NCBI GenBank assembly: GCA_033064195.1
Contig: JARBJD010000146.1
Coordinates: 113,276 to 177,275, forward strand
Direction of reading: 5' to 3'
DNA from: Blattamonas nauphoetae
Lineage: Eukaryota; Preaxostyla; Oxymonadida
Length of the DNA: 64,000 nucleotides
Positions 1 to 64,000 of this stretch are shown in pieces. The notes under the pieces are model-generated. The model made no database searches. It saw only the letters and a program-made list of their open reading frames with translations, and had not been told where the DNA came from. The position numbers were made by a program, and so were the translations under genes. Numbering within the stretch: position 1 is the first letter of the stretch; every line of letters starts with the position of its first letter.

Positions 1-3000
1 TTCTCGCCATCTGATCTGTTCCCTCCTCTGAACGAAAGCACTCCACAGCCAACCCCTTCGACCGCTCCCTATTTCTCCGCGTTTCCGTCGAGCAAAGAAA
101 AGTGTGATTTGACAGTTCAACACTTCAACCTTCCAACAGCGTTCATCAATCCACCGTGTCCATTCATCAGTTTGCCAGGTCATTCAATGTTCATGTCGCA
201 ACTTGCGTTCAAATCGTTTGCGCCGACACAGCAAGCAACGAGCGCTGGTTGCTCGATCTCTGAAGCGTTGATCTCGACATTGTTGGATCTGGTGTCGTCG
301 AAAGTGATGTTCCTCTGCATCCCAGCCCTGATGCTTCTCTACTCTCTCTCCACACTTTCACCTGTCTTCGCCCGAACTGCCGTTAAACAAGACGCCATCC
401 CTGACCTCCTCGTTCTCGTCGCAGACATCACAAAGTATCTCCGCGCCTACTCGTCCTTCTCCGACGAGCTTGTCCCTATCAGTCTGGACGTCCGAATTCC
501 CGGCTTCACGCCATCAGTGTTCACACTGTACACAATCAACCATCTTCCACAGAAGGGAGATGCCGAGGGAGTGGCCCCACAGGTGAGTTATCATGGAGAT
601 CCATCGACCCTGGCCCACATTCTTCTGGTTGCGATTAATACAATCATTGTGATTCTTCCGTACGCAACGTTCAATCAGATGAGAGGATACACGTCGAACA
701 TGATTGGAGTGGCATCGCTGCTGTCGTTTTTGTCGAAGAATTCGCTGTTCAATTTGATTCCTGACACAGTCCATCATCAGCAAAGGGATCAATCGAACGA
801 ATACCAATCACAAGTTCATTCCATCTCCGTCCCAACATTCATGGCATCGTCATACACGCACAGTGCCCATCGCATTCACGACGAGACGAAATCGACGTCA
901 GTCCACCCCATCCAACTCCTCGCGTCTCCAGCGCCCTTCCGAAAGACGACAGTGACAATGACAGATCTGCTTCACTCGTGTTTTGTGCTGATCAGCGAGA
1001 CGATGATGCTTCTCCCACGAGCGTCCCGCCTCTCGTTCTTCTTCGCGTCGCTCAGCCTCAGCACACTTCCATCTCAAAACGACCAAATCCCTCCTCCGCC
1101 AACCGAACCCCCACAAACCATCACAACTGTCACAAACCAGAAACAGAAGAAGAAGAAACCGACGATGGTTCAGGAGGCAGTATCATTGTGTGATTTGGCC
1201 TGCTCAATGTTGAACTCGAGCCAGCCTCTTCTCATCAAGAGAGACGCTCTTGTTCTTCTCCTCTTTGGAACAGACGCTTTTGCAGATGCTCACACACTCG
1301 CAGAATTCGTCAAAGTTCACCCTGTTGTGGTTTCAGCGCTTATCAAACACATAATCTCGGCTCTCCTCGCCTTCCTCCAAACACCCGACCAAAACAAAAG
1401 CGATCTCTGCGTGTTTGTCCTTCTCATCCTCGCGAATTGTCTGTTGTATTCGCTTTACACAAACGCCATCGACTCCGTCGCTCTGTTCCCTCCCAACGGA
1501 ACACCAGCGGAAGGTGCTGTTTCGTCCATCTTCAGCGACACCAGCCTTATCCGCCTCATCTTCTCTGCGGCCAAGAAAGCCACGCAGGACGATGCGAGAG
1601 GAGGTGGTGGAGTTCTGTGTTGTGTATTCGCGTTTGGGAATGATGAACAGATGCAATTGTTAGCGAATGATGGAGCTCTGAAGACCCTCATCGCGTATTG
1701 TCGAATTATTCTGACGGAATACGAAATGGAGAGGTCGGACTCGTTTTCGTCGAAGTCGACAACGAAAGATCATGTTTTGGAGAGATTTGTGGAAAAGAAG
1801 AGAGACTTGGCAATGCGGAAGGTCCAACAGAAAAGCGAAGACGATCCAGACATGCTCATCACACCTCCAACACAGCCCTCAATCGGCTCCACACACAACT
1901 CGATCTTCAACCCCCTTCTGACAACTGAAGAGTGTGGAAGTCTGTGGCAATACGAAGTCCCTCATGATTGTCCAGTCACCTCTCGATCACACGCACTCTC
2001 TCCGCAGAAAGATGGAAGAGACAATTTCAAACGATTGCCTCTTTCACAGCCGAATCGTCTTCTTCTCTTGTTCACACTCCTCGGACTCCAGAGAGCTGTT
2101 GAGCATCGCATCGTGAAGGGTGATGGAGTGTGTGATCTGTTCGGGATCAGCAAGGAAGCACGGAACAACCCAGGCCCAATCACGAAACTGCTCACTCCAA
2201 CTTCAGTTTTCTCGTCGCTGATGAGCACAAGAGTGATCTGGAAGAATGAAATTGCCGCTAAAACAGAGCCGAGTGTTTGTGATCAGCCGATGGACGTGAC
2301 GAATGAGATGCTGCTCACAGCGACGGATGGATTATTGGCAGCTGTGCAGAACGAGATTGTGAGGGAGAAGAGAAAGACGAGTGAGAAACAGAAAGAGAAA
2401 GAGAAGGCAAGGAAAGCAAGAGAGGAGAAGCAGAAAGAAGAGGAAGAAGTCCTCCGAAAACGAGAGGAAAAGAAGAAAGAGAAAGAAGAAGAGAAGAAGC
2501 GACAAAAGCGAGAGAAAAGACATCTCAACAAACAGCGAAAGTTGGAAGAAGAGAAGATGAGAGAAGAGGAAGAACAGAAGCGCTCGTCGGAGGAGGTTCT
2601 GATGACGATTGAGGATCAGCTCGGACATGCCATGCAAGTTGAAGACCTCGCGAAATGGAAAAAGCAAGAAGAGGAGAGGAGGAAGAGGGAGATCGCTGAA
2701 AGAGCGAGGAAGGAGGAGGAAGCGAGAAGGATGATGAAAGAGGAAGATGTGATGGCAGAGAAAGTGATGGCGATGGTGTTGGAAGAGGAGCGAGTCGAAA
2801 AGATTCGAAGACAGAAGGAAGAAGAGCAAAGGAAGAAGCAAGAAGAGAAGGAGAGACAAATCAAACTGGAAGAGGAGTTAAGAATGAAAAGAGAGAAAGA
2901 GAGACTTCAGAAAGAAGAGGAAGAGAAGCGAAAGAAGGAAGAAGAAACCAGACTTTTAAATCAACAAGAAGAGATTCAACCAAAACATGAAGAAACAGAA

Positions 3001-4479
3001 GAACGCACCCAAGAGAATCAACCACTTCTTCCACAAAACCCTCTCCATCATCCAAAACACTCTAACACCAATAAGACTAAAACAGACTCTGAAACAAAAC
3101 CCAGCGACACACTCCACACTCCTCGTCATTCGGTCCTCCGCACGTCGCCAACAACACCACTCAACAACAACCACACCCTCTTCAACCCTCCTGACCCGTC
3201 ATCATCTCCATTCTTTGGACATCCTCCAAATTGGATGCCCGGAGTGGGTCACGTGAAGGAGGATGGAGGAGAAGATGAGGACTCAATTGTGTTTGGGCAT
3301 GAGAATGAGGAGAGTCATAACAAACACCATTCAACATTTGGAGTGGCTGACACCCTCTCTCCGTTCAGTGTACCACCATTCTCAATCGACCATTCTCGTC
3401 TCTCTCCATCATTCGACATGTTCGACCCTTCTCCATTTGGCGTCACAAACTTCTACAACGATCCCTTTATCCACCCAGCTCCCATCCGAACGGAGTCACC
3501 CGCTCCGACCCAACCTGCTCTTCTGTTCTCATCTCCTCCTCAGCATAGTGAGCACCAGTCATCTGGACCTTTGTCTAACTCTCCTCCTTTCCTTCATACG
3601 CCTCGCTTTATCTCGCCGACATCGCCTCCGTCTCATTGTGCATCCCCTCCCCTCAATCTGAACTCGCCTCCCCTCTCCATCTCTCCCGAACAGGAGAACA
3701 TGTATCAGCTTCTCGCATCTGACGAAAAAACACAAGAACAGAATGAAGAAAGATCAACAGTGACTTCACCAACGCCTCGTCGTCGCCGAAAGGTGCAGGA
3801 AAAGATGACATTATCTGAATTTGTGCAAAGAAACGAACCAGAACAACCACAGACGGAGACGGAATACAAAAACATGTTCAAAAACGTGAATGTCTCAGCG
3901 ATTAAACCGTTCGTCCCTCTTTCCAGTTCGAAGGAGAAATCACTGGACTCACAATCAGCTCTGAGGGATCAGGAGAAAGAAGGGAAAAAGAAAAGAAGGA
4001 AGGAACGCAAAACAAAGCCGAAACCGACAACACAAGAGCCGATCCGATCAAAGCCTCCATCCACCGACGACACTGTCACTGTGACAACCGAAGAACCGAT
4101 ATTAAACGACACGCTCATCACACAGGAAGCACGAATGAATTGGTGTCTGACCGATTTTATCGGGACTTTGTTTGATAAGGTGTATCGACATGAAATATCG
4201 CCTCAGACAGCATCCGATCTTCTCCTCCCATTCCAACCAATCATGACTCCAACACACTTCACTCAACAACACGCCAGCGTGGCTCACTCTCAGACAATCA
4301 ATCAACAACTCCAAGCTTCATATCTTCTTTCACACCGCCAACACCATCCACACTCGCAGGAACCGCAACATCAACCACACACACCCCTCGATCAACCCAA
4401 AAGACCAACCAGCAATGGACAGACTACAGGACCACAGAGCCCACCATTTCGGGGTAATCAGTCACCCCCAAGCTCTTAA
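1..4479 (+). CDS. Large coiled-coil protein, 5' end outside the window
   Basis: The frame is open from base 1 to the TAA at 4477-4479, so this is the last 1492 codons of a longer protein. The first TTG/ATG codons inside the window are probably not the start, because the frame stays open upstream of them. The N-terminal half (to about base 2300) looks helical and hydrophobic, with Leu-rich segments resembling an armadillo/HEAT-like solenoid, but no family is recognised. Bases 2350-2960 encode a long Lys/Glu/Arg-rich charged stretch expected to form a coiled coil. The C-terminal third is rich in Pro, Ser, Thr and Gln and probably disordered. No membrane segment or catalytic motif is seen. A cytoskeletal or scaffolding role is possible but only a guess. 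Confidence 0.8.
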   Translation, partial: FSPSDLFPPLNESTPQPTPSTAPYFSAFPSSKEKCDLTVQHFNLPTAFINPPCPFISLPGHSMFMSQLAFKSFAPTQQATSAGCSISEALISTLLDLVSSKVMFLCIPALMLLYSLSTLSPVFARTAVKQDAIPDLLVLVADITKYLRAYSSFSDELVPISLDVRIPGFTPSVFTLYTINHLPQKGDAEGVAPQVSYHGDPSTLAHILLVAINTIIVILPYATFNQMRGYTSNMIGVASLLSFLSKNSLFNLIPDTVHHQQRDQSNEYQSQVHSISVPTFMASSYTHSAHRIHDETKSTSVHPIQLLASPAPFRKTTVTMTDLLHSCFVLISETMMLLPRASRLSFFFASLSLSTLPSQNDQIPPPPTEPPQTITTVTNQKQKKKKPTMVQEAVSLCDLACSMLNSSQPLLIKRDALVLLLFGTDAFADAHTLAEFVKVHPVVVSALIKHIISALLAFLQTPDQNKSDLCVFVLLILANCLLYSLYTNAIDSVALFPPNGTPAEGAVSSIFSDTSLIRLIFSAAKKATQDDARGGGGVLCCVFAFGNDEQMQLLANDGALKTLIAYCRIILTEYEMERSDSFSSKSTTKDHVLERFVEKKRDLAMRKVQQKSEDDPDMLITPPTQPSIGSTHNSIFNPLLTTEECGSLWQYEVPHDCPVTSRSHALSPQKDGRDNFKRLPLSQPNRLLLLFTLLGLQRAVEHRIVKGDGVCDLFGISKEARNNPGPITKLLTPTSVFSSLMSTRVIWKNEIAAKTEPSVCDQPMDVTNEMLLTATDGLLAAVQNEIVREKRKTSEKQKEKEKARKAREEKQKEEEEVLRKREEKKKEKEEEKKRQKREKRHLNKQRKLEEEKMREEEEQKRSSEEVLMTIEDQLGHAMQVEDLAKWKKQEEERRKREIAERARKEEEARRMMKEEDVMAEKVMAMVLEEERVEKIRRQKEEEQRKKQEEKERQIKLEEELRMKREKERLQKEEEEKRKKEEETRLLNQQEEIQPKHEETEERTQENQPLLPQNPLHHPKHSNTNKTKTDSETKPSDTLHTPRHSVLRTSPTTPLNNNHTLFNPPDPSSSPFFGHPPNWMPGVGHVKEDGGEDEDSIVFGHENEESHNKHHSTFGVADTLSPFSVPPFSIDHSRLSPSFDMFDPSPFGVTNFYNDPFIHPAPIRTESPAPTQPALLFSSPPQHSEHQSSGPLSNSPPFLHTPRFISPTSPPSHCASPPLNLNSPPLSISPEQENMYQLLASDEKTQEQNEERSTVTSPTPRRRRKVQEKMTLSEFVQRNEPEQPQTETEYKNMFKNVNVSAIKPFVPLSSSKEKSLDSQSALRDQEKEGKKKRRKERKTKPKPTTQEPIRSKPPSTDDTVTVTTEEPILNDTLITQEARMNWCLTDFIGTLFDKVYRHEISPQTASDLLLPFQPIMTPTHFTQQHASVAHSQTINQQLQASYLLSHRQHHPHSQEPQHQPHTPLDQPKRPTSNGQTTGPQSPPFRGNQSPPSS

Positions 4480-4800
4480 GATGAGAATTCGATGAATGTA
4501 AGGAAGTAATTCTCATCATTTGACATGTTTGGTGATCGAAGAGGAATCGAATCAGATTTCTCAATTGTATCACAGATAACATGAAAAACATAACCAAATG
4601 CAGCGTTTTTATAAAATATCACAGAGAAATCAGACAAGGAAAATGGGGGTTGTCTTCAGAAAGAATGGCATACCCATATTTTGAAAGGGAGACGTTGTCA
4701 TGCTTAATTTGGACATTCGAAAATTGGCTCAACATTAATTCGTCACGTCATCACCAATTAAAATTTTCGGAACGCGCCGCCAATCAGTACCCCTCCACGC
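4480..4800. other. Intergenic region with no recognised feature
   Basis: This 321-bp spacer lies between two plus-strand genes. It is AT-richer than the flanking coding DNA. A 108-codon open frame (4581-4907) overlaps the cyclin start in another frame and does not look like protein. It probably holds the 3' end of the upstream transcript and the promoter of the cyclin gene. Confidence 0.4.
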
Positions 4801-5526
4801 ATGCAATCCCCCCCTGTCCCAACACAACCCTCCAGCCTCCGCCCACGTCCTCCCCGCTCTCTCGGATCCTCTGCCAAGTCAACCCCAAAACGCCCAAGCA
4901 AACATGATGCCCTCCCTGCCGTCTATCCCACCTGTCCTCCAATGCCCCCTAATCATCCTGTCCATCAACCCGAGCGTATTGATCGAACGGTGCAGAAGTT
5001 GACCAAAAACTTTCTCACACCTTTTCTGTACTCAAAGCCAACAGGCTCCATTCCTCCGGAAGTCTCCGGCGAGGCAACACCTCTTTGCGAGGAATGTTAT
5101 ACCCGTCTGGCGAAACTTCCGCTGTTTCAGTGTGCCCAGTTAAACCCAATGATGCCCCAGAACGAATTTGACGGCTTTGTTGGTCAGATGCTTGCAGTTC
5201 TGTCTTCTGCTTTCCGGATTCGGAGAGTTGAGCTCTTGAGCGGAGTCGTGATATACGAAGATATCTGCAATACCCATTGGAATCACCAGTATTTCAACCT
5301 GATCCGGAACAACCTACACGCGACTCTTCTTGTGTGTGTCATGCTATCACACAAGTTCTCCTGTGATACACCTATAAGAAATGAATGCTTTGCGTCATCG
5401 TTCGGTGTTCCTCTGTTCCTCCTCAACGAATTGGAGTTGGGAGTCTTGGAACTCCGCCGCTTCAACATCAATGTGTCCAGGAATCAGTACTTAGAGATCG
5501 CAACCCGACTGCAAGTCACTCCGTAG
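4801..5526 (+). CDS. Cyclin, PHO80/cyclin-Y type
   Basis: A 241-aa single-exon protein. Residues 1-75 are Pro-rich and variable. Residues 110-235 match the cyclin box of PHO80/Pcl/cyclin-Y proteins: a helix around FNLIRNNLHATLLVCVMLSHKF corresponds in position to the A(L)(L)LAHKF helix of the family, followed by a Cys/Asp turn, FGVPLFLLNELELGVLELRRFNINVS equivalents and a terminal YLEIATRL helix. Such cyclins bind and activate PHO85/CDK5-like kinases. The ATG at 4801 is the first in frame, and the conserved box begins well downstream, so the exact start is not critical. Oxymonads and other anaerobic protists commonly have many such cyclins. The partner kinase is not in this window. Confidence 0.85.
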   Translation: MQSPPVPTQPSSLRPRPPRSLGSSAKSTPKRPSKHDALPAVYPTCPPMPPNHPVHQPERIDRTVQKLTKNFLTPFLYSKPTGSIPPEVSGEATPLCEECYTRLAKLPLFQCAQLNPMMPQNEFDGFVGQMLAVLSSAFRIRRVELLSGVVIYEDICNTHWNHQYFNLIRNNLHATLLVCVMLSHKFSCDTPIRNECFASSFGVPLFLLNELELGVLELRRFNINVSRNQYLEIATRLQVTP

Positions 5527-5974
5527 AAGACTGAAGACGGTCTCAAGGCAACCATTACTTAATTCAACGTCCATGCACCATCCCAAGGCTGTTCTGCGTT
5601 CTTATACTATTCTTTTCCTCAAGGCCGAGCCCCGATTCTTGATTATTCTCTCTCAACCAACATTGTCAGCAATTTCGTTCTCTTCCGTAGACCCAGCATT
5701 TCGTTTCATATCACGCTTGTATTTTGTCCCATACTCCGCTCCCACTTCTGTCCTGTAAAGTCAGCTCTTGAATTGTCTTTTTGAAAGGAAACAGAGTGAT
5801 GCATCTCAATCACCTTTGATCTCTCTATTATGATGAAATATTGAGTCATGTAACATCTTTTGAAACTAAGAGTCGTGTAAATCTGCAAATTAGAATGGTT
5901 ATATACCGCTTTTTACATCCAGTGAGATGTGAAATAAGACTCGTGGAAAAAAATCGCTGAAAAGAGTATGAAAA
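5527..5974. other. Convergent intergenic region, nothing recognised
   Basis: This spacer separates the plus-strand cyclin stop from the minus-strand ABC ATPase stop. It should carry both 3' ends. Only short shadow frames are present and no repeat, tRNA or transposon end was found. Confidence 0.4.
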
Positions 5975-7193
5975 CTATTCGGATTCCTCCTCCTGCTCAC
6001 GTTGAAGGAGTTCATCCTTGAGGTTGAGATACTTCGAGTATTTTACCTCGTTCAGTTTTGTTTGTCGAGTGTTGATGATCTGCTTCTTGATGGTCCCATC
6101 TTGAAGGTAAAAGATACGGTCTGCATAGCATTCAAGATCAGGATTGTGTGTAACCATGATACATGTTGTTCCTTGAAGGTTAATTTCCATGATAAGATCC
6201 ATAATCTGGATTGTATTCGACGTGTCCAGATCTCCAGTCGGTTCATCGAGAAGGAGAAGAGATGGAGAATTTGAGAGAGCTCGAGCAATAGTACTACACA
6301 AATACAAGTTATTGAATGGATATTGAAAGACATACACTCTTTGTTGTTCACCACCAGACAATTCAGATGGCTGTTGAGAGATGAAAGTTCAGATAATGAC
6401 GATAAAACGAGAAAAACAACAAAAACTGATCAAAGACAACATATATATTGGAATGATAATAACTCCGGAAAGATGAACGGGCTCATTTGCATACAAGATG
6501 CATGATTCGATCCTGAAGGCCTACAGACTTCAACAAATCAAGTGTCCGCTTTCTCCGCTGCTTCTTCGTCAGCTTTCCCAGAATTGTCATCGGAAGTTCA
6601 ACGTTTTCGAAGGCAGAAAGGGTTGCCAAGAGGTTGAATGTTTGGAAGACAAAACCTTGAAAGTTGAGAAAAAACAAGGAATACCGATGCTTTCAAGACG
6701 AAGTTGGGCAAGTTCAGAGTCAGTAGATTCGGAATCGATCTTTCTGTCAAATAAATACACCTGGCCACTTGTTGGCTTGTCAATGGTTCCAAGAATGTTC
6801 AACATGGTTGTTTTCCCACCTCCTGAGGGACCACGAATCTGCAGAATGGATCAAAATGAGATTGTAAAGGTTAGATAAGTTGAAGGATACCATGATGAAC
6901 TCTCCCTGATGGATTGAATAAAACTCCGAGTTTTCGTCTAGGCTGATGTTCTTCAGGGCAACAACAGTATCGTCACGTCCGCGGATGTTGTATGCTTTGC
7001 CGACGTTCCGAACTGTTACGACAGGAGATCCAAACTAATGATAAAGCGAATGTGTTTGGATTAAAACGGTGAAATTCAAATAGCATCATCAAACAGGTTT
7101 AACAGGAGTTGGGACATAATATGGGAGTGTAGGTGGTCGTTTAAGCTGACGATTGTCAGTATGAACGTCTTCATCGTCTTTCAGATGCGACAT
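5975..7193 (-). CDS. LolD/MacB/FtsE-type ABC transporter ATPase, six exons
   Basis: Predicted exons on the minus strand are 7193-7095, 7034-6891, 6838-6685, 6655-6495, 6370-6336 and 6293-5975 (912 nt, 303 aa), with introns of 60, 52, 29, 124 and 42 nt. The joined frame reads like a complete nucleotide-binding domain: Walker [17 protein letters not shown]-loop [10 protein letters not shown], signature LSGGEQQRV, Walker [13 protein letters not shown], and an H-loop MVTHNPD. The ENVELP motif and the missing membrane part fit the bacterial/archaeal LolD-MacB-FtsE class, which works with a separate membrane partner. An Asp/Glu-rich tail of about 40 residues is added. The start at 7193 (MSHLKDDED) is chosen because a possible earlier ATG at 7274 lies in duplicated flanking DNA. 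It runs in the same direction as, and 121 bp downstream of, the flavodoxin-ferredoxin gene. No membrane partner is visible here. Confidence 0.85.
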
Positions 7194-7240
7194 CCGTGGA
7201 AAATGACAATGAAGGGTCTGATCATGGACAATTTCTCCGT

Positions 7241-8400
7241 TCGTTTCCAGAAAACAATATACCCAAATTGTCATGGAGAAACATAGAGATCATGAATAAC
7301 CTTTGCTACATTCGTCACAAACAGAGAGCAACCACTACCACTGTTAGGACGAGTAGAATCGGAAATCCAAAAAGAAAGAATTCCAGGGGACGCTTGCCGA
7401 TAAAGTTCCGATGGAGAACAGCGATGGAACTTGGCGAACCATTGCTTTTCAGATGTGTTTGATTCATATCCCACGTGTATTGCTCTCTGAGCTCAGTTTT
7501 CAGTCGAGGAAAATTGATCGCTCGAGATGGGCAGCTGTTGAAGCACCTTCCGCAGAACTGGCACAGTGAACGATCCCACACGATTTTTCCAAAATCCGAG
7601 ATTGATAACGCGTTGTACGGGCACCTCGTCACACAAGTCGAGCATCGAGTGCAGCGAGCGTCCTCGATGTCCACGTCTCCAAAAATCGACCGTCCTATCG
7701 CTCGACTGCAGTTTTGTGATGGAATCTTCAGTCTGTGAGTCTTTATTTTTGTATGAGGAGAAAGACTTGAGACAAGATCATCACCAAAAGAAACAAGTTT
7801 AGCCAGTTCCTTCTCTCGAATCGCATCGACAGTGCCCATCCGGGGTTGAAGTGCAGGCGAGTTTTGAGGCGCTCTCATCGCAAAAGACCCCAAAAACTCC
7901 GCTGCATTCAGTCTCTTCTGCACGATTGTTGAAAGCGTCGTCAACGTCGATCCGAGCATGTCCCCATACGACGCAAATGTGAAATAACACCGGATATTCT
8001 GGAATATTTCCGGCGGAATGGTATTTTCCGAGAAAACAAGATCAACTCCGGGAGGAGCATCAAAGTAATTGCAGTAGCATCCGACGCCGATTCCATCTGC
8101 TTCGTGCAAGTCAGTGTGCAAAGCATGCAAATTAGGATGAGTCATGTGCACTCTGGAGTCGACTGTCACATTCGAGAGGACTTCTTTCAAGATAACAAAC
8201 CCATCGTGTTCCGTGCAGGTATGACCCTTGGACACGAGGATATCGCGAATTCGGGACGCCATGAACGCCGTAGTACCAGTATTTGAAAATGTTATGAAGA
8301 CGAAACGCATTGAAGGAGAATAGACTTCACGAACAACTTAGAAAAGAATATGGGTTCCTTCTGATCGACCAAATACTCCGAAAAATTGGTTGGTTTGATC
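7241..8400 (-). repeat. Segmental duplication, copy A (inverted relative to 22476-23636)
   Basis: About 1.16 kb, including the whole flavodoxin-ferredoxin gene, some 85 bp upstream and 74 bp downstream, recurs in opposite orientation at 22476-23636. Homology ends near CTGGAAACGA on one side and beyond TTTTTCGGAG on the other. Downstream sequence beyond the break is unrelated in the two places. Confidence 0.9.
7315..8310 (-). CDS. Flavodoxin-like plus 2[4Fe-4S] ferredoxin protein with C-terminal membrane anchor (EFR1-type), copy A
   Basis: A 331-aa intronless protein. Residues 1-130 resemble the flavodoxin-like domain of EFR1-type proteins, starting with the phosphate-binding loop FSNTGTT that would hold FMN. 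Residues 215-270 hold two bacterial-type [4Fe-4S] motifs, CTRCSTCVTRCP and CQFCGRCFNSCP, each in the order Cx2Cx2Cx3CP. The last 24 residues are hydrophobic (FFLFGFPILLVLTVVVVALCL) and end the protein, so it looks tail-anchored with the redox domains in the cytosol. Proteins of this architecture occur in anaerobic bacteria, archaea and protists; electron transfer is the expected role, the partners are unknown. Copy B at 22567 differs at only three residues (R20Q, a Glu/Asp change near residue 70, and a Leu/Gln change near residue 198). Confidence 0.9.
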   Translation of the reverse strand: MRFVFITFSNTGTTAFMASRIRDILVSKGHTCTEHDGFVILKEVLSNVTVDSRVHMTHPNLHALHTDLHEADGIGVGCYCNYFDAPPGVDLVFSENTIPPEIFQNIRCYFTFASYGDMLGSTLTTLSTIVQKRLNAAEFLGSFAMRAPQNSPALQPRMGTVDAIREKELAKLVSFGDDLVSSLSPHTKIKTHRLKIPSQNCSRAIGRSIFGDVDIEDARCTRCSTCVTRCPYNALSISDFGKIVWDRSLCQFCGRCFNSCPSRAINFPRLKTELREQYTWDMNQTHLKSNGSPSSIAVLHRNFIGKRPLEFFLFGFPILLVLTVVVVALCL

Positions 8401-8599
8401 TTCATTGTTCGATATTCATTCATCCTATTTGTATCGCTATTCATTTTATCGTCTCTTCACTCTCCCTTATCTCAGGATTATCCTTCAAGATTATGAAACA
8501 TCTCAACATCCATTTATTGAATGAGGGAAAGGGCTTCTCTTTTCCAGTCATCCATTCTCTCTTCATCTACAGAGTGTGGTGGAACCGATATGGTTCATT

Positions 8600-8910
8600 C
8601 TACACTTCTTGAGGAGATTGACACAGCAGCAGTCGACAGGTCGTCGCTTTGAACAGCACAACCCAATTCTGTGTCGCTCGACCAAAGTCCAGACAGTGCG
8701 GTTCACACGGCGAGTCAGACACCACTCGAACCGTCATCACACCCGTCGAAACGGCGATGTCCAAAATGTGTTTAGTGTGCTCGTTTGGATCTGAAAAAAG
8801 GCAAGAAGGTCGTCGAAGCGTTCGATCTGATTTTTCTCTGATGCCTCGACAAGTTGAGAATCAGGATTGCGTATTTCCGACGACTGAAGGAGAGAGGAAG
8901 CGGTTCTCAT
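8600..8910 (-). pseudogene. Small broken ORF of unknown function
   Basis: From an ATG at 8910 the minus strand reads MRTASSLLQSSEIRNPDSQL and continues as a hydrophilic helical segment to a T6 run near 8790. There the protein-like reading moves to another frame (SDPNEHTKHILDIAV and onward) and ends at a TAG at 8602-8600. One extra T would join the two parts into about 103 residues. This may be a real frameshift, a sequencing slip in a homopolymer, or an undetected splice using the TTTTTTCAG acceptor there. No family is recognised. Confidence 0.4.
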
Positions 8911-8972
8911 CGTTTGGTGAGTTGAGAGAGAATGTGTCGGATTAAGAATTAAGGGGGAATGATCTGACAAAT

Positions 8973-11747
8973 ATGCCTCCCAAGCATACAGTGAAACGAA
9001 AACGGACCGATTCTCGATCTAATCCACTCGTTCAATTTGATAGCACTTGTCTTGTGGATCAAAATATCGTCGATTCTTCAAATGAGACCATCGACAGAAC
9101 TGGGAGGAAAACATCCATTAATTCTTCGCTTGTTGTATCCACAACCGATCTGCTCACAATTAACGCCAATGATCGTCAATTCATCCGAATTTCTAAGCAA
9201 GTTCTTGAATATGAAATGAAAAGAAAGCGAATGAAAATCAACTCAATTTCAGATCAAGTGCCTCTGGAGGATGACGAGATCTATCTTCCTACATCCATCA
9301 CGTCAGATTGGAGATTGGTGTTGCAGGATTCGATCACGACAGAGAAACTGCAGCAAGGGTGTATCTCGCTGTTCGATGACGTTGATTCTGAAATGGACCT
9401 GTCTCCTACCGAAATGAGTCATGCTGTCCGTTTTCTGGAATATGCCATCATCCACGTCAAATATCGCGGATCTCCCCACAATGAGCTGCTCGAAACCATA
9501 TTCTCCAAAGCGGAACGCCCTCGCCCGAAACTGACGTCTGCTCTCCTCAAACTGGTTTGTCATCCATTTTATCCACTCCGAACGGTTGCTCTCTCCTTCT
9601 TGGACGTTAATTTCTCGAAATCAGCAAGGAAATTACATATCGCCAAGGCTGTGATCGAGTTGCTGCCTCAACTCATCAAAACTCTGAGGCCTCACAAAAT
9701 CCCATTAAATGGGACAACAATCGACTTCCACCGCCATCTCACATCGATATTGGACAATGTTTTCAGCTTACCCTCTGCAAAAGTCGAAACAATCCCATCC
9801 ACAACCAGAGAACTCGCTTTCCATCCATCCCTCAGATATTTGCGATCTCTCATCACCCGTCCAGTTTGTCCCACTGATCCTCGCTCTGGCTTCATGCTTT
9901 TATTGGACATGACAACATTCGATTCAATCATAAACAAAAATCGCTCTTATCCATTCTATCCGAAAATTGAACGATTTTTCGAACAGATTCGAAGGGAAAT
10001 GTTGGAAGAGCTTGCATCAGTGTTGGGTCTTGCTTCTGCACGTGAAGCAAAACACTTCCTTCAATCTAATTTAAAGGATCCGAATACCACCTTCACCTGG
10101 ACGCAGAGATTTGAATATTTGCTTTCCCAAGTGAGCGAAGGGAGACAGTACTTCGATTTGGGAATGCTGGCCGTTGTGAACTTTCTGGATCGTCGCCCTA
10201 AAAACCTGGAGCTGGTTGTCTCTTCTGTTGACACATTTGGACTGAAAGTCAACGGTAAGATCATCTCATCAACGGAATTGGTCTCGCAGTTGCTGTGGGC
10301 TCTCTTCACACCCACTCAGCCGCACAACGCGACAACCATTCTCGCTTCATTCCGAAAGTTCTTTTCTCGCATACACAGTGTTGCATTTATGAAGCACATT
10401 TGGAACGAATGGTTTCCCAACTTCGTCAAAGTTGTTGAGCCGTCCAAGCTTCCCTTCACTTCTGAGTTCATCCCACTCCACATCGAACTCATCTATATCA
10501 TGTATGACCATCTCGACAAGATTGAACACTGTCAGTTCTCGAAGGGCCGAGTCTTGACGAATCAACTTCGAAACGAACTGGACGAGGCATACCACGCGTT
10601 CTTTGAACAAACGAAGGATTACGTCGTTCATCTCTCGCTCCATCCATTCGCTTTGGATGATGACAAACATGACACGATTCTTCACTTTCTCAGCCAATGC
10701 TATCTGCATGACTTCGACAACTGTATGAACAAGACATATCGAGAAGAGGTGAGACAGGAAATGGATGCGACTGCCCTCTCAGTGTCACCTCCGCCCTTCA
10801 TCCTCACATCTGAACTTGTTTGTTGTCTCACCGACGACGAGATCATCAGCATTGTCGACAGAATTGTTGCTCTGCTCGAAAGCGACTCGTGTTTGGATGA
10901 CGACACCATCCTTCGGATCTGCGCATTCCACAAAATAAAGCTCAGACACATCTATCTTCCCGAATTGTTCAGAAAAGCAGGCAGAACAACAGAACAATAC
11001 TTCCGCGCATTCGAGTCTCTCCTCTCTCTCCCCATCGACAATTCCGATCGATCACCGCTCAACTTTCTCCTCTCGCCTCGACCAGACACTCTTCAACCAA
11101 CATTGGACGAATGGGACGATGTCGATTTGGAGACTATGTCGTTTTTGATCCAACAATTCAATCGGAACACTCTCTCGCTCGCCTCTGTCTCATTCGACCT
11201 CAACGAACTCATTCTTAATCTGGCAGTCCGAAGCCTGCCACGAGTTCGGCACTGTGCTGCTCGACTGCCTCAGCCACAGCTTGAACGACTGCTTGCTCCC
11301 TCAATCGACATTCTCAGCACATTCTTAATCCAACCCCGCATCTTCGTGAATCGAGAAAACCTGAGTCGAAGTGAAATCTTCTTCGATGTCTCCAAATTGT
11401 GTGATCAGCGTGCGATTGTCCAGTGTCTCAGCAGGACTGGCTTCTTCTCTCGAATCGTGACTACCTTGTTCGACGAGAAATTCAAAACATACGCAGTTTA
11501 TTTTGACATGGTTATCGGTCGTTCCAGATTCATCTCAATGACTCAAGCAGAAGAGCGGAAGGTGATTCAACCAGAAGATCAGAAGGCGATTCGAAGGACT
11601 GTTCCACACTTTCTGGAGGAAGGGTGGCAAGATGCGTTGGAATTCATCTTCGTCAGGAAGAAAGATATCGCCTTCTTCAACATTCAAAACCAAACGGAAG
11701 ACATAATGGAATTCTTTGGATCCAATTTGAAGTGGTGGGCTGGATAG
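8973..11747 (+). CDS. Large helical-repeat protein, unknown function, single exon
   Basis: A 924-aa protein from ATG 8973 to TAG 11745-11747. The N-terminus starts MPPKHTVKRKRTDSR, with a basic KRKR cluster that could be a nuclear signal; residues 1-90 are otherwise polar. From about residue 110 the sequence is a run of amphipathic Leu-rich helices typical of an ARM/HEAT-like solenoid, without a recognised signature. There is no signal peptide, membrane segment or catalytic motif. Two further genes downstream (12031-15926 and 16479-19722) and one at 43447-49106 have similar composition and size and may belong to the same lineage-specific group; their relation is inferred from style, not from alignment. 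Confidence 0.8.
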   Translation: MPPKHTVKRKRTDSRSNPLVQFDSTCLVDQNIVDSSNETIDRTGRKTSINSSLVVSTTDLLTINANDRQFIRISKQVLEYEMKRKRMKINSISDQVPLEDDEIYLPTSITSDWRLVLQDSITTEKLQQGCISLFDDVDSEMDLSPTEMSHAVRFLEYAIIHVKYRGSPHNELLETIFSKAERPRPKLTSALLKLVCHPFYPLRTVALSFLDVNFSKSARKLHIAKAVIELLPQLIKTLRPHKIPLNGTTIDFHRHLTSILDNVFSLPSAKVETIPSTTRELAFHPSLRYLRSLITRPVCPTDPRSGFMLLLDMTTFDSIINKNRSYPFYPKIERFFEQIRREMLEELASVLGLASAREAKHFLQSNLKDPNTTFTWTQRFEYLLSQVSEGRQYFDLGMLAVVNFLDRRPKNLELVVSSVDTFGLKVNGKIISSTELVSQLLWALFTPTQPHNATTILASFRKFFSRIHSVAFMKHIWNEWFPNFVKVVEPSKLPFTSEFIPLHIELIYIMYDHLDKIEHCQFSKGRVLTNQLRNELDEAYHAFFEQTKDYVVHLSLHPFALDDDKHDTILHFLSQCYLHDFDNCMNKTYREEVRQEMDATALSVSPPPFILTSELVCCLTDDEIISIVDRIVALLESDSCLDDDTILRICAFHKIKLRHIYLPELFRKAGRTTEQYFRAFESLLSLPIDNSDRSPLNFLLSPRPDTLQPTLDEWDDVDLETMSFLIQQFNRNTLSLASVSFDLNELILNLAVRSLPRVRHCAARLPQPQLERLLAPSIDILSTFLIQPRIFVNRENLSRSEIFFDVSKLCDQRAIVQCLSRTGFFSRIVTTLFDEKFKTYAVYFDMVIGRSRFISMTQAEERKVIQPEDQKAIRRTVPHFLEEGWQDALEFIFVRKKDIAFFNIQNQTEDIMEFFGSNLKWWAG

Positions 11748-12030
11748 GATGCGAATCACTGGTGCTGTTCCCTCCCATTCATGCGATATCGTCACATTTG
11801 GATGATTCTAACACGTTCTGTGTGCAATATCCATTTCATTTCATTGATTGTTCTCATCTCATCAAGGGAATCACATTTATTTTCTGGTTTCTTATAGTTG
11901 TCACACTTTCTCGTTGTTCAATTCGGAATACGAAGATAAATGCCTGAACGGACGGTGTGTTTTCTGGGCTTCACCCTCTGAATGAGACCATAAAATTAAA
12001 AATTGGGTCATCGATCACTTCGATGCTTTG

Positions 12031-15000
12031 ATGAAACACTTCCCAATGAACTCGTCATTAGCTGGACCAAGTCTCACAAATGAACACCAGATAATGAATC
12101 ATCAAGAACTATCCGTTCTTCAGGCAGAATCGCCACCTTTCTGCTCACTCGATTATTCATCTCCAAACCTGTCTCAAAGCCAACAAAATCTGTGGAAACA
12201 ACTTCACAATTTCATCTACCTCGATGGATCCCAACAGATCGATGCGGGGATGGCTCTTGTGGAGTGGATGGAGAGTGGATCATCGGACTGTTTGACATCT
12301 CTTTTTTGTTTTCATGTGAGATCTAAATTCCATATTTAGCCAACACACTAGTTTCTCTGTCTGTGTTCCGACATTTGTCAACTGTATTGAAGCCAGAAAT
12401 GGACCAATCCATCCTTGTCTGAATTTGTTGAATTTTCATCATTTTCCTCTGTCTCTTCCCTAGCAATCTCTCACAAAGATTGTTTCGTTCATCTGTCCGT
12501 CTTTTTCTATTCATTATTATTGTCCCACCTTCAGGTTCATCTGGTATCAGGAACACACGAGTCTTCTTCGAAACAGGATTCTGTGAAAGTGTTCTGACAT
12601 TCATTCTCACTCCTGCCCTCCCTGCTGATGTCTCTGGCCAAGTGTGTGCATTATTCCCTCATCTTTTCCAACTTCTCCGCTTTATAAGATATGGGACATT
12701 TTAGCAACAATCTCGAAAGTCATTCCTCTCGCATCTGTCGAGACGTCTTTTCCATCTCTCTTCGAAGTGCTACAAATCCACACAAACAATTTCGACATCA
12801 CAACAACTCGCAATCCGATCAAATTGTTCCTCATCTCGGAGTTCTCGCATGTGATCCTCGATAAGACATCTCCAAACGCATCGGTTGTCCAGAAATGCTT
12901 CGTTCGGATGAATCAAGGGCAGACACCGAAATCAATGTTTGAAAGGGAATCTCTGGAGGAGTCTTTGAGATTGGTTGACCTGAGCGCCGGACAACTCATT
13001 GTGTGAAGTCTTCGTTCTTCTTCATCTCGTCCTTTCTTCGTTCTTCTTGCTCTTCTCCATTGTTCTGTGCTTTTCTGGTTGTCAGCATCCTGTAGAACGA
13101 CTCCCACGACTCCACTTTGGACAATTTAGCTATTCATTTAAATCGCCCGAAATCGTGTTCTCGTCTCTCACTCGATTATTCCGCCGTTTGTCCACTCTCT
13201 CCGTTTTCTCCCATCCCATCACTTTCATCTCCTCTCACTCTCTCGCAGTCCAGCCAACTCTCCCAACCATCCTCGCTGAGTCCGATCAGTTGCACACAGT
13301 CTGCCACTCTCTGAGTTACAACGACAGTCGCCTTAAAGAGCTGTCAAAATGCCTTCTGATGGATTTGGGTGTGCTTTTTCATCCAATCACTCTCGTTCGA
13401 CAGCCTCATCGAATGAAATTGTCGCCAAACACCTCATCGACGAGGAATATGCTGTGTACGATGACTTGAACGATCGAAATGTTTGTTTGTTTATTGTTCA
13501 TTCTTTGACAGAACAACCAATTCCTGAACCTATACAAATCGAAATATGCCTCCCTCGTCAAACACAACAACAATATCGCCAACATTTTGGATCAATCTCT
13601 GTCCGAGCAAGCGTACGGTTCATTGGATGATCGCAAGCGGATCAACGAAGAGGGAGCGATCAGAATTCTGGAAGAAGGACCATTCTTCAACATTTTGGAA
13701 TGGATCTATCTCGCAATTCCAGAATCGGATGATTTGGAAATGAATGCTCCCAGTCATACCTTTGCTCGTCTGGCGCCGAATCTCATCATGTTCATCGCAA
13801 GCGACAACACGACAGTCTCACAAGCAGCGAGAACAGCCTTCGAACGAGTGACAGGAATGACTTCGTCGGAGGCAGACGTGTTCCTCAATCAGACATCGCT
13901 GGACAATCACTCAGCAGAGAACGGAATGAGCCTCTCGAGTGGCAGCAACATCCCGACCGAGACATCTCTTCTCAAACAGGCTCGTGCTGCTGTTGCCACG
14001 GTTTGTGGGTCTCGAAGGGGCTCAAATCTGATTTTCCACCAAAATCGGTCAAGCCCGTATTACGTTCGGGATCTTCTCCAACTCTACACCTGCACAGCTG
14101 CCCTCGCAGTCTTCCTCAACCCATCCGCCTCCTCTCCCCCACCCGCCAAACTCAGCCATCTCGTCAGATGTGTGCTCGAATGGACTGTTTCGCTGTCCGA
14201 CGATCGATCCTTCGACCTGTCTTTGAGTGAGGCCCATCATCTCCTCGGCTTCATTCAGGAACTTGCCCTCAATCTTTTCCAATTTGTCGACGCCCCAACG
14301 AAGATCGCACTGTCGTCCGTGTTTCCTGGGCTGCCAGAAGCCTTCAAAAAGATGAAACCAGAATTCAAATTTCAATCTCTCGTCAGAATTGGAAGAGTGC
14401 TTCTTTCGGAAGGGCTTTCAACGCATCCGCAGATTTCACAGAATCTTCTCAAGTTCTTCCAAGCAGTGGGTGATGAAACTGTCAAAACTGCCTGCCATTC
14501 TCTTCAGACGAACCATCTCTCGTCAGATGCACCGAACACCTCCAACCAAACAGCCGAAATGGAAAGTGACAACTCTGGCAGGTCTGAAGAAGTCACAGAA
14601 ACTGATCTGATGTGTCATCTTGTCCGACTGATGGACGTCACTTCGAATTCCAGCCAGCTGGAGTCACTCCTCCCGCTCGGAACCTATCTTTTGTGGGATG
14701 TCGAGAAGATACGCTCGTTCCAAGCATCACCCGACTCCTTCCTGCCTGAACTGCTTTCACAAGTATCTCGATTGGATTCGCCTGTCATCGCCTCAAACGC
14801 TCTGAATGCAATCTCACATTCTCTCGACACATTCCCAACACATTTCCAGTCTTCATCTGCTCAGCCAATCATCTCTGCTGTTGTTGACACACTCTCGACT
14901 CTGCCGAAGTTGTCGACTCAAGTGTTCTGCTTTGCCGTCACTCTCAACTCGTTTGGGAAGTCTGAGCGAGTGGCGAAAGCTGCAATGAACTGTGCGACGA

Positions 15001-15926
15001 GCCTGATCAACGAAGGGGCACTCGATCCACATGTGATCGCCCCCCTCCTCGTTCCATTCGTCTCTGCCGATGATCCGTCATTCGTGAAGAAAGCTGTCGA
15101 CACTTTCCGTTTCCTGAAGCGGAAGACGCATTTCGCTCGAAACACGATTGAGATCAGTGCTCATGTCAATCATCTTGTTGAGATTATGGCTGATGTCTGG
15201 CTTTGTGATGTTGTGAACTTTGCCAAGTCCGATCTCAATCGTAATCAATTCAGTTCGGCGTGGCGACAGCTAGTTGTCGCTGATCAGTGTGACTCAACCA
15301 TCGCGACTCGTCTGCAGAGACTTCTGATTATTCTGAGCTCTCTCCTCAAGCCAGTCGAGAGGAAAGAATGCGACGAAGTTGGAATCCTCTCCTCTCTTCA
15401 CTCTCTGCCTGCTTCGAAGAGAATCAGATTCGTTGAACTGTCTCTGAAAATCACCGTTTCCACCATCCGAGAGATGCATAATCTCACCCACCATTTGTCA
15501 GTCTCACGTGACATTGTTTGGAGATGCCACACCCTCCTCGTTCGATTGGGGATGACAGATCTCACTGACGCGTATCGCACAGTTATTGACGCACTCCAAC
15601 ACATCCTCAAATCCGAAGAAACAGAGACATCACTCGAACAGCTGGTCGCCTTTTATGCTGAGAGACTGGTGGATGGGATTGACAAAAACCCAAAAGATAG
15701 TTGGATGCTGATTTCTCGTCTCTCGGATTGGTCTCAAAACCACAACACATTTGTGAATGGCGGAACAGTGTGGAGGCGGATGGTTGAGAAAGTGAAAGAG
15801 GAAGGGATTGAGGATCAACTGCCTTTGACCTTCACAATCCGCAGTGAAGGGCTGATCACGTGGCTTGGATGGAACTGTCTCTCAAAGAGTCGTTTCCAGC
15901 AGCCTGGGATTGGTTTCGGGTTTTGA
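12031..15926 (+). CDS. Large helical-repeat protein, unknown function, seven exons
   Basis: Predicted exons 12031-12315, 12464-12494, 12535-12641, 12689-13000, 13086-13368, 13404-13480 and 13512-15926 join to 3510 nt (1169 aa). All introns are GT-AG, 148, 40, 47, 85, 35 and 31 nt long, and every junction keeps the frame, which supports the model although the 31-nt second exon is the weakest part. The first ATG in frame is 12031. The protein begins polar (MKHFPMNSSLAGPSL), then becomes a Leu-rich all-helical solenoid, with clear helices such as KLSHLVRCVLEWTVSLSDD. It ends at TGA 15924-15926. No domain of known function is recognised. It lies in the same direction as, and between, two similar large genes. 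Confidence 0.7.
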
Positions 15927-16478
15927 GATTGTCTTCTTCATCACCGCACACTCGCCATTTCTCACTTGTGAACTTGCCATTTCATTATTTGTCGAAAAAA
16001 CCGTACTATCATGGCCAGACAAGTTTATGAAACTCAATTCACAGCTGGTGACAAACGAGATTCATCGCAGTATCTCTCAACGAGATTGGTGTTGAGGCTG
16101 AACTGAATCGTTTTGGTTGATCATTTTCACGTGATCCAATCATCACAATTTGTGACATTTCTGATCTCAGCTGATCAAACCATATTTTGTTATTCAGTTG
16201 TCTTGGGACTGAACACTGTTCTTTGAGATCTTTTTTCCTCCAATACTCGTCAAAGAACTCATAGAATTGATCACTCTCTTTTCACTCCTGAGTCATCCCT
16301 CATTGGATTGTTTCTTGAATCGTCATTCGTCAGGGTTTAACAAGCGTAAATTTGTATGGTCCTCATTATTCACTCTTGATTCATCTTTTCTACATTTTGG
16401 TCATCTTTTTTCCGTTTTTCTCCTTTCTCGCTGTGATTTTCACAAAGATTTCAACACACCTCCACATCTCTTAACTGA
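15927..16478. other. Intergenic region between two helical-protein genes
   Basis: A 552-bp T-rich spacer. It has only short open frames with no protein-like composition on either strand, and no repeat or transposon end was recognised. It should contain the 3' end of the upstream gene and the promoter of the next. Confidence 0.4.
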
Positions 16479-19400
16479 ATGAGTAAACGGACTTCTCTTC
16501 CCGGCCCATCCATTAATTCTTTCTCCACAGAATGTCACGAAAGTGATTTTGCCAATATTGCACCTTCTCAGGAGATTTGGACGGAATCTCTCGCATCGTC
16601 TCTCGGGCGGTTAGAACACTGTGATGAATGTATTTCTTGGATAGTATGTTGTTCTCCTCATTTTACAACTTCCTACAGAGATTGATGGAATGGTTTGTTG
16701 AAGCGGTGATCGGTGCCGAAATCATCCGAAATGAACACCCCCTTACACCGCCTCTGACCAGTGAGAACATCCAAATTGATACATCTTCCACAATCTTAAT
16801 TGGTTTCCTCTTTTTTTCGCTTTTCATCATTTCAACAGCTTTTCCCTCATCACCACAGCACTCGTCAAACACTTGTTCTCTATCTTCCGACATCGCAACA
16901 CTCTGCCAGTTCTTTCTGCACATCCATCGAACTTTCACACAAATCAACCGATTGATCCTCCCTCTTGATCCAAAAAATGAGGATATTGTCTTCGCCCGCA
17001 TCATGGTTGCCCTCGTCGACCATTTCGTGGCTTCTGGGGATCTCATTCTCTCAAACTCGTCTCCAACAGATCACTCACCATATTTCGCAAAATGTTTTCG
17101 TGATCTTGACAAGAATGAACTTCCATTTTCCGATCCATTTCTCATCCCTAATCTCGCCTTCTTTTTCGCTCAAGTTGTGAATCATCCCGAGACTTGGAAC
17201 GTTTTTCGTCCTACCGAGCACTCAATTCTGCGCGGAGACAATGTTGCATCTTCAGAACGGTTGTTGAGTGCTGTGAAGAAGGTGAAAGAAAATCACTCGA
17301 TGGAGATTGTTCAGAGTTCTTATTTCGACTGGGCAGAATGGGTGACGATGCTGGTGATGGTTGAAAAAGGTGAGAGATCGTTGGTGTGTTCTCTTTTCTG
17401 TTCATGCTTCCCTTCAGACCGATCATTCCTTCCTCCAATCTCGCTGTCTTCGCTCCACACTCCTCTCTCTCCAAACGAAACATCAACTCCGAGCCAACCC
17501 AACTCAAATCGAAGAGAACCATTTCGCCGATTCTTGTCGCCTTCCAACGACCGCTGGCATTCCGCTCCTCTCGTCAGCCCTCGCCAACCAACCGCCACTC
17601 CCATCTTCTGACTCGTCATCCGATCCCAAAGCATTCATTTACACGCAGGTCCTGTTTCATTCAGACCCTGTTGTTCGTCATTCCCGACGGATCCTCTTAG
17701 CGATTCATGACCTCCTCACTCGACCACATCCCATTTCCTTCCCGTGGACCATCCGTCCATCATTCTATTTGGAATCCGAACTGGATCCTCTTCTCCAACC
17801 GTTTCCTCAATCAGTCGATCTCCACGAGAAGTTTGATACCTCACTGTTTTCCGACACCGATGATGTAAGAGTGGTGGCGGCACTTCGTCGGTGTCGTGCT
17901 GTTGTCATCGCGACGAAATCCACAAAATGCGTTTCTAACATCCACTCTTTCCAGAAGCTCCTCATTGCTGGTCTCCACTCGTCCAATCACACCGTAAAGT
18001 TTGAATGTTTCAATCTCTTCTGTGGAATCATTAACTGCCTTCAGACTAACGACGATCCACGTGACGTCCGATTTGCCAGTCTCCGAACAGCATTCTGCGA
18101 TGGTGAACATTGGGAGAAGATGGCACTGATCAGGTTGTGGGTGGGGTGGTTGGAATTCAGATACAAGAATGGGGATCAAAGGTTCGTGAACGAGTCAGAC
18201 TTCGATTTCAGCGGGTTTCTGTCGACTGAACTGAACGATGTACAGCTCCTCCTCGGAGCTTGCTGTTTCGTTGGGACTCTTTTTTTGAATGAAGCAATGT
18301 CGATGTCCTTTCGTTGGCAGCTGGACTTCCTTCAACAGTTTGAGGAAAAGAATCAGATGCTGTCGCGCATCGCCAGCGATCCGAGATTGCTATCAAGACA
18401 GGAACCGTTCAACTCAGAGCTGACACCCATCACAATTAAGCTCGGCACGACGTTGTCCATCACTCGTGGATGCGACTTCCCTTTAGCTCTGACAGAAATC
18501 ATCACAACTGATTCCGACACAAATCTTCAACAGTTGTCATTTCGAGTGAATCCAGCTTTCTTCCTCAACCACACCTCCATCAATCCCAAACACCAACACT
18601 CCTTCTTCCCGATGGATTTAATGTTCGAACGGTATCTCCGATCGGATCCAGACGTGTTTTTCGAAGGAATCCCTGATGTGTCTTTCTGCACATCGCGAAA
18701 GTTCCTGCACACTCCGTATGTTGGTCTACACTCCCTCCTTCTTCGCTGTCTGAAACTCAATCTCGATCAGGAATCGCTCCAAAATCTCGTCCGCATGCTC
18801 TTCGTCCCACTTTCCCATCAGGACACCACACAAAAGGACATTCACCGTCTCTTCTATCTTTTTCCTCCTCCTCGCCTCTTCGACAATCTCCTCTCCTCGC
18901 CGCTCCTCGACAAATCTAGAATCGACGTCCGGATCTGTTTTCTCGCTCTTTTCGGCGAGTTGGGTGCCGTCACTGCTCCATTCAGAGCCTGCTTGTCTCT
19001 CGCCAAAGTGTTCAAGATGCTGATTCCGTTCAAGTTGGATAGCACTGGTGTCATCTATAACTTGGCGGAAGTTGGGGATCAGGTTGTGTCTCTTCACTGG
19101 CTCAACATTCCTGCTCACTTCGACTCTCCCCTACTCTGCCATCTTCCTTCTCTGGCTGATGCTCAACAAGACATCGTCCAAACTCTATCCTCCTACTCTG
19201 GCATCCCCTCTCTCGTCACTCCACGAAGTTTCCAACCCAACTGGAACCTCATCCGAACAATAATACCTCCAGGAATGTCGCCCAGCGAAAGACTTCACAT
19301 GACGAGTTTGTGTGTGCGATGTTTGGCATTTGACAGTTTGGCTTCACTGTTGTCATCCTTTTTCAGATTCGCTTTCTTCGCCCATCGGACACTCTATCCT

Positions 19401-19722
19401 TGAGTTTATCACGACGAGTCTCCTGTTTGTTGTCTCTACTTCCTTTCTTCATCTTTTCAGATCTCCCATTCCTGGAGTCGTTTCTGCTGCCATCGAGTTC
19501 TTTCATCGATTCGTCAGTGTCGCTTCTGATGACGTTCGGATGGACTTGGTGAGGAACGGTCTGTTGGACAGTGTCGTGTATGCTGTGTCGTGCTCGTCGT
19601 TCTTGGATGACTACGAGAAAGGGGTTGCTGTGATTGGGATGCTTCTCGCGACAATCCGACGAGATTGTCAGAAGCGAAGAATGCAATACTTTGACTTTCT
19701 TCATCTGACCTCTCGGACATGA
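16479..19722 (+). CDS. Large helical-repeat protein, unknown function, five exons
   Basis: Predicted exons 16479-16643, 16679-17383, 17418-19335, 19367-19424 and 19461-19722 join to 3108 nt (1035 aa). The four introns are 35, 34, 31 and 36 nt, all GT-AG with a T-rich 3' half, and the phases (0, 0, 1, 2) agree across the junctions. For the second intron a donor at 17384 (GTGTGT) is preferred because the alternative 23 bp upstream leads to a different frame that soon stops. The start is ATG 16479 (MSKRTSLPGPS). The product is Leu-rich and helical throughout, with polar linkers and no membrane segment. It ends at TGA 19720-19722. The function is unknown. Confidence 0.75.
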
Positions 19723-19804
19723 TGAATAGTCTCCTGAATGACTCTCTTTAACTCCCCCTTTCCAACCCAAATCTGCTGACATTCACCGAATACATTCTTC
19801 TCAC

Positions 19805-20280
19805 AAACAATACAAGCATATCGAAGTGGAACATAAAAGGAGACGGTTCGATCTGACACCGAGTGTGGAACAAGATTGAAAAGGTCTGACAATGAATGAA
19901 CTGCTTTTGAATGAAGCACCGCAAACTATGCAAGCAAATCGAAGTGGAACATAAAAGGAGACGGTTCGATCTGACACCGAGTGTGGAACAAAATTGAAGA
20001 AGCTCTGACAATGAATGAACTGCTTTTGAATGAAGCACCGCAAACTATGCAAGCAAATCGAAGTGGAACATAAAAGGAGACGGTTCGATCTGACACCGAG
20101 TGTGGAACAAGATTGAAGAAGCTCTGACAATGAATGAACTGCTTTTGAATGAAGCACCGCAAACTATGCAAGCAAATCGAAGTGGAACATAAAAGGAGAC
20201 GGTTCGATCTGACACCGAGTGTGGAACAAGATTGAAAAGGTCTGACAATGAATGAACTGCGTTTGAATGAAGCACCGTCT
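19805..20280. repeat. Four tandem copies of a 118/119-bp repeat
   Basis: The sequence GAAGTGGAACATAAAAGGAG recurs at about 19823, 19941, 20060 and 20179, giving periods of 118, 119 and 119 bp. Copies differ by a few bases; the main difference is AAGG versus AAGCT before CTGACAATGAATGA. The array sits directly between the end of a helical-protein gene and the broken 5' end of an RHBH gene. Confidence 0.95.
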
Positions 20281-20422
20281 TGATGAGTGTCAAGGAAGGG
20301 TTGAATCCGGGATATTCGGCTGCGGATGAGAGGAGAAACGGAAAGACAGATCCAGACAGTTCGAAGGAACATCCGAGAAACAAAAGCACAGAGGTTTCCA
20401 CAACTGCACATCGGATCACTTC

Positions 20423-22336
20423 ACTCTTGTCAGCATCATCGCTGGCACTGTGGAACTTGACGAGATCACATTCGACTCGGTCGACTTCGCCCACTCTCCA
20501 TTCATCTTCGACTCCTTCAAGTCCGCCACATTCGAAACTGTCACTGTCTCCAACAGCAACCTATGTTTGTTCATCGACGCTCTCGGAACAGGCTCAGCAT
20601 CCGAGATGACAATAAAGAGCTGTGCATTCACAAACATTTCCAAGCCAACATCATATGTCAATTCGGACAGCATGGGATTGTGTGAGTGGGAGACGGGACT
20701 GGTGTCGCTTACGAACTGCTCCACGTCAATCGAGTCGACGGAATTCACAGGAGTGGCGGAAGGAGTGGCTGTGCAGAGGGGCGGATGGCTCAGCTTGACA
20801 AGCGTGATGATGTCTGGAAATGGGATTTGGGAAGAGACAGTCTTGGCCAACAACAATCGTGTCTCTTCTTCCTTTCCTTCTCTCCGCCACAACATTCGAT
20901 GCTCAGACAATGGATTGATTGAGATTGGGAGTCTTCGTGGAGGGGACGGGATTGACACACCGTCGGCGTGGATCTCAGCGAGAGATTGTGAGGTGACAGC
21001 GAACGAAGCACTTTCTCGCTCGCCGTTCTTCGTCCCAACACTCTCATCATCGTCGACGAGCAAGCTGAACGCGAAGAAAACGGGATTTGAAGTGTCGATT
21101 GAAGGGACAACGTTGATTCCTTGCTCGCTCTTTCTGGAAGTGTTCGAGCGGAAGAAAGATGGGAAGGAAGGAAAGATGGTTCGGATTGGACTTTCTGAAG
21201 ACTCAACCGTCTCATTCAACGAAACTCAAATCGAATTGGATCTGCCTCTCTCATCGGTGTCAGGATTGGACAAGAATGTGGAATGGTTTGGACGGCTTGT
21301 GTTTGGGGAGGACGAAAGGACAACATCATTTGTGATTCGGAAGAATTCGGTGGACATTATGTGGTTGCTTCCCATCGTCATCTCCATCACTGTTGTGCTT
21401 GTGATCCTGTTGTTCATCGTGATCATCTGCTGTTGCGGAAGAAGAAAGGAGAAGGATGAAGAGGAAGTGGAAGATGGGGAAATGATCGAATCAGAGGAAC
21501 AGTCAATCGAAGACGAGAAAGATGAGGGTTTGGCAGGGAAGAGTATTGGAGTGAATTCCATCGATCCATTCTCGTCTTCGAAGTCGATCATCACAACTGA
21601 AAAGAAGGAAGAACCAGACCAATCGGATGACTTGATTGATTTGAAGGAGAACAGCATCATCGCAGAAGATTGGACAAACATGAAAGAGGACACACGCGGG
21701 AAACATCCAGATGACGAAGCAGGAGAAGTGCTGATCGGACATGATGGGAGGAAGGGAGACGAGAAGAATGAGGAGACGAGGAGAGAGTCAGAAGGAGATG
21801 GGAATGATGGGAAAGAGGAAATGGAGGATGTGTTGGAGAGACCGCACAAGGAGAAGAAGGTGAAGAAGAAGAGGAAGAAGAAGACGACATTGGGAGAAGT
21901 GGAGGAAGCGACAGTTGCAACTGAACAAACAGAGGAGCAGGATGGATTGGAAAGACGTGATGATGATGGAAGTGGAGAAGGAAAGAAGAAGAGAAAGAGG
22001 AAGAAAAAAGGAGTGGAGGGAGAGAACAATCATTCACTGAGTGTTGACGGACAGAACGAGGTGACAGTGAATGAAGAGGAGATGAAACAAGGAAAAGAGG
22101 GAGAGGGAGCTGTGGGAGGTGTGGGAGAATCGGAGGTGAAGAAGAAGAAAAAGAAGAAGAAGAAACGGGACGATGTTGTGGAAGAAGAGAACATGGTGAC
22201 AGAAGGAATGGCAGAAGTTGAGGGACTTGGAATGAAAGGCGAGCTCAGCACAATTGGGATCGCGATCGTTGCAGATGGGGGTGAATTGCGTAAGCTGATG
22301 CCCAGAGGAGAATCTAGCAGCACAAGGGACAAGTGA
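20423..22336 (+). pseudogene. 5'-truncated right-handed beta-helix surface protein with membrane anchor and Lys/Glu-rich tail
   Basis: From about 20423 to TGA 22334-22336 this segment matches the second half of the minus-strand RHBH gene at 24207-31616, in opposite orientation. The similarity starts abruptly inside a codon run (FTLVSIIAGTVELDEI); no signal peptide or early beta-helix repeats precede it, only a tandem array. An open frame from the internal ATG at 20450 gives 628 aa: the last beta-helix part, a transmembrane segment (MWLLPIVISITVVLVILLFI) near residue 310, a CCCGRR juxtamembrane cluster, then a tail of Lys/Glu-rich repeats (KKKKKKKKKRDD). The C-terminus after IAIVADGG differs from the paralogue. 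Without a signal peptide it is unlikely to reach the surface as made, so it is called a pseudogene; an expressed intracellular form cannot be excluded. Confidence 0.7.
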
Positions 22337-22387
22337 GCGAAGCGATGTCGACACTTTGATGGAAGAGAGAAATAAACATGTGGGTAT

Positions 22388-22572
22388 GATCACCGGACAA
22401 ATTTCTCTTGATTTGTTCATATCCTGTATTCGGATGTGTTAATTCTCTTTCTTTTATTATTTGACATGAATTGAAATCAAATTAACCCACTTTTTCGGAG
22501 TATTTTGTCGATCAAGAATCAACCCATATTCTTTTCTAAGTTGTTCGTGAAGTCGATTCTCCTTCAATGCGT
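22388..22572 (+). repeat. 185-bp flank repeat upstream of flavodoxin-ferredoxin copy B
   Basis: This block, from GATCACCGGACAAAT to the start codon region of the gene at 22567, recurs in reverse orientation at about 35523-35707, and its last 85-90 bp also precede copy A (8311-8400). The best conserved part is AACCCATATTCTTTTCTAAG. It may be the promoter carried along with the gene. Confidence 0.85.
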
Positions 22573-23636
22573 TTCGTCTTCATAACATTTTCAAATACTG
22601 GTACAACGGCGTTCATGGCGTCCCAAATTCGCGATATCCTCGTGTCCAAGGGTCATACCTGCACGGAACACGATGGGTTTGTTATCCTGAAAGAAGTCCT
22701 CTCCAATGTGACAGTCGACTCCAGAGTGCACATGACTCATCCTAATTTGCATGCTTTGCACACTGACTTGCACGATGCAGATGGGATTGGCGTCGGATGC
22801 TACTGCAATTACTTTGATGCTCCTCCCGGAGTTGATCTTGTTTTCTCTGAAAATACCATTCCACCGGAAATATTCCAGAATATCCGGTGTTATTTCACAT
22901 TTGCGTCGTATGGGGACATGCTCGGATCGACATTGACGACACTTTCAACAATCGTGCAGAAGAGACTGAATGCAGCGGAGTTTTTGGGGTCTTTTGCGAT
23001 GAGAGCGCCTCAAAACTCGCCTGCACTTCAACCCCGGATGGGCACTGTCGATGCGATTCGAGAGAAGGAACTGGCTAAACTTGTTTCTTTTGGTGATGAT
23101 CTTGTCTCAAGTCTTTCTCCTCATACAAAAATAAAGACTCACAGACAGAAGATTCCATCACAAAACTGCAGTCGAGCGATAGGACGGTCGATTTTTGGAG
23201 ATGTGGACATCGAGGACGCTCGCTGCACTCGATGCTCGACTTGTGTGACGAGGTGCCCGTACAACGCGTTATCAATCTCGGATTTTGGAAAAATCGTGTG
23301 GGACCGTTCACTGTGCCAGTTCTGCGGAAGATGCTTCAACAGCTGCCCGTCTCGCGCGATCAATTTTCCTCGACTGAAAACTGAGCTCAGAGAGCAATAC
23401 ACGTGGGATATGAATCAAACACATCTGAAAAGCAATGGTTCGCCAAGTTCCATCGCTGTTCTCCATCGGAACTTTATCGGCAAGCGTCCCCTGGAATTCT
23501 TTCTTTTTGGATTTCCGATTCTACTCGTCCTAACAGTGGTAGTGGTTGCTCTCTGTTTGTGACGAATGTAGCAAAGGTTATTCATGATCTCTATGTTTCT
23601 CCATGACAATTCTGGTTCATTATTTTCTGGAAACGA
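22476..23636 (+). repeat. Segmental duplication, copy B
   Basis: This is the inverted partner of 7241-8400. Both flanks and the whole coding sequence are shared with only scattered base changes. Confidence 0.9.
22567..23562 (+). CDS. Flavodoxin-like plus 2[4Fe-4S] ferredoxin protein with C-terminal membrane anchor (EFR1-type), copy B
   Basis: A 331-aa paralogue of the gene at 7315-8310, with the same FSNTGTT loop, both Cx2Cx2Cx3CP clusters and the same hydrophobic C-terminus. Three residues differ. All eight cluster cysteines are kept and the frame is intact, so both copies are likely functional. It lies 230 bp downstream of the truncated RHBH gene and is preceded by the 185-bp flank repeat, whose end touches the start codon. 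Electron transfer at a membrane is the expected role. Confidence 0.9.
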   Translation: MRFVFITFSNTGTTAFMASQIRDILVSKGHTCTEHDGFVILKEVLSNVTVDSRVHMTHPNLHALHTDLHDADGIGVGCYCNYFDAPPGVDLVFSENTIPPEIFQNIRCYFTFASYGDMLGSTLTTLSTIVQKRLNAAEFLGSFAMRAPQNSPALQPRMGTVDAIREKELAKLVSFGDDLVSSLSPHTKIKTHRQKIPSQNCSRAIGRSIFGDVDIEDARCTRCSTCVTRCPYNALSISDFGKIVWDRSLCQFCGRCFNSCPSRAINFPRLKTELREQYTWDMNQTHLKSNGSPSSIAVLHRNFIGKRPLEFFLFGFPILLVLTVVVVALCL

Positions 23637-24206
23637 GGCAGAGTGTGAGGTTGAACTGTCGCGATGACACTTTTGATCGGATCTAACTCCACGAAAAGAA
23701 GACGATTTTCACGGGACGATCCAACGGGAGTTGAGTGCAGGAATGACAGTCCTGCTGCCGCCACAGTCGAGACGGAACGACCCATCCTCTCGTCCAGATG
23801 GAAATTGTTCTCTTTGAGAACGTCAGGCCATCAACTGTTGTTCTCACGCCGAAATCTGTGTTGGACTGTCATACCTACCAGATTGATCGGCTCAATCAGA
23901 TGTTGTTTGGATAGAGCCTGCTGATGACGCTATGGAGAAGAACGAAGTAGATGAGAGTACTCCGTTTTGTGGAAGAAAGTGTTTGTAACATCACAATTGC
24001 GCGAAGGGTAGATCTCTCATTCGCTATCCTCATCAAACTGAGATGCCACACACACTCCAACCCTTCCACAGTCATCCCTGACTTGTTTGAGAACCTGTTT
24101 TCGAGAGTTCACAAAGAAGAATGTTCGACGTGAGATGGTAACGAAAGTTCACAAAATGAATTCTGTATTGCTTGAACGACACCTTCAATCTTCAGCCTCT
24201 GTTGAT
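23637..24206. other. Intergenic region with possible gene fragment
   Basis: Beyond the duplication end the sequence is unique. On the plus strand around 23800-23990 a short protein-like reading (MEIVLFENVRPSTVVLTPKS) is followed after a stop by another in the next frame (IEPADDAMEKNEVDES), suggesting a degenerate coding fragment. No family is recognised and no complete gene can be built. Confidence 0.3.
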
Positions 24207-24909
24207 TCACAATTCTGATTCAATCTCTGTCTCTCTTCTCCATTCCTCTTCTTTCCTCCCTTCTTCTTCTTTCCTCTTTTCAGATTCGTATCGTCTTTTC
24301 TTTTTTCCTTCTTTTTTCTTCTTCTTCTTCTTTCTTTGCCCTTCGTCCTCCTCATTCTGTGCTTCTTCCCCAATCATCTCACCAATCTCATCCTCTTCTT
24401 TCTCCAACTTCCGTCTTTCCTTTCCCTCCTCCTTCTCTTTCTTCTTCTTTCGCTTCGGCCGTTCATCCACATCCACAATCTCAGTCTCTTCTCTCCCTTC
24501 TTCTTCATTCATCTCTCTCTCAACTTTCTTCTTCTTTCGCTTCTGTAACACACCCCCATCTGCTTCGATCGCGATCCCAATTGTGCTGAGCTCGCCTTTC
24601 ATTCCAAGTCCCTCAACATCTGCCATTCCTTCTGTCACCATGTTCTCTTCTTCCACAACATCGTCCCGTTTCTTCTTCTTCTTTTTCTTCTTCTTCACCT
24701 CCGATTCTCCCTCACCTCCCAAAGCTCCCTCTCCCTCGTTTTTTTGTCTCATCTCCACTTCATTCACTGTCGCTTCGTTCTGTCCGTCGACCCTCAGTGA
24801 ATAATTGTTCTCTCCCTCCACTCCTTCCTTCTTCTTCTTCTTTCTCTTCTTCTTTCCTTCTCCACTTCCATCATCGTCACGTCTTTCCTGTCCATCTTGC
24901 TCCTCTGTT

Positions 24910-26723
24910 GGGACTGACTATAGTTCATCAGCAATCCCAACTAAAGTTCATCAGCATCCCACAATTGGAAAACTTGAAGATAGGTATTTGTTTTTTCGTT
25001 TAACATTGGAGATATTGCAATTCATAGTAGAAGAACTAAGAGGGAGGTATTTATCTGTTTGATTGATGGAGAATGGTGAAGAGTGGAAAAACTGTTTCTG
25101 ATTCAGAAATTCACCGGGAAGTCCACTACAATGAGCTCTACACAGCAAAGACAACTTTATTGAAGAGGGGAGAAGGAGATTGTGCTCCGAGAACGGATAT
25201 ATAGTGCAGAACGTCTAAAGGAGGATGAGATCAAACATAACAATTTGATCAGAGTCGGGAAAAGAGGAGTTAAGGAATATATCCAGTCAAATGATCATTC
25301 TTGGAGGAAGAGTGCTTGAAGAAAGTTGTAGATAAAGCAAGGAAGGTCTGACATGCGGTGAGAATGAATTGGTAAGAAAGGCGTGATTCAGAAGAAATCA
25401 GTTGATATCATTCTAATATCGAGTCGCAAGATCCATAAATGTGTATGAGATAGACTTCACTGAGAGGAATGTTTGATCCTGTTCGTCGAGGATCGCGTTC
25501 ATAAAAGAGAGGATTTGAGGGAATGAATCCTGCAATGTTGAGGTTTGAAACGGAGAATAATGGATTTGAAATGTGAGAATGATCACAAGAGAGATGTGAT
25601 ACTGTTCAAATATAGGATGATTGTTGAATGGGAGATGACCGCTTCGTCCGAGGATTTTGGATTCAAGACGTATGTAAACCCGCATGCAAACATCATATAT
25701 GGTGCAAGTGGGCATTTTACAGATGATGTGTATCGTTTTTTGGAAGAGATCGAGAAGAATAGAAACTTGAGTGGGATCCTCGGATTCCATCGTCAAATCA
25801 GAGATGATACGGTCGAAAAAAAGCACTACATTCATCACGAAGAGATTTGACGAGCAGACGGGGATAAATATCAGAGATGCTGGAGAGATTTGTGATTTAC
25901 AGAGCCTGTCGGAATCTCAGCTAAGAAAGCTTGCTGAGGACGCCGAGGCGTGCAGAACGGGAGTTGCAATTAGACTTCTGTCTTCATTTCATGCTCAATT
26001 CACGTCTGGACTTGATGAGAGTCGTAATGATGAGTGCCCAATCATAGTACCCGGACAAACCCGTTAGAGCGGATATACCCGTTAACCATTCCACATGAGC
26101 ATAGCAGTCCCCCCTCTTCACTAAAATTATCCTTCCACTTCCCGTCCATTACTCTTTTCATGATTTTTAAAACAGGAGTCCCTGTTGAAAGAATGATTGT
26201 GAAATGGAATGAGAAAAGTGAAAGTCGAAATGTGCTCGGAACTTAGCCAATGTCTTCCCAGGCGTCCAAGGGATGGTACATTGAGATACAACCTCTTTGT
26301 ACTCAGCATCACATACAGGGTGTCGTGGCTGGTCATTCATCGATTTGAACTGACCCATTGACCTCGATCAAACATCTGAACAGGGGACAAATCATTTCAG
26401 AATTCGAACAATAACTTTCTTTCAAGCGCAACATATCAGTCGTCATAATAAAAGTTTCAATGTGAAGTGTGGTATGTTGGTAACGGGTTTATCCGACTTA
26501 ACGGGTTTATCCGGGGACTATCATGTGTGAGCAGTTCTTCCTCGTTGTGCTTTCAAATTGACCTTCTTGATGTGAGAAATGGTTTCCGCGTCTTTGTCTC
26601 CCAGGCTCGATGACTTGAAACGGATTGGATGTCAAAAGTTGAAACTTGACATTTTGATCAAAACAGTGCTATGGGTCTCTGATGAACTATAGTTGGTATT
26701 GCTGATGAACTATAGACAGTCCC
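24910..26723. mobile_element. 1814-bp DNA transposon with 8-bp target duplication (hAT-like by duplication length)
   Basis: The ends are inverted repeats of about 45 bp that begin GGGACTG(A/T)CTATAG. Each end holds two copies of a motif close to AACTATAGTTCATCAGCA. The flanks carry CCTCTGTT at 24902-24909 and 26724-26731, an exact 8-bp duplication. An 8-bp duplication is usual for hAT elements, but the end sequence is not the common CAGGG. No transposase is recognised inside; frames at 25413-25838 (-) and 25771-26067 (+) look weakly protein-like. A smaller element at 26047-26518 lies within it. It sits in the RHBH pseudogene at a 135-bp coding repeat. Confidence 0.85.
26047..26518. mobile_element. 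472-bp nested MITE with doubled terminal motif
   Basis: The left end reads GTACCCGGACAAACCCGTTA followed by CGGATATACCCGTTA; the right end, reversed, reads GTCCCCGGATAAACCCGTTA followed by CGGATAAACCCGTTA. Flanks fit a TA duplication (26045-26046 and 26519-26520), though TCA or ATCAT duplications cannot be told apart because of sequence symmetry. Removal with one TA rejoins a plus-strand frame of the host element for about 30 further codons, a weak vote for TA. There is no coding capacity. It is probably a non-autonomous mariner/pogo-type element. Confidence 0.75.
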
Positions 26724-27005
26724 CCTCTGTTTGTTCAGTTGTCACTGTCATTTCCACATTCTCACCATCTTCCTCCACTCCTTCCTTCTTCTTCTTCTTT
26801 CTCTTCTTCTTTCCTTCTCCACTTCCATCATCATCACGTCTTTCCTGTCCATCTTGCTCCTCTGTTTGTTCAGTTGTCACTGTCATTTCCACATTCTCAC
26901 CATCTTCCTCCACTCCTTCCTTCTTCTTCTTCTTTCTCTTCTTCTTTCCTTCCCCACTTCCATCATCATCATGTCTTTCCTGTCCATCCTGTTCCTCTGT
27001 TTGTT
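26724..27005 (-). repeat. 135-bp in-frame tandem repeats encoding a Lys/Glu-rich tail
   Basis: The sequence CCTCTGTTTGTTCAGTTG starts at 26724, 26859 and 26994, an exact 135-bp (45-codon) period. A related unit lies across the transposon at about 24775-24909. Each unit encodes TEQTEEQDGQERRDDDGSG and a run of lysines. The paralogue at 20423 has only one unit. Confidence 0.9.
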
Positions 27006-30000
27006 CAGTTGCCACTGTCGCTTCCTCCTCCAGTTCTCCCAATGTCGTCTTCTTCTTCCTCTTCTTCTTCACCTTCTTCTCCTTGTGCGGCCTCTCCAAC
27101 ACATCCTCCATTTCCACTTTCCCATCCTTCCCATCTCCTTCTGGCTCTCTCCTCGTCTCCTCATGCTTCTCGTCTCCCTTCCTCCCATCATGTCCGATCA
27201 GCACTTCTCTTGCTTCGTCATTTGGATGTTTCCCGCGTGTGTCCTCTTTCATGTTTGTCAAATCTTCCGCGATGACGCTGTTCTCCTTCAAATCAATCAA
27301 GTCATCCGATTGGTCTGGTTCTTCCTTCTTTTCAGTTGTGATGATCGACTTCGAAGACGAGAATGGATCGATGGAATTCACTCCAATACTCTTCCCTGCC
27401 AAACCCTCATCTTTCTCGTCTTCGATTGACTGTTCCTCTGATTCGGTCATTTCCACATCTTCCTCTTCCTCTTCTTCCTTCTCCTTTCTTCTTCCACAAC
27501 AGCAGATGATCACGATGAACAACAGGATCACAAGCACAACAGTGATGGAGATGACGATGGGAAGCAACCACATAATGTCCACCGAATTCTTCCGAATCAC
27601 AAATGATGCTGTTGTTTTGTTCTCCCCAAACACAAGCCGTCCACACCATTCCACATTCTTGGCCAATCCTGACACTGACGACAGAGGCAGATCCAATTCG
27701 ATTTGAGTTTCGTTGAATGAAACAGTTGAGTCTTCAGAAAGTCCAATCCGAACCATCTTTCCTTCCTTCCCATCTTTCTTCCGCTCGAACACTTCCAGAA
27801 CGAGCGAGCAAGGAATCAACGTTGTCCCATCAATTGACACTTCAAATCCCGTTTTCTTGGCGTTCAGCTTGCTCGTCGACGATGGAGAGAGTGTTGGGAC
27901 GAAGAACGGCGAGCGAGAAAGTGTTTCGTTCGCTGTCACCTCACAATCACTCGCTGAGATCCACGCCGATGGTGTGTCAATCCCGTCCCCTCCACGAAGA
28001 CTCCCAATCTCAATCAATCCATTGTCTGAGCATCGAATGTTGTGGCGGAGAGAAGGAAAGGAAGAAGAGACACGATTGTTGTTGGCCAAGACTGTCTCTT
28101 CCCAAATCCCATTTCCAGACATCATCACGCTTGTCAAGCTGAGCCATCCGCCCCTCTGCACAGCCACTCCTTCCGCCACTCCTGTGAATTCCGTCGACTC
28201 GATTGACGTGGAGCAGTTCGTAAGCGACACCAGTCCCGTCTCCCACTCACACAATCCCATGCTGTCTGCATTGTACTGTGATGTTGGCTTGGAAATGTTT
28301 GTGAATGCACAGCTCTTTATTGTCATCTCGGATGCTGAGCCTGTTCCGAGAGCGTCGATGAACAAGCATAGGTTGCTGTTGGAGACAGTGACAGTTTCGA
28401 ATGTGGCGGACTTGAAGGAGTCGAAGATGAATGGAGAGTGGGCGAAGTCGACCGAGTCGAATGTGATCTCGTCAAGTTCCACAGTGCCAGCGATGATGCT
28501 GACAAGAGTGAAGTCGAGACTGCCAGTGCGTTCGAACTTGCACGATCTCAGAAGCAGTTCACCCACACCAGACGAGAACAGCACAGCACACGTCGCTGAG
28601 TCCAGATCGAATGTCAAGTTGGTGACTGTCAGTTTGTGGTCCACTTCGAAATCGCCATCCACGAAGCAGCTGTCTCCAACAACGAACACTGTTCCTTCAC
28701 CGTTCTCCGATCCAATCACAACGTTGTTCGGGTGGAATTCGATCGAGCTCTCCAGACGAGCAGACGACACAATCCACAGCGTCAGGTCTCCAGTTCCCTC
28801 CAAATGCTTGTGACCCAAGTGCATCCTCTGGCAGTGTCGTGTCACATGTCCACACCCGTTCGAATCTCGGCCTGTGGGTGACGCGTAAATCACATCAGCT
28901 CGGTACGGTAGGAGATAGAACAACAGCGTGATCTGGTTGAACGACGACGATTCATCTTCCGCTGAGTCGACGCCGAAGAGGAGGTGATCGTGGTCGGGTG
29001 AAGAGAGGCCAGAATACGACGAGGTCCAACACGAAGAGTCGATGAGGGTTGGGAAATCGTGGCCAGACACAAACACCCATTCGCCTCGCTTTCCAGTTCC
29101 AGGCGCAATCCACCTCCAAGACCAACGTCGGCAGCAGCGGTGCATTTGACGAAGGAGCAGGACGTGATTGTTGTTGAATGGGTGACGTTGACCACCATGC
29201 ATCCACCTCCATTCTTGGCTGAGGGGCAGTTCGTGAACTTCGTTCCCGTCACTGTGAGAGACCCCAGCTTCTCTGCGTGCATCCCTCCACCCGTGTTGTT
29301 TGTGGAGCAGTTCGTGAACTCTGATGCTTCAATGCTGAGCGACGTGGTGTCTGTGTTTCGGTTTGTAACAAACAACCCACCAGACCCTTCTGCTCCCCCT
29401 TTGCATCTTCTGAACATGGTGTCTGAAAGGGATGCTTTGTCAATTCTGTCGAGAACAAGCCCGCCTGTGTGTTTATCTGTCTCAGCCGTGCAGGCCTCGA
29501 AAAGACAGCTTGTCATGGTCACTGTCTTGTTTTCTGCAATTCTCATTCCGCCTCCAAGTCGCGACGTGCATCCTTTGATGATGCCATCGTTGATGATACT
29601 GGTGATGACCTGCCGAAGATAACAGCCTCCGCCTTGTGCTCGTGCATGACACGAATCAAACGTGCAGTTGTCCATGATGAGGCTGAGTGCCTGATGAAAC
29701 CGAAATCCTCCTCCGCCACCCGTCGTGGCATTGCAGTTTAAGAACCTCGATTTCGCTATATAACCAGCGTAGTGTGGGGGACCGGTTTCTGATCCATGGA
29801 AATTGACAGCGCCTGCAAATGTGGTTTGTGATGTCTGCGCGTGGCAGACACATTTTGTGAAAGAACACTCCGAGATGATCAGAGGGCCGGTTGGGCGGTC
29901 GACGAGGATGGCTGCAGCTCCCCAATCGTCGGTTCGAGTCATGTTGGTGAAAGTGCAGAGAGCGAAAGCGATCTGGGCAGACGCAACTGGTTGGAGAAAT

Positions 30001-30200
30001 TGATAGTCGAGGACAGACGTGGTGACTTGCTGCCCAACAAATTGGTGGGCGTCTGGTTTGTGTTTGGTGGGGATGACGAAATCGTGGGGAACTGGAGTGT
30101 GACAGAGCGAGAAAGATGTATTCTGGCAGAGAAGAGAGCCGCCCCTGTTCACATCGCGGATGGTCGTGCCAGCGAGGTGGTTGTTGGAGAGGGTGATGTC

Positions 30201-30783
30201 CAGGGTTTATAGTTGTCTGACACTTTACACGAGAACGTGAGGTTAAAAGACCTCACCTCCCCATTTTGGAGGTGAGGTCTCCTGGTGTCCAAATTAGGAC
30301 ACTCAAATGTGAAAAAAGTGAGATCATCGACCACATCACGACTCTCCGACACCATTTCGCACCTTAAATTTCCTTCAATTTCACCGGACACAGTTGAATT
30401 TCTCTTTTTTTCGCAAAAAACACAGAAATTGTCACTTGATCCAGATGACATAAAAGTTGGTGGGTTGGATCAATTCTCAGTTTTTCCATCGAGTGATCCA
30501 ACGAGACTTTCAATTTGATTTTAGATGTGAAATGAGCTTCTCGAATCCATTTAATGAAAAAAAAGAGGAAATTTCTCCTTGATAGAGCTTATTGAGATAA
30601 TCGAAGCGAAAAACAGCACCTCATTTTTTTCCACTATCCATCTCATATTTAGAAATTTTGTTCAATCTATAATCAATTTTTCATGAAATGAGAATCCTCG
30701 TGAAAATTAAACCAAAAACATAAATTAGAATAGAGGTGAGGTCTTTTGAGGGTGAGTCAGGTGAGGACCCGATCCAAACCCTG
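30201..30783. mobile_element. 583-bp hAT-type MITE
   Basis: The ends begin CAGGGTTT on both strands, and AAAAGACCTCACCTC recurs subterminally in each end. The exact 8-bp duplication GTGATGTC flanks it at 30193-30200 and 30784-30791. CAGGG ends with an 8-bp duplication are the hallmark of hAT transposons. There is no open frame of note, so it is non-autonomous. It interrupts the RHBH gene after the sequence encoding TLAACDIT. Confidence 0.9.
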
Positions 30784-31616
30784 GTGATGTCGCACGCGGC
30801 CAGTGTCTGGCGGAGACTCGCTCCTTTCGAAGCCCATTCTCTCTGCCGAGCGAGGACAGGGCTAGACATGTTCTCGAATCGCGTGTGCGACAGAACTGTC
30901 TCGATGACACTTGGAAGGGGATGTTGGGTTGATGTGGGCTGTTGGTGTGTGTCGTCGAGAGTGAGTCCTTCTGCTGTTGAGAATCGACTGTTCGACAGCC
31001 TGCATCCGGAAACGGCAACAGCGGCGTCGGAATACGCTGTCGAGTGCATTCTGCAAACAAACGAGGGGATTGTGCTGTGCGTGTTGAGGAGATGTGAGGA
31101 GACAATCGTGACGGACGAGGACGAGCGGGTTGGCGTATCTTCCTCGGCAATGGTGAACGGTGCTGACCAGGCCTCCACGTGAAAGTCACACTCACAGACA
31201 GTGAGCGATGTGGATCGGATGGTCGCTGCTTGGAGAAAGGGCGGGGTGTTCTCCGAATCCTGGAACAGGCCTTCGGCGTTGTTCTGCAAATCGAATAGAA
31301 ATGTCGAAAATGAAACAGTGCAATTCGAAAAGATGAAGATTGTGTGGTGATCGTGGGATAATACAGGCTTGATTGAGGTTGGTGTTGGGTTGGATGTTTG
31401 ATCGAATGATAGAGTCGTGGCCAAAGCTCCGTTGAGAGATAGATGTCTCCCCGAGAATTTGACATCAGATCCAACGAAATGGCCGGACGGAAAACGAACT
31501 GGTAGGTCATGGTTTGGATGGGAGGGGGAATCATGTTTCGCGATGAATTGCGTAAGAACGGTGGGAGTTTGCCATGAATGTGCATATAAAACGATGATAG
31601 ACGAAACGAGAGACAT

Positions 31617-32212
31617 GATGGCGATGAAATATTGATGAGATCACCCACTCTTTTTGATTTGTTTTGATCGACATATACTTTGTACTTGGTCAAACTTTTT
31701 TTTGGAAACCCATTATCGATGCGATTCGTGTAATTTGATAATTTCTTGTCTTTTGATTCTTTCCTCATCTTTCCAGGCAGTGCGTTCTTTCATGTCACAT
31801 TTTTGATTGGTACTCCATCGCAAAGTCAGTTTGAGAGTGTGGTCGAACACTTCTTTTGTATTTCATTAAAATGTCGTCTGTAACTGAATCTAGCGGCTAG
31901 TGGAACTGAGGATAGATCTTTAATCTTCTTTTCATTTCCTATATTCGCATTTTTCTGGCAAACAATGGTGTGAAACTCGCCCAAAACCAAAGACGCCTGT
32001 TCTTTTTTGATTTTCGGTGGTTATCTAGCGCAGACTGGTGTGTTACTTCAGCTTCAATCACTGCTCGCATTTTCTGCTCGCATATGCTGCTGTCGTCGCT
32101 GAAGGAGCAGTTTGACAAGAATTGAACTGTCTGTTCAAACTCATATGCGAACTAAGGGTTCAAATTCGATTGATCACAGCATAATCGTCGTTAGGGAATC
32201 GTTCAATTTACG
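31617..32212. other. Divergent intergenic region between two RHBH genes
   Basis: This 596-bp AT-rich spacer lies between the starts of two oppositely oriented RHBH genes and should hold both promoters. No sharp repeat, tRNA or element end was found. Short T runs and ATTTT-rich stretches are present, but no promoter motif can be named. Confidence 0.4.
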
Positions 32213-34966
32213 ATGATAACTTTAATTGCGCTTTTCCAATTCCTTCACTCGATGGATGCTGCTTGCAGAGATTTCAAAACCATATTTACTGAGAAATCGA
32301 GCCGGAACTGGAATGACTCAAACTCTGAAGGAACGGTGGTACAATTCGAAACAGGATGGTTTTTCACAGAGTCATTTCCGATTGTATCGACATGGATGGA
32401 GTTGCGTGGACACATGACCCGACTATCGGTCTCCGAAGGATCACGAGAATCAACTATTGGATATCTTAACGGAAACGCTGTATTCAGTCAAAATATTGAC
32501 AGCTATCCCAAGTCATGGTTGTTGGATGTGCAGAACAGTACACTATGGATGATATCGTGGTGTCTGGATGTGCAACAAGCTGGATGCTCGGCGTGTGTGA
32601 TTTCGTCGTCAGAATTGAGAATCGAGGGAAGCAAGATCATTTCCAACATGGAATGCTCACCGTTCATTGTTCGAGGAGATATGGATGGGCACGGATCCCG
32701 AGTCCAGATTATTCAAAGCACTCACAAATCGGCATCAAATCTGGTTCTTCCACTCGTGGGAACATCTCAACACGCACACAGAATAGATCTTGGAACACAA
32801 ATGATGAATGGTGGTACAACAGGCAACTCTTCATTTGAACACCTTTCGATTAATGGAGTTGGACTTTCGATTAACAATCAGCACTTTCCGCTTGGGACTG
32901 GTCCTCTCTTCACGTTCCACTCTCAGCGTGTGTTCGACTGTGCGATGGAAGTGGAAACTGATCTCCTCGAAAGCACTCTTTTGAACATTTCATCGTCGTC
33001 AGCTTTCTCGCCAATGAAGCAGCTGTTTAGGAGTGAAGTATCTCAGCGAGTGGTTGGGAGTTGTGTTTCGTGTTGCACGAACCACGACAGTGGGACAGGA
33101 ATGATGTCGCCGAACATGGGAGGGAGTCTGACGTGTCTGAACACCTCCTTCTCATCCTGCATCCGACAGGGAAACGAAGCCAAGTACTTTCAGAACAAGA
33201 ATTTCACCCAAACTTCCGATCCCGGTCGTTTCATGTTAGTCAACACATCAGCCGTCACTTCTGTCTCGTTCACTCTCTGCACATTCAGCGAGATGACAGC
33301 CACAGTCGCAGGATCGAATTTTGGCGGACCAGCGCTCGATTTATTCCAGACATCGTCATCACTCACACTCAACACTTGCTTCTTCCACAGATGCATCTGC
33401 ACAGGAGGAGTCGGGGGAGCTGTCCATTTCAGGTGTTCCAAGAACAATCCGCTCCCATTCTCAACTTCTGACTCCGCGTTCTCTGAATGCTCACTCGATG
33501 AGAGTGGGAGTATGGGAGGCAACATGTGGGTCGACGACGCCTCCACAATTTCGATCAGCAGCTGCTTCTTCGAGATGGCCACCGCATACCATTCCGGCGC
33601 TCTTCATTTCGACTCACAACGCCTCACACTCTCCAACTGCGCGTTCATCGAATGTTCGTCCTACGCATCGGGAGGAGCTCTCTTCTTCGTGTGTCGGTCA
33701 ACCCCGTCTCTCACGTTCTCGCAGTTCAGAGGCTGCTCCTGTACGACCGAATCATCAGGAAGGGATGTCTATCTCACTGGCGCTTACTCGTACACAATCA
33801 CCTCTGCCATGTTCCAACACTGCGATTCAACCTCCGGGACACCGAACGTGTATATCTATGCCGATAAAAAATCCGACAGCAAGCTCATCCCGCAGGTCTC
33901 GCCAACGCGCACATTCAAATCTGTGAGTGTTTCGTTCAAAGGAAGTGAAGCGATGGTAACGGTTGAAGTTGATCAAGCAATCAAGGGAACGATGGGTGTG
34001 TTGCTGGATGGATCGAATGTTCCGCGGCTTGTCCATGTCATGTTCGGAGATGACACGACATCGTCCAACTTGGGGAAGATCGTCGTTTCATCTGGACCGA
34101 ATGGAATTCTGCCTCGTGCTGACTATGCCTTCTGCAATGCTGCAGTGACAGGATATCGCATCATCACCTCAATCGGACCGTTCATTAACAAAGCGTTTTC
34201 AACGCTGGATGGATGGAACATGACCGAGATTGTTGTGAAGGGAATGAACTTGGAGGAAGGGAGTTATTCGATGCTGATTGCGAAAGAAGGGCTGAAAAGG
34301 AACATCACACTCACTCGCTCAAACTCGCCAGTTCTGATGAACGATTCATTAACATTTTACATCCCACCATCATGGTATGTCCCTCCTGAGGAACCAGAAG
34401 ACCCAGAACCAGAAGAACCGATTGAACCCAAACCTGATCCAGAAGACCCCAAACCTGATCCAGAAGATCCCAAACCTGATCCAGAAGATCCCAAACCAGA
34501 TCCAGAAGTCCCCAAACCAGATCCAGAAGACCCCAAACCTGATCCAGAAGACCCAGAACCAGAAGAACCGATTGAACCCAAACCTGATCCAGAAGACCCC
34601 AAACCTGATCCAGAAGTCCCCAAACCAGATCCAGAAGACCCCAAACCTGATCCAGAAGACCCCAAACCAGATCCAGAAGACCCCAAACCTGATCCAGAAG
34701 ACCCCAAACCAGAACCTGATGAGAAGAAAACGATGTCAGCCGAGATGAAGAAACTACTCAGCTGGATGATTCCACTCCTTGCCTCTCTCCTCGTTGCCCT
34801 CGTTGTGGTGATTGTGTTTGCTGTGCTGATTGTGCACTTTCACCGTCGCTGGAATCGTGTGAAGTTTCAGCCGATGGACAAAGACATGGATGATCTGAAG
34901 GCTTGGGATCCGCCACCTGTGGAAGAATTGCCAGTGGACACTGTGATAGATAACATCATCAGCTGA
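32213..34966 (+). CDS. Right-handed beta-helix surface protein with Pro/Asp/Glu stalk and membrane anchor
   Basis: An intact 917-aa protein from ATG 32213 to TGA 34964-34966. It starts with a hydrophobic signal peptide (MITLIALFQFLHSMDAAC). Residues about 60-560 are short repeats with Cys, Gly-Gly and Asn turns (SFTLCTFSEMT, TLNTCFFHRCICTGG, TISISSCFF), typical of pectin-lyase-like beta-helices. A different beta domain follows to about residue 720. A stalk of E-P-K-P-D-P-E-D repeats (residues about 725-842) leads to a transmembrane helix (LLSWMIPLLASLLVALVVVI) and a cytosolic tail of about 45 residues. Unlike its neighbours it is uninterrupted, so it is the best reference for this family here. 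Adhesion or particle binding is possible but unproven. Confidence 0.85.
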   Translation: MITLIALFQFLHSMDAACRDFKTIFTEKSSRNWNDSNSEGTVVQFETGWFFTESFPIVSTWMELRGHMTRLSVSEGSRESTIGYLNGNAVFSQNIDSYPKSWLLDVQNSTLWMISWCLDVQQAGCSACVISSSELRIEGSKIISNMECSPFIVRGDMDGHGSRVQIIQSTHKSASNLVLPLVGTSQHAHRIDLGTQMMNGGTTGNSSFEHLSINGVGLSINNQHFPLGTGPLFTFHSQRVFDCAMEVETDLLESTLLNISSSSAFSPMKQLFRSEVSQRVVGSCVSCCTNHDSGTGMMSPNMGGSLTCLNTSFSSCIRQGNEAKYFQNKNFTQTSDPGRFMLVNTSAVTSVSFTLCTFSEMTATVAGSNFGGPALDLFQTSSSLTLNTCFFHRCICTGGVGGAVHFRCSKNNPLPFSTSDSAFSECSLDESGSMGGNMWVDDASTISISSCFFEMATAYHSGALHFDSQRLTLSNCAFIECSSYASGGALFFVCRSTPSLTFSQFRGCSCTTESSGRDVYLTGAYSYTITSAMFQHCDSTSGTPNVYIYADKKSDSKLIPQVSPTRTFKSVSVSFKGSEAMVTVEVDQAIKGTMGVLLDGSNVPRLVHVMFGDDTTSSNLGKIVVSSGPNGILPRADYAFCNAAVTGYRIITSIGPFINKAFSTLDGWNMTEIVVKGMNLEEGSYSMLIAKEGLKRNITLTRSNSPVLMNDSLTFYIPPSWYVPPEEPEDPEPEEPIEPKPDPEDPKPDPEDPKPDPEDPKPDPEVPKPDPEDPKPDPEDPEPEEPIEPKPDPEDPKPDPEVPKPDPEDPKPDPEDPKPDPEDPKPDPEDPKPEPDEKKTMSAEMKKLLSWMIPLLASLLVALVVVIVFAVLIVHFHRRWNRVKFQPMDKDMDDLKAWDPPPVEELPVDTVIDNIIS
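34388..34716 (+). repeat. Degenerate 24-bp coding repeats for a PDPEDPK stalk
   Basis: Units of GATCCAGAAGACCCCAAACC and close variants repeat about 13 times in frame, with two larger blocks (PEPEEPIEPKPDPEDPK) that are themselves duplicated. They encode the rigid, acidic, Pro-rich stalk of the surface protein just before its membrane helix. Confidence 0.9.
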
Positions 34967-35224
34967 GTGAATTCTATCCTAATCTGGACTTGCTCGGAAT
35001 TGAAAGCTGACATGATTCAGAACGATGTTCCTGAACTATCAGACGCAATCATTGATTTAGAGAGTATTGAGGTTGATACTCATTTTTTATCTCGAATCAC
35101 CTGCAAATACGAGACTATTCTTTTGAAAAGAGATACATCTCAGACTTTGACAAGCACCTGATATTTTGAAAGTGACACCCCCAAAATCAAGAAGAAAGAG
35201 GATGAATCAAAACCATAATTTGAT

Positions 35225-35307
35225 GTTCGTTTAGCTCAGAGCGGAAGAGCATCGCAATTTAATTGCATAAACCGCGAAGGTCGTGGGTTCAACTCCCACA
35301 ATGGGCA
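35225..35307 (+). tRNA. tRNA with unusual anticodon arm; anticodon reads UUA
   Basis: The acceptor strands GTTCGTT (35225-35231) and AATGGGC (35300-35306) pair over seven positions with several G-U pairs, and A35307 is the discriminator base. The A box TAGCTCAGAGCGG and B box GGTTCAACTCC are good Pol III promoters, the D stem is GCTC/GAGC and the T stem GTGGG/CCCAC. Between them the region is longer than in a standard tRNA. It folds either with TCGC/GCGA as anticodon stem plus a 9-10-nt intron after position 37, or as a long-variable-arm tRNA with GCA/TGC as inner stem. Both foldings put TTA at positions 34-36 after T33. A UUA anticodon would read UAA. Its identity is therefore unclear: suppressor, degenerate gene or misfold by eye. 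Confidence 0.65.
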
Positions 35308-35310
35308 TCA

Positions 35311-35315
35311 TTTTT
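35311..35315 (+). terminator. Pol III terminator of the tRNA gene
   Basis: A run of five T, followed by a second T run, begins four bases after the tRNA end. This is the normal RNA polymerase III stop signal and supports the tRNA being a transcribed gene. Confidence 0.7.
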
Positions 35316-35522
35316 GTTTTTGTCGTCTCCGTCATTCCCTGGCCTGTGTTGTGAAGCCAACTTAGATGTGGAATTAGTAGAGGTACCTATCACCTTGAAG
35401 CGCCTCTCTTCAATTTGAATGTTTCTCTGATAACAGCAGAAGAAAGATGGCGGAAAGGAGGTTCTCTCCTGTACTTCACGCGTGTTCTGTTGTCAATACA
35501 ACGAATGTTGTCTTGAAGACAT

Positions 35523-35707
35523 TACACATTGATGGAGAATCGAGTTCACAAACAACTTAGAAAAGAATATGGGTTGATTCCTGATCGACAAAATATTCCG
35601 AAAAAGTGGGCAAATTGATTTCAATTCAGGTCAAACAATAAAAGAAAGAGAAAAAACACATTCGAATACAAGATATCTACAAATCAAGAAGAATTTGTCC
35701 GGTGATC
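35523..35707 (-). repeat. 185-bp flank repeat, third locus
   Basis: Read on the minus strand, this block matches 22388-22572, the upstream flank of flavodoxin-ferredoxin copy B. Here it lies just downstream of the stop of the gene at 35727-38916 and is not followed by an intact copy of the redox gene. The first bases after it (ATGTGTAATGTCTTCAAGAC) resemble the start of that gene only faintly. Confidence 0.8.
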
Positions 35708-35726
35708 CACACCACAGGCTAACATC

Positions 35727-38700
35727 TCACTTCTTCCAAAGTTTCGACATCGCCTCACTCACCTGCCCCTTGTGCTGCTCGATTCTCCTCTGAGCATCAG
35801 CTTGCGCACGCATGAGCGGTGTGTGCTGCAGGTCCAGAGCAACTTTGTAATGGATCTCATACATCCCCGTCTCCTTCTCCCCGTACCAGTTCTTCTTCAC
35901 CACTCCTCCCACGTTCTTCTCCTTCTCCATCAGCTGCGCAATATCCTTCCATCTCGTCCGTGTGAGACATTCAAACGAGTGGATGTTCCGCCCATTCAGC
36001 ATCCCAATTGCACGAAGGGCAGAGATCTCATTCGCGAATTCGATGACAACTGTTTCTGGCTTTCTTTTGGGCCGAAAGCAACGCAACACTCGTCCGCATG
36101 GAACAAGCAGTTTTTGGAAGCGGGAAGCCAGCATTTCCATTGGAACTTCATCAAATGAGACGGTGCCGGAATCCAAAAAAAGATGATGGATTGCCGGAAT
36201 ATCCGCCGCAGGTGCCGGAACATCAAAACGCGGGTAAACTTCTTCATGAAAAGAAACAGTGGTCACAGAAGACTCCGTTCCACTTGAAGTCGAACTCTGA
36301 CTCTTGATTCGTCTGTACACTCCATCGTTTGCCCTTCCTTCGCGTCGAGCTCGCTTCATCTCCTCCAGCGGTGTCATCGTATAATTCGGGAAGAGAGCGG
36401 AGTCATCACTGTCAGTGCCTTGTTGATGAGAGGCGGGTTGGAGAATGACGGCTTTGCTTCGCCGCTGAGTTTTGGAGGGTTGGGAGGACATGGAAGTGGA
36501 GTCAGAGTAAGTGGAGCTGTATGAGGTGGTGTGTGATTGTGAAGTTGACATGGTTTGAGATTGGGAGTATGAATGAGAAAGAAGTGATGTTGGTTGTTCG
36601 GTGACACGAAAAGTTGTTTGGGGTGGTGTGGTGATTGGGTGAGGTGTCTGATGAATGTGCATTGACGGTTTGGAGAGAGTTGTGGTGGTGGAAATATAGT
36701 CAATGGTTGACGGTGTTGTTCCTGTTCCTGTTGTTGTTGTTGCTGTGGCTGTTGCTGTGGTGGATGTTCCTGTTGTTCCTGTTGTTGATGTCATTGTTGC
36801 TGTTCCTGTTCCTGTTGTGGCAGTTGCTGTTGTTGCTGTTCCTGTTGCTGTTGTAATTCCAGTTGTTGACGGTGTTGTTGATGCTGTTGTCAGTGGAGAC
36901 AAAGAGGAAAGGATGAAAGAGGAATGCTGAGGATCTGACGTGGTCGACGTGGCAGTCATGAAAGACGACCCTGTGGGTAACGACGAAGGCGGAACTGATG
37001 AATCTGTGTTCCTCGAGCTGTCGACGAACGACGATGTGAGCTCAAAAGATGACAACCCCGATTTCGTTTTCGAATCTGAAGTCGTCTGCGGGGTGTTGCT
37101 TGGAGTTGACAAGAAAGATGAGAGGAAACTGCTCCCAGCGAATGTTGAAGAAGATGGTTGTGTTGGAGTATTTTGAGAAAGAAAACTGGATGTTCCCGTT
37201 GTTGGTTCAGTTCCGTCGGATGTTTGTTGAAATGAGGAAAACAACGACGATGGCTGTTTGGTGCTTGAAAGCATTGTCGATCCGTCCGACGTGGTTTTCG
37301 ATGATGTGAGATTCGAAGTGAGGTTGGATGTCAGGTTCGAAGTGAGGTTGGATGTGGATGAGAGCGTCGGAAATGTTAGGGAGGACAGGCCTGTCGACAG
37401 ATTTTGCGACGAAAACGACGAATATCCCAAAGACGACATGAGATCCGACGAGCTTATGGTCGACGAATCACGAGATCGTTTTTTGTGCCTCGAATGTCCG
37501 GAGTGTTTCGAGTCACGACTTTTCTTCTTTCTGTGGGACTTCTGTCGACGGTGTGAAGTATCATCATCGTCTGTTCGATGGGAGTCGGTGTGGAAGCTCG
37601 ATAAATAGCCATAAGAAGTCCCTTGAGTGTCATCGAGCATGTGGCTGGTGTAAGAACTGCCGAGGGACAGCGATGAGAGAATATCACTCTCAAAGGAGGT
37701 TGATGTGGAAAAAGAGATGGAAAATGAATCATTTGAGCGAGATGTTCGAGATGTTGAGACTTTCGACGTCATTTTCGAGAGCGAGTCGCTGCCTAAAGAC
37801 GACTTCAAGATGCTCCGTTGGACCATCCGCGCAGTCTTTGAAGGGACTATAGAATGCTTTGATTGACCTGGTGTCGTCCAATTTTTCACAAACTCGCCCG
37901 TGAAGTTCGCGATTTCGAACTGGAAGCGACTTGTTCGTTTTCTGATTCCGTCCCCGGTCATTGTGACTGTTCCCAGCGATACCGTCGGAGTAGTGGAATG
38001 GAACATCCCATCTGTTGGCTTAAACTTGACGACAAAGTCGAGACCGCCTGTCGCAGGGATGGTATCGAGGTCAGTTGAGAATTCGAGTGATGGAGGGCAG
38101 TCGAATGCGTCGATATGGAATTTATAAGTGTTGTTGAACATAGCTTCAAAAAAGAAGGTTCTGGACACTCTGAAGAGGGAGAGATCAAGGTAAGAGATGT
38201 GAACGTGAATGTGGCAAACTCGTCTCCTGGATTAAGCTTTCCAAAGTTAACAATGGGAGGGAGGAGAACAGATCTGTAAACTGGAATAGCTCTCACAGGA
38301 AGCACCTGTTGCTGAGAACATCAGACAAGCGCAAGAAACAGAGTTGAGAATTGAGAGAGATGGCACAGGAGATGAAAGAAAGGAAATCAGATAGATGAAC
38401 ATCAAATGAGTTGCAATAGGGGAAATATGTCAAACAGTATTCAAATATTTGGCTATAATTTCGTCATAGAAGCAATCAATTTTAGTTGCTGAGAAGCAGA
38501 GTTGGATGACTTCTGTCTGTCCCCCTTTCAATGTAATCTAATTGGCAAAAGAATGGAGAGAAAAATGGTGTGTTAGAAGAGAATGTTTTCGAAGAATAGA
38601 TGGAGAGATGAAGAATTGAAGAAAGGAGGCGAAACGAAAGGAGGTAAAGAACGATTATACATACAACTTGCTCTGTATCACTGACAATATTGATCGTTCT

Positions 38701-38916
38701 TGGGAAAAAGAAAGCAATTGTGAATGGCAATTTGGTTGCATTTCTGACAACAATGTTTGATTGAGCGGACACCCCAACAGTGTCAAAGTAGAAAACAATT
38801 TCACTTGGCGTCAGAGAAAGAGACTTCCAGAGGTCTGGTGGTTCCATAAGAATGACGATAGTGAAAGTGTCAGGATTTGGAGGTGGGAAAAAGATACATC
38901 GAGGGTAGATCCACAT
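35727..38916 (-). CDS. Protein with beta-rich (ASH/MSP-like) N-terminus, Ser/Thr-rich middle and RRM-like C-terminus, three exons
   Basis: Predicted exons 38916-38665, 38305-38205 and 38169-35727 join to 2796 nt (931 aa); introns are 359 and 35 nt. The large first intron is less certain than the second. The N-terminal 190 residues have short beta-strand patterns (SNIVVRNATKLPFTIAFFFP, GGLDFVVKFKPTDG, SLGTVTMTGDG) that recall the ASH/MSP-type immunoglobulin-like domains of Hydin and spindle proteins. The middle is very Ser/Thr-rich, including Thr-Gly runs from TGTTCC/TGTTGT microsatellites near 36720-36860. The C-terminal 130 residues resemble an RNA-recognition motif (GRVLRCFRPKRKPETVVIEF, ALRAIGMLNGRNI). 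Neither domain call is certain without profile searches. A cytoskeletal or RNA-binding role is possible. Confidence 0.65.
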
Positions 38917-39149
38917 CACGGAGATCTGCGAGGGTTCCCATGGAGGTCTGTTCTAACTTTTTGAATCATTTCTTCCTTTTTTCTCCATAGCTTTTCGAAC
39001 GGGACGACCGGCTAGCCGTTTCCCCTCATTCCGCACTATCGTTCTTCGACCAAGTTTCTCCCCATTTATCAATATTATAACCTTATCATTCATTTTTTGG
39101 ATAAAATATCTCCCTCAATGTGGATTATTCACTTTCTCTCTCCTCTCAG

Positions 39150-42100
39150 GCCAAAAATGCCGTCTCAGTCCTCGCCGACAACACACTCCATGAAAACATA
39201 TCACTTCCTCAACTTGAGATGTGTTCATCGACCCTTTTGTCCCTTCCCACTGAAGTTGTTGCTGTATTTCTACCGCACCTTGTGTATGTGTTCTCATTCC
39301 TCCGTTTAACGGTCGAACTCTCCATTCATCCTCTCCTGACCATTTCCAGAAAACTCTCCAATACCCAACTTGTTCCGTTGATAGATCAGATTCTGATCGT
39401 CCTATCTCAACGCTCGCTTCTTTTAGCACTCCAAATTTACCTTCTTTTGTCGTGTGAAGAACAAGAGTTCTCCAACAAAAAGGTGTGATTTTCCCATCAG
39501 ATAGTCATTCATCTCCAATTTTCCAAATTAAATACCTTTATTCTGTCATATTCATCAATATTTTCCACATTTCTTTTCAGTCTTTTCAGTTAACAATCGA
39601 CGATCCCAACGCCACAATCATTCCAATCAATCAACGCCTTTCCGCATCGCCTTCACCTCAAGGCTTGTTCTCCCCGTCCCTTTCTGGATCCCCCTCTCAA
39701 TCCACATCCAATCTTGTGGATCTCTCCATCATGTACCCATATCCCGAACGGATCACAGAAAATGCAAACACCCCATCACCCACTCCTCAACTGGTGAAAA
39801 TTCCGGAAATAGCTACAAATAGTGCGTCAATTCCGATTCAATCAACCTTATCTGATGACAAGAACGTCTCCCCGCACATCGCATCAACAGTTCAAGGCGT
39901 GTCCTTCACCCCTCGTTTCACCATCCACACTCCCCCTCGACACCACGCAATCGAAGGCCCATCTTCTTCGCCGCAATCCCATCTGCTTCCGGCCTTCGAA
40001 GGATTACTCTCCGACCAACCTGACACTGATTCATATTTTGTCCGAAACGAGAACCACCCAGGTGCAAAACTGGCCATGCTGCGAATTTTGTTATGTTCTC
40101 AGCTTAAATTGTGGACCCATAGCAGCGAAATGGTTGCAAAACCTCGAAATATGCAGTTGTCGCCAGGGACAATATACTCGGCTTCCTCACCAACCCCAAG
40201 TTTTGACACCGTTCAAAGTGCCACGACAGCGAATACTCTGTCCCATTCTGGAGAACTGATGACCCGGAATCGCTCGCTTACAAGTCCCGCGTTCATGTCG
40301 CCCATCACACTTCAGCCTGTTTCCTCCATCTCCCCGTCCATTTCGACCACATCTGTGACCTCTCAACATCACCACTCGCTCCAAAACCAACCTCATCCGA
40401 ATCTGCTTCTTTCCCCATCACAAGTCTTCCTTCCTTCCGCCTCTCCCTCCCACCAGACGCCTTCCCAACCAATCAAACTATCTCCCGTGAAGCAAGTCTC
40501 GAAGGCCAGTGTGATGGTCGAACTCGTCGAATTTGCAGCCGTTTTGGGCGATCGCGCTGGGTTCTGTCAGCTTCCAAGTTACCTCCAAGCACGCTACCAC
40601 TCATTCCTCCGAAAGTCACTCCAAGTGTCAACCGAGAAGCGGAAACAACGGAAAAAGAATGCTCTGAAAGACAGTTCATCGGTGTCGTCGCTCACAGCCT
40701 TGACTGAGAGCGAAATCTCTTCGCCTGACATGTTGAACGACTCCACATCACACTCTCCTCACTCTGACCACTCGCAGCCAGTCACAAACACTGAATCTCC
40801 ATCCATCTCGTCCTCTCTCGTCCCTCCCGTCTCCGCATTCGACCCAAAAGGCAACGAAAACGACGCTTTTGGGTCGAATCGATGTCTCCAATTTGGTCTC
40901 TCCTTGTTTGTATATGACAGCCTGAAGGATGTGTCTCGGAAGACCCGACTGGAAGCGAGGCCGAAGCGGTATGAGTTGTGTGTTGGTCTGATGAACGAGC
41001 TGAATCGCGAGATCGCTCCGGGATGGATTGGAGATGAGGAAGATGCGGTGAAGAGCGCCATCAAACAGGCAAAGAGAGAGAGGATCAGGCGAACTCAACG
41101 GAAGAAAGAGAAAGAACAGAAGGAGCAGACCGAAGAGGAGGAAGAAGATGTGAGTAAGGAAGAGCAAAACACTCCCTCCAACATTGAAGCGATAGTTCCT
41201 GAACAGTCATCGCCTTCGTTTCTCATCCCGCAGGTGGAAGAAGACTCGCAACACACGCCGTCTGGACACAGCACTCCCACAACGACACCACAGATGGAGA
41301 GTGTCGATCAAGAGGAGAAAGAACAGATGCAGGAGAAGACTGTTGTTGTGGAAGGGCCGACACCTGCACTGACTCCGACACCATCACCACACTCCTCTCC
41401 ATCTCCATCCACACACACATCGACGCAAAATCTATCTCTCTCGCCGTACCCAGAATCCATCTCTCAGACCCCAACTCCTTCACTCAAACCAAAGCCCTCA
41501 TCATCACTCCAGCTCGGACTGAACCTGAAACAGTCGTTCATCCTCCCAACTCAGGATCTGTCCTCTCCACCCCGTTTCTTCATCAGATTCGTCAGTCCTG
41601 AGACACGGGTTTTGAAGAGCAGGGAGAGGGCCCCGATAATGGTGTGGATGGAGACGTGTTCGGGTGAAGATTGGGAAGAGGCGATGAAATTGGCTGATCG
41701 AAAGCGTGCCGAATTCGCAAACCAAGACTCGGAACCACAAATCCACGATTTGGCCGAAATGCAACAATCGCCGACCCAATTCTACACAAAACAGGATCCT
41801 CTCACACCCACTTTCTTTCCCGCGGAGCTTCTGAGGAAGAAGGAGGCCCGCATCTCACTCACTTCCATCTATTCCCGTCTTCCCTCGTGGGGACTCTCCT
41901 CTTTCATTGTGAAGGAGCACGACGACATTCGACAGGATGCTCTGATCTCGTTTCTTCTGTCGCTGATCCTCTCGATTTGCCAGGCGAACGGGGTTGGATT
42001 GTGGTTGAGGCCGTGTGGAGTGATGCCGACATCGCCGATGTCTGGATTGGTTGAGACGTTGTATGACACTGTGTCGATTCATGAAATGAAGGAAGGGAAG

Positions 42101-43250
42101 AAGTGTGGAAAGATGAAGGATGTCGTGGATGAGGTGTTGGGAGGGTTGGAGCAGAGAGATGAAGGAGAGGAGAGCAAGGATCCTCATTTTGTCGCGTTGG
42201 ATGAAAGAGAAGAGGATGTAGATCCCCAAATTGATCCTCTCTCCTCATCGTCCATCCCTCCTCCCTCTCTCACCGACACACATCCACCACCAACCCCACT
42301 CCAACCCGACACTCCAACCATCGACCAACCAATCCAAACTCCAGAAACCGAAAAAGAACTCCGAAGAAGAATGAAGAACGAAGCCAAACAACAACGAAAA
42401 CAGACAAAAGCTGCCGAAAAGCTAGCCAAGCAACGACTCAGCGAAGAGAAGACACTCCAAAAACAAGCTGAGAAGCAAAAAAGGCAGGAAATGAAGCAAG
42501 CAAAGGCTGATCAAAAGACCGCTGACGACGAGCGTCGAAAGAACTGGAAAACGATTTCTGAATTCATTTTTGAAATGTATCCAAACAAGCCGAACGGCGA
42601 CGAAAGCGAGGAACACAAAATTGCGGTCAGGAATTTCATGGAATCGCTGGCTGGGTATTCAATTGCGACGTACATGCTACAGTTGAAAGATCGGTGTGTT
42701 GGATGAGTCATGTTGGTTATTTTGGCTGTTCTGGATTAGAATTATATTCCTAATGTTTCCTTCACTGTTGTCCTTTCTCTCATCTTCTTGTTTTTTCTCT
42801 CCCAGCCACAACGCGAACATTCTCATCTCCTCCACTGGCCATCTCATGCACATCGACTTCGGTTTCGTCCTCACACGAGCTCCAGGCGGCGTCAGTTTTG
42901 AGCAATCCCCATTCAAACTAACAAAGGAGTATGTGTCTGTGCTCGGCGGAAAGAACTCTCCCCTCTACTCCGAATTCCGGCAGCTAGTTATTGATGGGCT
43001 AATGGCCATCCGTGCCAATCGTGACATCTTTGCTCAAGCGATTCTAATCCAGAGCAGAGCCTCTGGATTGCCCTGTTTCTACAAGTCTGGCGATGTGATC
43101 GTTGAGCAGGTGAATCAGAGGCTGTTCTCAAGCCACAGCGATCAGTTCGCCAGAGGGCAGTTTGAGGGATTGGTGAATGTGGCGTATAACAATACCACGA
43201 CTTATGCTTATGATCTGTTCCAATGGTGGCAGAATAAAATCAGATATTGA
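39150..43250 (+). CDS. Phosphatidylinositol 4-kinase, PI4KB-like
   Basis: Predicted exons 39150-39482, 39581-42693 and 42806-43250 (introns 98 and 112 nt). The C-terminal lipid kinase domain is clear: SSFIVKEHDDIRQDALISF with the ATP-binding Lys, the catalytic loop AGYSIATYMLQLKDRHNANI formed across the second intron, and the activation loop start HMHIDFGFVLT, followed by FEQSPFKLTKEY, LPCF and a C-terminal YDLFQWWQNKI. These features match type III PI4-kinases of the PI4KB group, which make PI4P on Golgi membranes. Between the N-lobe and the catalytic loop is an inserted Lys/Glu-rich segment (about 42100-42560) not usual in the family. The N-terminal half is Ser/Pro-rich. There is no good ATG in frame before 39150; the sequence upstream ends in a TCTCTCAG acceptor, so a short first exon (perhaps ATG GAG at 38940) is likely. 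Confidence 0.85.
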
Positions 43251-43446
43251 TTTCTCTTACCGTTTCGAAGCTAGTTTCTTTGATTTCTTTGTTTTTCGGT
43301 TTTAGAATCATTTCATCCAGTTGATATGAAGGACGATTTGGAAATATCCTCGAGATAGAGGATGAACCATCAGGTGATAAGTAGAAATGTGAAGGTAGCT
43401 CTGTGAGTTTGGGACGTTTTCAAATCCAGACCCATAATCAAAAATA

Positions 43447-46400
43447 ATGGCGCTTCAACCTCCTTTTGGGAACGTTAATCCTTTACAACCACGTCTAATG
43501 ATAGCCCCTCGATTTGGAAATGAGGCCATCCCATCTACTCCTCGACATATTATCACAGCGAATGAAAAAGATCCAGTCGGAAGATTCAACGAACTACTTG
43601 TCTCTCTTTTGGACCCAAACGAACCTAATATTGAATCTCTCCAACAACTCGCTATTTTTTTTCTCCAAAGTCTCCCACTCAATTTTCAATTACGTCATAT
43701 TTCCTTTGCATAGGGTATTTGAACCATGTAACAGATTCCGAGCGAAAGGATCTCCTTCATCGTTTCGGTGAAACCTTGTCTCATGTTAATCGCCAAGTTT
43801 GTTATTTTTGTCACTCTTTCCAACTTTATCTGCCTTATTATCCTTCAGCACCTCGATATCCCGTCGCTCAGTTCTCTCGGTATCTTTGTCTTTCTGATAA
43901 CGTTTCAGTATCATCTGATGAAGATTCCGCCATTCTTTGTCACTCCTCGGGATTATCCTTCACATTTTTACAGGAACTTCGGCAGAACAACACCGACCAA
44001 GATTCACTCGAATATCTTGCTCAGCTTTCAGAAATCATTCATATTGGAGCAGATGAATCCCATTCTGAAGCACTTATCTCCCTTCTCGGCAGCTTTCTCT
44101 GTGATCCTCTTCAATATCTGGGAGAAGATGCTCAAGAGAATGCTTTGACATTCACCAGGATTGTGGACATTCTTAGCAATGAATTTCTGGCCAGTGCCAT
44201 CACTGGAGATGGCCAAGCAGTATATGAATGTGTTCTCACGCATTTCCCGACCTTTTCACGAATTGTTGAAACTGATCTCATCCGACCACTCTTGCCGTCG
44301 ACCAACTTTGAGATTCTGCAAACAATTTTGAAAATATCCCAGAAAGTCACGGTATTATTCTCCATTTTTCGGTTTCTTGGTGTTTTTATAGAACCCCATC
44401 GAGAGGATCGCTGCCATTGTTACAGTCGGTCGGAATGTTGAGGAATTTGTAACTCGTCATGTCAAACGTAAAACTGTAGAATTGCATTTTTCATCAAAAA
44501 TGAAAAAAATGTCAAACCTCTGTCTGTCTCATGTGTCGACATTCGATTATCTTTCAAAATTTCCATTCAAAATTCCATATCAAGATTTCTATATCATTGT
44601 TGAGCACATTCTTCAACTTTTTTCGTGATCGTGTGCTGAGAGAATGAGGAGAGTATTCGATTGGAAAAAGAAGACAACAAAGGACGATACCGGAACAACT
44701 CAGAGAAGACATAGGGTGCTGGGCGCATTCAAGGGTCTCGTACAACCAGCTTGGGAAAATGATGATCCAGTCGTGGAGGAAGAAAAGGCGGAATCAGAAA
44801 GCAGTGTACTATGCTTGATAAAAGAAGACAGTAGAAGAGAAATATCATGAAATCAAACCTAAATATTTGATAGAGAATCAGAGAAAACACATCGTTTGGA
44901 AATCCGAAGAGCAAACCCATCTGACTTTACTAGACTCGATTCAAAATAGATTGTCCAAATTTCAAGAAGTCTGAGGGGAGCTTGTTGAACAGTGATACAT
45001 AGATTTGATGATGTTCAATTCGGTTCGCATATCCATTTTGTCTCTCAAAGTTCCACCCACTCCGGTTTATCAACACGAGTGGAGACGACTTTCAACAGAA
45101 TGAGAGATTTGCACTGATGTCCGGAAGTATTTGGTTTGCCGTCTTAATAATTTTGTCAACCAACAATGTAAATTTCTGAAATCTGTACGATTCGGACACT
45201 GATTTCATCTCAAACTTTGAAAGTACAACTTCAAAGAAAGCAAATGGCAAACAAACTATTTCCAGACATCAGTGCAAATCTCTCATTCTGTTGAAAGTCG
45301 TCTCCACTCGTGTTGATAAACCGGAGTGGGTGGAACTTTGAGAGACAAAAATGGATATGCGAACCGAATTGAACATCATCAAATCTATGTATCACTGTTC
45401 AACAAGCTCCCCTCAGACTTCTTGAAATTTGGACAATCTATTTTGAATCGAGTCTAGTAAAGTCAGATGGGTTTGCTCTTCGGATTTCCAAACGATGTGT
45501 TTTCTCTGATTCTCTATCAAATATTTAGGTTTGATTTCATGATATTTCTCTTCTACTGTCTTCTTTTATCAAGCATAGTACACTGCTTTCTGATTCCTTG
45601 AAAATACGCTCTTTTCTTCCTCCACGACTGGATCATCATTTTTCCCAAGCTGGTTGTACGAGACCCTTGAATGCGCCCAGCACCCTATGTCTTCTCTGAG
45701 TTGTTCCGGTATCGTCCTTTGTTGTCTTCTTTTTTCCAATCGAATACTCTCCTCATTCTCTCAGCACACGATCACGAAAAAAGTTGAAGAATGTGCTCAA
45801 CAATGATATAGAAATCTTGATATGGAATTTTGAATGGAAATTTTGAAAGATAATCGAATGTCGACACATGAGACAGACAGAGGTTTGACATTTTTTTCCT
45901 TTTTGATGAAAAATGCAATTCTACAGTTTTACGTTTGACATGACGAGTTACAAATTCCTCAACATTCCGACCGACTGTAAAGCCGTGATGCCAATCAGGT
46001 ACGGAGCAATGTTTCTGGGTGATATCCAACCAATGAATCTTCGTTCCCCATGCCTCGTTCATACGACCCATTTTCTGAATGGTTTGTCACACTCTCGATA
46101 CATATCATTCTCACATTCATCTCATCGTCTCCACCATCCACTGCAGCAAATCCCGACCTCATCGATCCTTTTATTGATTCAGGTGCACTCTCATACATCG
46201 ATATCGCCATTTATCCTTACAGGAGCCGAATATTCAGACTCGCCAACACACTCATGCAATCATCGTCACCCCTCGTCACACATTTCATAGAAACGTTCGC
46301 TGACAAGAAACTCTCCCTCGAAAATAGCATTTCAGCTGAATCTTTTATTCACCACGAGAATTCCATTTTCTCAATCGCCGAGAAACATTCCGACATTTTC

Positions 46401-49106
46401 CAGCTCATGGTTGAGAACTACACCTTCCCATTTATGAATCGTTCTCTCGACCTGATTTCAAGAATTGTGATTGTTGTATCCGACCATCCCTCGCACCCTC
46501 GCAGTCTCGACTTTGGCAAAGCCACAAACAATTTGACAACACTGCTGAAAGTGTTCTCAAAATTGAAAATCAAGAATCCAGTTGCAGAAGCGAAGCTATT
46601 ACAACCTGTTTGTCATCACATCACACTTCTCCTTCTCTGCGCAGCGAGTATAGACGACGAAATGTCATCTGCTGCCGTGTCAGCATTCGCAAAACAGACC
46701 AGCCTCACCGAACCACAAATCCGGTCTCTCCTCTTCTCCACTCCACCCACAATCGCCCTTCGTGATGACTGGCCTCTCCCCAAAGCTCCAAAAGATGACA
46801 CAGACACTCCCTCTGGTTCGGTGTGTGAGGATGTGGGGAGATCGGTGCTTCGGCACTGCAAGCGACATGAGATGTCCAGAATTATGGTCGACTTCGACCC
46901 CGTCCTGAGCATTCCGTGTGCTGGCTGTTTGGTGAATGCTATCCATGCATCGACTCAGCTTCCACACGATTTCACACTCTTCTCATCCAAGCTGACCACA
47001 TTGTCTCAACATCCAAATGTGTGGAATACAGATTCACACTCGTCGCCTCTGGCAGGGTTGGTCTTCTTGGCAGAACAGATTGTGGGCAATCTTCTCCCCA
47101 AACCCTTTCAGCGGCAAGAGTTGTCAGACAAAGAATTGATCCAAATGGAGACGAACCTCATCCACCTCTTCCCTTTTTTGAGCACAGATTCAAAAGTGAC
47201 CGTTCTCATCTCGTTCGCCAGTGGCAATCATGCACTCAATGGAACACCTGCTCAACACAAAAAACAGTCAGTTCGGACTCTCTTCAAACTTGCTCTCTCC
47301 GACTCGTATCGCACTCCCATCGCTCTTCTCAAAGCGGTTTCAACACTGTTCCATACACAGATCCTCACCTCTTTCGGGCCAAGCCAGCACGCACCGTTTG
47401 GCATGCCAGCACCATTGGGCATACCCGGTCCGTTTGGCGCACCACCACCCTTTGGCGGCATGATAGCACAGTTTGGCATGCCAGCAACGTTCGGAAACGC
47501 CCCAAAACCAGCCAACCCTTTCGAGCAGGATGTGTTGGAAAAGCTGGCGAGTGCGGAGGGAGACGAGAAATGGAAACTTCTGACAGAATTGATTGTCGTG
47601 TCGACGGAGACAGTGATAGACGTCTCGTCGATTGTGTTGGAGGCAGAGAACGACGAACAGGTGCTTCTCGCTCTGTCAGCTCCGTCGATCAACAAATGGA
47701 GCAACCAGCAGGTTATTTTGGCCGAGAATCCAAAATTCTTTGGCAAACTGATGGAAATGGGCGGACGAATGGACAATCTCCCGTTGGCAACAGCAGCGTG
47801 GAGAAGTTTGTTACCAACTCTGAGCAATCAAGACGCACAACAAGACACAGAACAGCAAAACGACGAGCACAACAAACGAGTTGATCAACTGTTGCTGAAA
47901 GTGTTGCAGTCACTCTGTGCTCTTCGCCGCGCGGGAGTGGAGGAAGGGTGTGTTGTGGGAGAAGACAAGACAACGTCAGAATTGCTGCAATTGTGTTTGA
48001 CTGCGGTGAAGGGAAAAGTGAGGAAAGACTCATTCGACCACACACCGTTCATGTCTTGTCTCGTCACTCTCGCTTTGACCAGCGATCTCTCTGCGCTTCA
48101 GTTGGTTCTTCACATTCTTCTCGAAGTCGTTGAGAAGACATGCAACACCCAAACCCCTTTCTCTCTCTCCAACACCACTCTTCCTTTCAAAAGTGTCATC
48201 GACCAAACAGTCCAACCACAATCTCTGTCCACAATCGTGTCATCCATCCTCCTCACTTCCAACCTCGAACTGATCCAGAACCCCACTCGCTTAGACTTCT
48301 ACCAACCTCCCACATCGATGGCCCACTTTGCCAGGTTTGGACCAGCACGAGTTCGACCGTTAGAAGTGCTTCGATGTGTGGACAACACGACGATGGCAGA
48401 AATGGCAACGACAACTGTTGAGATGGTCTGCACGCTTTTGGACCGAACTCAACACTCTCCAAATCAACTTCGAGTTCCGTCAGTTGCCATTGGGATCACG
48501 TCCGACCAGATGTCCAGACCGACCACTGCTCCCCAGCTGCTCGTCACTCTGCACGCGTTCATCATGCCAAGCGGATATCAATCGCTCCCTCTGACCACTC
48601 TCGTGTCTCTTGCTCCTTCTCTGACACGATTGCTCAGACTCACCGTTCCTGCCACTCCCGAGACTCCCGACACACCCGACACACCCAATCTTCATCCTGC
48701 GAAGAACAAGTTTGAGCATGTTCTTGCTGTGTATGTGTCTCTCGTGCTGGCACTCGCTTCATCGCGGGAACTAATCACAATCTCGTCCTCTCCACTCGCT
48801 CCTCTCCTCTCCTCACTCTGCATTGCTCTTGCCAGATTCGACAAAGCCATTCTGCTTGACATTCCAGAGACACCACGCAACTTTTTTGTTGGACACACTC
48901 AAACAGCATTGCGCAGTCAGCCGAAGTTGGTTCACATTCTGAGGACTTTGTTGGAAGAAGGGATTGAAGATCGATGCGAAGACGTGCAGGACAACACGAC
49001 GATCACATTTCTGAACAAACACTGCGGATCAAACGTGAGTCGAATGGTGAATGGCGAGGGAGGAACGTCATTTGGATTGTTCGGCTTTTTCTGTGATTAT
49101 TCATAA
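43447..49106 (+). pseudogene. Large helical-repeat protein gene split by a foldback palindrome
   Basis: Predicted coding blocks are 43447-43669, 43714-43796, 43849-43879, 43909-44345, 44392-44415, then after the insertion 45985-46081 and 46147-49106. Introns are 44, 52, 29, 46 and 65 nt; the first could instead be only 20 nt (43694-43713). Joining across 44416-45984 gives 3855 nt (1284 aa) in frame, with NPIERIAA running into VMPIRYGAMF. The protein is a Leu-rich helical solenoid with a low-complexity stretch of F-G-M-P-A and P-F-G-A repeats near 47390-47510. The domain family is not recognised. As it stands the palindrome introduces stop codons, so the locus is called broken; a functional protein from 46050 onward or from another allele is possible. 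Confidence 0.65.
44416..45984. mobile_element. Foldback element: 720-bp near-perfect palindrome
   Basis: The sequence from TTACAGTCGGTCGG at 44420 to GGTTTGCC at about 45141 is repeated in reverse complement from about 45247 to 45980. The two arms are nearly identical over some 720-735 bp, with one 12-bp length difference near 45600, and surround a 105-bp spacer. Flanks show at best a GCC duplication. The arms contain no recognised gene. It lies in an exon of a helical-protein gene. It could be a foldback transposon, or an inverted-read artefact of assembly; the split coding sequence on either side favours a real insertion. Confidence 0.75.
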
Positions 49107-49191
49107 ACCTCCAAAATTCTTGTGAAAGATCATTGGGAGAATGATTTTTCATCAGTTTTTGGTTCACTCACAAGAATATGTTTCATTCGAT

Positions 49192-49552
49192 CTATTTTCT
49201 GTCAAACAGCACGAAATGGGGCTGTTTTGAAAACGGGATCGTGGAGTCTTGAAACTCTACCTGGACGATTGGAAAATCTTCGATTTGGGTGATTTCACCC
49301 GTCATGTCCGATTGATCCAATCCGACGACTGAAATCATGTAATGCTGTTTTAATCGTAAAAATGAGTCGTACACACAGAAATAGTGAAGTGGGACGGCTT
49401 TTTTGAGAGGTGCAGATTCTCTCTCTTGTGTCAGTCTTTGAGGTTGATTCTCAAGCGTATCACTTTAAGGACAATCGGTATATGTAGGATTCGCGATTTC
49501 TCAGCGATTTTAGTGACATTGGAGGAGAATCCCACGATCGTTTTTCAGACAT
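49192..49552 (-). pseudogene. Small unknown gene with a single frameshift
   Basis: From ATG 49552 the minus strand reads MSEKRSWDSPPMSLKSLRNR to LSLK at about 49466. The protein-like sequence then continues in the next frame as TLENQPQRLTQERESAPLKK and on through HYFCVYDSFLRLKQHYMISV to TAG 49194-49192. Joined, it would be about 119 aa with alternating hydrophobic residues and no obvious membrane helix. The family is not recognised. The break is at an AAA run and may be a sequencing slip. It is convergent with the helical-protein gene (stop 49106), and transposon ends lie just upstream at 49611. Confidence 0.5.
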
Positions 49553-49610
49553 CTTAATATTTCCCTCAGACCCTCCCATTCGCTGAAGCCATTCTTCCTC
49601 TATTCAACTA

Positions 49611-52600
49611 TGGGCAAGGGTGGACTTTCTGGGCCAAAAAACTCTAAGTAGTGGCAAAAAAGTTGTGCTACCGCTAGGCCAAACGCGCCGCACGTTCACT
49701 TCCAAAAAATTGGTGTCTTGAAGGGAGAACTGCAGTAGATTGTCACTTCATTACCTTGGGTCGGCATGTCCTATCTGTCCTGTCCTGTAGGACAGCCAAA
49801 AAGAGGAGGACAATTTGGAAAAAAGTGCCTGTGACAAGGATTGAACCAGCCTCTTGCTTCATGTGAACATCAAAAATTGGAAAGGAAAAATGAGTCGAAA
49901 AGGTGGACAATTAAGCACATTTTCTGTCTTAGAATCATTTCAATAGTGTTTTTTCACACTATTTTGATGAAAATCGCTAATGTTGTCCAAAAGTGGTCGA
50001 TCCGCCCACCATAGGACATGATAGGACAATTTTAAATCGGGCTCAAACCATAGGACATTGAAGCTTTATTACACCTTCACAATATTTGCGTCTCAATTTC
50101 ACAATAAAATCGAGGGAGGACAATTGTCCTGTCCTGTCCTATCGTGTCCTATGGTGGTCTGATCTGTCCTATGAAACCAACATTTTTATGAAATTGGCTT
50201 TAAATCATCCAAATGACGCTTTCGTCGAAGCACACTGAGCGGCAGAGGTACTCTCTGTGCTCATTTCTTGTTGTTGTCTTCATATTTATCTCACTCTTCT
50301 TTTAAAGACATTGGACATCAAGATCCTGGAGACATCTGAAAGAGTCGAACTGAAGTGAAGGTTGAGAGAATGAAGCGACCGGTCTGCTCTCTTTTTGTCG
50401 TTTATTCTCTTATTGTCCATCTTCACTAATTTCAGTGCAAATGTACCTGGTTTTCACTGCACCTGATGCAATGGACGTAAGAACACGAGAAAAACCAGCA
50501 GTACTGTCTGCCAGTTTGCCTTCTTCTTGTTCTTATCCTCCTCTTGACCTCGTTCTCTTCTTTGCATGAGGGAAGAACTCTTGATTGACCAGATTTTCGA
50601 TTTACTCGAGAGAACGGAGAAAATGATTTGGCAAGAACAAAACTGAGAATGTGAGGAACAAAATGCGTTCGAGAGACGATCAAAAGGGAAAGGAAGCGTC
50701 TGAAAAGAATGGCAGATGAGATGAAACAACAGGAAGAGTCAGGAGAGATACCGATGAAAGAAGGAAGGAAGCAGAGAGGGTTGCGTGAAAGAAGTGATAG
50801 AAGCAGCTGAGACACAAAAGGAAGGTGTGCTTGCAGGGCAAATCGAACGGACAGACAGCCTGAACAAGCTCCATTCAAACGTATGCCTGCTCTCCTCTCT
50901 GTATATCGAAAATCCCAATCCTTCTTCACTATTTCCTTCCTCTTCCTATCCCTTCATCTCTCTTGGTTCGATCTTCTTAGCTTCGATGATGTCTTGCGAG
51001 ATTCATTCATGAGATCCGACGCTGGTGCTCTTCTCTGAATTCTTGGAAATCGAAGTATATCTCTTCACTACATTGCTTCACCTCTTTATCTTCTATTGTT
51101 CTTCCACCATTCCTTTCATTCATTCTTCTTCCTTTAACGTCCTCAGCTCGTTCATCATCTTGGGTTCACATCTTATCAACATCTCCGTCACAGCTCTTCT
51201 CTCTCACTCTACTACATTATCACACGATCATTGTTCATCTGGTTTCATTTTAGATCTCATTTTTCACCTCCCGACAGCGAATCGTCACTCAGATCAACCG
51301 ATCCACGATGGATATCTAAAAGCAGCTGTTGAAATCTGGCCAAAAGAACAACAACATCACAATCATCTCAATATAAAGAAAAAATCAACTAATGGATGAA
51401 TTCAGAAGAAGAGATGAAGGATCCAGACAACCAATAAAAGATCGATAATAACTGCACCTGGAACTGACCAGAGTGTAATGATCGAAAGAATCAGATGGGG
51501 TACAAACAGGGGACATGTTCGAAAGAGTATTTGTGTTTTGAACAAGCCAGGACACACTCCACCGAAATGAACGTATGCTCTCTTCTCATTCTGATGCACT
51601 TTTCTCCTCCCCTCTTCTCTTCGCTCTCCCGATCATCAATATTGTCTCCCATTTTCTCTACCATCAGCAAAGAAGCTACACCCAAGAAGGATTCGATCGA
51701 CATCGCCAACGTAAGTTAGGTTCGATGGATGTCTGGGAATCGAAGTGTTCCACTCCTTCTCACTATGTTTGCTCTCTATTTAATTCATTTTTGTTTGCTA
51801 TGTCTCGTGTTCGTTCAGATCTGTCTGATCTTTGGGAACGTGCCTGACTGGTCGTATTCAAAACAGAATTGATTCATGGAAACTCACCGTCACTCTAGAG
51901 AGGAAGAATAGCACGAAGAGAGTGCAATGGTCTCCATTATTCAATCCGATGCCTGATCCCCCACCAACACTCCTCCTCCAACCTCAACGCTTGTCCATTG
52001 TCGGGAAGAAACTGACCAAATGAGATGCCACACACAATTGCATCACAACGAGTTGACTTCTCATCAGCCAATTCGTGATACGTCTCCTAACATACACACA
52101 ACACCACTCAAATTAACCTTCACACACTTCGTCTTGATCAACTTCATCCGACTGATCAACATGGGTACAACCATCAGAATACATCAGATACTCACCTTTC
52201 ATTTCGCAATCCAGTCAAAATCACGTTTCAGGTCTGATTCTCTCCCACTTCAATCATCCTCTCTCCTCAACTGTCCAGACCATTACCCTTGCTCACATCC
52301 ACTCTTCCTACCTTCTTTCATGGACTTTTGAAAGTACCACGGTCTTCTCCCTCGTCAGGCTTGTCAATGCCTTGCTCTCACATCACGTCATCCACACATC
52401 TGCCTGTCCCCGCTGTCTCTCTTCACATTCGCCCTCTTCTACGCCAGTACAACAAAACAAAACAAATACTGCGACTCTCACGATGTATTGGAGGAGGAAA
52501 AAACCGTGGCATACTCAATTTCCAGTGTCATTTGCACTTGAATGCACTGGCTGTTTACACGACATCACCTCCACCAAAACAGCAATTATATGTTTCCAGT

Positions 52601-53203
52601 TTCCCATTGTTGTGATATATGCGATCTAAAAAGTGTGTTTTGACGACAAATGTTCTTGATCGGACCTTCATATTTTTCTTTTTGTTGATCTTCAACAAAT
52701 CACCATTTCCGCTTCCAACTCATCGTAAATGAACGTATTAAGAAATAATGAGTTTCAAAATAGTGTGTTACACGTCATAACACATCATCTTCTTGCTTTT
52801 TCAACAAAACTCTCAAAACGCCTAATTTGGCGCCAAAAACCCGTGTCCTATGATCGGACACGGGTTTTCGGGGGAGGACATGCCGACCCAAGGTAATCAC
52901 TTCACGATACATCATGATCAATCGCTATGTTTTGAAAAATTGTAAGAAAATACGAGACATAAAGTTGAAATGAATCAAGAAAGCGTAAAGATGAAGTGAT
53001 ATAGTTCGCCGATCGACCTCATCAAACACGATCGAATGATCGTGACATTCTCTGAGACGATCTCGACAGTATTCTCAACATTTTGAAAATAAAACGTGTT
53101 CACATCCATATTCGACAATTTATTACGAGAGAATAGCCTCGATGAACTACAATGTCACAACACACCTCGATCACCTTTGGCCCAGAAAGTCCACTCGTGC
53201 CCA
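49611..53203. mobile_element. Outer MITE, interrupted by a later element
   Basis: A 28-bp inverted repeat, starting TGGGCA and containing GTGGACTTTCTGGGCCAAA, lies at 49611-49638 and in reverse at 53176-53203, with two mismatches. No clear target duplication was found. Only about 140 bp on the left and 280 bp on the right belong to it, because a 3146-bp element occupies the middle. Without that insertion it would be a MITE of about 440 bp. Confidence 0.65.
49751..52896. mobile_element. 3146-bp DNA transposon with 8-bp target duplication
   Basis: The ends are inverted repeats starting TTACCTTGGGTCGGCATGTC, identical over at least 21 bp. The exact duplication TCACTTCA flanks it at 49743-49750 and 52897-52904. 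An 8-bp duplication suggests the hAT group, though other superfamilies are possible. Subterminal sequence on the left repeats GTCCTAT/GTCCTGT words, and a GTGTCCTATGATCGGACAC palindrome-like run lies near the right end. No transposase is recognised. Frames between 50560 and 52010 look like degenerate exons (for example MREELLIDQIFDLLERTEKM near 50570), so it may carry captured host gene pieces. Confidence 0.85.
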
Positions 53204-53599
53204 AATATGGTTGTAATGAGCGAAAAAACAGACTAAAGATGTTTTGACAAAATGATTCACGGATCTGGAGATCCATCTTTGTTTTCGGATTTAACAATAG
53301 ATCTTTGGGTCTTCAGCACCCAGTTCTGTTTATTGAGTTCTCTTGAACATTTCTGATCAGTAGAATCTTTCCAGTTCATTCCTGTTGAACGACATGATTC
53401 ATCATGTCAAATCATCGGCCTCACACTGCAATTCCGTTTATGTCATTTATTTCATTTCATACGAGATATGAACGCAATATCTGGTTCACATTCGACATAA
53501 AACCCTTAATTAATTCTCATCCAATGAAATCATCAACTTGTGAGAGGAGAATGATCTCAACATGCAGAAAACAAAGTTGTGGGTGAGCTGGAAACATTG
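53204..53599. other. Upstream region of the RHBH gene at 53600
   Basis: A 396-bp AT-rich stretch between the outer MITE and the start codon of the RHBH gene. No gene or repeat was recognised; it probably contains the promoter. Confidence 0.4.
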
Positions 53600-56500
53600 A
53601 TGAATGCGATATTAACGGTTGTTTTGCACACCATCGTCCTCACCAGTCATCCAACAACATTCGAAGAAAATGCTGGACCATCACTCAACCACCTTCTCCT
53701 CACATCATTTGCCGACATTTCTCTGACCTCTTCTTCAAAACATCTTCATCTTTCGACTTCGACATGGACGTCATCGACAATTCTCCTCACTTCGAAAGAT
53801 GTCTCTGTGATTGGATCCGAGCCGACGATAATCACAACCATTTCCGGAAAACAACTTGCAGACAATCACAGAAACCAATGTGATTCTGATTCATCAGCGA
53901 ATTGCGCTTCGTCATCGGTCTTCAGCATCCAAAACACAACACTCTCGTTGGCCTCGCTCACCTTTGATCTCATTTCCGGTATCGTCGTTTTCGTTCCTTT
54001 CATTCTTCCTTTCAGGACCACAAAACCAGGATTCTTGGCATGTGTGCTCTCTGAGCTGGAATTCTCATGTTTTGGCCGAATCGGTGGTCTTCCATGTGGA
54101 TGCAGCTGTCTCGCCGTTCAAACTTGTCCTGTCCACTTTTGGCACGGAATCCGCCTGCTCTCTCACTGTTTCACTTTGCATACTCAAGAATAGTGGAAAC
54201 CAGGTCGGATCAGTTTTGGAGATTGACAATGCCCTGCCTCCCACAGAATCAATCTCCATGTCACTTTCATCCATTCATCTGGACTCAAAAACCGTCACAT
54301 CCAGCAGCGGACTGTCATTTTCGTCATCGCCGTCGGAATATGGCCTCACGAACGATTGCCAGATCCAATCCGTTGTGAGTGATTGCCAGTTCTTCAATCT
54401 CTCCTCCAACCCTGCCCATCCAACATTTCCCAGTTTTGGTTGGCTTCGAGAGAGAATTGTTGGATGTGAAGTGAGAAGTGTGGTGAAGAGTCTGGAAGGA
54501 ACACTGACGACAAGACTGGGAAAGCAAAGTGAATTCTTGATGGAGAACAGCAGTTTGTTGGAATGTGTGAACGAAGAAGAGAGTGAAACAACCAAATCAT
54601 ATGACTCGATTCCCGAAATCACATCATCCGCCCAAAGAATTAATCATGGATCAGAATTCACGCACTATGCCTTCGGAGGATGCACAATCAAAGCAACCAA
54701 CATGACAACCTCCTTTACCCTCATCACACTCAAAACACTTTCGGGAAATGTGGAATTCGTTGGATGTTCATTTGAAGTGGAATGCAACGCCCAACACAAC
54801 ACTCTCATCTCAGCAACAGCCGTTCGAGACAACAAAGTGAAGTGTCTGATCGACACTTGCACATTCAAGTTTTGGAGGGAGACAGAAACATCAACAGGAG
54901 ACAGTCAAATCATCCTGTCCAATTTTCATAAGATCATTGTTGTCTCATCGACCTTCAGCCCTCTCCCATCCAAAAGCTCCTCCGCACGTGCCATCTCCCT
55001 CTCCTCTCCAATTTCTTTTTTATTTTTCTCCAACACTTCACTCACTCGACAAACCTCAAACGGGAATGGAGGAGCTCTCAATTTAGTGTATTCCCTCATC
55101 CGCTTCTTCCACTGCCACTTCGAAGAGAACAAGGCCCTCAACGGCGGAGCATTCCACACTTCGTCGTGCTATCATTATTTATGCTCGTGCACTTTCACGC
55201 GAAACGAAGCGACGAAGTGGGGAGGAGCGATTTATTCGAGCTGGCTCTCTCGTCTTCGCATTTTTGATTGTCATTTCGATGGCAATCAGGCTTCGTGGAA
55301 GTACGAGAACGACCAAACACAACTTGCACATTATCGAGGCAACGACATCTTCGCTTATTCTTCTGCTTGGACTGGAATGGATGCGACAACAGTGTTTGGA
55401 TGCACATCGACATCAGACACGCCAAAATTTGGATTCTATTATTCAAATTCACAGAATGGGGTTCATCCCAACGAGGACATCCTCCTCCCTTCCCCATCTA
55501 GTTCAGCATTTTCAAATGTCTTCTTCGTGGAAGCAGGAGAGAGTGGGTCTTGTTCGGAGGGAGATCCGTGTGGGAGTCTGAGCGCAGCTCTTTCTCAACT
55601 CAGCACAGATCCGTCTCTCATCAACCTCGGAAATGGGATCTTCGAAGAAGGGTCTCTGGACATCTCCAAACCAGTTGAACTTCGAGGTCTCGGTTTCTTT
55701 GTGAACACATCCACGTTCACCACTCTGAAAACGTCGTGTGTTGTGTCAGGTGGTGGAAATGTGACTCTGATGTCGCTCTCATTGAAACCGACGGATTCGA
55801 GTTCGACGATCTTGGCCATGCAGTCGACAAGCCAGTCGTTCCTGTCGAATGTGAAGATCGAATGCATTTCTGGTCATCTCGCCCCTCTCCTCTCGTTCTC
55901 GTCTGGCACTTCGACAGTCCACAGCAGCTGGTTGAGTTCGATTGAGATGGAGAATCATGCAGCGATCGAAATCACCGGAAGCGCATCTGTCACATTCCAC
56001 GCAGCGTGGTTCATGGAAATTGTTCGTGTGAACGGAAATGGAGGGAGTTGCATTGATTCTGCGACATCTGGAGTGATCTCGTTCATCCAGACGAACATGG
56101 CTCATTGTTCATCTTCTGGTCGTGCTGGCTGTTTGGATCTCATTGCTTCATCATCGAACAGCCAAGTCATTGTTTCCAGGATTCTCTTTACGAAGAACAC
56201 CGCCAACACTTCTCTTTCCCATTTCGGGAACGACATCGCCCACACTGGCTTTGTTCCATCCAAAATCAGCACAATCTCGAACTGTCGATCTCTCAGCACT
56301 CTCAACCACGTTCTTATCAACGAAACGTCAAAATCAAACCTTGTTTGTCCAAACCTCTACTTCACTCCATTCGGAATCGACCATCCATTCGCAACAGACT
56401 TTGAGCAGGGTGTTCCGTTGTCGTGGTTCATCGGATTTCAGGAGGAGATTGATGCGCTGATGAAATCCTCAACTGAAGTAACTTTTCGATTTTTAGGAGC

Positions 56501-56707
56501 ACAAACCTTCACACCAATCGTGGTGGCCAAAAAGTCAATCGCCATTTGGTGTGGACTCACCATTCAATTCTACGATCGAATACTTGCGTCTGTCAGAGAT
56601 TCCGGATCCCTCCGATTAAAGGGGGATTTGATGACATTCTCAAACGCTCCGACTGTCACTCCATTTGTTGTTGCTCCAACAGCGGTCAGACTATCTCTTC
56701 AATCTTA

Positions 56708-58727
56708 ACATCCGCACGAAACCCGAAATTCGCACGGAACCCGAAATTGCCAGTGTTCTTTCAATGGAGATTCGATTGTCCAAACTTAATATTTTGCTCC
56801 CTACAGGTCAAATATCATTTTCGTTTTTGTTCAGATGTTAAGCATTTCCTTTTCCGAATGGTGTCGTTTGCTTTGAATTCTAAAATCAAGTTCGATATGA
56901 AGTTGTTTCATTTTGAAAAAGTTGTGGTTCAGATGTCGGACCCTTTTCTCAGTCCATCCAACATTCATCGCATATTGGCCACAGCAGACGTTAGAGCCCT
57001 CCATAATCCAGCAGAAAAAGCAGTGTATATCGTATCAACAGAACATGTCGTCCAAAAAACCCTCGCTCAAGAAATTGGAATCAGTGAAGCTGCCATTTCC
57101 CGTGGAAAATCTTCATTGGATAAAGGACGTGATGTGGGCATTAATGGACATCCACCAAAGCTGAATCGTCACCAATCGCGGGAATTAGAGAATCGGATTA
57201 CTCACCATCTCGCTCATGGTGGCGACGACAGAAAGCCAGTAGTCCTTGGGATTGTATGTCTGATTTTCATTTCTATGGTTCAGGCTAATAAATACTACGA
57301 AGAGATCGAACCAGAAGAACAGCAAACGAATCCCCTCAACAGACAATGGCTCGACAGATGGTTGACAAAGTCCTCCTGTTTCCATGGATCAACACCAACC
57401 ATACTTGAAAAGGCCAGAATCGACGCCAGTACCGAGAGTAACATGTGTGCCTGGATGGAACTTCTGACTGAAACGGTGACGAAGTATCAAATCAAACCTG
57501 AATTTTTGTTCAACTTTGACGAAACGTCACTAAGAATCAACGTGGATGACAAAACGATTCGAGTGCATCCGAAAACTGAGCCGCCACCAATGATTTCCGA
57601 TGTTGCCCGCGTTGCAAACGCATCCCTTCTCGTGACCGTGTGCGCTGATGGATCGTCCATCACACCGCAACTCCTCTGGCCAACGAAAAGTCCTGTGGCC
57701 GAGTTTTCAAATTTAAAAACATTCAACATTGATTGTGCATATCAGGGCGTCGGATGGTCAAACGGGTCCATCTTCGAAGGATACATGAAAAACATTGTTT
57801 TTCCAGCGATCGCCTCCAAAAGAACGAAAAAAACTAAAAATGAAATAGCACTTCTCCTCCTAGACGGCCATGCCTCTCATAACAATCCTGACGTTCTTCA
57901 AATTGCAGATGAATGCCGAATCATGGTGATGGGTCTTCCACCTCACACCACCCATCTGACCCAACCTCTCGATAGGTGGGTCTTCGCAAGACTGAAAAAC
58001 TCGCTCAGAGCAGAATTCTGCCCTCCTTCTTCTCAATCAATCCTAGCTTATCGCACAGAATTAGCACGGGTCCTCCCGATCGCCATCTCAAACGCTTTTC
58101 ATCCGCCAACGATATTAGCATCGTTTCGTGCAGCGGGTGTGCATCCACTATGTTTATCAACACTTTTGCACGCTCTGTCGAAAACTAGGAAATCAAAGAT
58201 CTCTGATCTCTCGATCCTGATCAAGGAAAAACAAGACCGGCTCTCCCCTCCCGAATCACCTGCGGCACCATCGCAACCATCCTCAATTGGGCGAATATAC
58301 ACAACTCAACAATCACTTCCAAAGGCAGCCAATTCTCCAACTATAGACCAATATTTTCGTCCTCGATCTTTCGTCACGTCACAATTTCGACCACAGAAAA
58401 CAAAACGACAAACAGCAGGATCAGATCCTATTCAATCACAAAAAACAGATGAATTAACCCAGTTAGACCGCTTGAGACATGAGTACCGAGTGGGGAATGT
58501 GAGAGTTCTTAGAGATGATTGAGAATGATTTTTCTTGTCTGATTTCACAATTATAGCTAAATTTCAACTCTTTTCTGAATTAAATGACCCTGCTACACTT
58601 CTAGGTTTTCTGAAGAATCATCAATGTCGAAGAATAGGGTGAAATGTTCAAAGTAATTGATATGGGTGAATTCGGCCACGAGACTCGATTTCGGGTAACG
58701 TGCCGATTTCGGGTTTCGTGCGGATGT
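56708..58727 (+). mobile_element. 2020-bp autonomous pogo/Tigger-type transposon
   Basis: The terminal inverted repeats start ACATCCGCACGAAACCCGAA and match for about 23 bp. Inside each end the motif CGCACGAAACCCGAAAT is repeated directly (CGCACGGAACCCGAAAT on the left, GGCACGTTACCCGAAAT on the right). A TA target duplication is at 56706-56707 and 58728-58729. It encodes one transposase. The ends are well matched and the gene is intact, so the element may be young and active. Confidence 0.95.
56858..58522 (+). CDS. DDE transposase, pogo/CENP-B-like family
   Basis: About 545 aa if a 30-nt GT-AG intron (57254-57283) is removed; without removal the frame is still open. The start is ATG 56858 or, more likely, ATG 56933 (MSDPFLSPSNIHRIL). 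An N-terminal helix-turn-helix of Psq type follows (VVQKTLAQEIGISEAAISRG). The catalytic DDE domain shows FNFDETSLRI with the first Asp, LLLLDGHASHNNPD with the second, and HTTHLTQPLDRWVF with the third, in the D-D-D arrangement of the DDE_1/pogo group. It would cut at the terminal repeats and insert at TA. The C-terminal 110 residues are basic and polar and may bind DNA. Confidence 0.9.
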   Translation: MVSFALNSKIKFDMKLFHFEKVVVQMSDPFLSPSNIHRILATADVRALHNPAEKAVYIVSTEHVVQKTLAQEIGISEAAISRGKSSLDKGRDVGINGHPPKLNRHQSRELENRITHHLAHGGDDRKPVVLGIVCLIFISMVQANKYYEEIEPEEQQTNPLNRQWLDRWLTKSSCFHGSTPTILEKARIDASTESNMCAWMELLTETVTKYQIKPEFLFNFDETSLRINVDDKTIRVHPKTEPPPMISDVARVANASLLVTVCADGSSITPQLLWPTKSPVAEFSNLKTFNIDCAYQGVGWSNGSIFEGYMKNIVFPAIASKRTKKTKNEIALLLLDGHASHNNPDVLQIADECRIMVMGLPPHTTHLTQPLDRWVFARLKNSLRAEFCPPSSQSILAYRTELARVLPIAISNAFHPPTILASFRAAGVHPLCLSTLLHALSKTRKSKISDLSILIKEKQDRLSPPESPAAPSQPSSIGRIYTTQQSLPKAANSPTIDQYFRPRSFVTSQFRPQKTKRQTAGSDPIQSQKTDELTQLDRLRHEYRVGNVRVLRDD

Positions 58728-60219
58728 TACTCCATCACCTTTTCAGGATCTCAGCAGAACGTCCCATTCATCCAGTGCAACGGAGGGATACTCATTTTTG
58801 AAATTGTGACATTCTCGACACCATCTGGTCTGATCTTGACTGGATGCTCGTTGATGGAATGCTCGGCAACGAGTGTCATTTTCACTGCCTCGTCGATCGA
58901 GAATGTGACGTCTGACCGAGACGGAGCGGTGTTCCACGCAACAAACTGTTCATTCAAAAGTGAGAGCTCGTCGTTCAAGAAATGCCGAGCGAGAAATGGA
59001 GGAGCAGTGGCGATTGAGCTGTCTGGCTCGAAGACGATTCTGATCACACACGAAAGCACATCAGCCTTCGCCACGTCATTCTCAGGATGTGAGGCAGTTG
59101 GAGACAGTTCAGGCGGATCGAACTCGCTGGGAAGAGGAGGAGCATTGTTCGTTTCTGGGACGTCGACTCACTCGACACCCATCCTCTTCTTCAGCTCGTC
59201 AACCAACCACGCTCGATTTGAAGGAAACATTGCTGATCTGGGAATGGACCTCTTCATCACGTCAGATCTGTTCAACGGAAAAGACACAATTGCGATCGAT
59301 TCTTTTCGTGGTGGTTCGATGAGTCCTGATCACCACGTCGCGATTGAAGACCGTCCATCGTCTGATTCGGAGTGGATTGGTCTGCTGATCCCAACACCGA
59401 AAGTGTCAGTGAATGGATCAGTCACAGAAATCATGACAGGAAAGAGTGGACAAGACAATGAGAGCTGCAAATGGACATCGACATTCTGTGCGACACTCGG
59501 GTATGGAATCAAGCATCTGACGAAGAAATATGCATCTGGGGAGCTTTTCCCGCAGTCGATCCAATTTGTGTGGAACATGACATACAACGAGACAGAAGTG
59601 GTTGTGAACAATCAGGATGTGTCTGTGAGTGGGACAACAACGACGAATGCGAAGACAGCAAAAGTTCTTCGGACGATTGTGGAGATTGTGGGATCGACAC
59701 CAGCATTGTCGCTCTTCACAATCAAGAACCATTCCAAACTGTCAGTCTCTGGACTCGATCTTCGTGCGATCGCGAAGTGTGGGTTGTTCGATTTGGAGGC
59801 GGATGGAGATTGTCTGATTGTGTCTGATGTTGGTGTGGTGTGCGCAGATGGGACAGAATATTCGAAGGCGTTGATCAAATCGAGTGGTCGACCAATTTTG
59901 ATTGATTCGTGCACGTTCAACACATCGAATGGAGGACAAGCGACCAGGGCTTTCCACCCATGGAGCCGACTTGCTCAGTTTGTTCAGATTTAAGATTTTT
60001 CATGTTGATATAATTCTGACGAACATTTTCCTTGGAGCCTTTGTCATAACTTCATCTTGGTGGAGAGATCCGGCTTTGATCACATCCCCATACTTTTCTC
60101 AGATATTCCATTCTTGCTCTTTTCACATTCTAGTCACACCACAATCAGATGTAGATTCATGAAGTGATTTAAGAGAAATTGCTGGAAAACAATGTGTGAG
60201 GAAGTGGATACGAGAAGAT

Positions 60220-61725
60220 TGGGAGTGGGAGCGGACGGAGTCGATGATGATCGAGAGCGGGAGCGGACGGAGACGATGACGATCGTGAGTGGAAGCGGAC
60301 GGAGTCGATGATCGTGAGTGGAAGCGGACGGAGACGGTGACGATCGTGTGCGGGAGCGGACGGAGTCGACGATGATCGTGTGTGGGAGCGGACGGAGTCG
60401 ATGATGATCGTGAGTGGGAGCGGACGGAGTCGATGATGATCGTGTGGGAGCGGACGGAGTCGATGATGATCGTGTGTGGGAGCGGACGGAGTCGATGATG
60501 ATCGTGTGGGAGCGGACGGAGTCGATGATGATCGTGAGTGGGAGCGGACGGAGTCGATGATGATCGTGTGTGGGAGCGGACGGAGTCGATGATGATCGTG
60601 TGTGGGAGCGGACGGAGTCGATGATGATCGTGAGTGGGAGCGGACGGAGTCGATGATGATCGTGTGTGGGAGCGGACGGAGTCGATGATGATCGTGAGTG
60701 GGAGCGGACGGAGTCGATGATGATCGTGTGTGGGAGCGGACGGAGTCGATGATGATCGTGTGTGGGAGCAGACGGAGTCGATGATGATCGTGAGTGGGAG
60801 CGGACGGAGACGACGACGATCGTGAGTGGGAGCGGACGGAGTCGATGATGATCGTGAGTGGGAGCGGACGGAGACGACGACGATCGTGAGTGGGAGCGGA
60901 CGGAGTCGATGATGATCGTGTGTGGGAGCGGACGGAGACGACGACGATCGTGAGTGGGAGCGTACGGAGTCGATGATGATCGTGAGTGGGAGCGGACGGA
61001 GACGACGACGATCGTGAGTGGGAGCGGACGGAGTCGATGATGATCGTGAGTGGGAGCGGACGGAGACGACGACGATCGTGAGTGGGAGCGGACGGAGTCG
61101 ATGATGATCGTGTGTGGGAGCGGACGGAGACGACGACGATCGTGAGTGGGAGCGGACGGGGTCGATGATGATCGTGAGTGGGAGCGGACGGAGTCGATGA
61201 TGATCGTGTGGGAGCGGACGGAGTCGATGATGATCGAGTGTGGGAGCGGACGGAGACGACGACGATCGTGAGTGGGAGCGTACGGAGTCGATGATGATCG
61301 TGAGTGGGAGCGGACGGAGACGACGACGATCGTGAGTGGGAGCGGACGGAGTCGATGATGATCGTGTGTGGGAGCGGACGGAGACGACGACGATCGTGAG
61401 TGGGAGCGTACGGAGTCGATGATGATCGTGAGTGGGAGCGGACGGAGACGACGACGATCGTGAGTGGGAGCGGACGGAGTCGATGATGATCGTGAGTGGG
61501 AGCGGACGGAGACGACGACGATCGTGAGTGGGAGCGGACGGAGTCGATGATGATCGTGTGTGGGAGCGGACGGAGTCGATGATGATCGTGAGTGGGAGTG
61601 GACGGAGACGACGACGATCGTGAGTGGGAGCGGACGGAGACGACGACGATCGTGAGTGGGAGTGGACGGAGACGATGATCGTGGGTGGGAGTGGACGGGG
61701 TCGATGATCGTGGGTGGGAGATGGA
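60220..61725. repeat. 32-bp minisatellite, about 45 copies
   Basis: The core AGTGGGAGCGGACGGAGTCG plus ATGATGATCGTG repeats nearly perfectly, with variants that replace GTCGATGATG by GACGACGACG, or drop three bases. Variant units alternate in patches, a higher-order structure. On the minus strand no unit has a stop codon in any frame, which creates a 600-codon open frame without biological meaning. Confidence 0.95.
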
Positions 61726-62008
61726 GTGAGATGATGATAGTGAGCGGGAGATGGAGGGAGATGATGAGGCAGTCACATTCGATCTCAACGGTGAAGTCAT
61801 TCGATATCTCGCTGTCTCATCGCCCTTCCTGTGGAGAGATCGCACGACGTTGTGAATGACGGCGAGATTGCATTGGACAGTTTCGACTCCACAACCTATT
61901 CTGTGTTCTGACAAAGCCCTTCCATCATGTCGAGTCGGAGTGAGGGGTGAGACTGCCGAGATGCATCTGTACAAAGAATCACAAAAGAGAAAGAAGGACG
62001 AAGCGTCA

Positions 62009-63651
62009 CTATCGCGACTCTCTCCCTCCACCCGAAGCGGCACGCTCATCATCACTACGTCCTCTTTCCAAAAGCAGCCCGAACAGCTTTTGGATCACAC
62101 CACGTCGAGCAGCGAGCGTTTGATGGAAGTGTTGGCGTGTTTGACAGACGATCACACATTTGTGGCATCGTCCAATTGCATGACAATCGCTCTGATCCTG
62201 CACCTCGGCCACTATCCGCACAATGATCTCGCCTGGTCCCATCTGGCAGATCGCTGGGGCCTCAGAGACGATGTTGTCCAAATTGAAAGAATCTGACCGC
62301 GTGTCGGTTTGTGCGTCCTTCCTCTGTTTCTCCTTTAGAGCCTCTTCTAGTGGGGCGACCGCTGTGTCAGCAAGTGTTTTCAGAACGGAAACAATGAATA
62401 ACGACACGATCGCGTGGAGAGTGATCACACAAGTGGACTGTACGGCTGATTCCGTTTCAGCTCCCTCCTCATTTCCATCTATCTTATCCATAGTATGCGA
62501 GGGAGACGGAGCAGAGTGAATTAATGGGTACAGCGTAGCCTTCCTCTAAAGGTGTGTCTGCTGCTTGTATATTGCACGCCGATCGTGGGCTGTTCAGAAG
62601 CACCACTCGCTCCATGCCGCTGTGGCCTTCTCCAGCTTGCTTGTGGTTTGATTCTGAATCAGAGTCTGAGGATGTGTTGGAGTCGGCCTCGCGTTGCATC
62701 AGAATCGAATAGCACACATGCGCCAGACACATCCGCTGCTTCTGTCCTCCGCTTAACTTTCGCCTGTGACCGCCAACGAACGTGTTCAGTCCGTCGGGCT
62801 TCGCTTTTTCATCCGTGTTGAAGCAGCATGCACGCACCACACACTCCAGCCTCGTCTTGTCCAACTCTGATCCATATAGATTGATGCTTCGCAGTGACGT
62901 GTCCTGCACAAATGGATCCTGTGGCATGAGCACGGCTTGGTCACCCACAAACCTTCTTCCTCCCCACGCGTCGTTTAGCCCTGTGAGCGCCGACAGAAGC
63001 AGTGGCTTCCCTCATCCCAACGTCCCTACCAGCGCGCAGTATTCCCCGTGATTCAATGTCAGAGTGTTGTGTGGCATAGTTGATGGTGACGGAGTGTAGT
63101 GGTAGAGACCGAGAAGAGGAACGGAGTCGAGTGAGGAAAGTTGGAGTTGTGAAGGATCAACCGAATTGTTATCTGGAATCCACGTGTTGTCATCATCGTC
63201 CTTCTTCATAAACGTCTTCAGACCATTCCACAAGACGAATGGGAGTCGTTTTGGGCATTGTTTCGAAGATAATCACGTCGACGAAGGGGATTGCATTACT
63301 GCGTGCAGGCGGTAGCTGGGGATCAGATTTTCTCGAATCTCAAGATTTTCATACGTTGTTGCGATAATTGATCAGATTTCACCTCAAGTGCATCATGTGA
63401 GCGAATAATTCGTGAAAGTTGTTGAAACATCATCATGTCACGACACGATCTGATGATATACGTTTGGTCGACTAGACAGTCAATTCCTGATCTTTTTCCA
63501 TTCGATTTGCAGTTCTGCACGGTGATTTACTCCATTAATTCCAGTTTTCTCAAGCTGAAAAAGAGGGATCCTCCTTCTGCGTGGGTGTCTTAGTCTGTCC
63601 CTTCGATGTTGTAGAGGGTGCAGAACTTGATTGCATAGATGCAGACAGCAT
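62009..63651 (-). pseudogene. Dead ABCC/MRP-type ABC transporter fragment
   Basis: The minus strand holds parts of a nucleotide-binding domain in order. HGEYCALVGTLG is followed by a TGA and GKPLLLSAL, so the Walker A loop is cut by a stop. Then come QAVLMPQDPFVQDTSLRSIN, the signature RKLSGGQKQRMCLAHVCYS, and VVLLNSPRSACNIQAAD, in which the Walker B Asp is Asn. These motifs match NBD1 of ABCC proteins. Another frame change lies near 62500, after which a membrane-type segment (VITLHAIVSLFIVSVLKTL) fits the second membrane domain. A short N-terminal piece (MLSASMQSSSAPSTTSKGQT) begins at 63651 and is separated by decayed sequence. The gene cannot make an active transporter. Confidence 0.8.
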
Positions 63652-64000
63652 TTTACCGGTTACAGCCGTTCGTACAACATGTTAACTTCCAGTTAGTGAC
63701 GTCGAACCCGCTTTGTCGGGCTGAGGTTTAGATGACTGCACAATCCGGACAGATGACATCAACATCGTCCAAATGGGACGTGATGATGTTGATTCAGTAT
63801 TTTAAACGAGTGAACTAGAGAATCGGAACAGAGTTTGTTGGACATGGTGTTCAAGAAAGGGTCATTAGTATTACCACTCCTCCACTGTCTGGTGTGAAGG
63901 CGGTCATCCACCCATCCAAAAAGTTGCGTGTTCTCCAGTGTAGCAGATCCACTGCTCCCAAATCAGCATTGTCTTGGTCAAGTGAAGAGGGAGAGCTGAG
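63652..64000. other. Window end, no gene recognised
   Basis: The last 349 bp contain no long open frame and no recognised repeat. They may be the upstream region of the decayed transporter. Confidence 0.35.

Follow-up and report, generated by a model that had tools for sequence, protein, structure and literature searches.

A pogo-like transposon and a second repeat in a beta-helix family gene of Blattamonas nauphoetae

Blattamonas nauphoetae is an oxymonad that lives in the cockroach gut. In the window analysed here, a stretch of 64,000 nucleotides whose end is also the end of its contig, a DNA transposon lies between two pieces of one coding sequence, and the locus raises the question of whether the element has simply disabled a gene or acts as a reversible interruption whose departure would return that gene to service. 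Our analysis makes it very probable that a recently moved pogo-like element inserted at a TA in exon 2 of a beta-helix family member, and that this copy also breaks off at about 59945, where a second repeat takes over.

The element, its transposase and its copies

The transposon occupies 56708..58727 on the forward strand, 2,020 bp as delimited by comparison of full-length genome copies, and its termini read ACATCC...GGATGT. The terminal inverted repeats of 40 bp each (left, 56708..56747, forward strand; right, 58688..58727, reverse strand) match one another at 36 of 40 positions, perfectly so over the outer 22. Their pattern recurs at 39 genome sites with up to 3 mismatches, and the reversed control recurs at none. 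Copies of the target-site TA lie immediately outside the repeats (56706..56707 on the left, 58728..58729 on the right), as TA does at both ends of all 11 full-length copies. The preliminary description of this DNA had reported a 2020-bp element with matched terminal repeats and a TA duplication, all of which hold, and its span of 56706-58729 is the element plus both TA copies. Elsewhere in the genome, about 1 kb separates a pair of element ends with terminal repeats of this type (G000:C312:199782-200818), which possibly mark a shortened non-autonomous relative.

The transposase claimed beforehand to be an intact DDE enzyme is confirmed as an intact frame of 554 aa (56858..58522, forward strand), recognized by a Pfam match to DDE_1 (PF03184, E 3.6e-14) and by alignment. 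In the alignment of 11 sequences the triad D221/D336/D372 is invariant; its codons lie within the frame at 57518-57520, 57863-57865 and 57971-57973 on the forward strand, and the spacing of 35 residues between the second and third aspartates defines a DD35D core. In structure, the core resembles Mos1 and Sleeping Beauty, in a model whose confidence is low overall (mean pLDDT 64.1) and mostly above 80 at residues 191-440, except 221-260. Foldseek returned Mos1 as the best match (E 8.5e-7); superposition of the whole chain is poor (rmsd 19.5), and the catalytic domain of Mos1 alone aligns to the model with a TM-score of 0.66 (on target) and an rmsd of 4.7. The N-terminal part is helical in this low-confidence model, and the search for a DNA-binding domain gave no Pfam match reaching the cut-off, the sole candidate being a sub-threshold Trp_repressor at residues 61-92 (E 0.043). 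Sequence comparison further suggests a 30-nt in-frame intron-like segment within the transposase gene (57254..57283, forward strand, GTATG...TTCAG), of which the relative L050 keeps the ends around a divergent interior and L049 reads GAATG, with the GT lost.

Judged by its domain, triad, TA and terminal repeats, the element is pogo-like and belongs to an already known kind of transposon. It resembles the pogo superfamily (IS630-Tc1-mariner) in its DDE_1 transposase, DD35D spacing and TA duplication, and DD35D is common to the element, Passer and Fot/Fot-like transposons. Its size of 2.0 kb, its transposase length and its 40-bp terminal repeats fall inside the pogo ranges given in the available part of PMC7386202, which puts the triad spacing of pogo at DD29-59D. 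In many Fot/Fot-like elements the duplicated target is TAA or TAAA. It departs from the superfamily in that its transposase is 29% identical to the best match among the 13 proteins that a protein search yielded, and in that its N-terminal DNA-binding domain stays below Pfam cut-offs. The N-terminal HTH types of pogo comprise CENP-B_N, psq, Tc5, ABP1 and BrkDBD.

Matched against the genome, a 1,001-base probe from the element produced 33 rows, a count that includes hits of one terminal repeat on the other. Four of the 11 full-length copies compared, the window copy among them, are identical over 2,020 bp, and six further copies differ by 0-2 substitutions: L007 by 1, and L002, L003, L008, L045 and L046 by 0-2 together with indels. 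The remaining copy, L047, differs by 51 substitutions but is free of indels. An ordinary pogo-like transposon has thus multiplied here in a recent burst, and the near-identity of 10 of the 11 copies bears out the earlier view that the insertion is recent, with the reservation that short-read polishing of repeats may inflate such identity or homogenise young copies (the assembly was polished with Pilon, according to the available text of PMC10703272). Across all element copies, 28 of 29 indels fall in homopolymers. Decay of L045 and L046, which carry 11 and 13 indels, was considered and rejected because all of these lie in homopolymers and look like long-read error, perhaps together with an effect of polishing; the two copies share an identical 300-base right flank and are perhaps not independent insertions.

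When a start motif is included in the frame test, the 554-aa frame is kept in five of the 11 copies (the window copy, L001, L004, L006 and L007); L047 is without this motif, yet the genome search finds it open across all 554 residues. With 78 of 861 candidates scored, a genome search with the transposase gave at least 82 match rows; identity is 30-40% in 57 of these rows, and we conclude from this number that related pogo-like elements are common in the genome. The element itself is possibly mobile still in this oxymonad. Among the 11 full-length copies no preference for the beta-helix family was seen. Five of them (L001, L003, L005, which is the window copy, L006 and L007) sit in joint open frames of at least 200 codons. 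The left flank of the near-identical copy L003, on contig C188, is a different gene family with a long open frame, and its relatives are 57-67% identical across most of the left piece; L007 sits in a reverse transcriptase frame, and the flank pieces of L001, L003 and L006 have no Pfam match. Judged by title and abstract opening, none of the papers listed from a partial body of literature appears to deal with oxymonad transposons.

The interrupted gene and its second break

The host gene lies on the forward strand and begins with an exon of 126 codons and 1 base (53600..53978), delimited by its frame and by alignment with four relatives, that encodes a hydrophobic N-terminus, a probable signal peptide by hydropathy only. 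An intron-like segment of 37 nt follows (53979..54015, forward strand, GTATCG...TTTCAG). Four of the five relatives compared carry it at a length of 36-37 nt, and C122 lacks it. In three of these four its interior is less conserved than either flanking exon, and in one it is as conserved as the upstream exon. Decay was entertained as the cause of the frame change near 54000 and rejected, since this segment accounts for the shift. Exon 2 then encodes the left part of the ectodomain (54016..56707, forward strand), with 896 codons open to 56705 as defined by the frame and by relatives, and the right part resumes at 58728..59945 on the same strand, where DNA homology to close relatives supports it. 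That the split gene is a beta-helix gene, as had been proposed, agrees with a Pfam match to Chlam_PMP (PF02415, E 6e-9) in the 816-aa frame 54258-56705 and with a model of the right ectodomain piece as a right-handed beta-helix (pLDDT 88.8) that qualifies as a parallel beta-helix fold. A plain Foldseek search with the ectodomain piece returned nothing at E <= 0.001.

On the left, the host frame runs to ...RLSLQS and a stop at 56706-56708, and the right frame starts YSITFSG. The preliminary description had suggested looking for family members that are continuous across this junction, and such members are abundant. We fetched 20 family places besides the window and compared 19 distinct loci, leaving out L031, whose match begins at residue 31 of the right piece. 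With the left and right pieces searched apart, 16 of these 19 loci show a single frame over the empty site at the expected junction spacing, and in L015 and L019 the two pieces abut exactly. The exceptions are L013, with a frame shift, L018, with no right-hand match, and L039, with a broken frame. Because 16 of 19 paralogue loci run in one frame over the site, we conclude that the insertion split a coding sequence at one TA. It is true, as had been stated, that removing the element with one TA restores the frame exactly, but this holds for any insertion that duplicates its target and provides no evidence on excision. At G000:C40:135146-143264, which includes L018 and L031, about 6.4 kb separates the left and right parts of a family gene on one strand, close to the corresponding part of the gene; this is perhaps a second interrupted copy.

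The gene had further been given a length of 4.3 kb, but the 3' side of the locus shows that it is not complete. From 59946 to the contig end (59946..64000, forward strand) the window consists of another dispersed repeat, unrelated to the first, which cuts the host gene short at a sharp left edge, AGGGCTTTCCACCC at 59946, so that what remains is a 3'-truncated piece of a gene of about 10 kb. Allowing up to 2 mismatches, this edge occurs at 66 genome sites, including 19 exact ones, and the reversed control occurs at none; the sequence from 59946 on is found at 40 or more genome places, the window included (40 of 77 candidates scored). Over 60211-64000 the repeat is 97% identical to L058, and it contains a 32-bp minisatellite of 46.8 units (60223..61708, forward strand). 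DNA homology of the host to its close relatives ends at 59944, the right frame stops at 59993, and a tblastn match reaching 59972 represents a short extension into the second repeat. The second break thus explains both the stop at 59993 and the gene length given in the preliminary description.

Measured against three relatives, the host copy is missing 1,761 to 2,123 residues, including the membrane helix and the kinase-like tail. The rest of the gene could be lost or could lie beyond the contig end. Among close tail matches (77% or more), an informal inspection of coordinates made no orphan 3' part of the host gene evident, and inspection of the edge sites of the second repeat and of L057-L059 revealed no terminal-repeat partner at a fixed distance. 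The L058 copy of this repeat has a reverse-strand frame in which an ABC-transporter-like LSGGQ was noted by eye.

Origin of the interrupted copy

In the sequence of events that we propose, the transposase, with its DD35D core and a putative HTH-type N-terminal part, would bind the 40-bp terminal repeats, excise the element and paste it at a TA, which would be duplicated. The insertion created a stop codon where the left host flank meets the element, truncating the host product, and the second dispersed repeat cuts the host copy at about 59945 as well, leaving a freshly disabled or truncated family member. This proposal starts from features present in the assembly, namely the structure of the element, its TA duplications, the near-identity of its copies, the intact frame, the continuity of paralogues and the second break, and it carries with it a presumed catalytic activity of the transposase and a presumed loss of function of the host.

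The locus could instead represent a switchable surface gene, with intact and disrupted alleles coexisting and precise excision restoring expression, and the youth of the element, its intact transposase and host coding pieces free of stops are in keeping with this idea. We consider it very unlikely, given that the assembly yielded no empty allele: the only full match to the left flank there is the flank itself, and the next best match is a paralogue at 83% DNA identity. Excision of Passer, a member of the pogo family, leaves footprints of 0-4 bp as reported in the portion of PMC9976928 available; clean excision is therefore possible, not the rule. Moreover, the copy is cut at about 59945 anyway, so that loss of the element alone would give no full-length receptor. 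Splicing of the element from RNA as an intron, which would leave the host product unaffected, draws on the short introns that are likely in the host family and in the transposase and on a TTCAG just to the right of the insertion, at 58742. Against it, the termini of the element are not GT-AG, 56608-56858 contains no GTA-N-G donor, the two introns proposed here are 30 and 37 nt and not 2 kb, and the right flank at the junction is coding in relatives, all of which make splicing extremely improbable.

The preferred reading, insertion of a recently moved pogo-like element into a family member that was also cut by a second repeat, includes an order of events that we infer, and either break may have come first. 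Arrival of the second repeat before the transposon, into what would then have been a truncated, dead copy, has in our estimation somewhat less than an even chance, and would refine this reading rather than exclude it. The missing 3' part of the gene and the many near-identical copies of the second repeat speak for such an order. On the other side, the absence of stops from 3,420 bp implies that any dead period was probably short, and one copy cannot reveal the order of two young events.

The coding pieces themselves probably remained under constraint until recently. They contain no stop codon in 3,420 bp, and in neutral simulations at 0.079 substitutions per site, the length of the terminal tree branch of the window copy, a mean of 8.9 stops arose and a fraction of 0.001 of 1,000 runs had none; for simulated branches of 0.02 and 0.01 the stop-free fraction was 0.094 and 0.307. 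The third-position share of private changes, 0.37 in the window copy, lies inside the relatives' range of 0.00-0.62, a measure that does not separate constrained from relaxed copies and for which C40 is probably misaligned or frame-shifted. The earlier statement that neither side has decayed is accordingly correct as regards stops, but on the right the gene breaks off at about 59945 and is without its membrane helix and kinase-like tail.

A family of giant beta-helix proteins

Intact relatives of the host gene occur on contigs C206, C54 and C122 (L041:906-9998, L054:2886-9998 and L043-L044) and encode giant single-pass proteins with frames of 3,241-3,559 aa. They look like giant receptors, with a probable signal peptide, a beta-helix ectodomain, one membrane helix and a kinase-like tail without HRD, as assigned by hydropathy and by Pfam, the latter on two relatives (C206 and C54). 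The tail has at least 131 matches in the genome (131 of 1,236 candidates scored), and relatives of the family are also present in Monocercomonoides exilis. In a motif search of the last 450 residues of 57 family proteins, H[RG]D was found in none, DFG in one and a VAIK-like motif in four, and the similarity of the tail to TAK1 and ILK is confined to the C-lobe.

In its predicted ectodomain, membrane helix and kinase-like C-lobe the family resembles receptor-type kinases and pseudokinases; its best sequence matches include TAK1, ILK, PTK7 and MLKL. It differs from them in the absence of H[RG]D from the last 450 residues (0/57) and in a beta-helix ectodomain of about 3,000 aa. With Chlamydia-type Pmp proteins it has in common the PF02415 repeat and the modelled right-handed beta-helix. 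The Chlamydia Pmps are autotransporters, whereas in the host family the beta-helix forms the ectodomain of giant proteins that cross the membrane once and end in a kinase-like tail. We tentatively propose that these proteins form an apparently undescribed oxymonad receptor class, with a beta-helix ectodomain of about 3,000 residues and a kinase-like tail devoid of its catalytic motifs, in some 100 or more Blattamonas copies and also in Monocercomonoides, in which insertions of young transposons and other repeats would continually retire members and reshape the surface repertoire. No paper on this receptor family was found among titles and abstract openings of a partial literature, and the available text of PMC10703272 contains none of the terms surface, beta-helix and polymorphic membrane, and mentions kinase twice, in unrelated contexts. 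If real as read, this would mean that giant beta-helix receptors with kinase-like, apparently non-catalytic tails are present in very large numbers in an amitochondriate gut protist, and the expanded host family is more notable than the transposon itself.

The window also contains, at 39731-42706, a frame with a PI3/PI4-kinase domain (E 7.1e-14). Finally, the two very short intron-like segments described above (37 nt in the host gene and 30 nt in the transposase) both have GTAT...TTCAG ends.
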